From NCBI GenBank assembly GCA_017483905.1, contig JAFUUG010000300.1, positions 1 through 32,292 of the forward strand: a stretch of DNA of 32,292 bases, written 5' to 3'. This document shows positions 1 through 32,292 of the stretch, one piece after another. The position numbers and the translations under genes were made by a program. The stretch's first letter is position 1. Every line of letters begins with the position of its first letter. This DNA is from Bacillota bacterium. GTDB taxonomy: Bacteria; Bacillota; Clostridia; Lachnospirales; CAG-274. The notes under the pieces were generated by a model. That model had not been told where the DNA came from and made no database searches. It saw only the letters and a list, made by a program, of their open reading frames with translations.

Positions 1-20
1 ACGACATTAAAAAATGTCGT
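1..20. repeat. Inverted repeat at the left window edge (partial element)
   Basis: Arms ACGACATT (1-8) and AATGTCGT (13-20) form a perfect 8-bp hairpin with a 4-nt loop. The sequence just after it, TGTCGTTTACTATA (15-28), recurs at 123-136 as the right arm of another inverted repeat, so this hairpin probably continues left of the window with an AGTAA extension. It appears to be the left flank of the structured repeat that follows. Confidence 0.5.
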
Positions 21-40
21 TTACTATAACCCTACGGGGT

Positions 41-92
41 ATGCACACGGCTGCGTACAAGGTAGTTAGCCGCTTTGCGGCACGCAGCCGGC
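41..92. repeat. Structured GC-rich repeat, copy 1
   Basis: This 52-bp core matches the segment at 1083-1133 almost base for base: ATGyACACGGCTGCG, about 11 variable bases, then TAGCCGCTTTGCGGC and ACGCAGCCGGC. It folds as a nested structure. CGGCTGCG (48-55) pairs with CGCAGCCG (83-90), enclosing an inner GCCGCTTTGCGGC hairpin (69-81). The variable bases fall in the unpaired part and both stems are conserved, which suggests the fold is what is maintained. The element is much richer in GC than its surroundings. It resembles REP or small palindromic mobile elements, but the family is not recognised. Confidence 0.7.
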
Positions 93-95
93 GCG

Positions 96-134
96 AGTAA
101 ACGAGCAAAAGTATAAATACTTTTGTCGTTTACT
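96..134. repeat. Inverted repeat flanking repeat copy 1
   Basis: The left arm starts AGTAAACGA (96-104) and the right arm ends TCGTTTACT (126-134). The arms pair over about 18 bp with a single extra base and a loop of two or so bases around 115. It begins within four bases of the GC-rich core and seems to be part of the same composite element. Confidence 0.65.
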
Positions 135-178
135 ATAAATAATGTAAAAAATATTTAAAGTCAATTAAAATAAAATAC

Positions 179-207
179 TTGTCATTATAAACATTATATG
201 ATATAAT
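179..207 (+). promoter_or_regulatory. Sigma-A-type promoter of the DUF4352-like gene
   Basis: TTGTCA (179-184) and TATAAT (202-207) are separated by exactly 17 bp (185-201). The -10 box is perfect and the -35 box matches 5 of 6 consensus bases. Transcription would start near 214, only a few bases before the hairpin at 219-237. Confidence 0.75.
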
Positions 208-218
208 AAAATAAAAAA

Positions 219-237
219 TGACATTCACTGAATGTCA
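219..237 (+). promoter_or_regulatory. Perfect hairpin at the 5' end of the mRNA
   Basis: TGACATTCA (219-227) and TGAATGTCA (229-237) are perfect 9-bp arms around one base. The palindrome lies between the expected transcription start and the AAAGGAG ribosome binding site beginning about 239. It could be a repressor operator, a 5' stabilising stem or a translation-modulating stem; the sequence does not decide between these. Confidence 0.5.
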
Positions 238-255
238 AAAAGGAGTTGTATTATT

Positions 256-861
256 ATGAACAAAAAAATAATTGCAGGATGTGGCTGTGGTTGTATGACC
301 GTAATAGTCGGAATCATATTTTTTATGATAGTGGGTTCGGCGGTATCAAAAAATGATACATCTAAAAAGAACAATGATGTAAATATTACTCCATCAGCTC
401 AAACAACGGAGTCAAATATCGAAGAAAATACTGAAATGGCTGAAAATGCCGAAGAGCCAAGTAATTTGGTTGAAATAGGCGGGAGTTTTGAGAAAGACGG
501 ACTAAAATTTACAGTAAATGATGCAGATACAAATTATCAAGTGGAAAATGATGAATATGGATTTTATAAACCCGATGAGGGCTACAAATATATTGCAGTT
601 TCGTTTACCTTTGAAAACAGCGGAGAATATGACAGATACGTTTCAATTTATGATTTCGATTGTTATGCGGATAATACGAAATGCGAGCAGGAATATTTAA
701 TGGCAGGCACAAAGAATGATTTCGTAAATGCAAATCTTTCTTCCGGCAGAAATGTATCATTTACAACATTTTATTCTATACCGTTAGATTCAAATGAAAT
801 AGAACTTGAATATGAACCGAATTTTTGGAGTGACAAAAAGATCATAATAAAAATACAGTAA
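256..861 (+). CDS. Membrane-anchored DUF4352-like protein
   Basis: The function is unknown. The protein has 201 residues. A hydrophobic N-terminal segment (about residues 5-29) begins with the unusual Cys/Gly run AGCGCGC and anchors the rest outside the cell. A Ser/Thr/Asn/Glu-rich linker runs to about residue 70. The C-terminal ~130 residues carry the pattern of DUF4352 or telokin-like immunoglobulin-fold domains: a GYKYIAVSFTFEN strand, then DFDCYADN and SGRNVSFTTFY. IAGC at residues 6-9 resembles a lipobox, but the hydrophobic stretch follows the cysteine instead of preceding it, so a plain membrane anchor is preferred. I chose the ATG at 256 over the in-frame ATG at 232 because AAGGAG (240-245) is well spaced for it and 232 lies inside the 5' hairpin. 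The gene is monocistronic, with its own promoter and terminator, and lies between two copies of the structured repeat. Confidence 0.7.
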   Translation: MNKKIIAGCGCGCMTVIVGIIFFMIVGSAVSKNDTSKKNNDVNITPSAQTTESNIEENTEMAENAEEPSNLVEIGGSFEKDGLKFTVNDADTNYQVENDEYGFYKPDEGYKYIAVSFTFENSGEYDRYVSIYDFDCYADNTKCEQEYLMAGTKNDFVNANLSSGRNVSFTTFYSIPLDSNEIELEYEPNFWSDKKIIIKIQ

Positions 862-961
862 GGTACAGTAAACAAATAATTTTTTGTGATATGTTTAAAT
901 TTCAAAATAATTTATTTACAGTTCTTAAGATTTTATAATTTCAACATAAGTTAAGATAGAT

Positions 962-1006
962 ATATGTCCGCTGTTTTCATTGAGATAAGCGGACATATTT
1001 ATTTTT
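962..1006 (+). terminator. Rho-independent terminator after the DUF4352-like gene
   Basis: Perfect 11-bp arms, ATATGTCCGCT (962-972) and AGCGGACATAT (988-998), enclose a 15-nt loop and are followed by a T-rich tail (999-1006). It lies about 100 bp past the stop codon and before the second structured repeat. Confidence 0.7.
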
Positions 1007-1039
1007 GAGATTTTTCTTTGGCTGCTTTGGCTGAAAATG

Positions 1040-1077
1040 TATACTGGTGAGCAAAATAAATTTGCTCACTCAGTATA
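1040..1077. repeat. Inverted repeat before repeat copy 2
   Basis: The arms TATACTG-GTGAGCAAA (from 1040) and TTTGCTCAC-TCAGTATA (to 1077) pair over about 16 bp with one unpaired base. It ends six bases before the GC-rich core at 1083. Its sequence is unrelated to the inverted repeats beside copy 1, although the position relative to the core is similar. Confidence 0.65.
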
Positions 1078-1082
1078 ACTTT

Positions 1083-1133
1083 ATGTACACGGCTGCGATA
1101 AAGTAAATAGCCGCTTTGCGGCACGCAGCCGGC
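1083..1133. repeat. Structured GC-rich repeat, copy 2
   Basis: This is the second, direct copy of the core at 41-92. ATGTACACGGCTGCG opens it, and the segment from 1108 to 1133 (TAGCCGC through GCCGGC) is identical to copy 1. The outer stem CGGCTGCG/CGCAGCCG and the inner GCCGCTTTGCGGC hairpin are both kept, while the bases between the stems differ. Together the two copies bracket the DUF4352-like gene. Confidence 0.7.
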
Positions 1134-1136
1134 ACA

Positions 1137-1167
1137 CTCGAAATCGGAAATATTTTCCGATTTCGAG
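1137..1167. repeat. Inverted repeat after repeat copy 2
   Basis: CTCGAAATCGGAAA (1137-1150) and TTTCCGATTTCGAG (1154-1167) are perfect 14-bp arms around three bases. No T-run follows on the plus strand, so a simple terminator is unlikely. It occupies the place that 96-134 has beside copy 1. Confidence 0.65.
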
Positions 1168-1254
1168 TATAAAATAAAGACTGTGATTATACAGAATGAA
1201 CAAAAAATGGGAGAGAAAAATGTAAATTATGTTAAAATTTTTTTTGAAAAAAGC

Positions 1255-1283
1255 TTGCAATTGCGGCGGAAATAGTGTAAAAT
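1255..1283 (+). promoter_or_regulatory. Promoter of the S10-spc-alpha superoperon
   Basis: TTGCAA (1255-1260) and TAAAAT (1278-1283) are separated by 17 bp. Transcription would begin near 1290, giving a leader of about 220 nt before rpsJ. No other good promoter was seen in the ~340 bp upstream of rpsJ, and none as strong was seen inside the 15-kb operon. Confidence 0.7.
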
Positions 1284-1289
1284 ACATTT

Positions 1290-1509
1290 GTTGTGACATT
1301 GAGAGCGATGAATCGAAGGTTGCCGAATATGTTTCGGGTTTTTCGAGGAGCAATGTCCAGTTCATGAAACCGGGCGACAAGTCACTGTAACATATGGGAA
1401 AACGGAGAGAGAAAATCAACAGAGATATTATGCCATCCGTTCCGAAGTGTGCAGTCACCGCTTGTCGTACTATGTTAAGAAAAAGTGCGAAAAGGAGGGG
1501 ACTTTTTTT
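1290..1509 (+). promoter_or_regulatory. Long structured 5' leader of the ribosomal superoperon
   Basis: This is about 220 nt of untranslated leader. Nested stems are visible: GACATTG (1295-1301) with CAATGTC (1351-1357), TCGAA (1313-1317) with TTCGA (1342-1346), and CCGAA (1323-1327) with TTCGG (1333-1337), forming one long interrupted hairpin. A further ACGGA/TCCGT pairing lies near 1400-1440. The leader ends at a very strong ribosome binding site, AAAAGGAGGGG (1490-1500). S10 operon leaders bind L4 in Escherichia coli; whether this leader binds any ribosomal protein is inference, and I do not recognise an established RNA family here. Confidence 0.5.
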
Positions 1510-1821
1510 ATGGCTAATCAGAAGTTAAGAATCAGTCTTAAGGCTTATGACCATAAATTAATCGACCAGTCGGCAGTTCAGATAATCGAAACTGCTAAAA
1601 AATCAGGTGCTAAGGTCAGCGGACCTATTCCACTTCCTACTAAGAAGGAAGTTGTGACAATACTCAGAGCTGTTCACAAATACAAAGATTCCAGAGAGCA
1701 GTTTGAAATGAGAACTCACAAGAGATTGATCGATATATTAATGCCTACATCCAAGACTATAGATACACTCAGCCGCCTTGATTTACCGGCAGGTGTTGAC
1801 ATTACTTTAAAGATTATGTAA
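1510..1821 (+). CDS. rpsJ: 30S ribosomal protein S10
   Basis: S10 is a 30S head protein and, in many bacteria, also the NusE partner of NusB in transcription antitermination. The product is 103 residues, the usual family length, and shows the conserved start [19 protein letters not shown], the GPIPLPTK loop, and [15 protein letters not shown] near the C-terminus. I chose the ATG at 1510 because of AAAAGGAGGGG nine bases upstream; an in-frame upstream extension has no counterpart in the family. It is the first gene of the superoperon. In many Clostridia the str operon (fusA, tuf) lies just upstream; here it does not. Confidence 0.97.
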
Positions 1822-1857
1822 TAAAGAATCCCAAAAAGAAATCCAAAGTTATGGTTT

Positions 1858-1906
1858 ATATAAGTAACACCTTATATCAAACTATTATGATCTCCCGAAA
1901 ATCGGG
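1858..1906 (+). promoter_or_regulatory. Two hairpins in the rpsJ-rplC spacer
   Basis: The 117-bp spacer is the longest in the S10 part of the operon. It holds ATATAAG/CTTATAT (1858-1864 and 1871-1877, loop 6) and CCCGA/TCGGG (1894-1898 and 1902-1906, loop 3). Neither is followed by a T-run, so they are not obvious terminators. They may be mRNA processing or translational-control structures for rplC; this is inference. Confidence 0.4.
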
Positions 1907-1938
1907 CGATCCGCTGTAGAGTACAGGAGGTGCAGAAA

Positions 1939-2568
1939 ATGAAGAAAGCGATAATCGCTAAAAAGATCGGTATGACACAGATCTTTACGGAAAGCGGTAC
2001 GTTGATACCTGTAACTGTATTGGAAGCAGGTCCATGTATCGTAACACAGAAGAAAACAACAGAAAACGACGGATACGAAGCTATCCAGGTTGGTTTTGGC
2101 GAAGCTAAGGCAAAGAAAGTAAATTCCCCTGAAAAGGGTCATTTTGAAAAAGCAGGTGTTCAGCCTACAAGTATGCTTAAAGAATTCAGACTTGACGATA
2201 TTTCTTCTTACGAAGTGGGAGGAGAAATCAAAGTCGATATATTCGCAGCAGGCGACAGAGTTGACGTAAGCGGTGTTTCAAAGGGTAAGGGTTATCAGGG
2301 TGCTATAAAAAGACACAATCAGCACAGAGGACCTATGGCTCACGGTTCTAAGTACCACAGAGGTCTTGGTTCATTGAGTTCTGCAACTACACCGGGTAAA
2401 GTAAAAAAAGGCAAGAAGATGCCGGGTCACATGGGTTCTGTTAATGTAACGGTTCAGAATCTCGAAGTTGTCAGATGTGACGCAGAAAAGAATTTGATGC
2501 TTATTAAAGGCGCTGTTCCGGGAAACAAGGGTACTGTTCTTGTTATCAAAGACAGCGTGAAGGCTTGA
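1939..2568 (+). CDS. rplC: 50S ribosomal protein L3
   Basis: L3 is an early-assembly 50S protein whose loop reaches toward the peptidyl transferase centre. The product has 209 residues. Family features seen are [13 protein letters not shown] at the N-terminus, [34 protein letters not shown] and [18 protein letters not shown] start at the ATG at 1939; a GTG at 1930 in the same frame overlaps the ribosome binding site AGGAGG (1925-1930) and cannot be the start. The gene is followed 28 bp later by rplD. Confidence 0.96.
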
Positions 2569-2596
2569 TAAAAATAAGCGAAAGGAGGATAACAAA

Positions 2597-3217
2597 GTGG
2601 CCAGTGTAAAAGTTTTAAATATGAGCGGTAGTGAAGTTGGTACTATTGATCTTAAAGATGAAATATTTGCTGTGGAAGTAAACGAACACGTTATGCATCA
2701 GGCAGTTGTTCAATATCTCGCAAACAAAAGACAGGGAACAAAAAGTACAAAGACTCGTTCGGAAGTCAGAGGCGGCGGAAGAAAGCCTTGGAGACAGAAG
2801 GGTACAGGTCGTGCAAGACAAGGTTCTATAAGAGCTCCTCAGTGGACAGGCGGTGGTGTTGTATTTGCTCCAAAGCCAAGAGATTTCTCTTTCAAATTAA
2901 ATAAAAAAGTAAAAAGACTTGCTCTTAAATCGGCTCTTACTACTAAAGTAAACGAAAACAAGTTCGTTGTGGTAGAGGAATTAAAGCTTGATGAGATCAA
3001 GACTAAGAACATGAAGAATATCCTTAACAATATCAAAGCTGAAAAGGCATTGATAGTTCTTGAAGATGATAACAGAAACGCTGTTCTCTCTGCAAGAAAT
3101 ATCCCTGATGTAAAGACGGCTGCCGTAAATACGATAAATGTATATGATATTCTTAAATATGATTCATTTGTTGTAACAAAGAGTGCGGTTGAAAAGATCC
3201 AGGAGGTGTACGCATAA
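2597..3217 (+). CDS. rplD: 50S ribosomal protein L4 (GTG start)
   Basis: L4 is a 50S assembly protein with a loop in the exit tunnel; in gamma-proteobacteria it also represses the S10 operon. The product has 206 residues with the conserved tunnel-loop segment [20 protein letters not shown], about residues 59-80, and the [15 protein letters not shown] motif. The GTG at 2597 is used because AAAGGAGG (2581-2588) is correctly spaced and the residues encoded before the first ATG (2621) align with the family's first beta strand. The stop codon shares one base with the rplW start (TAATG), a coupling arrangement. Confidence 0.95.
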
Positions 3218-3516
3218 TGGCAGATCTTAAATATTATGATGTGATCCTCAAGCCTGTTGTAACAGAGAAAAGTATGTCTACTATGGCAGACAAGAAATAT
3301 ACTTTCTATGTTCATCCCGAGGCTACAAAAGTTCAGATAAAAGAAGCTGTTGAAAAAATGTTCGATGGTACGGAAGTTGAGTATGTAAATACTATGAATC
3401 TCAAAGGCAAGATGAAAAGAAGAGGTTATACTTCGGGAAGAACAAACAACAGAAAGAAAGCTATAGTTCAGCTTACGGCAACAAGCAAGGAAATTGAAAT
3501 TTTTCAAGGTATGTAA
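3217..3516 (+). CDS. rplW: 50S ribosomal protein L23
   Basis: L23 lies at the tunnel exit and is the docking site for trigger factor and SRP. The product has 99 residues and begins with [13 protein letters not shown], the family signature, followed by [23 protein letters not shown] and [21 protein letters not shown]. The start overlaps the rplD stop by one base; AGGAGGTG (3201-3208) lies inside the end of rplD, so translation of L4 and L23 is probably coupled. Confidence 0.95.
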
Positions 3517-3567
3517 TTAAATGATGAAACACACGGCAGCGTGTAAATAGTGAAAGGAGTGTAACTG

Positions 3568-4398
3568 ATGGGTATTAAGAGATTTAAACCTTATACACCT
3601 TCGAGAAGACACATGACAGTGTCGGATTTCTCTGAAATAACAAAATCTACACCCGAAAAAAGCCTTGTAGTTCATCTTAAAACTACGGCAGGCAGAAATA
3701 ATCAGGGTAAAATAACTGTTCGTCATCACGGCGGCGGTGCTAAGAAAAAATACAGAATAATTGATTTCAAAAGAAATAAAGACAATATACCTGCAAAGGT
3801 AACTGCTATAGAGTACGATCCAAACAGAACGGCTAACATCGCTTTGTTATGCTATGCTGACGGTGAGAAGAGATATATCCTTGCTCCTAACGGTCTTAAA
3901 GTAGGAGATGTATTAACAAGCGGCAGCGATGCGGAAGTTAAACTCGGAAATTCTCTTCCTATGAAGAATATCCCTGTTGGTTCGGAAATACACAATATCG
4001 AAATGAAACCGGGCGCAGGCGGACAGCTTGTTCGTGCAGCAGGAAATGTTGCTCAGCTTATGGCTAAAGAGGGCAAGTATGCTACTGTAAGACTTCCTTC
4101 CGGCGAAATGAGATTACTTCCTATAGAATGCAGAGCTACGATAGGTCAGATAGGAAATATCGATCACGAACTTATCAATATCGGTAATGCAGGTAAGAAA
4201 AGACACATGGGTATCAGACCTACTGTAAGAGGTTCTGTTATGAACCCTAACGATCACCCTCACGGCGGTGGTGAAGGTAGAGCTCCTATCGGTCGTCCTG
4301 CTCCATGTACTCCTTGGGGTAAGCCTGCTCTCGGATATAAGACAAGAAAGAAACATAAACAGAGCAACAAGTATATCGTTCGTGCAAGAAACAAATAA
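3568..4398 (+). CDS. rplB: 50S ribosomal protein L2
   Basis: L2 is a primary rRNA-binding protein needed for subunit association and peptidyl transfer. The product has 276 residues with [14 protein letters not shown] at the N-terminus, [15 protein letters not shown], and the C-terminal [21 protein letters not shown] segment holding the conserved histidine near the active centre. AAAGGAG lies ahead of the ATG. The length and motifs are those expected of a complete L2. Confidence 0.97.
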
Positions 4399-4413
4399 TT
4401 AGGAGGATAATTT

Positions 4414-4698
4414 ATGAGCAGATCACTTAAAAAAGGTCCATTCTGCGATGATCACCTTATGAAAAAGGTAGTGGCACAGAATGAAGCCGGTACAAAGAAT
4501 GTTATTAAGACATGGTCTCGCCGTTCAACTATATTCCCTGAGATGGTAGGTCACACTATCGCTGTTCATGACGGAAGAAAACACGTTCCGGTATATGTTA
4601 CAGAGGATATGGTAGGACACAAACTCGGTGAGTTTGCTTTAACAAGAACTTACAGAGGTCACGGCAAAGATGCTGATAAAAAATCTAAAGTTCGCTAA
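4414..4698 (+). CDS. rpsS: 30S ribosomal protein S19
   Basis: S19 is a 30S head protein that contacts S13 and the A-site tRNA. The product has 94 residues, starting [15 protein letters not shown] and containing [41 protein letters not shown]-type family sequence. The ribosome binding site is AGGAGGA, and the gene follows rplB by 15 bp. Confidence 0.97.
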
Positions 4699-4735
4699 TA
4701 TAGATACAGCAGTATTCGGAAGGAGGTAATCTTCG

Positions 4736-5125
4736 ATGGCTAAAGGACACAGAAGCCAGATAAAGAAGGAAAGAAACGAACAGAAGAAAGACAAAAGAGC
4801 ACAGGCTCACGCAAGATTCGTTCGTGTTTCCAACACAAAGGCAAGAATCGTTTTAGACCAGATAAAAGGTAAGAGCGTTGGAGAGGCTATGGGTATTCTT
4901 ATGTATTCTCCAAGATACGCTTCGGAAATCATTGCTAAGGTACTTAAATCGGCAGCAGCTAATGCCGAGAACAACCTTGAGCTTGACGTAAATAAATTGT
5001 ATGTTGAAGAAGTTGTTGCTAATCAGGGACCTACTCTCAAGAGAATTCGTCCGAGAGCACAGGGCAGAGCTTACAGAATCAATAAGCGTACTTCTCATAT
5101 TTCAATATACCTGAATGAGAGATAA
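4736..5125 (+). CDS. rplV: 50S ribosomal protein L22
   Basis: L22 lines the polypeptide exit tunnel with L4. The product has 129 residues. After a basic N-terminal extension ([15 protein letters not shown], about residues 10-24), the body has [34 protein letters not shown] and the tunnel hairpin [18 protein letters not shown] with the TSHI end. The N-terminal extension makes it slightly longer than the ~110-residue bacterial norm. GGAAGGAGG precedes the start. Confidence 0.95.
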
Positions 5126-5136
5126 GGAGGTTAATG

Positions 5137-5826
5137 ATGGGTCAGAAAGTAAATCCACACGGATTAAGAGTCGGTATTATCAAAGACTGGGATTCAGTAT
5201 GGTATGCAGGAAAAGATAAATATGCTGATTTCCTTGTAGAGGATAACGCTCTCAGAACTTATATCAAAAAGAAATTATATAATTCAAATGTTTCTAAAAT
5301 AGCGATAGAGAGAATTTCTTCCAAAGAAGACAACGGTAAATTCAAGGGTAAAGTAAAGATCACTATCTCTACTTCAAAGCCCGGTATCGTTATCGGTAAA
5401 AAGGGTGAAGATATTCAGAAACTCAGCAATGAGCTTCAGAAACTCTCTTCTCAGAAGGTTCTTGTGAACATTGAAGAAATAAAGAAGCCTGAACTTGATT
5501 CTCAGCTCGTGGCAGAGGATATCGCCCGTCAGCTTGAAAATCGTGTGACTTTCAGACGTGCTATGAAGCAGGCTATGACAAGAACGATGAAATTCGGTGC
5601 GGCACAGGGTATCAAAACAAGCTGCTCGGGTCGTTTAGGCGGTGCTGAAATGGCTCGTACAGAGAGTTATCATGACGGTACTATCCCTCTTCAGACTTTA
5701 AGAGCTGACATAGATTACGGTTTTGCGGAAGCTAATACAACTTACGGCAAGATCGGTGTAAAAGTTTGGATATACAAAGGTGAAGTGCTTCCTCAGAAAG
5801 CAAAAAATGAAGGGAGTGTTGAATAA
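5137..5826 (+). CDS. rpsC: 30S ribosomal protein S3
   Basis: S3 forms the mRNA entry side of the 30S head. The product has 229 residues with the canonical start [20 protein letters not shown], the KH domain [14 protein letters not shown] (about residues 86-99), and C-terminal [21 protein letters not shown]. Two tandem ATGs occur (5134 and 5137). I use 5137 because AAGGAGG (5124-5130) is only three bases from 5134 but six from 5137, and the family begins MGQK. The stop overlaps the rplP start by one base. Confidence 0.95.
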
Positions 5827-6266
5827 TGTTAATGCCTAAGAGAGTAAAAAGACGTAAGCAGTTCAGAGGCCGTATGAAAGGCAAGGCATTAAGAGGCAAC
5901 AAGATCACTTACGGTGATTATGGTATCGTTGCTATGGAGCCAAGCTGGATAAAGGCTAATCAAATAGAGGCAGCCCGTATCGCTATGACAAGATACATCA
6001 AGCGTGGCGGTAAAGTATGGATAAAGATATTCCCTGATAAGCCTATCACGGAAAAGCCTGCCGAGACTCGAATGGGTTCGGGTAAAGGTTCTCCTGAGTA
6101 CTGGGTTGCTGTTGTTAAGCCGGGCAGAGTAATGTTTGAGATCGCCGGCGTAAGCGAAGAGATAGCAAGAGAGGCATTAAGACTTGCTATTCACAAACTG
6201 CCTATCAAGTGCAAGATAGTTTCTCGTGCAGAACAGGAAATGGATGGTGATGACAGTGAAAACTAA
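5826..6266 (+). CDS. rplP: 50S ribosomal protein L16
   Basis: L16 sits near the A-site and is one of the last proteins added to the 50S subunit. The product has 146 residues beginning [19 protein letters not shown] and containing [31 protein letters not shown], where the arginine-containing loop approaches the tRNA. The start ATG overlaps the rpsC TAA by one base. The 3' end overlaps the start of rpmC. Confidence 0.96.
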
Positions 6267-6462
6267 GAATTTTTTGGAAGAACTCAGAGCTAAAAGTGCC
6301 GAAGAATTAAATCAGGATCTCGTTGATGCAAAGAAGGAATTATTCAATTTAAGATTCCAGAATGCTACAAATCAGTTATCAAATACAAGCGAGATAAAGA
6401 AAGTTCGCAAGAACATCGCCCGTATTCAGACTGTGATCACTCAGAAACAGAAAGGGCTTTAA
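6250..6462 (+). CDS. rpmC: 50S ribosomal protein L29
   Basis: L29 is a small helical protein at the tunnel exit. The core reads [19 protein letters not shown], then [21 protein letters not shown] and [12 protein letters not shown], typical of Lachnospiraceae L29. The start is not certain: ATG 6250 gives 70 residues and is ten bases from AGGAA (6235-6239), whereas GTG 6256 gives MKTKNF, which better matches relatives that begin with MK. Either start lies within the end of rplP, so the two genes overlap by 11-17 bp and are probably translationally coupled. Confidence 0.92.
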
Positions 6463-6489
6463 TGGCTTTAATGAAAGGAGGACATTTCC

Positions 6490-6744
6490 GTGGAGAGAAA
6501 TCTTCGTAAAACAAGAATAGGTAAAGTTATCAGTGACAAAATGGATAAGACTATCGTTGTTGCTGTTGAGAATAATGTCAGACACCCATTATATAAGAAG
6601 ATCGTTAAGAAAACTTATAAATTAAAAGCTCATGACGAAAATAACGAATGCCGTATCGGTGACAGAGTTAAAGTTATGGAAACAAGACCATTATCTAAGG
6701 ATAAGAGATGGAGACTTGTAAATATCGTTGAAAAAGCTAAATAA
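6490..6744 (+). CDS. rpsQ: 30S ribosomal protein S17 (GTG start)
   Basis: S17 is a primary 16S rRNA-binding OB-fold protein. The product has 84 residues: [21 protein letters not shown], then [19 protein letters not shown] and the [21 protein letters not shown] signature. GTG 6490 is chosen because AAAGGAGGA (6474-6482) is properly spaced and family members begin at this residue; no ATG is available before position 6541. Confidence 0.95.
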
Positions 6745-6779
6745 TTTTTTTATGCACAAGCCGAAAGGAGGCTATTAAA

Positions 6780-7148
6780 TTGATACAGCAAGAATCAAGA
6801 TTAGTCGTTGCCGATAACTCGGGTGCTAAAGAATTATTGTGCATCAGAGTGTTGGGCGGTTCGACAAGAAGATATGCCAATATTGGTGACGTAATAGTTG
6901 CTACGGTCAAAGATGCAACACCAGGCGGCGTTGTAAAAAAAGGTGAAGTTGTTAAGGCCGTTGTTGTAAGAACAAGAAAGGGCGCATCAAGACCCGACGG
7001 TTCATACATCAAATTCGATGAGAATGCCGCTGTTATAATCAAGGATGACAAGAACCCAAGAGGTACTCGTATATTTGGACCTGTTGCAAGAGAGCTTAGA
7101 GAAAAGCAGTATATGAAGATATTATCTCTTGCACCTGAAGTTTTATAA
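6780..7148 (+). CDS. rplN: 50S ribosomal protein L14 (TTG start)
   Basis: L14 is at the subunit interface and contacts L19 and 16S rRNA. The product has 122 residues, the exact family length, starting [28 protein letters not shown], with the hallmark [17 protein letters not shown] and [29 protein letters not shown]. The initiator is TTG at 6780, eight bases after GGAGG; there is no ATG alternative before residue 100, so the TTG start is well supported. Confidence 0.95.
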
Positions 7149-7165
7149 TTGGGAGGTGTAAGAGA

Positions 7166-7480
7166 ATGAAGATCAAGAAAGGCGACAAAGTTATCGTTGT
7201 TGCAGGTAAAGACAAGGGCAAAGAAGGAAAAGTGCTTTTCGTTGACAGAAAGAACGCTAAGGTAATAGTTGAAGGCGTGAACATGATAAAAAGACACATG
7301 AAGGCAAATGCTCAGAATCAGCAGGGCGGTATAATCTCTAAAGAGGCTGCTATAGATGTTTCAAATGTTATGTATTCACTCAAGGGCAAGCCTGTAAGAA
7401 TAGGTTACAAGGTTGAAAAGACTGACGGAAAGACTGTTAAGACAAGAATCGCCAGACCATCGGGCGAAGAAATAGACTGA
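7166..7480 (+). CDS. rplX: 50S ribosomal protein L24
   Basis: L24 initiates 50S assembly and has an N-terminal KOW motif. The product has 104 residues: MKIKKGDKVIVVAGKDKGKEGKV is the KOW segment, followed by VEGVNMIKRHMKAN and an Ile/Ser-rich beta domain ending TRIARPSGEEID. The ribosome binding site GGGAGGTG precedes the ATG. It follows rplN by 17 bp. Confidence 0.95.
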   Translation: MKIKKGDKVIVVAGKDKGKEGKVLFVDRKNAKVIVEGVNMIKRHMKANAQNQQGGIISKEAAIDVSNVMYSLKGKPVRIGYKVEKTDGKTVKTRIARPSGEEID

Positions 7481-7503
7481 TAGCTGAAAGGAGGTAAATT
7501 TAG

Positions 7504-8043
7504 GTGAACGCTTTAAGAGAATATTATGAAAAAGAAGTAGTTAAGGCAATGACTGAAAAGTTTTCATACAGTAACGTAATGCAGGTGCCTAAGATCGAAA
7601 AGGTAGTTATAAACATGGGCCTTGGTGAAGCTAAAGAAAATCCTAAGGCTATTGAAAATGCGGTGAACGATATGGCTACTATCTCCGGTCAGAAGCCAAT
7701 CGTTACAAAAGCTAAAAAATCTATCGCTGCTTTCAAGCTTCGTCAGGGTATGCCTATCGGATGCAAGGTAACACTCAGAGGCGAGAAGATGTACAGCTTC
7801 GTAAACAGACTTATAAATCTTGCACTTCCTCGTGTCCGTGACTTCAGAGGTGTTAGTGCGGATTCTTTCGACGGAAGAGGAAACTACACTCTCGGTGTTA
7901 AAGAACAGCTTATGTTCCCTGAGATACAGTATGATAAGATAGATAAGATCAGAGGTATGGATATAGTATTTGTTACTACTGCCAATACTGATGAAGAGGC
8001 AAGAGAATTATTGAGATTATTCGGTATGCCATTTAAGAAATAA
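7504..8043 (+). CDS. rplE: 50S ribosomal protein L5 (GTG start)
   Basis: L5 binds 5S rRNA in the central protuberance. The product has 179 residues. Family sequences include [48 protein letters not shown], and near the end [18 protein letters not shown] with [14 protein letters not shown]. The start is GTG 7504, preceded by GAAAGGAGG (7487-7495). The first possible ATG lies 14 codons inside. Confidence 0.95.
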
Positions 8044-8060
8044 TTATAGGAGGACAAACA

Positions 8061-8246
8061 ATGGCTAAGAAATCAATGGTGGTTAAACAGCAAAGAAAAG
8101 CTAAGTTCTCAACTCAGGCTTACACTCGCTGCCGTATATGCGGCAGACCACACGGTTATTTGAGAAAGTTCGGTATATGTCGTATTTGCTTCCGTGAATT
8201 AGCATACAAGGGTCAGATCCCGGGTGTTAAGAAAGCAAGCTGGTAA
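8061..8246 (+). CDS. rpsZ: 30S ribosomal protein S14, zinc-binding type Z
   Basis: S14 is a 30S head protein. This 61-residue form is the short zinc-binding version, with two CxxC pairs at Cys24/Cys27 and Cys40/Cys43 that bind one zinc ion. The conserved sequence is [25 protein letters not shown] and the end is GVKKASW. AGGAGG precedes the ATG. The non-zinc S14 that some Firmicutes carry as a zinc-starvation backup is not in this window. Confidence 0.96.
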
Positions 8247-8270
8247 TCTTAGGAAGGAGGTCTATATAAA

Positions 8271-8672
8271 ATGTCAATGAATGATCCTATCGCAGATATG
8301 CTTACAAGAATAAGAAATGCCAATACTGCAAAACACAATACAGTTGATGTGCCTTCGTCTAAGATGAAAGTTGCTATTGCTGATATCTTAACTAAAGAGG
8401 GCTATGTAAAAGGATATGAAATGATCGAGGACGGCGTAAAGAAAACTATGCGCATTACCTTGAAATACGGTAAGGATAAGAACGAAAAGGTTATTTCCGG
8501 TATAAAGAGAATATCTAAACCGGGACTCAGAGTATATGCCAATTGCAGTGAGCTTCCTAAAGTTCTTGGCGGTCTCGGAACTGCTATCGTATCAACGAAC
8601 AAGGGTATCGTTACTGATAAAGAAGCAAGAAAATTAGGCGTTGGCGGAGAAGTAATAGCATTTGTATGGTAA
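8271..8672 (+). CDS. rpsH: 30S ribosomal protein S8
   Basis: S8 binds the central domain of 16S rRNA and, in E. coli, represses the spc operon at rplE. The product has 133 residues with [28 protein letters not shown], and the C-terminal signature [40 protein letters not shown] 8271 lies ten bases past AAGGAGG (8254-8260) and is preferred over the in-frame ATG 8277. Confidence 0.96.
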
Positions 8673-8702
8673 AATCGTATTAATCAAGGAGGTGCAAAAG
8701 AA

Positions 8703-9242
8703 ATGTCACGAATCGGTAAACTCCCTGTTGCAATTCCGGCAGGTGTTGAAATAAAACTCGAAGAGGGCAACGTGATAACGGTAAAAGGCCCTAAAGGTAC
8801 TTTGACTCGTAAATTAGTTGAGGATTTAAAGATCACTGTGGACAACGGTGAGATATCGGTCGAAAGACCAAATGATTTAAAGAGATATAAGTCTTTGCAC
8901 GGTCTTACAAGAACACTTATAAACAATATGGTTATCGGTGTTACTGAAGGATACAGCAAAGTTCTTGAGATAAATGGTGTAGGTTACAGAGCTGCAAAGA
9001 GCGGCAAGAAACTTACTCTTACACTCGGATACTCTCATCCTGTGGAGATGGAAGACCCTGAAGGTATCACTACTACGCTTGATGGTAACAAGATCACAGT
9101 ATCCGGTATAGATAAAGAAAAAGTAGGTCAGTTCGCTGCCGAAATAAGAAAGAAACGTCCGCCTGAACCTTACAAGGGCAAGGGTATCAAGTATGAGACC
9201 GAAACTATAAGACGTAAAGTTGGTAAGACAGGTAAGAAATAA
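8703..9242 (+). CDS. rplF: 50S ribosomal protein L6
   Basis: L6 lies near the sarcin-ricin loop and the factor-binding site. The product has 179 residues with [16 protein letters not shown] at the start, [34 protein letters not shown], and the C-terminal family signature [23 protein letters not shown]. It is a complete two-domain protein with AAGGAGG upstream. Confidence 0.96.
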
Positions 9243-9264
9243 TAAGTAAAGGAGTGATACTCTT

Positions 9265-9633
9265 ATGATTAGAAAGCAATCTCGTGCCATTGCAAGAGAA
9301 AAGCGTCATTTCAGAATCAGAAATAACGTCAAGGGTACGGCAGAAAGACCAAGATTGGCTGTATTCAGATCAAATCAGCATATATATGCTCAGATCATAG
9401 ATGATACTATCGGCAATACTTTAGCTGCTGCTTCTACTATGGAAGCCGATGTTAAGTCCAAAGTTGAAAAGACTTCAAACATTGATGCTGCTAAGGCTGT
9501 CGGTGAGGCTGTTGCCCGTAAGGCTCTCGATAAGGGCATAAACACTGTTGTGTTTGACAGAGGCGGTTATGTGTATCACGGCAAGGTTAAAGCCTTGGCT
9601 GATGCAGCAAGAGAAGCCGGTTTACAATTCTAA
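9265..9633 (+). CDS. rplR: 50S ribosomal protein L18
   Basis: L18 binds 5S rRNA together with L5. The product has 122 residues, with a basic N-terminus ([17 protein letters not shown]), then [31 protein letters not shown] and [27 protein letters not shown]. The ribosome binding site is AAAGGAG. Length and motifs are canonical. Confidence 0.96.
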
Positions 9634-9649
9634 GTAAGGAGGAAGAATC

Positions 9650-10156
9650 TTGAGAGAGAAAATTGATGCAAGTACGCTCGATTTAAAAGATAAGGTCGTT
9701 ACTATCAAACGTGTAACTAAAGTTGTTAAGGGCGGCCGTACATTCAGATTTGCTGCATTGGTAGTTGTCGGTGACGAAGCAGGTCATGTAGGCGTTGGCT
9801 TAGGCAAGGCTACAGAAATACCTGATGCTATCCGCAAAGGCAAAGAAGATGCTATCAAGCATCTTGTGTATGTTGAGCGTACTCAGGATGACAGTATTTA
9901 TCATGAAACTATCGGCAAATTCGGAAGCGCAAGTGTTTTACTTAAACCGGCTCCCGAAGGTACAGGTGTTATCGCAGGCGGTCCTGCCCGTGCGGTAGTG
10001 GAACTTGCCGGTATCAGAAATATAAGAACTAAATCTTTAGGCTCAAATAACAAGCAGAACGTTGTAAGTGCTACACTTGCAGGTCTTGCGAGCATTACAA
10101 CTCCTGAACGTGTTGCAAGATTACGCGGTAAGAGCGTAGAAGAGATCTTGGGTTAA
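9650..10156 (+). CDS. rpsE: 30S ribosomal protein S5 (TTG start)
   Basis: S5 contributes to the mRNA entry helicase site and translational fidelity. The product has 168 residues with the N-terminal double-stranded RNA-binding fold [37 protein letters not shown], and the C-terminal [25 protein letters not shown] 9650 is the start: AAGGAGG (9636-9642) lies seven bases upstream, the encoded MREKIDAS matches relatives, and there is no nearby ATG. Confidence 0.95.
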
Positions 10157-10169
10157 GGAGGATACTACG

Positions 10170-10346
10170 ATGAGTTTGAAAATTACTTTAGTAAAATCAA
10201 CTATAGGTGCTATACCTAAACACAGAAAAACTGCCGAAGCTCTTGGTCTGAAGAAAACCAACAGAAGCGTTGTAAAAGAAGACAACGATGCTGTAAGAGG
10301 TATGATCAATCAGATAAGACATTTGGTAAAAGTTGAAGAGATCTGA
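10170..10346 (+). CDS. rpmD: 50S ribosomal protein L30
   Basis: L30 is a small ferredoxin-like 50S protein. The gene encodes 58 residues beginning [20 protein letters not shown], then [15 protein letters not shown] and [14 protein letters not shown], a complete and typical short bacterial L30. AAGGAGGA lies eight bases before the ATG, and the position between rpsE and rplO is the canonical one. Confidence 0.96.
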
Positions 10347-10366
10347 AAAAGGGAGGTGCATCTTAA

Positions 10367-10807
10367 ATGAATTTACATGATTTAAAACCGGCTGAAGGCT
10401 CTAATGCAAAGGCTTGGAGAAGAGGAAGAGGTCACGCATCGGGTAACGGTAAGACGGCAGGAAGAGGTCACAAGGGTCAGAACGCTCGCTCCGGCGGCGG
10501 TGTAAGACCGGGCTTCGAGGGTGGTCAGATGCCTCTTTACAGAAGAATACCAAAGAGAGGTTTCCATTGCAGAAACAGCAAGGAGATTGTTGCTATAAAT
10601 CTTGCTCACCTTAACGTATTTGATGACGGTGCTGTAGTTGACATCGCAGCTCTTCAGTCTAAGGGTTTATTAAGCAACCCAAGAGATGGTGTTAAAATAC
10701 TCGGTGTTGGCGAATTAAACAAGAAATTAACTGTAAAGGTTAATCAGTACAGCCATTCCGCTAAGGAAAAAATTGAAGCTGCAGGCGGAAAAGCAGAGGT
10801 GATCTAA
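10367..10807 (+). CDS. rplO: 50S ribosomal protein L15
   Basis: L15 is a late-assembly 50S protein with a long rRNA-penetrating N-terminal tail. The product has 146 residues with [12 protein letters not shown], the Gly/Arg-rich tail [21 protein letters not shown], and [17 protein letters not shown]. The ribosome binding site is GGGAGGTG. The stop codon shares one base with the secY start (TAATG), which couples the two genes. Confidence 0.96.
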
Positions 10808-12057
10808 TGTTTTCCACTTTTGCAAACGCATGGAAGATAAAAGAGCTTCGTATGAGGCTTTTATATATGATTTTAGTTCTGGCAATAGTCAGATTGGGTA
10901 CACATATACCTGTTCCGGGCGTAAACCTTGAGGCTCTCCTCAATGCAGGCAACTCCGATGATATGGGTACGCTGCTCAGTCTGATGACAGGCGGAAGCTA
11001 CGGTACGATATTTGCTATGGGTATCGGTCCTTACATCAATGCTTCTATCATCATGCAGCTTCTTACAGTAGCTATCCCAAAACTTGAACAGATAAGCAAA
11101 GAAGGCGAAGAGGGAAGAAAGAAGATAAACCAGTATACAAGGATCGCCGCTGTGGCTCTTGCATTCCTTCAGGGTGCAGGTCAGGTATATTCGGTAAGAA
11201 GTGTATTTACACATCAGAATTTCTTCGTTTATGCCGTTGCGCTTTGTGCTATGGTAACAGGTACTATCTTTATTATGTGGCTCGGTGAAAGACTTACCGA
11301 AAACGGAATAGGAAACGGTTCTTCTTTCATCATCTTTGCCAACATTCTTTCGGGTATACCTAATGCCGTATATTCATTATATGTAGAGGCTCAGGACTCC
11401 GGTGCCGAGGGTTGGGTAAAAGTTGCGGTAATTCTTGCCGTATTTGCACTGCTCGTTGCATTCGTTGTATTTGTTCAGGACGGCGAAAGACGTATCCCTG
11501 TTCAATATTCAAGGAAAATGGTCGGAAAAAGAGTCTTTGGCGGTCAGAGTACCTTTATTCCTATAAAGGTAAATATCGCCGGTGTTATGTCTATAATCTT
11601 TGCTATATCTTTATTGCAGTTCCCACAGACTATATATCAGTTATTCGGGGTGGAAATGCTTAAAGATGTTGTGGATACGCTTTCAATAACCAAGCCTGTA
11701 GGTGCTATTCTCTATATTGTGCTTATATTCTGTTTTACATTCTTCTATACTTCATTTGCTTTCAATCCTGTAGAGGTTGCGGAAAATATGAAGAAAAGCG
11801 GTGGTGCTATACCCGGCGTAAGACCAGGCAAGCCTACATCGGATTATATCCAGGATATTGTAAACAGAGTTTCACTTTTCGGTGCTATTGCTTATGCACT
11901 GATCGCTATGGCTCCTGTTGTTATGCAGTGGTTATTTAACATTAATGTCGGTTTCGGTGGTACAACACTTCTTATCGTAACGGGTGTTGCTCTCGAAATA
12001 GTTAAACAGCTTGAATCAAGACTCCTTATGCGTCATTACAAGGGATTCTTGAATTGA
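10807..12057 (+). CDS. secY: Protein translocase subunit SecY
   Basis: SecY is the pore-forming subunit of the SecYEG channel in the cytoplasmic membrane. The product has 416 residues and about ten hydrophobic helices. Family marks seen are RLGTHIPVPGV near residue 38, TGGSYGTIFAMGIGPYINASIIMQLL in the plug and TM2 region, RLTENGIGNGSSFIIFANI, the cytoplasmic loop GERRIPVQYSRKMVG, and GGAIPGVRPGKPTSDYI in the C5 loop that meets SecA or the ribosome. It is slightly shorter than the ~430-residue average but appears complete. Confidence 0.96.
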   Translation: MFSTFANAWKIKELRMRLLYMILVLAIVRLGTHIPVPGVNLEALLNAGNSDDMGTLLSLMTGGSYGTIFAMGIGPYINASIIMQLLTVAIPKLEQISKEGEEGRKKINQYTRIAAVALAFLQGAGQVYSVRSVFTHQNFFVYAVALCAMVTGTIFIMWLGERLTENGIGNGSSFIIFANILSGIPNAVYSLYVEAQDSGAEGWVKVAVILAVFALLVAFVVFVQDGERRIPVQYSRKMVGKRVFGGQSTFIPIKVNIAGVMSIIFAISLLQFPQTIYQLFGVEMLKDVVDTLSITKPVGAILYIVLIFCFTFFYTSFAFNPVEVAENMKKSGGAIPGVRPGKPTSDYIQDIVNRVSLFGAIAYALIAMAPVVMQWLFNINVGFGGTTLLIVTGVALEIVKQLESRLLMRHYKGFLN

Positions 12058-12070
12058 TATATGTCTTATT

Positions 12071-12094
12071 CCCGGAGATGTTATTTTCTCCGGG
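12071..12094 (+). promoter_or_regulatory. Hairpin in the secY-adk spacer
   Basis: CCCGGAGA (12071-12078) and TCTCCGGG (12087-12094) are perfect 8-bp arms around eight bases, 13 bp after the secY stop. No T-run follows, so a full terminator is unlikely. It may be a partial attenuator or an mRNA processing/stabilising stem that lowers expression of adk relative to the ribosomal genes; this is inference. Confidence 0.45.
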
Positions 12095-12162
12095 TAACAT
12101 ATTATTAAACAGTAAAATTTGATTTATGCAATGTTTTTTAAACAGGAGAAAGGAAGTACATT

Positions 12163-12804
12163 ATGAGGCTTGTACTTATTGGCTGTCCCGGTGCCGGGAA
12201 AGGTACACAGGCAAAAGTAATATCGAAACATTTCGGACTTGCTCATATATCTACGGGTGATCTGCTCAGAAATGAGATAGCTCAGAAAACTGAACTCGGT
12301 CTGAAGATAACTCATATAATGGAATCGGGCAAGCTCGTTAGCGATGAGATAGTTTCTGAATTATTGATGAAGAGAGTTAAGGAAGACGATTGCAAAAACG
12401 GATATATCCTTGACGGATATCCAAGAAATGTCGCTCAGGCTGATAACCTCGAAAAGACACTTGGCAATATGGACAAGGTGATATATATTCAGGTCGAAGA
12501 CGGCATCATAATAGAGAGAATGTCGGGAAGAAGAGGCTGCCCTAAGTGCGGTCAGATGTATCATGAAAAATACAATCCGCCTAAGAAAGCCGGTATATGT
12601 AATGAATGCGGTACGCAGCTCGTCCAGAGGAAAGATGACGTGGAGGAGACTGTTAAGCACAGACTTGAGGTATATCATAATGAGACTTCGCCGATAATTG
12701 AATATTATGATAAAAAACATATTCTCTACAAGGTGAACGGAGTTGGCGATATTGACAAAATCAGTGCCGAAATCATCGGTGTTCTTGAATCATTCAACAA
12801 ATAA
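12163..12804 (+). CDS. adk: Adenylate kinase
   Basis: This enzyme catalyses ATP + AMP to two ADP in the cytoplasm. The product has 213 residues. The P-loop GCPGAGKGTQ lies at residues 7-16, ISTGDLLR and GYILDGYPRN form the AMP-binding and catalytic parts, and the long LID domain carries a four-cysteine zinc site at Cys126, Cys129, Cys146 and Cys149, as in Gram-positive adenylate kinases. Small departures from the commonest motif are Cys in place of Pro in the P-loop and GYPRN in place of GFPRT. It follows secY, its usual neighbour, after a 105-bp spacer. Confidence 0.95.
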   Translation: MRLVLIGCPGAGKGTQAKVISKHFGLAHISTGDLLRNEIAQKTELGLKITHIMESGKLVSDEIVSELLMKRVKEDDCKNGYILDGYPRNVAQADNLEKTLGNMDKVIYIQVEDGIIIERMSGRRGCPKCGQMYHEKYNPPKKAGICNECGTQLVQRKDDVEETVKHRLEVYHNETSPIIEYYDKKHILYKVNGVGDIDKISAEIIGVLESFNK

Positions 12805-12863
12805 GTATAGTATTAAGTATATATAATTTGGATATTATTACTATGGAAATAGGGGTGATTTTC

Positions 12864-13145
12864 TTGTATAATATAGGTCAGATCGTTTTTTCTAAATGCG
12901 GCAGAGATAAAGGCATGGCATTTATGGTCGTTGACATGGATGAAAATTTCCTTTATATAGCCGACGGAAAGCTGAGAAAACTTTCAAAACCGAAGAAAAA
13001 GAAGTTTAAGCATATACAAGCTGTCAATAAAATCGACCCTGAAATACAAAAGAAGATTCAGAACGGTCTTTATTTAAAAGACTCTGATATAAGGACTGCT
13101 TTAAAGGATTATATAAAAGAAGATGCCGAAAATGCGGATTCTTGA
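12864..13145 (+). CDS. KOW-domain RNA-binding protein (L14e-like)
   Basis: This is a small cytoplasmic protein of the family found in Clostridia between adk/map and infA, presumed to bind RNA or ribosomes. The precise function is unknown. From TTG 12864 the product has 93 residues: MYNIGQIVFSKCGRDKGMAFMVV is the KOW-like barrel start, followed by a lysine-rich stretch KLSKPKKKKFKHIQ and an acidic C-terminus. The TTG is preferred over in-frame ATGs at 12828 and 12843 because AGGGGTGAT (12851-12859) is spaced only for it and the family begins at GQxVxSKxGRDKG. The map gene that normally precedes it is absent. Confidence 0.8.
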   Translation: MYNIGQIVFSKCGRDKGMAFMVVDMDENFLYIADGKLRKLSKPKKKKFKHIQAVNKIDPEIQKKIQNGLYLKDSDIRTALKDYIKEDAENADS

Positions 13146-13177
13146 TATTGTCGATTTATTTAAGGAGGTTGTAAAGC

Positions 13178-13396
13178 TTGTCAAAAAATGATGTGATCGA
13201 AGTCGAGGGAACTGTCGTTGATAAGCTCCCAAATGCCGAATTTAAGGTAGAACTTGAAAACGGACATCAGATATTGGCTCATATATCAGGTAAACTGCGT
13301 ATGAACTTTATCCGAATAATTCCCGGCGACAAAGTGAAAGTTGAAATGTCTCCATACGATCTGTCAAAGGGCAGGATAACATGGAGAGATAAATAA
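13178..13396 (+). CDS. infA: Translation initiation factor IF-1 (TTG start)
   Basis: IF-1 occupies the A-site of the 30S subunit during initiation. The product has 72 residues and is an OB-fold: [27 protein letters not shown], then [19 protein letters not shown] and [15 protein letters not shown]. The start codon is TTG 13178, nine bases after AAGGAGG (13162-13168); the first ATG is at residue 42. A non-AUG start is notable here because IF-1 takes part in start-codon discrimination. Confidence 0.95.
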
Positions 13397-13414
13397 CGAA
13401 AGGAGTTACTTACT

Positions 13415-13528
13415 ATGAAGGTCAGACCATCAGTTAAACCTATGTGCGAAAAGTGCAGAGTTATCAAGAGAAAAGGTGCTATCAGAATTATCTGTGAAAA
13501 TCCTAAGCATAAGCAGAAACAAGGCTGA
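13415..13528 (+). CDS. rpmJ: 50S ribosomal protein L36
   Basis: L36 is the smallest 50S protein. The gene encodes 37 residues, [20 protein letters not shown] through NPKHKQKQG. The zinc ligands CxxC (Cys11, Cys14), Cys27 and His32 are all present, so this is the zinc-binding form. AAAGGAG precedes the ATG. Position between infA and rpsM is the canonical one. Confidence 0.96.
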
Positions 13529-13684
13529 TTTGCCGAGAGGATTTGTAATTATGGGTGCGAGAGGGGTATGACCCTTGAGAACCGAAAAGAAAAGGTACTG
13601 TTTGATATGGGCGCGGCTGCACCATATCCGTTACAAAATATCAAAATGACAAAAGTTATGTTATAAGTTAATAGGAGGTGCTAT
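13529..13684 (+). promoter_or_regulatory. Structured rpmJ-rpsM spacer, candidate alpha-operon leader
   Basis: This is the longest non-coding gap inside the superoperon, about 160 nt. It contains a hairpin with arms GATATGG (13604-13610) and CCATATC (13622-13628), extendable by two G-C pairs with one bulge, and a small GGGT/ACCC hairpin near 13565-13574. AGGAGG (13673-13678) ends it. In E. coli the mRNA just before rpsM is the S4 target that controls the alpha operon. The location here is the same, but the sequence is not recognisably that pseudoknot, so a regulatory role is inference. Confidence 0.4.
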
Positions 13685-13690
13685 TTGCAC

Positions 13691-14059
13691 ATGGCTCGTA
13701 TTGCGGGTGTAGATTTACCAAGAGAGAAACGTGTTGAGATAGGTCTTACTTATGTATATGGTATAGGTAGAGCAAGCTCAAACAGAATTTTAAAAGAAGC
13801 AGGAGTTAATCCTGATACAAGAGTCAGAGATCTTACAGATGATGAAGTAGCTAAAATAAGAGATGTCATCTCCGAATCTCAGACTGTTGAGGGTGATCTC
13901 AGAAGAGAAATAGCTCTTAACATCAAGCGTCTTACCGAAATAGGATGCTACAGAGGAATTCGTCACAGAAAAGGTCTTCCTGTAAGAGGTCAGAAAACAA
14001 AGACTAACGCAAGAACAAGAAAAGGTCCGAGAAGAACTGTTGCGAATAAGAAAAAATAA
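13691..14059 (+). CDS. rpsM: 30S ribosomal protein S13
   Basis: S13 is a 30S head protein touching the P-site tRNA and forming bridges with L5. The product has 122 residues starting [26 protein letters not shown] and including [29 protein letters not shown] use ATG 13691 because families begin MARIAGVD. An in-frame TTG at 13685 would add two residues and is better spaced from AGGAGG (13673-13678), so it is a real alternative in an operon that uses TTG repeatedly. Confidence 0.94.
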
Positions 14060-14083
14060 TCTTTTTAGGAGGTTCCCATTAAA

Positions 14084-14485
14084 ATGGCTAAGAAAACAGT
14101 TAAAAAGACTGTCGGTCGCAGACGTCGTGACAGAAAAGTCGTTGAACGCGGTCAGGCTCATATACAGTCTACTTTCAATAATACTATTGTAACAATTACA
14201 GATGCTGCCGGAAACGCTCTTTCATGGGCAAGTGCAGGTGAATTGGGTTTCAGAGGTTCAAGAAAATCTACTCCTTATGCTGCTCAGATGGCTGCTGAAA
14301 AGGCTGCTACCGCTGCTAAGGATTACGGTCTGAGAACTGTTGAGGTTTTCGTAAAAGGACCGGGATCGGGACGTGAAGCTGCTATAAGAGCATTACAGGT
14401 AGCAGGTCTTGATGTGACTATGATCAAAGACGTTACTCCTGTGCCTCACAACGGCTGCAGACCACCAAAACGTAGAAGAGTATGA
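14084..14485 (+). CDS. rpsK: 30S ribosomal protein S11
   Basis: S11 lines the 30S platform near the mRNA exit. The product has 133 residues, with [60 protein letters not shown], and the end [24 protein letters not shown] precedes the start. Confidence 0.97.
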
Positions 14486-14515
14486 TCATTTATTATATTT
14501 ACGGAGGTAGCATAA

Positions 14516-15106
14516 ATGGCAAGAGATAGAGTTCCTGTGCTTAAAAGATGCAGATATTTGGGCATCGATCCTGTTGTGCTTGGTGTAACGAAGAAAAAAA
14601 GCAAGCGTAACAGAGTGATGAGAAAATTAAGCGAATATGGTGTACAGTTAAAAGAAAAACAGAAAGTTAAATTTATATACGGCGTACTTGAAAAACAGTT
14701 CAGAAATTATTACGAAAAAGCTGATAAGATGCAGGGTATCACCGGTGAAAACTTACTTATGATGCTTGAATTAAGACTTGACAATGTTGTTTACAGACTT
14801 GGACTTGGAAGAACAAGAAAAGAAGCAAGACAGGTCGTTCGTCATAATCTTGTGACTGTAAACGGAAACAAGGTAAATATTCCTTCATATCAGGTAAAGG
14901 TCGGAGATGTGATCGAAGTAAAGGAAAGCAAGAAAGACCTTGAAAGATTCAAGCAGACACTTGAAATTACAAATTCAAGACTTGTTCCCGAATGGCTCAG
15001 TGCCGACAAGGATAACTTAAAAGGTAATATACTTACTCTCCCTAAGAGAGAGCAGCTTGACTTACCTGTAAATGAAACACTTATTGTCGAGCTTTACTCG
15101 AAGTGA
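14516..15106 (+). CDS. rpsD: 30S ribosomal protein S4
   Basis: S4 is a primary assembly protein and a translational autoregulator in several bacteria. The product has 196 residues. The start MARDRVPVLKRCRYLGIDP, the segment KFIYGVLEKQFRNYYEKA, and the S4 RNA-binding domain LELRLDNVVYRLGLGRTRKEARQVVRHNLVTVNGNKVNIPSYQVKVGD (about residues 84-132) are seen. Only one of the cysteines of the zinc-binding form is left near the N-terminus, so this is a non-zinc S4. GGAGG precedes the ATG. Confidence 0.96.
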   Translation: MARDRVPVLKRCRYLGIDPVVLGVTKKKSKRNRVMRKLSEYGVQLKEKQKVKFIYGVLEKQFRNYYEKADKMQGITGENLLMMLELRLDNVVYRLGLGRTRKEARQVVRHNLVTVNGNKVNIPSYQVKVGDVIEVKESKKDLERFKQTLEITNSRLVPEWLSADKDNLKGNILTLPKREQLDLPVNETLIVELYSK

Positions 15107-15156
15107 TCTGATTTATTTGTATCTGAAAATAATGAGATTAAATATTCATCTGTAAG

Positions 15157-15180
15157 AAGATATATAAGACGATATATTTT
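15157..15180 (+). promoter_or_regulatory. Hairpin abutting the rpoA ribosome binding site
   Basis: AAGATATAT (15157-15165) pairs with ATATATTTT (15172-15180) over nine bases with one G-U pair and a six-base loop. It stops exactly where AAGGAGG (15181-15187) begins. The stem is weak (A-T rich) and could tune access to the rpoA start; this is inference from position. Confidence 0.4.
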
Positions 15181-15195
15181 AAGGAGGTTCAATGA

Positions 15196-16155
15196 ATGTT
15201 GGAATTTGATAAACCTCGCATTGAGATTGCCGAGATTTCACCGGATAAGAAATACGGAAGATTTGTCCTCGAACCGCTGGAGAGAGGATACGGAACGACT
15301 CTTGGCAATTCATTAAGAAGGATTTTACTCTCGTCTCTTCCGGGCGTTGCTGTAAGTAATGTGAAGATCGATGGTGCTCCTCATGAATTCAGTATGCTTC
15401 CGGGCGTTAAAGAAGACGTTACCGAGATCATTTTAAATCTTAAAAATCTTGCGATAAAGAGTAACAACAATGAAAATCACGAATTCAAGGCTTATATAGA
15501 GGCTACGGGCGATTGTGAAGTCACTGCGGGTGATATTAAGGTCGATCCCGATATAGAGATAATCAATCCCGATCTTCATATAGCAACATTAAGCGGCGGA
15601 AGTGAAAGCAAATTATATGCAGAGATCACTATTACTAAGGGCAGAGGCTATGTGGAAGCATCAAAAAACAAGAAAGCCGATCAGCCTTACAGATTGATCC
15701 CTGTTGATTCTCTTTATACTCCGGTAAGAAGAGTAAATTTCGCGGTTGAAGATACAAGAGTTGGTCAGATTACAGATTATGATAAACTTACATTTGAAGT
15801 ATGGACAGACGGTACTATAACTCCCGATGATGCTGTGAGCCTGGGAGCAAAGATACTTACGGAACACCTCAATCTCTTTGTAGATCTTTCGGACAGTGCA
15901 AAGAATGCCGAGATAATGGTCGAAAAGGAAGAGGGTCAGAAAGAAAAAGTGCTTGAACTTAGCATTGAAGAACTTGATTTGTCTGTTCGTTCTTACAACT
16001 GTTTGAAGAGAGCAGGTATCAACACTGTTGAAGACCTTGCAAACAAGACAGAGGACGATATGATGAAGGTGCGTAACCTTGGTCGCAAGTCCCTTGAAGA
16101 AGTGCTTAACAAGCTGGCTGAACTCGGACTTTCACTCAGTCCGGGGGATGAATGA
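15196..16155 (+). CDS. rpoA: DNA-directed RNA polymerase subunit alpha
   Basis: Alpha nucleates RNA polymerase assembly and contacts promoter DNA and activators. The product has 319 residues. The N-terminal dimerisation domain (to about residue 230) shows [28 protein letters not shown] and [15 protein letters not shown]. The C-terminal domain (about 250-319) reads [26 protein letters not shown] with the helix-hairpin-helix [19 protein letters not shown] lies eight bases before ATG 15196. Confidence 0.97.
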
Positions 16156-16174
16156 TAGATAAGGAGGTTTAAGA

Positions 16175-16711
16175 ATGGCAGGATATAGAAAACTTGGTCG
16201 TACATCAAGTCAGAGAAAGGCTTTATTACGCAACCAGGTGACTAATTTATTATATCACGGCAAGATCAGAACTACCGAAGCTAAGGCTAAGGAAATCAGA
16301 AAAATTGCTGAAAAAATGATCACTCTTGCTGTTAAAGAAAAAGACAACTTTGAAGAGGTAACAGTTAAGGCTAAAGTGCCTAAGAAAGATGCAGAGGGCA
16401 AGAGAGTTAAAGAAGTGGTAAACGGTAAGAAAGTTACTGTTTTCGATGAAGTAGAAAAGACTATAAAGAAAGATAAGCCTACAAGACTTAATGCAAGAAG
16501 AAAGATGCTTAGCTATCTTTATCCTGTAACTTCTACTCCGGCTGACGGAAGAAAAATGAGAGCTAACACTCAGAAAGTTGACATGGCTAAGGTCATGTTT
16601 GAAGATGTTGCTCCTAAGTATGCAGACCGTAACGGCGGATATACCCGTATGATCAAACTCGGCGCAAGAAGAGGCGACGGTGCGGAAGAAGTTATTATCG
16701 AACTTGTATAA
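16175..16711 (+). CDS. rplQ: 50S ribosomal protein L17, long form
   Basis: L17 lies near the tunnel exit on the 50S. The N-terminus [40 protein letters not shown] and the C-terminus [22 protein letters not shown] are standard. The product has 178 residues compared with ~117-130 in most bacteria, because a charged, lysine-rich insertion occupies about residues 62-113 (around [20 protein letters not shown]). As far as I recall, this enlarged L17 is typical of Lachnospiraceae. It is the last gene of the superoperon. Confidence 0.95.
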
Positions 16712-16727
16712 TGATATGATATAAATT

Positions 16728-16762
16728 AAAGGGGGTTGGTTGTGTTGCCGACCTCCTTTTTT
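16728..16762 (+). terminator. Rho-independent terminator of the ribosomal superoperon
   Basis: A 12-bp stem, AAAGGGGGTTGG (16728-16739) with CCGACCTCCTTT (16748-16759) and two G-U pairs, has an eight-base loop and runs into six T residues (16757-16762). It lies 17 bp after rplQ and marks a clear operon end. Confidence 0.9.
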
Positions 16763-16790
16763 ATCTTAAAATGACAAAGGGAAACTGAAA

Positions 16791-17255
16791 ATGAAAAGAT
16801 GGAGTTCGCTGCAAAGGGAAATATATAAGATGATAGATGAACATACAGATCTTCAGATACATTTATCAAAATACAGAATGAATAGTCAATACGGGTCTAC
16901 CGATTTGCCGAGATATTGGATGACTTTAGGCAGTGAGATCATTTTTGATTATCCGAAGCAATTTGTTTGTGAAGATGAAAAAGGTAATTGTATAAAAAAT
17001 CTGAATGGGGATAGATCATATTATCCTTATACAAATGATATAACAGAAATATCGAATCTGATAAGAGAATATATAGATACACCTAAAGAAGACGTTTTCC
17101 TGAAGCATTTTGAAAACGATCACTGGGGATTGATAAATATTTTGAAGGCTGCTGACAGGCGATTCGGCAAGAGAAGACTTGAAATTTTGAAAAAAAGAAC
17201 AAAAAATAATGCAGCTCGTAAAATCATAGAATATAGGTTAAACTCTGGCTTATGA
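16791..17255 (+). CDS. SF0329-like family protein
   Basis: The function is unproven. The product has 154 residues, likely cytoplasmic. It begins MKRWSSLQREIYKMIDEH and carries IHLSKYRMNSQYGSTDLPRYWMTLGSEIIFDYP, which matches my memory of the SF0329 family (W-S-x-L start, H-x-x-x-Y-R, R-Y-W-x-T-L-x-x-x-I-x-D-Y); members often sit in polymorphic-toxin or immunity gene clusters. The C-terminal half, ISNLIREYIDTPKED through ILKAADRRFGKRRLE, is helical and charged. A weak GGGAA motif lies upstream. The stop overlaps the next start by four bases (ATGA), so the two genes are coupled. Confidence 0.55.
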   Translation: MKRWSSLQREIYKMIDEHTDLQIHLSKYRMNSQYGSTDLPRYWMTLGSEIIFDYPKQFVCEDEKGNCIKNLNGDRSYYPYTNDITEISNLIREYIDTPKEDVFLKHFENDHWGLINILKAADRRFGKRRLEILKKRTKNNAARKIIEYRLNSGL

Positions 17256-17620
17256 AGATAAAAATAATGATCAATGATGATATGACTATGGAAAAAATGA
17301 TTGCTGAAATGGTAAGAGAATACGGTGAGGAGTTTAATTGGAGAGCGATCGGTTTTGGGCAAGGTAGTGAATATTTTGTTGACGAGTTAAAGAAGGAAGT
17401 AAATGAAAGTGATGGATTCTTAAAAAATGGGGTTAGGGCTGCTGCAAAGTGTGAGTCTGAGGACAATGTGCTTTTTTGCAGTAAAGATGGAGTATGGAGA
17501 ATTTATCATTTGACATATTCGGCAAATAATATAAAGGGATATCCGAAATACATAGAGTTTGACAGTGGGAAAGAAGCGGCAGAATATATCAAAAATAAAT
17601 TTACAGAAGAATATTTGTGA
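17252..17620 (+). CDS. Hypothetical protein, possible immunity protein
   Basis: I do not recognise a named family. The product has 122 residues, no signal or membrane segment, and an acidic character. The pattern FNWRAIGFGQGSEYFVDELKKEV, later SEDNVLFCSKDGVWRIYHLTYS and GYPKYIEFDSG, recalls small proteins of toxin-immunity clusters that share a D-x-V-L-F and H-L-T-Y-S core; this is a recollection of pattern, not a database match. The start overlaps the preceding stop (ATGA), indicating translation from the same transcript. Confidence 0.45.
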   Translation: MKIKIMINDDMTMEKMIAEMVREYGEEFNWRAIGFGQGSEYFVDELKKEVNESDGFLKNGVRAAAKCESEDNVLFCSKDGVWRIYHLTYSANNIKGYPKYIEFDSGKEAAEYIKNKFTEEYL

Positions 17621-17640
17621 TATTATTGGAGGAATACAGA

Positions 17641-17793
17641 TTGAGTGCATATTTAATGGTATTTAATAAAGAGAAAGCACCGACTGAACCGATCGAATTT
17701 TTAAAATGGTATTATGGGAAAGCGGATTGGGATTCCGAGAGATTATATGGAGGAAATTATGAGATACGAAAAAGAAAAGCAGGAAGTTATTGA
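17641..17793 (+). pseudogene. Truncated N-terminal fragment of a small protein family
   Basis: A frame opening with TTG 17641, eight bases after GGAGG (17628-17632), encodes 50 residues: MSAYLMVFNKEKAPTEPIEF, then LKWYYGKADWDSERLYGGNY and a basic tail. The first ~40 residues follow a recurring small-protein pattern, (S)xxLMVFxxxxAPxxxxxFxxWYxxxxxWxxxxxY, whose full members are longer. The last ten residues are out-of-frame translation of the next gene. The break lies near 17750, exactly where the next gene's ribosome binding site begins, which suggests a deletion fused the two. It could still be a real short protein. Confidence 0.35.
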
Positions 17794-18835
17794 TTGGCTT
17801 AAACACCCGAATGAATTGGGAAAAGCACCGTCGAAAATTGAATTTGTGAAAGAATTTACCGATGACGACAGTAATTGTCTTATTTTTAAATACAAGAAAG
17901 GGTTATTCTCTCCATGGCTTTTAGCAATACACAGTGATTCGGGAGTATTCAGCGAACAAGAAAAGTATGATGAAAAACGAGATATTGAACAGGCAAAGAA
18001 GCTGCTTGATTTTTTGAAACAATACTGGAAGAGTGTTGCGAAAAGCGTAGAAGAATCCGAAAAGAGAAAAGAAAAAGCGAAAAATTTCGGTGCTTTTGTT
18101 CTTAAAGAGGAGCCAGAGTTTGAACCTGATGAATTTTTGAAGAAATATGAGGAAGATTGGGGAGAAAGGCTGAAAGATAATGACGGACATGGGGAAAAGA
18201 AAGAGGGCGTTGATGCAAGAATTTTTGAAAATGAGAATGGTTTAAGGCTCGTTATAGGATATATGGATTTCAGAGTGCCGAATAATGAGGCGGAAGAAAA
18301 CGCCGTATATAATTGGATGTGGAAAGATGCTGTTGCGACAACAGAAAAACATAAGGCACATGAAGTCATAACGATAATGGGTGACGGAGAGATAAAAGAA
18401 CAGGCAATGTTTTATGCTAAGGCGGTTTTGACTCTATGCCGTATGGAGAACAATATTGGGGTGTACTCAAATGGGGTCGTATATCAGCCTGAATTATTCT
18501 TTGCAATGGAGGAATGTATACGAAACGGAGAACTTCCGATACCCGTTCTTGTATGGATAGGGCTTGGAAGAGAGGAAGATGGGATATCCGCATGGACTGA
18601 CGGCATGAAAAATTTTGGCTTTGACGAGATGGAAATGATCGGGACAAAGGAAAAACCTGAGGAACTTCACAATCTTATGATCGCTTTGGTCGACTATTGT
18701 ATAAATAATGATGTTGAATTTCATGACGGGGATAGTATGCCTGTATGGGCAGGATTGAAAATAGATGTTAAAAAGACAAAAGGGGTCAATGTTGATGATG
18801 AAGGCGAAACGCTGAAGATAAGGAAAGTTGAATAA
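17759..18835 (+). CDS. DUF4261 domain protein
   Basis: The function is unknown; DUF4261 proteins accompany polymorphic-toxin immunity clusters. The product has 358 residues and is probably cytoplasmic. The N-terminal part (to ~110) has KQEVIDWLKHPNELGKAPSKIEF and KKGLFSPWLLAIHSDSGVF; the middle is a charged linker. The C-terminal two-thirds holds the DUF4261-like pattern: VPNNEAEENAVYNWMWKDAV, HKAHEVITIMGDG, NIGVYSNGVVYQPELFFAMEE, LPIPVLVWIGLGREEDGISAWTDGMKNFGFDEMEMIG. The ATG at 17759 is preferred over upstream in-frame ATGs at 17714 and 17747 because GGAGG (17749-17753) is correctly spaced. Confidence 0.6.
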   Translation: MRYEKEKQEVIDWLKHPNELGKAPSKIEFVKEFTDDDSNCLIFKYKKGLFSPWLLAIHSDSGVFSEQEKYDEKRDIEQAKKLLDFLKQYWKSVAKSVEESEKRKEKAKNFGAFVLKEEPEFEPDEFLKKYEEDWGERLKDNDGHGEKKEGVDARIFENENGLRLVIGYMDFRVPNNEAEENAVYNWMWKDAVATTEKHKAHEVITIMGDGEIKEQAMFYAKAVLTLCRMENNIGVYSNGVVYQPELFFAMEECIRNGELPIPVLVWIGLGREEDGISAWTDGMKNFGFDEMEMIGTKEKPEELHNLMIALVDYCINNDVEFHDGDSMPVWAGLKIDVKKTKGVNVDDEGETLKIRKVE

Positions 18836-18882
18836 CAAATGATATTGAATTTTGAATGATCGAATTGAATGGAGAAAGTATA

Positions 18883-19326
18883 ATGATAAAATGGACAAAT
18901 ATGCAGAATGAATGGTGGGAAGGTACGTTTGAAAGCAATATTTTTCATAATGAAGATGACGAGCCTGAATTATCTATCGGTATTGAAAATTCTTCGCTTG
19001 CCGATTATGCCGAAAAATGTGTTGTTTCCCTTAATACATTACAGGAACAGGTAATAAATGAGATATGCGAGGGGATAACAGAGTGTGCAAAACAAGGTGG
19101 TATCGACGGGAATTTTGAATTGCCTGAGAATGATAATGTACTTGATATTTTGAAATATTGTTGGTTTTCAATGGTTTATGTAGGTACGCCCGAGAGTGAT
19201 GACTTGATCTCTTATGTTGTTGAGGGTGAAGGTGAATGGGGTGAGGTGATCGGCTTTGCGATAGAGAATGATAAGGTTGTTTATGTCGGGGTCGATTATC
19301 TTGAGTATATTAATTCCGAGAGATAA
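18883..19326 (+). CDS. DUF6985-like hypothetical protein
   Basis: The function is unknown. The product has 147 residues, is strongly acidic, and has no signal peptide. It starts MIKWTNMQNEWWEGTFES and ends with DDLISYVVEGEGEWGEVIGFAIENDKVVYVGVDYLEYI, a beta-rich pattern resembling DUF6985 or DUF2004-type proteins seen beside immunity genes. I chose ATG 18883 because GGAGAA (18871-18876) precedes it; the in-frame ATG at 18856 has no binding site. The overlap with its downstream neighbour is nil and the spacing is only four bases, so they are likely co-transcribed. Confidence 0.45.
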   Translation: MIKWTNMQNEWWEGTFESNIFHNEDDEPELSIGIENSSLADYAEKCVVSLNTLQEQVINEICEGITECAKQGGIDGNFELPENDNVLDILKYCWFSMVYVGTPESDDLISYVVEGEGEWGEVIGFAIENDKVVYVGVDYLEYINSER

Positions 19327-19330
19327 AATT

Positions 19331-19756
19331 ATGAAATGGAATGCGGTTGAAAGTCTTCGGGGAATATTAAAAAATGTCCATGATGATATTGATGTAAAAT
19401 CTTTGAAAAGTGAGCGTTTAAATAAAATGGAGAATATGAGAGAAATGCTCGATAAGATAATAGAAAAATATGATTTGATCAAGAAAACATTTGAAAATTT
19501 TTGGATATCTTATGACGGATATCTTACCGATGAAGTGACAAAAGAGGAAAGTAAAGGGTATGGACTGACTGACAGAAATTCAATAAATGCCAAATTATCG
19601 GGGTATTCGTTTTGTGTATCGGGTGGTCTTGAATTTGAGTGTATCAAAGTGTATATTGAATTTTTTCTCAAAGGTGAAAATATGCCGCTTGGAAGATATT
19701 GGAGTATTTATGAACCTGACGGAGAATTCTTTGATGATTATTTTGTGATAGAATGA
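19331..19756 (+). CDS. Hypothetical protein in the immunity-like array
   Basis: I do not recognise this protein. It has 141 residues: an N-terminal helical, charged region (MKWNAVESLRGILKNVHDDI to LIKKTF), then an aromatic-rich part FENFWISYDGYLTDEV, YSFCVSGGLEFECIKVYIEFFL and LGRYWSIYEPDGEFFDDYFV. ATG 19331 comes four bases after the preceding stop, with only a weak GAGAG ahead of it, so it may rely on coupling. An in-frame upstream ATG at 19268 lies inside the previous gene and is unlikely. Confidence 0.45.
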   Translation: MKWNAVESLRGILKNVHDDIDVKSLKSERLNKMENMREMLDKIIEKYDLIKKTFENFWISYDGYLTDEVTKEESKGYGLTDRNSINAKLSGYSFCVSGGLEFECIKVYIEFFLKGENMPLGRYWSIYEPDGEFFDDYFVIE

Positions 19757-19832
19757 GTGGGTAGAAGAATATAAGTAAAAGCACAAGTCATTTGTGAGTT
19801 ATAGATAAAAATATATAGGAGTTATAAATGAT

Positions 19833-20303
19833 ATGGGCAGAAAAGCGGAGAAAATATGGGAACGGTTGAAATGCGGTGATGTACCGAAATATTTTATTAT
19901 TATAATAGTAGGTGCGTTCACATTCTTATTTGGGGTGGAAAGCCTTGTCGATGCAGCGATGAACAGGAACGAATGGGAAAGATTTAAGAAAGATGCTATT
20001 CGTACAGAGGCAACTGTTACATCGGTAAGTGTCAGGAGTATGCCTCGCTCAGGTCAAAGGACTTACGTTTATGTAAAATATAAGGACAGCACAGGGGAAG
20101 AACATAAGGGTTCGCTGGAGAACCAAATAAAAGGCGCAAAAAAGGGTGATGTAGTTCCTTTATATTATAACAAAAATGCTCCGAAGAATTTTATGGTCGA
20201 TCCCGGTGAAATGAATGAGAGGTATATAAAATACGGGACAGCACTTACTATTATAGGTGTAGCGGTGATAATTGCAGGGATAAAAACAAGACACCTATGG
20301 TGA
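19833..20303 (+). CDS. DUF3592 membrane protein
   Basis: This is a membrane protein of unknown function. The product has 156 residues. TM1 lies at about residues 19-42 (YFIIIIVGAFTFLFGVESLV) and TM2 at about 132-150 (YGTALTIIGVAVIIAGI). The domain between contains TEATVTSVSV, RTYVYVKYKDSTGEEHKGSL and GDVVPLYYNKNAPKNFMVDP, a DUF3592-type beta domain. AGGAG lies eleven bases before the ATG. Unlike its neighbours it is not obviously an immunity protein, and it could be an unrelated cargo gene. Confidence 0.6.
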   Translation: MGRKAEKIWERLKCGDVPKYFIIIIVGAFTFLFGVESLVDAAMNRNEWERFKKDAIRTEATVTSVSVRSMPRSGQRTYVYVKYKDSTGEEHKGSLENQIKGAKKGDVVPLYYNKNAPKNFMVDPGEMNERYIKYGTALTIIGVAVIIAGIKTRHLW

Positions 20304-20339
20304 AATTTTGAAGATTGGAAATCAGGGAGGAAATCTGCT

Positions 20340-20807
20340 ATGGAAAATAAAATAAAACTTGCGATGGAATTACATACTATAAGTGATGAATATGTAGGGG
20401 CTTCATATAATGTGGATAGATCGTTTAAAGAGGCAAAATCTCATGCTGCGGAAGTTAATTTACTTTGCACCTATGCACCGAATGATGAATATGGCTCGGA
20501 AGCTGATATGCCATATATTGCTGTGCAGGAAGATGACGATGTTTTTTGTGCAATAGATGACTTCAAGATAAAAGGTACTTTTGAAAAGGCGGTTGAAATA
20601 ACGGCATTGAAAGGGCAATACCTGTTTAAAGCTAAAATGGAATATTACGGAGATATGATGTATTTCTATGGATTTGAAAAAAAGGACGTATATTTTACGC
20701 AGGCGGGACTTTGTATGGTATATCCCAAAGAATATGTCGGAACGGAAGATGAAAAAATACTGATGAAAGTGCTTGATGAGGCGGCTGAAAGTTTTCGCAA
20801 TATTTAA
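20340..20807 (+). CDS. Hypothetical protein, last gene of the array
   Basis: I do not recognise a family. The product has 155 residues, is acidic and soluble, and has no signal peptide. It reads MENKIKLAMELHTISDEYVG, then an EADMPYIAVQEDDDVFCAIDDF stretch and FKAKMEYYGDMMYFYGFEKKDVYF toward the end, suggesting an alpha/beta fold. AGGGAGG (20324-20330) precedes the start by nine bases. The stop lies 34 bp before the fused ecfA gene on the same strand, so the array may be transcribed into the ECF operon. Confidence 0.45.
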   Translation: MENKIKLAMELHTISDEYVGASYNVDRSFKEAKSHAAEVNLLCTYAPNDEYGSEADMPYIAVQEDDDVFCAIDDFKIKGTFEKAVEITALKGQYLFKAKMEYYGDMMYFYGFEKKDVYFTQAGLCMVYPKEYVGTEDEKILMKVLDEAAESFRNI

Positions 20808-20841
20808 AACAAAGATGGAATATATGTCGGGTGGTGTGAAA

Positions 20842-22566
20842 ATGTGCTTTATTGACGGAAAAAATTTATGCTATAAATACGGTGTGTATGGTGATGAAAA
20901 AAGCACAAATGCACTGAATGATATAAATATAAAAATAAACAGGGGTGAATTTGTTGCTGTGCTTGGGCATAACGGCTCGGGGAAAAGCACGCTTGCAAAG
21001 ACTTTCAATGCGCTGATAATTCCCGAGGGGGATTTGGTGATAAACGGTCTTGATGCGGAAAAAGAAGAGAATATATGGGAAATACGAAAAAGCGTAGGTA
21101 TGGTATTTCAGAATCCCGATAATCAGATAATTGCGTCGGTCGTTGAGGAAGATGCGGCTTTTGGCCCTGAAAATCTCGGTGTGAAGCCCGAGGAGATAGT
21201 TAAGAGAGTTGAATTTGCGCTTGAAAATGTCGGAATGACAGAATACAGACTGAGTGAGCCGAGCCATTTATCGGGGGGACAGAAGCAGAGGATAGCTATT
21301 GCGGGAATACTTGCGATGATGCCCGAATGTATAGTGCTTGATGAGCCGACGGCTATGCTTGACCCTATAGGCAGACGGGAAGTTATGCAGACGATAGAAA
21401 AACTGAAAAGAGAAAAAAATATAACGGTGGTGCTGATAACTCATTTTATGGACGAGGCTGCAAAGGCCGAAAGGCTTATAGTTATGAATGAGGGGAAGAT
21501 AGCGGAGGACGGAAAGCCGAAAGATGTATTTGCAGATGTTCGGAAAATGAAAGAACTGAGGCTTGATGTGCCGTATATGACGGAAATAGCATATGAACTT
21601 AAAAATTGCGGATTCAATATAAAAGAAGATATATCGGAATGCGGTGAGATGGCAGAAGAACTTTTGAAGATAGGATTTAAGGAAAAGTTTGTATTTGAAA
21701 AAGAGAAAAAGGAAAAAGTAAGAGATGAAGTCATTTTAAAGACAGAAAATTTAAGTTATATTTATGAAGAAAATTCCGTTTTTGAGAAGAAAGCACTTGA
21801 CAATATAAATATAGAGATAAGAAAAGGTGAATTTATAGGACTTATCGGGCATACGGGTTCGGGGAAAAGTACCCTTACACAGATAATGAACGGATTGATA
21901 AAACCGAGCAGCGGAAGAGTTCTTTTTAAAGGGAGAGATATTTCCGATGACAAAAAGATAAGAATGAAGATAGGTCTTATTTTTCAGTATCCCGAATATC
22001 AGTTATTTGAAATTAATGTGTTCGATGAAGTTGCATTTGCACTAAAAAATATGGGGGCTGACGAAGAGGAGATAAAGGAAAGAGTAAAAGAAGCTCTTGC
22101 GGCGGTTGATATGGGGGAAGAATATTATGAAAAATCACCGTTTGGGTTATCGGGGGGAGAAAAAAGGAGAGTTGCTATTGCGAGCATACTTGTAATGCAG
22201 CCCGAAATACTTATACTCGATGAACCGACAGCAGGTCTTGACCCGAAAACGAGAGATGATATCATGAAAAATATTGTGAAGATGAAAAACGAAATGGGTA
22301 TGACCGTTGTTATGGTATCACACAGTATGGAGGATATTGCGGAAATTGCCGACAGAGTGATAGTTATGAAAAACGGAAAGACTGCATATGACGGAGAAAA
22401 AGAAGATATTTTTGGAGATAATGAAAAAATGAAAAATATGGGACTTGATATTCCAAAATGTGCTATGCTTGCGGAAATTTTGAGAAATAAGGGGATAGAT
22501 GTTCCAAAAGAGGTATTTACGGTAAAAAACACAATAAAATTTTTAAAGGGTGCGTTGGTAAAATGA
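20842..22566 (+). CDS. ecfA: Energy-coupling factor ATPase, EcfA1-EcfA2 fusion
   Basis: This protein supplies both ATPases of an ECF transporter, which powers vitamin and trace-nutrient uptake through interchangeable S components. The product has 574 residues with two complete ABC domains in one chain. Domain 1: Walker A GHNGSGKST (42-50, Lys48), signature LSGGQKQR, Walker B LDEPTAMLDP (Glu168). Domain 2: Walker A GHTGSGKST (Lys342), signature LSGGEKRR, Walker B LDEPTAGLDP (Glu461). In most Firmicutes these are two adjacent genes here. I start at ATG 20842 (MCFIDGKNLCYKYG) since ABC domains begin there and GGTGG lies upstream; earlier ATGs fall in the previous gene. The stop overlaps ecfT by four bases. 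Confidence 0.85.
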   Translation: MCFIDGKNLCYKYGVYGDEKSTNALNDINIKINRGEFVAVLGHNGSGKSTLAKTFNALIIPEGDLVINGLDAEKEENIWEIRKSVGMVFQNPDNQIIASVVEEDAAFGPENLGVKPEEIVKRVEFALENVGMTEYRLSEPSHLSGGQKQRIAIAGILAMMPECIVLDEPTAMLDPIGRREVMQTIEKLKREKNITVVLITHFMDEAAKAERLIVMNEGKIAEDGKPKDVFADVRKMKELRLDVPYMTEIAYELKNCGFNIKEDISECGEMAEELLKIGFKEKFVFEKEKKEKVRDEVILKTENLSYIYEENSVFEKKALDNINIEIRKGEFIGLIGHTGSGKSTLTQIMNGLIKPSSGRVLFKGRDISDDKKIRMKIGLIFQYPEYQLFEINVFDEVAFALKNMGADEEEIKERVKEALAAVDMGEEYYEKSPFGLSGGEKRRVAIASILVMQPEILILDEPTAGLDPKTRDDIMKNIVKMKNEMGMTVVMVSHSMEDIAEIADRVIVMKNGKTAYDGEKEDIFGDNEKMKNMGLDIPKCAMLAEILRNKGIDVPKEVFTVKNTIKFLKGALVK

Positions 22567-23360
22567 AAATTACGATAGGACGGCATTATCCTGTTGAATC
22601 GCCGATACACAGGCTTGATGCCCGTGTAAAGATAGTAGGTGTTTTTTTGTATGTGACAGCAATATTTATTGCCAAGGGAGCGGCAGAGTATGCTGTTGCG
22701 GCGATATTTACATTTATCGTCATATATATGACAAATGTGCCTGTGAAAATGTTTCTGAGCGGATTTAAAAATCTTGCCGTGATAATATTTTTTACGGCAA
22801 TACTTAATATATTTTTCTCAAATGAGGGGAATGTGATATGGAAAGCCGGAATACTGAAAATAACGGATATGGGGATAGTGACGGCAATAAGGCTTACGGT
22901 AAGACTTTTGCTGCTGGTGATAGGTTCATCGGTGCTGACGCTTACGACATCTCCCATGGAACTTACTTACGGGCTTGAAAGTTTACTGAAACCGCTTAAA
23001 AAAGTTGGCGTTCCCGTACATGAGATAGCTATGATGATATCTATTGCAATAAGATTTATACCTACACTGACGGAAGAACTTGAAAAAATAAAAAAGGCGC
23101 AGAGTGCAAGAGGCGTTGATTTTGAAAGCGGAAATTTTATGCAGAGGGCAAAAAACTTTATTCCGCTGCTTGTGCCGCTTTTTATATCATCTTTCAGGAG
23201 AGCCGATGAGCTTGCGATGGCTATGGAGTCAAGAGGCTACAGGGGGGATGAAGGAAGAACGAGAATGAAAAAATATCTGCTGAATGTGCAGGATAAAAGG
23301 GCAGGTATTATAATGGTCGTTTTTCTTGTGATTATTATTCTGATGAGGATACTGATATGA
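22563..23360 (+). CDS. ecfT: Energy-coupling factor transmembrane protein EcfT
   Basis: EcfT is the membrane coupling subunit that joins the two ATPases to the substrate-binding S component. The product has 265 residues with about five hydrophobic helices. The two coupling helices carry the short Ala-Arg-Gly-type motifs AQSARGVDF (about residues 178-186) and AMESRGYRG (about 220-228), which insert into the ATPase grooves. SPIHRLDARVKI at the N-terminus is typical. The ATGA overlaps on both sides (ecfA and truA) indicate strict translational coupling. Confidence 0.9.
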   Translation: MKITIGRHYPVESPIHRLDARVKIVGVFLYVTAIFIAKGAAEYAVAAIFTFIVIYMTNVPVKMFLSGFKNLAVIIFFTAILNIFFSNEGNVIWKAGILKITDMGIVTAIRLTVRLLLLVIGSSVLTLTTSPMELTYGLESLLKPLKKVGVPVHEIAMMISIAIRFIPTLTEELEKIKKAQSARGVDFESGNFMQRAKNFIPLLVPLFISSFRRADELAMAMESRGYRGDEGRTRMKKYLLNVQDKRAGIIMVVFLVIIILMRILI

Positions 23361-24133
23361 AATATTTGATAAAGATCGCTTACGACGGTACGAATTACTG
23401 CGGCTGGCAGAAAAATGAGGGTGTTGAAAGCATACAGGGAAAAGTAGAAGAGGCTCTGTCGAAATTATTGAAAAAAAATACGCAGATAAGAGGGGCGAGC
23501 AGAACAGATGCAGGTGTTCATGCAAAGGGGCAGATAGCTGTATTTGAGGCGGAAACAAGTATCCCTGCCGACAGATTTCCGTATGCGCTGAATCCGCTTT
23601 TGCCGGATGATATAAGGATAGTGGGAGGGGAAAGAGTTGATGATGAATTTCACCCACAAAAAAGAGTTGAGAAAAAAACTTATGAATATCTGATATATAA
23701 CAGTGAGTTTCCTGATCCGAGAATGAGAAATTTTACTTCATTTGAAAGAAAAGGCGAAAGAAAAAAACTTGATATAAAAAAAATGGAAAAAGCGGCGGAA
23801 AAATTCATAGGAACTCACGATTTCAAGGCTTTCTGCGCATCGGGCGGCAATACAAAAACCACGATAAGAACAATTTATGATTTGACTGTTTGCGAAAATA
23901 ATAATATAATTAGTATAAGGGTAACGGGCAGCGGTTTCCTTTACAATATGGTGAGGATAATTGCAGGTACTCTTATTGCTGTGGGTGAGGGCAGAATAAA
24001 AAGCGATGAACTAGAAGAAATAATAAGATCAAAACAGAGGGAAAGAGCAGGGAAGACAGCAGATGCCTGCGGTCTTACACTGCTTGAGATATACTACAGA
24101 AACGAATATTTAAAGGAGAAAGAAAATGAATAA
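23357..24133 (+). CDS. truA: tRNA pseudouridine(38-40) synthase TruA
   Basis: TruA converts uridines 38-40 in the anticodon arm of tRNAs to pseudouridine. The product has 258 residues. It begins YLIKIAYDGTNYCGWQKN and has the catalytic block RGASRTDAGVHAKGQIAVF with the nucleophilic aspartate (about residue 53), and GSGFLYNMVRIIAGTLIAVGEGR in the second half. The common GRTDAGVHA is SRTDAGVHA here. It follows ecfT by an ATGA overlap, as in many Firmicutes, and its 3' end overlaps mltG by eight bases. Confidence 0.93.
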   Translation: MKYLIKIAYDGTNYCGWQKNEGVESIQGKVEEALSKLLKKNTQIRGASRTDAGVHAKGQIAVFEAETSIPADRFPYALNPLLPDDIRIVGGERVDDEFHPQKRVEKKTYEYLIYNSEFPDPRMRNFTSFERKGERKKLDIKKMEKAAEKFIGTHDFKAFCASGGNTKTTIRTIYDLTVCENNNIISIRVTGSGFLYNMVRIIAGTLIAVGEGRIKSDELEEIIRSKQRERAGKTADACGLTLLEIYYRNEYLKEKENE

Positions 24134-25481
24134 CGAAGAAGAAATAAACGGCATGAACGAGGAAAAAAATATCGGTGAGCAAAATGCAGAGGAAATTAAT
24201 AATGAAGAAATGATACACAGCGACAATGCCGAAGAAAATACAGATATGAAAGACGATATAAAAGATGATTCGGAAGAAAAGAACGGTGATACCGATAATG
24301 ACGAAGAAGATCACGGGGACGACGAGGAAGAATACGAAGAAGATGACGACGAAGAAGAATATGAGGACGACGAAGAAGAATATGATGAGGATGAAGAAAT
24401 GGGGAGAAGTAAAGGAAAAAACGGCTGTGCTGTCGGCTGTAGCATAATAATGCTTGCAATAATAGGGCTTTTTATAGCATCTGTTGTTATTGCGATGGGA
24501 TTTATGAAAGATTACAGAAGCGGGATAGTAAATCACAATAAGGAAAACGGGTCGGAAAGACAGTACATAACATTTACGGTAGAAGAGGGAGCAACTTTAA
24601 GAGAGATAAGTGAGCAGCTCGAAAGCGAGGGACTTGTGGATCACGCATTTGTATTTGAGTCTATGGCAAGAGATAACGGACTTGATACTTCTCTTCAGCC
24701 GGGGGATTATATACTCGATAATTATATGCAGTTTGATGAGATAAGTACGGCACTTCAAAATGCAAAGGATGATACGGAGTATAACACATTTACGATAATA
24801 GAGGGACAGACACAGAGAGAGATAGCACAGGCTATGGAAGAAGCGGGAATAATGAGTGCGGAGGAATTCAATAATGCCTGCAATACGGGTGTATACGATT
24901 ATGATTTTCTGAAAGGTCTGCCTGAGAGAGAATACAGACTTGAGGGATATTTATTCCCTGATACTTATTATTTTGCGGTAGATGCAAGCGTTGATGAAAT
25001 AATGGATAAGATACTTTCAAGATTTGATGAGGTATTTACTCAGGAGATGAGAGAACAGGCACAGAAAAAGGGATTGACGATAGACGAGGCTGTTACGATG
25101 GCTTCTGTTATAGAGGGGGAAGTCAGATATCCCGAAGAGCGGGCAAGAGTTGCGGCTGTTATATACAACAGACTTGAAATAGGAATGCCGCTTCAAATGG
25201 ATGCAACGGTGCTTTATGCAAAGGGCGAACACAGCGATACGGTATGGGAAGAAGATACGAAGATAGAAAGCGAATACAATACATATTATGTAACGGGACT
25301 TCCGAAAGGACCGATAGGAAATCCGGGGGCGGAATGTCTGAAAGCGGCTTTATATCCCGAAGATAATGATTACATATATTATGTCGTTGAAAATCAGGAA
25401 ACGGGACAGCACTATTTTACAAATGACTACAATGATTTCCTTGCGGCAAAGGAAAGATATATGAACATGATAGGCGGTTGA
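24126..25481 (+). CDS. mltG: Endolytic transglycosylase MltG with acidic cytoplasmic tail
   Basis: MltG is a membrane-bound lytic transglycosylase that cuts nascent glycan strands and ends peptidoglycan elongation. The product has 451 residues. An extremely acidic N-terminal region (residues 1-95, mostly Glu/Asp/Asn with runs such as EEDDDEEEYEDDEEEYDEDE) should lie in the cytoplasm. A Lys/Gly patch and membrane helix follow (about 103-127). A LysM-like part at about 150-215 precedes the YceG/MltG catalytic domain with VTMASVIEGEVRYPEERARVAAVIYNRL, where Glu330 is the predicted catalytic residue, and GLPKGPIGNPG near the end. AAGGAG precedes the ATG. Confidence 0.9.
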   Translation: MNNEEEINGMNEEKNIGEQNAEEINNEEMIHSDNAEENTDMKDDIKDDSEEKNGDTDNDEEDHGDDEEEYEEDDDEEEYEDDEEEYDEDEEMGRSKGKNGCAVGCSIIMLAIIGLFIASVVIAMGFMKDYRSGIVNHNKENGSERQYITFTVEEGATLREISEQLESEGLVDHAFVFESMARDNGLDTSLQPGDYILDNYMQFDEISTALQNAKDDTEYNTFTIIEGQTQREIAQAMEEAGIMSAEEFNNACNTGVYDYDFLKGLPEREYRLEGYLFPDTYYFAVDASVDEIMDKILSRFDEVFTQEMREQAQKKGLTIDEAVTMASVIEGEVRYPEERARVAAVIYNRLEIGMPLQMDATVLYAKGEHSDTVWEEDTKIESEYNTYYVTGLPKGPIGNPGAECLKAALYPEDNDYIYYVVENQETGQHYFTNDYNDFLAAKERYMNMIGG

Positions 25482-25482
25482 A

Positions 25483-26181
25483 ATGGGTATAATAGATGAT
25501 AAGCTGAAAAAATATATTGATGATGTGCAGCCGATGAAAGACGGTATTCTGGGAGAAATACAAAAAAATGCCTATGAAAGAGGTGTGCCGATAATACCGA
25601 ATGATGTTGCAAAGCTGATAGAATTTATATTTTCGGTGACAAAGCCGAAAAAGGTACTTGAAATAGGAATGGCGATAGGATTTTCAAGCAGCCTTATGGC
25701 ACAGCTTATGGGAGAGGACGGTCATGTTACTACTATCGACAGATTTGATGTGATGATAGATGAGGCAAAGGAAAATTTCAGGAAACTCGGAAATGAGGAT
25801 AAAATAACGCTGATAGAGGGGGATGCGGCAAAAATACTGCCGACTCTTGGTGAAAAATATGATGTTATTTTCCTTGATGCAGCTAAGGGGCAATATATAA
25901 ACTTCCTGCCGCATTGTATAAGACTGCTCAAAGTCGGCGGAGTGATGATAACCGATGACATACTGCAAAACGGTACTGTTGCCGATGATATAGGGAATAT
26001 AGAAAGGCGGCAGAGAACGATACATAAAAGACTGAGAACATTTATCGAAGAGATCACCGGAAATCCTTATCTGACGACAAGTATACTTACCGTTGGCGAC
26101 GGTGTGGCTCTATGCAGAAAAAATGGCGAGATACCGAATGGATATTTATGGAAGAGAGGGCACGGAAATGAAGAAAGTTGA
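25483..26181 (+). CDS. trmR: tRNA 5-hydroxyuridine methyltransferase TrmR-like
   Basis: TrmR (YrrM in Bacillus subtilis) is an S-adenosylmethionine-dependent O-methyltransferase that turns 5-hydroxyuridine at tRNA wobble position 34 into 5-methoxyuridine. The product has 232 residues with the class I fold: VLEIGMAIGFSSSLMA is the SAM-binding loop, VTTIDRFD the acidic loop, and EKYDVIFLDAAKGQY the metal-binding DA motif region of catechol-type O-methyltransferases. The order mltG-trmR-U32 gene matches yrrL-yrrM-yrrN/O of B. subtilis, which supports this specific role over a generic O-methyltransferase. Confidence 0.8.
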   Translation: MGIIDDKLKKYIDDVQPMKDGILGEIQKNAYERGVPIIPNDVAKLIEFIFSVTKPKKVLEIGMAIGFSSSLMAQLMGEDGHVTTIDRFDVMIDEAKENFRKLGNEDKITLIEGDAAKILPTLGEKYDVIFLDAAKGQYINFLPHCIRLLKVGGVMITDDILQNGTVADDIGNIERRQRTIHKRLRTFIEEITGNPYLTTSILTVGDGVALCRKNGEIPNGYLWKRGHGNEES

Positions 26182-27397
26182 ACTTCTTGCACCTGCGGGT
26201 GATCTTGAAAAACTTAAAATAGCTGTAAGCTACGGAGCGGATGCTGTATATCTCGGCGGCTCGAATTTCGGACTAAGGGCAAAAGCTAAAAATTTTGACA
26301 GCAGGGATATGAAAGAGGGTATTGATTTTGCCCACGAAAACGGGGCAAAGGTATATGTTACCTGTAATATTTTCGCACACAACGAAGATTTTGAAACCAT
26401 GGGAGAATATTTTCTCCGGCTTCAGCAGCTTGGGGCAGATGCTATACTTGTAGCCGACCCGGGTGTATTTGCACTTGCAAGAAAAGTGATACCGAATATG
26501 GATATACATATAAGCACGCAGGCTAATAACACAAATTACAATTCGGCACTTTTCTGGTATGGTCTTGGGGCAAAGAGGATAGTTATGGCAAGGGAGCTTT
26601 CTCTGACGGAGATAAGAGGGATAAGGGATAATATCCCCGAAGAACTTGAAATAGAGGCATTTGTGCATGGGGCAATGTGCATATCTTATTCGGGAAGATG
26701 TCTTCTCAGCAATTATCTGACGGGAAGAGATGCAAATAAGGGAGAATGTGCGCACCCTTGCAGATGGAAGTATAAAGTGGTCGAGGAAACAAGACCTAAT
26801 GAATATATGCCGATAGCAGAAGATGAAAGAGGCACTTATATATTCAATTCAAAAGATCTCTGCATGATAGAATACATTCCGCAGCTTATAGATGCGGGGA
26901 TATATTCTATGAAGATAGAGGGAAGAATAAAGACATCGTACTATGTCGGAACGATAGTAAAGGCATACAGAGAGGCAATAGACGATTATCTGAAAGATCC
27001 CGAATTATATGAAAAAAAGAAGAAATACTATCTTGAAGAGGTCACGAAAGCAAGCTACAGAGGATTTACGAGAGGATTTTATTTTGGAAAGCCAAACAGT
27101 GATGATCAGGTATATACATCAAGCTCATATATAAGAAATTACGATTTTGTGGGAATGATAGAGGGATACGATAAAGAAAGCGGTATTGCACAGGTCGAAC
27201 AGAGAAACAAATTCGTAAAGGGCGAAAAGATAGAGATAGTAAGAGCAAAGGGTGAAAACTTTGAGAAAACGATAGATGAAATGTATGATGAAGACGGAAA
27301 TATCGTGACTGAAGCACCACACCCTCAGCAGAAGCTTAAAGTGATGATAGGAAAAGATGTAGGAAGATTCGATATGATGAGAAGAGAGGCTAAATGA
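26168..27397 (+). CDS. U32 family protein, probable tRNA hydroxylation protein TrhP
   Basis: U32 proteins of the TrhP type carry out prephenate-dependent hydroxylation of tRNA wobble uridine 34, the step before TrmR. The product has 409 residues. It starts KKVELLAPAGDLEKLKIAVSYGADAVYLGG, has HISTQANNTN, then FVHGAMCISYSGRCLLSNYLTGRDANKGECAHPCRW holding four cysteines for an iron-sulfur cluster, and FNSKDLCMIEYIPQLIDAGIYSMKIEGR. ATG 26168 is chosen because GAGAGGG (26153-26159) precedes it and the family begins KxxELLAPAG; the start overlaps trmR by 14 bp. B. subtilis has two subunits (YrrN, YrrO); only one is present here. Confidence 0.8.
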   Translation: MKKVELLAPAGDLEKLKIAVSYGADAVYLGGSNFGLRAKAKNFDSRDMKEGIDFAHENGAKVYVTCNIFAHNEDFETMGEYFLRLQQLGADAILVADPGVFALARKVIPNMDIHISTQANNTNYNSALFWYGLGAKRIVMARELSLTEIRGIRDNIPEELEIEAFVHGAMCISYSGRCLLSNYLTGRDANKGECAHPCRWKYKVVEETRPNEYMPIAEDERGTYIFNSKDLCMIEYIPQLIDAGIYSMKIEGRIKTSYYVGTIVKAYREAIDDYLKDPELYEKKKKYYLEEVTKASYRGFTRGFYFGKPNSDDQVYTSSSYIRNYDFVGMIEGYDKESGIAQVEQRNKFVKGEKIEIVRAKGENFEKTIDEMYDEDGNIVTEAPHPQQKLKVMIGKDVGRFDMMRREAK

Positions 27398-27425
27398 TCT
27401 CATATGAACGGAACGGGTGAAAAAC

Positions 27426-28967
27426 ATGGCAGAACAAAAAAACTCCGCATTAATGTTTAAGAAAACAGGCATAATGATAATATATGCAGTTATGTTTATT
27501 CTCTTTTCTTCTGCGGTATTTGCAGATGATAACGGATATATGGTAAAGATGAAAGATGATGTACTTATTCCCCTTAGCGATGAGAGAATAGAAGAAGTAT
27601 ATGCAAAGGAAAATATATATCTGACGGACAGGGAAAAAGCCGAGGAAATGATGAATAACGGTCTTGTGGAATATATTGAGGAAAACGGCGAACTTGAACT
27701 TCTGGCGGACAATGTGAATTACAATGATACTTATTATAATAATCAGTGGTATTTCAGAAATCCGTATCTACAGAAGATAAGAGGTAAAGATGGGGAAAAG
27801 GTGAGAATAGCAGTCATTGATTCGGGTATAAAAAGAGATCACGAGGATCTCTCGGGGGCAACGATATATACCGGATATAATTATATAGCAGATTCCACAG
27901 ATACCACAGATACGCTTGGTCACGGTACACAGGTCATAGGTATGATAGCCGCAGATGAAAACAACGGAAAAGGAATTGTCGGAATAAATCAGAATACGGA
28001 AATAGTACCTCTGGTGGTACATTATAACGGAAAATCGACTATTGCGGCTCTTGTGAAAGCGATATACGAGGCATATGACAAATACGAGTGCAGGCTGATG
28101 AATATTTCCCTCGGTACGGAAAATGACAGCATCATATTGAGAGAGGCTGTGGAATATGTAATGGAAAAAGACTGTATACTTGTGGCGGCGGCGGGAAACA
28201 GTGCGGTATCGACATATATGTATCCTGCATCATATGACGGAGTGATAAGTGTCGGCTGGGTCGATAAGAATCTTGAATATTATTATAAATCGCATTACAA
28301 CGATAAAATATTTGTGACTGCACCGGGCGTCGGGATATATACACTTAAAAATGATGGCGGATACGCTTTGAGTATACAGGGGTCATCTTTTGCGGCACCT
28401 TATGTGACGGGGGTAATATCTTATGCCCTTGCGAAATATCCGAATGCAGGCATCGATGATATAAGAGAGGCAATAAAGAAAACTTCGATAGATAACGGTG
28501 ATGTCGGGTATGATATATACTACGGCTGGGGAGTGATAGACCCTGTTGCTTTCATGCAGTTCTTAGATGATAAATATATCGTGACAACAAGTGAGAGCAC
28601 AAGCGAAACGACGAGCGAGAGTACAACGGAAAGTACGAGCGAAAGTACAACGGAAAGTACGAGCGAAACAACAACGGAGGGCGTTATAGGAATATACGGA
28701 GAAGATGAAGGAAGCTACAGGATAGATGTATATTCAGGGGGCGAGGATATCGTAATTGCCGTATATGACGAAAACGGAACACCTATCTGCATAAAAAACG
28801 ATAAGATAGAAAATAAATATGAAGTATCGAGTTTCTTTATAAAATGCGATATAAAGGAAGGGAATATAATGAAGATATTTATTTTCGATGATTTGGAAAA
28901 AATGAAGCTGAGAATGATAGAAACGGCGATAGCATACGATGAAGCGGATATAGTATTACTGGAATAA
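27426..28967 (+). CDS. Secreted subtilisin-like serine protease (S8)
   Basis: This is a secreted or surface protease of unknown target. The product has 513 residues. A signal peptide (about residues 1-34, cut near SSAVFA-DD) is followed by a propeptide-like segment, then the S8 domain. The catalytic triad is Asp132 (AVIDSGI), His166 (LGHGTQ) and Ser321 (GSSFAAP), with oxyanion Asn258 (AAAGN). From about residue 388 a Ser/Thr/Glu linker of tandem STSE/STTE repeats leads to a C-terminal domain of ~95 residues. ATG 27426 is preferred over GTG 27417 because GGGTGA (27415-27420) fits it. It lies between U32 and ligA, with no link to either. Confidence 0.85.
   Translation: MAEQKNSALMFKKTGIMIIYAVMFILFSSAVFADDNGYMVKMKDDVLIPLSDERIEEVYAKENIYLTDREKAEEMMNNGLVEYIEENGELELLADNVNYNDTYYNNQWYFRNPYLQKIRGKDGEKVRIAVIDSGIKRDHEDLSGATIYTGYNYIADSTDTTDTLGHGTQVIGMIAADENNGKGIVGINQNTEIVPLVVHYNGKSTIAALVKAIYEAYDKYECRLMNISLGTENDSIILREAVEYVMEKDCILVAAAGNSAVSTYMYPASYDGVISVGWVDKNLEYYYKSHYNDKIFVTAPGVGIYTLKNDGGYALSIQGSSFAAPYVTGVISYALAKYPNAGIDDIREAIKKTSIDNGDVGYDIYYGWGVIDPVAFMQFLDDKYIVTTSESTSETTSESTTESTSESTTESTSETTTEGVIGIYGEDEGSYRIDVYSGGEDIVIAVYDENGTPICIKNDKIENKYEVSSFFIKCDIKEGNIMKIFIFDDLEKMKLRMIETAIAYDEADIVLLE
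28596..28679 (+). repeat. Tandem 12-bp repeats in the protease linker
   Basis: Seven 12-bp units alternate between AGTACAACGGAA and AGTACGAGCGAA types. The 24-bp block at 28620-28643 is repeated exactly at 28644-28667. Each unit codes for four residues (S-T-T-E or S-T-S-E), so copy-number change would keep the frame. The flanking units are diverged. Confidence 0.8.
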
Positions 28968-28989
28968 AAAGATCCCGGAGGAAAGAGTA

Positions 28990-30939
28990 ATGGAGAGAAT
29001 GCACGAGCTTATAAATATTCTGAATGAGGCATCAAGAGCATATTATCAGGAGGACAGGACTATAATGTCCGATATTGAGTACGACAAGCTGTATGATGAG
29101 CTTGTAAGGCTTGAAGAGGAAAGCGGTACGGTACTTTCGGGAAGCCCTACACATAAGGTCGGATATGAAGTATTGAGTTCACTTGAAAAAGTGAGGCATG
29201 AAAGCCGGATGCTTTCGCTTGATAAGACGAAGGAGGTCGCAAGACTTGAAGAATTTCTGCAAAGCGGCGACGGACTCCTTTCGTATAAAATGGACGGACT
29301 GACAACTGTGGTCATATATAAAAACGGTGAATTTACTCAGGCTGTTACGAGAGGAAACGGAGAAATAGGAGAGGATATAACACACAATGCGAGAATGTAT
29401 GCGAATCTTCCGATGAAGATTCCTTTTAAGGGGGATGTGACGGTACGAGGAGAATCTGTTATATCTTTTGCGGAATTTGAAAGAATAAACGAGAGTGCGG
29501 AAGATGAAGAAAAATACAAAAATCCGAGAAATTTATGCAGCGGTACGGTCAGACAGCTTGACAGTGAAAAGGTCAAAAAAAGGAATGTCTGTTTTATTGC
29601 GTTCTCACTTGTAAAGGCTGAGGGAGCGGAGATGGGCGAACTCAAAAGCGAGAGAATGGACTGGCTCGATAAGATGGGATTTCAGACGGTCATACGGAAA
29701 AGAGTAAATAAGGATAATGTGCGGGAAAGCGTTGCGGAATTTGAAAAGGGGATAGAAAAGAACGAATTTGCAACAGACGGACTTGTGCTTACCTATGACA
29801 GCGTGAGTTATTCGCAGAGCCTTGGGGAAACGGCAAAATTTCCGAGAGATTCGATAGCATTTAAGTGGAGAGATGAAACGAGCGAAACGATATTGAGAAA
29901 TATCATATGGAATACTTCGAGAACGGGGCTTATAAATCCGATAGCGGAATTTGACCCTGTGGAACTTGAGGGGACAACGGTGAGCAGGGCAAGTCTTCAT
30001 AATGTGAGTATCGTGGAGGAGCTGGAGCTTGGAATAGGCGATACGGTAGTTGTATACAAGGCGAATATGATAATACCGCAGATAGCGGAAAACAAGACTA
30101 AGAGCGGTAATGCGGTGATACCCGACAAATGCTCCGTATGCGGCGGCGAAACGGAGATAGTAAAGCTGACTGACGGTAAAGTGCTTAAATGCACGAATCC
30201 GAATTGCAGGGCGCAGGCGGTAAAGTCGATAGTTCACTATGTATCAAGAGATGCTATGAATATAGAGGGATTCTCGGAGGCAAGCATTGAGAAATTCGTC
30301 GAGAAAGGATTTATTGAGGATTTTACGGATATATATGAACTGGGTAAATACGAAAGTGAGATAACGGAGATGGAGGGATTCGGAAAAAGATCTTTTGAGA
30401 ATCTGATGAAATCTATCGAAAAGTCTAAAAATGTTCAGCTTGCCAATTTTATATTTGCGCTCGGAATAAATCATGTAGGTGTGAGAAATGCAAAACTGCT
30501 TGTGAAAAAATACGGAAGTGACATTGAAAAGATAATGAGGGCTGATGAAGAAGAACTCGCTATGATAGAGGGGTTCGGAGAGATAATCGCAAGGAGCGTT
30601 GAGAGATATTTTTCTCATGAGGATAATATAAAGAGGGTGGAAAAGGCTCTTGCATATCTGAATATTGAGAAAGAGGAAGCAGCAAGCGGTGAAAAGATAC
30701 TTGAAAACAAGACTTTCGTGATAACGGGCGATGTATATAAATTCAAGAACAGGAAAGAATTGCAGAAGAGGATAGAGGAGCTTGGGGGGAAGGCTACGGG
30801 AAGTGTATCGGGAAAGACGGATTATCTGATAAATAATGATGTTAATTCAACTTCGTCTAAGAATAAGAAAGCTAAGGAACTTGGTGTGATGATAATAACG
30901 GAAGATGAGTTCATAGAGATGATTGGCGGAGAGATTTAG
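28990..30939 (+). CDS. ligA: NAD-dependent DNA ligase LigA
   Basis: LigA seals nicks in replication and repair using NAD+. The product has 649 residues. The domain order is Ia (LNEASRAYYQEDRTIMSDIEYD), the adenylation domain with the AMP-accepting Lys100 in SYKMDGLT, TRGNGEIGEDIT and RNLCSGTVRQLD, an OB domain, a four-cysteine zinc finger (about residues 381-406: CSVC...CTNPNC), helix-hairpin-helix repeats (EGFGKRSFENLMKS, LGINHVGVRNAKLL), and a C-terminal BRCT domain (about 568-649). The residue two before the lysine is Ser, where the family commonly has Glu (ELKxDG). The ribosome binding site is CCGGAGGAA. Confidence 0.93.
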   Translation: MERMHELINILNEASRAYYQEDRTIMSDIEYDKLYDELVRLEEESGTVLSGSPTHKVGYEVLSSLEKVRHESRMLSLDKTKEVARLEEFLQSGDGLLSYKMDGLTTVVIYKNGEFTQAVTRGNGEIGEDITHNARMYANLPMKIPFKGDVTVRGESVISFAEFERINESAEDEEKYKNPRNLCSGTVRQLDSEKVKKRNVCFIAFSLVKAEGAEMGELKSERMDWLDKMGFQTVIRKRVNKDNVRESVAEFEKGIEKNEFATDGLVLTYDSVSYSQSLGETAKFPRDSIAFKWRDETSETILRNIIWNTSRTGLINPIAEFDPVELEGTTVSRASLHNVSIVEELELGIGDTVVVYKANMIIPQIAENKTKSGNAVIPDKCSVCGGETEIVKLTDGKVLKCTNPNCRAQAVKSIVHYVSRDAMNIEGFSEASIEKFVEKGFIEDFTDIYELGKYESEITEMEGFGKRSFENLMKSIEKSKNVQLANFIFALGINHVGVRNAKLLVKKYGSDIEKIMRADEEELAMIEGFGEIIARSVERYFSHEDNIKRVEKALAYLNIEKEEAASGEKILENKTFVITGDVYKFKNRKELQKRIEELGGKATGSVSGKTDYLINNDVNSTSSKNKKAKELGVMIITEDEFIEMIGGEI

Positions 30940-30953
30940 GGAATGAATGGAGA

Positions 30954-30990
30954 AAGGACTTGATCGAATGGAGTGTGCGGTCAAGTCCTT
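30954..30990. terminator. Stem-loop after ligA, possible bidirectional terminator
   Basis: AAGGACTTGATCG (30954-30966) and CGGTCAAGTCCTT (30978-30990) form a 13-bp stem with one G-U pair and an 11-nt loop, 15 bp past the ligA stop. The U-tract is poor on both strands, so termination may be partial. It lies between convergent ligA and the minus-strand remnant genes. Nothing else was recognised in 30991-31097. Confidence 0.55.
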
Positions 30991-31097
30991 AAATAATGCT
31001 TTTAAGATATCATCTTAGTAAGCTGATATTCTGTTGTTTTTTATTCATTCTTTTAGAATTGATTTTTTCAAAGTGATAACTAAATTAAAGCGTTTGA

Positions 31098-31364
31098 TTA
31101 TTTACTTTTCTTAAACATATCAATGTATATAACTTGCTCTTCTTCCGGTATATGGAAAACTTCCATAGCTTCTTTAATCGAACAGCTTAGTTTTACCAAT
31201 ACATCTTTTATACACCTAAGCATAGTTTCCCTTTCGCCATCAAGTCTAACTTTTTCCATTATAGTACACATAGTAGACACTTCTTCCTTATTATTCTTGA
31301 AATATCCCGTTCGCTCGGCTAAAGTTTTATTATACATCTCATTTGGATTTTTGCAGTTATTTTC
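31098..31364 (-). pseudogene. C-terminal remnant of an Rpn-family nuclease/transposase-like gene
   Basis: The open frame on the minus strand reads ENNCKNPNEMYNKTLAERTG, then FKNNKEEVSTMCTIMEKVRLDGER and SIKEAMEVFHIPEEEQVIYIDMF. This resembles the C-terminal tail of Rpn (PD-(D/E)XK, recombination-promoting nuclease / putative transposase) proteins common in Lachnospiraceae: the VSTMCxIMEExR segment followed by a helical tail. The catalytic N-terminal domain is missing, so it is a fragment. It lies directly downstream of, and in frame with, the zeta remnant, separated only by that gene's stop (31365-31367). An ATG at 31337 could still start a 79-residue peptide. Confidence 0.5.
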
Positions 31365-31952
31365 TTAATAATATGTTGTTTTGATATTAGCTTGATTAAT
31401 AACATATTTAGCCCATTCAGGCATTTGCTCAATGATATTTATGTATTTACCTTGATAATAACTTGCTATTTGTATAAAATATTTTGTATTATCATAAAAT
31501 TTGATTGAGTCACATATCGGTATAATCTCTTTCAAATTTTGTAAAGACTCATAATATCTTTTTTCTATAATATCATTATCTATACCATGACCACCCAATT
31601 GTATTCGTTTTTGCACACGCTCTTTTGCCGTTTCAGCTGAATCTAAACCTACATAATGTAATTCGATAAAATAACCAAGATTTTTAGCCTTTTTTATTGT
31701 GGAGATAATACTTTTGCCGCATAATGTTGTTTCCTAATTGAAACTTTCTCCTCTACTTAAATAATCTTTGAGCATATTCACTGCAATTCTGCCGGCCTGT
31801 ATTGTATCAGTATGATTTTTCCATGAACCAATTTTGGCAGTAATTTCATCTATATTTACTCTATTATCCTTATACAAATCATAATTCGTATAATATAAAG
31901 TTGATTTTCCCGCCCCATTTACACCTGCAATAACAGTATACTTTTTCATCAT
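31365..31952 (-). pseudogene. Zeta-like toxin kinase interrupted by one TAG codon
   Basis: Zeta toxins are kinases that phosphorylate UDP-N-acetylglucosamine, blocking cell-wall synthesis; this one is broken. The N-terminal part (31734-31952) reads MKKYTVIAGVNGAGKSTLYY with a Walker A motif, then NIDEITAKIGSWKNHTDTIQAGR and LKDYLSRGESFN. A TAG stop at plus 31734-31736 follows. The same frame then continues ETTLCGKSIISTIKKAKNLG, YFIELHYVGLDSAETAKERV and RIQLGGHGIDNDIIEKRYYESLQNL, ending at TAA 31365-31367. The break is a single nonsense codon, probably CAG to TAG, in the conserved SFN-x-ETTL loop. A sequencing error cannot be excluded. The start (ATG 31952 or 31949) overlaps the upstream gene. 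Confidence 0.75.
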
Positions 31953-32131
31953 CAAAACCTCTTTTCAAGTATTACCTGTTTTTGTTTTTGCTGTAAAATA
32001 AAATCGCTTATGGTTCGATAGAATTCTGCTTCTTCTTTTGAGTCAGACTTTAAAATTAATTCATTCAAATCTGTAAATTCAAGCAACTTACATTGTTTAT
32101 AAAATTCTTTTAGATTTTCCATATTATACAT
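31952..32131 (-). CDS. Small gene coupled to zeta-like toxin, candidate antitoxin
   Basis: The gene encodes 59 residues on the minus strand: MYNMENLKEFYKQCKLLEFT, then DLNELILKSDSKEEAEFYRT and ISDFILQQKQKQVILEKRF. It is highly charged and helical, with no signal. AAGGAAGTGAT lies just upstream of the ATG (plus 32129-32131), and its TGA stop overlaps the zeta start (TGATG), the arrangement expected of an antitoxin-toxin pair. Small genes of this kind precede zeta-like kinases in related genomes, but an antitoxin role is inferred from position only. Confidence 0.6.
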   Translation of the reverse strand: MYNMENLKEFYKQCKLLEFTDLNELILKSDSKEEAEFYRTISDFILQQKQKQVILEKRF

Positions 32132-32147
32132 GATATCACTTCCTTTT

Positions 32148-32180
32148 TATATTATTTTGTTATATTGTTTTGTTATATTG
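32148..32180. repeat. Tandem 13-bp AT-rich repeats upstream of the toxin-antitoxin pair
   Basis: Two and a half 13-bp direct repeats are visible: TATATTATTTTGT (32148-32160), TATATTGTTTTGT (32161-32173) and TATATTG (32174-32180). They begin 16 bp upstream of the minus-strand antitoxin start, where a promoter or operator would lie. TTACAA-like and TATAAT-like hexamers occur on the minus strand here, but no spacing is convincing. Confidence 0.55.
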
Positions 32181-32204
32181 TAAGCGATCAATCATCCCCT
32201 GTCT

Positions 32205-32248
32205 TTTCAATGAATCAGTATTCATGATACAATTATTGAAAATAATTG
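32205..32248 (+). promoter_or_regulatory. Putative promoter with two palindromes before the last gene
   Basis: TTTCAA (32205-32210) and TACAAT (32228-32233) are 17 bp apart. ATGAAT/ATTCAT (32210-32215 and 32220-32225) lies in the spacer and CAATTATT/AATAATTG (32230-32237 and 32241-32248) overlaps and follows the -10 box. Palindromes at these places often are binding sites for the downstream regulator itself. The -35 box is weak, so the promoter call is tentative. Confidence 0.4.
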
Positions 32249-32265
32249 TATGGAGTGTGAAACAT

Positions 32266-32292
32266 ATGAACAAGATACGAGAAACAAAAAGA
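32266..32292 (+). CDS. Start of a plus-strand gene, possibly an XRE-type regulator (partial)
   Basis: ATG 32266, preceded by TGGAGTG (32250-32256), opens a frame with nine codons in the window: MNKIRETKR. Many XRE-family helix-turn-helix regulators begin with M-x-x-I-R-E-x-R, and the palindromes in the promoter would fit a self-binding regulator, but nine residues cannot establish the family. Confidence 0.3.

What the first reader, a model, noticed from the sequence alone, without database searches (positions are those of the whole stretch)
41..1167. Two direct copies of a nested-hairpin repeat bracket a single accessory gene
The GC-rich cores at 41-92 and 1083-1133 are nearly identical, and both keep an outer 8-bp stem and an inner 13-base hairpin while the unpaired bases drift. 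They lie in the same orientation on either side of a gene with its own promoter and terminator. This could be a small mobile palindromic element, or a cassette moved by recombination between copies. I do not recognise it as a named family.
Basis: partly seen in the sequence, partly recalled or inferred. Interest (0 to 1): 0.55.

Follow-up and report, generated by a model that had tools for sequence, protein, structure and literature searches.

The report
Mobile hairpin repeat with conserved core
The two repeats are copies of a small, gene-less jumping element scattered dozens of times through this bacterium's genome, with a folded core whose shape also recurs in distant Clostridia; the gene lying between the two copies here looks like a bystander.

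Summary
The repeats are real, but they are only the middles of two larger elements: 1040-1171 (132 bp, complete) and 1-137 (cut by the contig start; 145 bp in intact copies). Each is a 5' terminal hairpin, the nested core and a 3' terminal hairpin, ending in TATA. A covariance model finds 94 strong matches in the draft genome (36 at contig ends, so about 76-94 copies). Three paralogous empty sites show that insertion adds the element plus a 2-bp duplication at TA, the signature of IS630/Tc1-mariner transposition. A 3'-truncated IS630-type element in the same genome starts with the same 15 bases as the copy-1 subfamily. So it is a MITE, probably moved in trans by an IS630-type transposase. The two copies belong to different subfamilies with different ends; nothing supports a cassette. 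Beyond the finding, the core (AUGYRCAC-stem-AAGGAAA-hairpin-stem'-GGCGCR) keeps its stem by compensatory changes in other genera and families of the class, with different terminal hairpins, often reading in the direction of the flanking genes. No Rfam 15 family matches. Closest precedents: pneumococcal RUP and BOX. A new family, a new variant of a known kind; the core's function is open.

The parts
1..137 (+). Copy 1, subfamily A element, 5' end cut by the contig start (first 8 of 145 bases missing)
   Evidence: C196:1-137; ends in TATA at 134-137
1..28 (+). Copy 1: rest of the 5' terminal hairpin (full form TATAGTAAACGACATT-AAAA-AATGTCGTTTACTATA)
   Evidence: fold; intact copies
29..40 (+). 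Copy 1: small ACCC-TACG-GGGT hairpin, present in A-type and absent in B-type copies
41..95 (+). Copy 1: conserved core (outer stem, 8-bp stem, AAGG loop, 5-bp hairpin)
96..137 (+). Copy 1: 3' terminal hairpin; its outer arm TGTCGTTTACTATA is the inverted copy of the 5' end TATAGTAAACGACA
179..207 (+). Promoter-like site before the bracketed gene
   Evidence: consensus match only
256..861 (+). Bracketed gene: protein with a DUF4352 domain; bystander
   Evidence: PF11611, E 2.5e-14
962..998 (+). Hairpin after the bracketed gene, terminator-like by eye only
   Evidence: (inverted repeat I1) and sequence; not listed by the scan
1040..1171 (+). Copy 2, complete subfamily B element (TATACTGG...CGAGTATA), with the presumed TA duplication at 1040-1041 and 1170-1171
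   Evidence: the duplication was shown at other loci
1040..1077 (+). Copy 2: 5' terminal hairpin
1083..1136 (+). Copy 2: conserved core
1136..1168 (+). Copy 2: 3' terminal hairpin (15-bp perfect stem)
1185..1289 (+). Empty site: 92.4% identical to a paralogous stretch on contig C487 that carries a B element at the TA corresponding to about 1233-1234

Best explanation
Both repeats are copies of a miniature transposable element that inserts at TA: 130-145 bp, no gene, a hairpin at each end and a conserved folded core between. Shown: high copy number, distinct flanks, defined TATA ends, insertion that adds the element plus 2 bp, compensatory changes in the stems, relatives in other genera and families, no Rfam match. 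Inferred: copies move by cut-and-paste in trans through an IS630-type transposase that recognises the end TATAGTAAACGACA; B-type copies, which have other ends, through a relative of it that was not found; the core is kept as RNA of the + strand, because copies lie more often in the direction of the neighbouring genes, and it may make the element tolerable or useful inside transcripts.
For: Copies: 99 matches at E<=1e-3, 94 of them at E<=1.1e-8, with model R1 in the own genome. Duplication: of 55 insertions with at least 50 bp of both flanks, 3 have a paralogous empty site among the fetched loci, aligned without a gap at the junction, with one copy of the dinucleotide (TA in one, CA in two; 92.4, 90.2 and 83.7% identity). 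T precedes TATA in 32 of 35 copies and A follows in 27 of 36. Helper: a PF13358 transposase on C435 in two pieces (40.3 and 31.4 bits, cut-off 28.6), with TATAGTAAACGACAT 92 bases before its start codon; at 38% GC this 15-mer is expected 6.6e-7 times in 200 sites. Of nine distant homologues found (24-28% identity), eight were tested for ends (L135-L142; L134 was not) and all eight have TATAGATAAACC-type inverted ends with 0-1 mismatch in 16. Fold: double-change cells 66 against 26.1 in shuffles, 169 against 37.4 (alignment fitted to the structure), and for 12 pairs of 26 cores 66 against 19.8, 97.1% paired (MAFFT alignment). Direction: between two co-directional genes the element reads with them in 15 of 19 own copies (p 0.02) and 15 of 16 loci (p 0.0005; p-values).
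Against: The IS630 copy is truncated, so its right end cannot be compared, and its orfA was found in no other of 48 family genomes. None of the six g9 genomes (drafts) shows PF13358, though five of the six carry the element. B-type ends share only TATACT-S-G with each other and match no IS found. In f45 the ends look different and no duplication was shown. Some covariation measures do not beat the shuffles: pairs with double changes (14 against 11.7; 35 of 500 shuffles reach it) and further pair types (498 of 500), further pair types (414 of 500). The single-sequence fold of L184 (the only f63 match) does not show the core, and those of L183, L185 and L189 pair it partly otherwise. Strand tests disagree: whole elements fold better as the minus strand in 34 of 43 (G-U pairs 39 on plus, 72 on minus), while G-U against A-C in helices 1-4 leans to plus (12 against 4, 12 against 7). 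In 16 TATA-ended copies outside the own genome the directions are 4 with, 0 against, 5 divergent, 2 convergent, 5 unclear. Gene strands come from a crude ORF rule.
Confidence: 0.8

Rival explanations
1. A gene cassette: the two direct copies act as recombination sites that move the gene between them.
For: Same orientation, one gene between them, cores 91-94% alike.
Against: Different subfamilies with different ends and terminal hairpins. With about 76-94 copies in 3.5 Mb close pairs are expected, and others exist (C1 at 5361 and 7242; C550 at 2712 and 4496). The gene's protein hits only the window's own locus among the loci fetched; the whole genome was not searched with it.
Confidence: 0.03
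2. The folded core is the essential part: a Clostridial RNA element of operons (processing, stability or regulation) that rides on several unrelated transposon ends, so that the IS630 ends are only this lineage's vehicle.
For: Core kept while both terminal hairpins differ in f6 and f45, and in one weaker f63 match; sense position between co-directional genes in 15 of 16 cases; at the outermost pair 13 of 26 cores have U-G and 12 U-A, and U-G would be A-C on the minus strand.
Against: No expression data; in G705 (f45) the copies are near-identical dispersed repeats, which mobility alone would explain; the minus strand folds better in 34 of 43 whole elements.
Confidence: 0.25
3. A REP-like repeat moved by an HUH (Y1/RAYT) enzyme that recognises the hairpins on single strands.
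For: Each end is its own hairpin, and the stems are nearly pure Watson-Crick (627 WC, 12 G-U, 4 A-C, 10 other in helices 1-4 of A3), as a DNA hairpin would give.
Against: 2-bp duplication at three sites, where enzymes of the IS200/IS605 type leave none (recalled); IS630 end match. No search for HUH transposases was made.
Confidence: 0.07
4. Assembly or binning artefact: a repeat of another organism in this draft genome.
For: 36 of 94 strong matches lie within 22 bases of a contig end (places, contig lengths); 726 contigs, 3.9% contamination.
Against: 36 distinct insertions with complete ends in the own genome, 35 of them with both flanks, and copies inside long contigs of other genomes of the family.
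Confidence: 0.02

Closest known systems
RUP (repeat unit of pneumococcus), proposed to be moved by IS630-Spn1
   Same: Small gene-less intergenic repeat at about 100 copies, TA targets, ends like those of an IS630-type element of the same species (passages of PMC2229807, and PMC3049150).
   Different: Here each end folds on itself, the two ends of B-type copies are hardly inverted repeats of each other, and a conserved core lies between. Of BOX and RUP, Croucher et al. write that the TIRs are hybridised to one another (passage).
BOX elements of Streptococcus pneumoniae
   Same: Modular, tightly folded, dispersed; some shown to be expressed (passages of PMC3049150). Likeness of the ends (TATACT...AGTATA) is recalled, not tested.
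   Different: BOX is built of modules A, B and C; ours keeps one three-hairpin plan. Sequence homology was not tested.
Correia/NEMIS elements of Neisseria
   Same: Dispersed small element whose transcript is said to be cut by RNase III (passages). TA duplication and TATAG-type ends are recalled.
   Different: A pairing of the two ends with each other, as recalled; no separate covarying core known to me.
Structured-RNA catalogues (Rfam 15; Fremin and Bhatt 2021, PMC8040213)
   Same: Intergenic covarying structure in gut Firmicutes.
   Different: No Rfam match on the element at gathering scores in the window or in 11 other loci; runs by E-value gave only sub-threshold matches there. Of Fremin and Bhatt I saw search passages only; their supplementary motifs were not searchable, so a listing there is not excluded.

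Membership tests
IS630-dependent MITE | Short, gene-less, dispersed in many copies | tested here: met
   130-145 bp in the intact own copies; 94 strong matches in the own genome
IS630-dependent MITE | TA target, 2-bp duplication | tested here: met
   Three paralogous empty sites with one dinucleotide; it is TA in one and CA in the other two paralogues, where the filled site has TA
IS630-dependent MITE | Terminal inverted repeats | tested here: inconclusive
   A-type: 14 nt TATAGTAAACGACA at both ends. B-type: only TATACT-S-G shared between its ends
IS630-dependent MITE | Ends shared with an IS630-type element of the same host | tested here: inconclusive
   Left end met for A-type: TATAGTAAACGACAT before the PF13358 transposase on C435. 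Right end of that IS truncated; no partner found for B-type
IS630-dependent MITE | Moved in trans by that transposase | not testable with these tools
   needs a transposition assay
BOX/RUP class of repeats | The two ends paired with each other in the folded transcript | tested here: not met
   Each end pairs with an adjacent inner arm in both window copies
BOX | Sequence homology to boxA, boxB, boxC | not tested
   no BOX sequence was compared
REP moved by a RAYT/HUH enzyme | No target duplication (recalled) | tested here: not met
   2-bp duplication at three sites
Known Rfam RNA family | Score above the family's gathering cut-off | tested here: not met
   none on the element; best sub-threshold bits were 22.5 (cut-offs 65 and 100)
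Recombination cassette | Same gene and repeats found together elsewhere | tested here: not met
   Protein of 256-858 hits only the window's locus, among fetched loci only

The most novel reading that the evidence does not exclude
The core AUGYRCAC-[stem]-AAGGAAA-[hairpin]-[stem']-GGCGCR is an undescribed class of RNA element of Clostridia that sits in the sense direction between genes and spreads on the ends of different transposons: a folded RNA domain that changes its vehicles, so that terminal hairpins and transposase differ by lineage while the core stays.
Probability: 0.25. Interest if true: 0.75.

Novelty: new variant of a known kind. Interest (0 to 1): 0.5.

Why it matters
Small mobile repeats are usually defined by their ends. 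Here the middle is the most conserved part across families, with compensatory changes, while the ends differ, and copies between co-directional genes mostly read with them. That makes a testable case of a mobile repeat kept for the fold of its transcript. The end hairpins, which in B-type copies are hardly inverted repeats of each other, also raise the question of how an IS630-type transposase would recognise them. Practically, 36 of 94 strong matches in this genome lie at contig ends, so the element breaks assemblies, and the copy-1 sequence occurs unchanged in a genome of another genus.

Tried and rejected
Pseudoknot between linker ACTTTAT and loop ATAAAGT of copy 2: seen in B-type copies only and not kept elsewhere. 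HDV-like ribozyme: one weak Rfam match (13.6 bits, cut-off 44, E 2.6). Termite-leu (21.5 bits, cut-off 51, E 0.013): sub-threshold, not pursued. Strand asymmetry of folding: contradictory. A terminator-like match inside copy 2 on the minus strand (1122-1110) was not pursued.

IS630 of C330 and C474 (L094, L095) as helper: L094 has ends TACTAATTTACTTT, unlike the repeat's. IS630-type genes of G351 and G030: no matching ends found. orfA of C435: 1 of 48 family genomes, the own one (E<=1e-10); 4 of 392 genomes of the order, the own one and three at 24-28% identity (E<=1e-8). Mobile carriers: no exact core match in viral contigs; no match of copy 1 in phages; no match of copy 2 or copy 1 in plasmids.

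Limits: searches scored 8 candidates per genome with stricter filters, so absences and copy numbers there are lower bounds. Searches scored 40 candidates, 150 of 1680. One search had a wrong loop length and a faulty pattern, and both found nothing; searches replaced them. The alignment held a stretch on the wrong strand and was not used. The 43 sequences count L084 and L087 twice. In one search two rows (L063, L064) did not show the element, because the start taken was wrong for them. No row was dropped from the 26 cores, but the core ends were cut by a text pattern, which favours sequences that keep those letters.

Full report
Observation. They are the middles of larger units. Copy 2 is a complete 132-bp element at 1040-1171; copy 1 is the last 137 bases of a 145-bp element whose beginning is lost at the contig start. 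Each folds as neighbouring hairpins with the nested core in the middle, far more stably than shuffled sequence.

Copies. BLAST with copy 1 gave 41 matches, 40 of them full or nearly so; with the core and 3' part of copy 2, 61 matches including partial ones and reverse matches of the 3' hairpin. A covariance model from 15 copies (alignment A2; model R1) gave 99 matches in the genome at E<=1e-3, 94 of them at E<=1.1e-8. Of the 94, 36 lie within 22 bases of a contig end (23 at a start; 13 at an end, from the contig lengths) and could be two sights of one copy; hence about 76-94 copies. A script demanding TATA ends found 36 distinct insertions and 23 distinct element sequences in the loci fetched by then. 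Subfamilies differ in both terminal hairpins: A (TATAGTAAACGACATT...TGTCGTTTACTATA), B (TATACTGGTGAGC...CCGATTTCGAGTATA), a B-like group with TATACCGG ends, and a mixed form, L084. Copies 1 and 2 of the window are A and B.

Insertion. In one search the only other matches to the stretch downstream of copy 2 were two halves of a paralogous stretch on contig C487, split by a B-type copy. The window has the empty version: ATGT-TA-AAATTTT against ATGT-TA-[TACTGG...GAGTA]-TA-AAATTTT. A wider test joined the flanks of 55 insertions around one TA and compared them with all fetched loci: four gave a match across the junction; three are paralogous empty sites with no gap at the junction (TA in one, CA in two), and the fourth (L043) is a match to the end of another copy and not an empty site. 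So insertion adds the element and duplicates 2 bp. The base before TATA is T in 32 of 35 and the base after is A in 27 of 36.

Helper. A TA duplication is the mark of IS630/Tc1-mariner elements (recalled; for RUP see the passage). The genome has PF13358 at three places in four rows. L094 on C330 belongs to an IS630 with other ends, and L095 on C474 encodes a near-identical transposase. The third, on C435, begins with TATAGTAAACGACAT, 92 bases before its start codon: the first 15 bases of the A-type element. It is truncated on the right. Homologues at 24-28% identity in G223 and G072 have inverted ends TATAGATAAACC... 59-121 bases from the open frame in the eight loci tested, L135-L142 (L134, the ninth, was not tested), which supports reading the C435 sequence as the IS end. 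Beyond that end I saw nothing shared between this IS and the repeat, so the repeat is not a simple deletion product of it. None of the six g9 genomes has PF13358, although five of the six carry the element.

Distribution. An exact core pattern in named genomes found two assemblies: uncultured Eubacteriaceae SRR8387718_bin.21 (four loci) and Bacillota RGIG4310 from roe deer duodenum (one locus) (records very near the window's own may be left out there). Window 1-137 occurs unchanged in three of the four loci of the first. R1 matched 14 of 392 genomes of the order: the own one, five of g9, one of g8 and seven of another family, f6. R2, built from 13 of the matches then in hand, matched 9 of 391 genomes of the class: the own one, four of f6, three of f45 and one of f63. 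Viral contigs, phages and plasmids gave nothing (phages with copy 1 only).

Core. In these relatives the terminal hairpins and the stem letters are quite different, yet the plan stays: AUGYRCAC, a stem of about 8 bp, AAGG(A)A, a small hairpin, the other strand, GGCGCR. On a MAFFT alignment of 26 cores, 12 pairs are 97.1% paired, 9 of 12 have changes on both sides, and 66 double-change cells compare with 19.8 in shuffles and 2-21 in slid controls; the number of further pair types does not exceed the shuffles. On the 15 full elements: 90.4% paired, 66 against 26.1, but pairs with double change (14 against 11.7) and further types are not clearly above the shuffles. With distant members, on an alignment fitted to the structure: 90.1%, 169 against 37.4, 39 of 43 pairs with double changes. 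Folded alone, L184 (f63) does not show the core and L183, L185 and L189 pair it partly otherwise, so f63 rests on one weaker match. Rfam has no match above cut-off on the element.

Position and direction. By a simple ORF rule, of 39 own insertions 15 lie between two genes that both read with the element and 4 between two that read against it; 7 are convergent, 2 divergent, 11 have an unclear side, and an ORF spans the element in 2 (p 0.02). For 16 TATA-ended copies in other genomes: 4 with, 0 against, 5 divergent, 2 convergent, 5 unclear. For 23 loci, overlapping in part with those 16: 15 with, 1 against, 3 divergent, 1 convergent, 3 unclear, with an ORF spanning 2 (p 0.0005). Examples are between nagB- and nagA-like, ftsZ- and nrdR-like, hisF- and ung-like genes (names by eye from the translations, not from a family search). 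This fits a core that acts, or is best tolerated, as RNA of the + strand. Against it, whole elements fold better as the minus strand in 34 of 43; the G-U count in helices 1-4 leans the other way but is small.

The gene. The ORF with start 256 codes for a protein with DUF4352. It has a promoter-like site of its own. Nothing links it to the repeats.

Known relatives. RUP is the nearest described case, then BOX (passages). My searches for a described Clostridial counterpart were (listings; passages of five papers seen); I saw none. The 2024 review of prokaryotic MITEs does not hold 'clostridi' or 'IS630' in its main text. Supplementary catalogues were not readable here, so an earlier listing under another name is possible.

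Judgement. That it is a TA-inserting MITE is well supported. The IS630 helper is supported for A-type by one end and inferred for B-type. A separate role of the core is a good lead and no more.

Noticed in passing
window 1300-1380: S10-Clostridia ribosomal protein leader (RF03136, 73 bits) before the ribosomal operon; copy 2 ends about 130 bp upstream of it.
   Followed up: no
window 1185-1289 and G000:C487:424-658: The region before the ribosomal operon has a diverged paralogue on another contig, where a B-type element has inserted; the same contig end holds further copies.
   Followed up: partly
L094:1393-2522 and L095: A second IS630-type element, ends TACTAATTTACTTT in L094, with its transposase in two frames; small repeats with these ends were not looked for.
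   Followed up: no
L099, L100, L102 against window 1-137: Unchanged A-type sequence in a genome of another genus, which suggests recent horizontal spread or recent activity.
   Followed up: partly
L181, L188, L191, L193: In an f45 genome (G705) near-identical elements share the core, but the visible ends (ATCATCAGTGG...CACTTGAA) show no inverted repeat or TA duplication to the eye; the way they move is unknown.
   Followed up: partly
L183, L189, L185: Two f6 genomes of genus g16 have elements with a GC-rich variant core (ACTCGCGCG...CGCGCTCGGCGCG), two of them 6.4 kb apart on one contig.
   Followed up: no
window 1110-1122, minus strand: The inner hairpin of copy 2 with the following TATTTACTTT is listed as terminator-like on the minus strand.
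   Followed up: no
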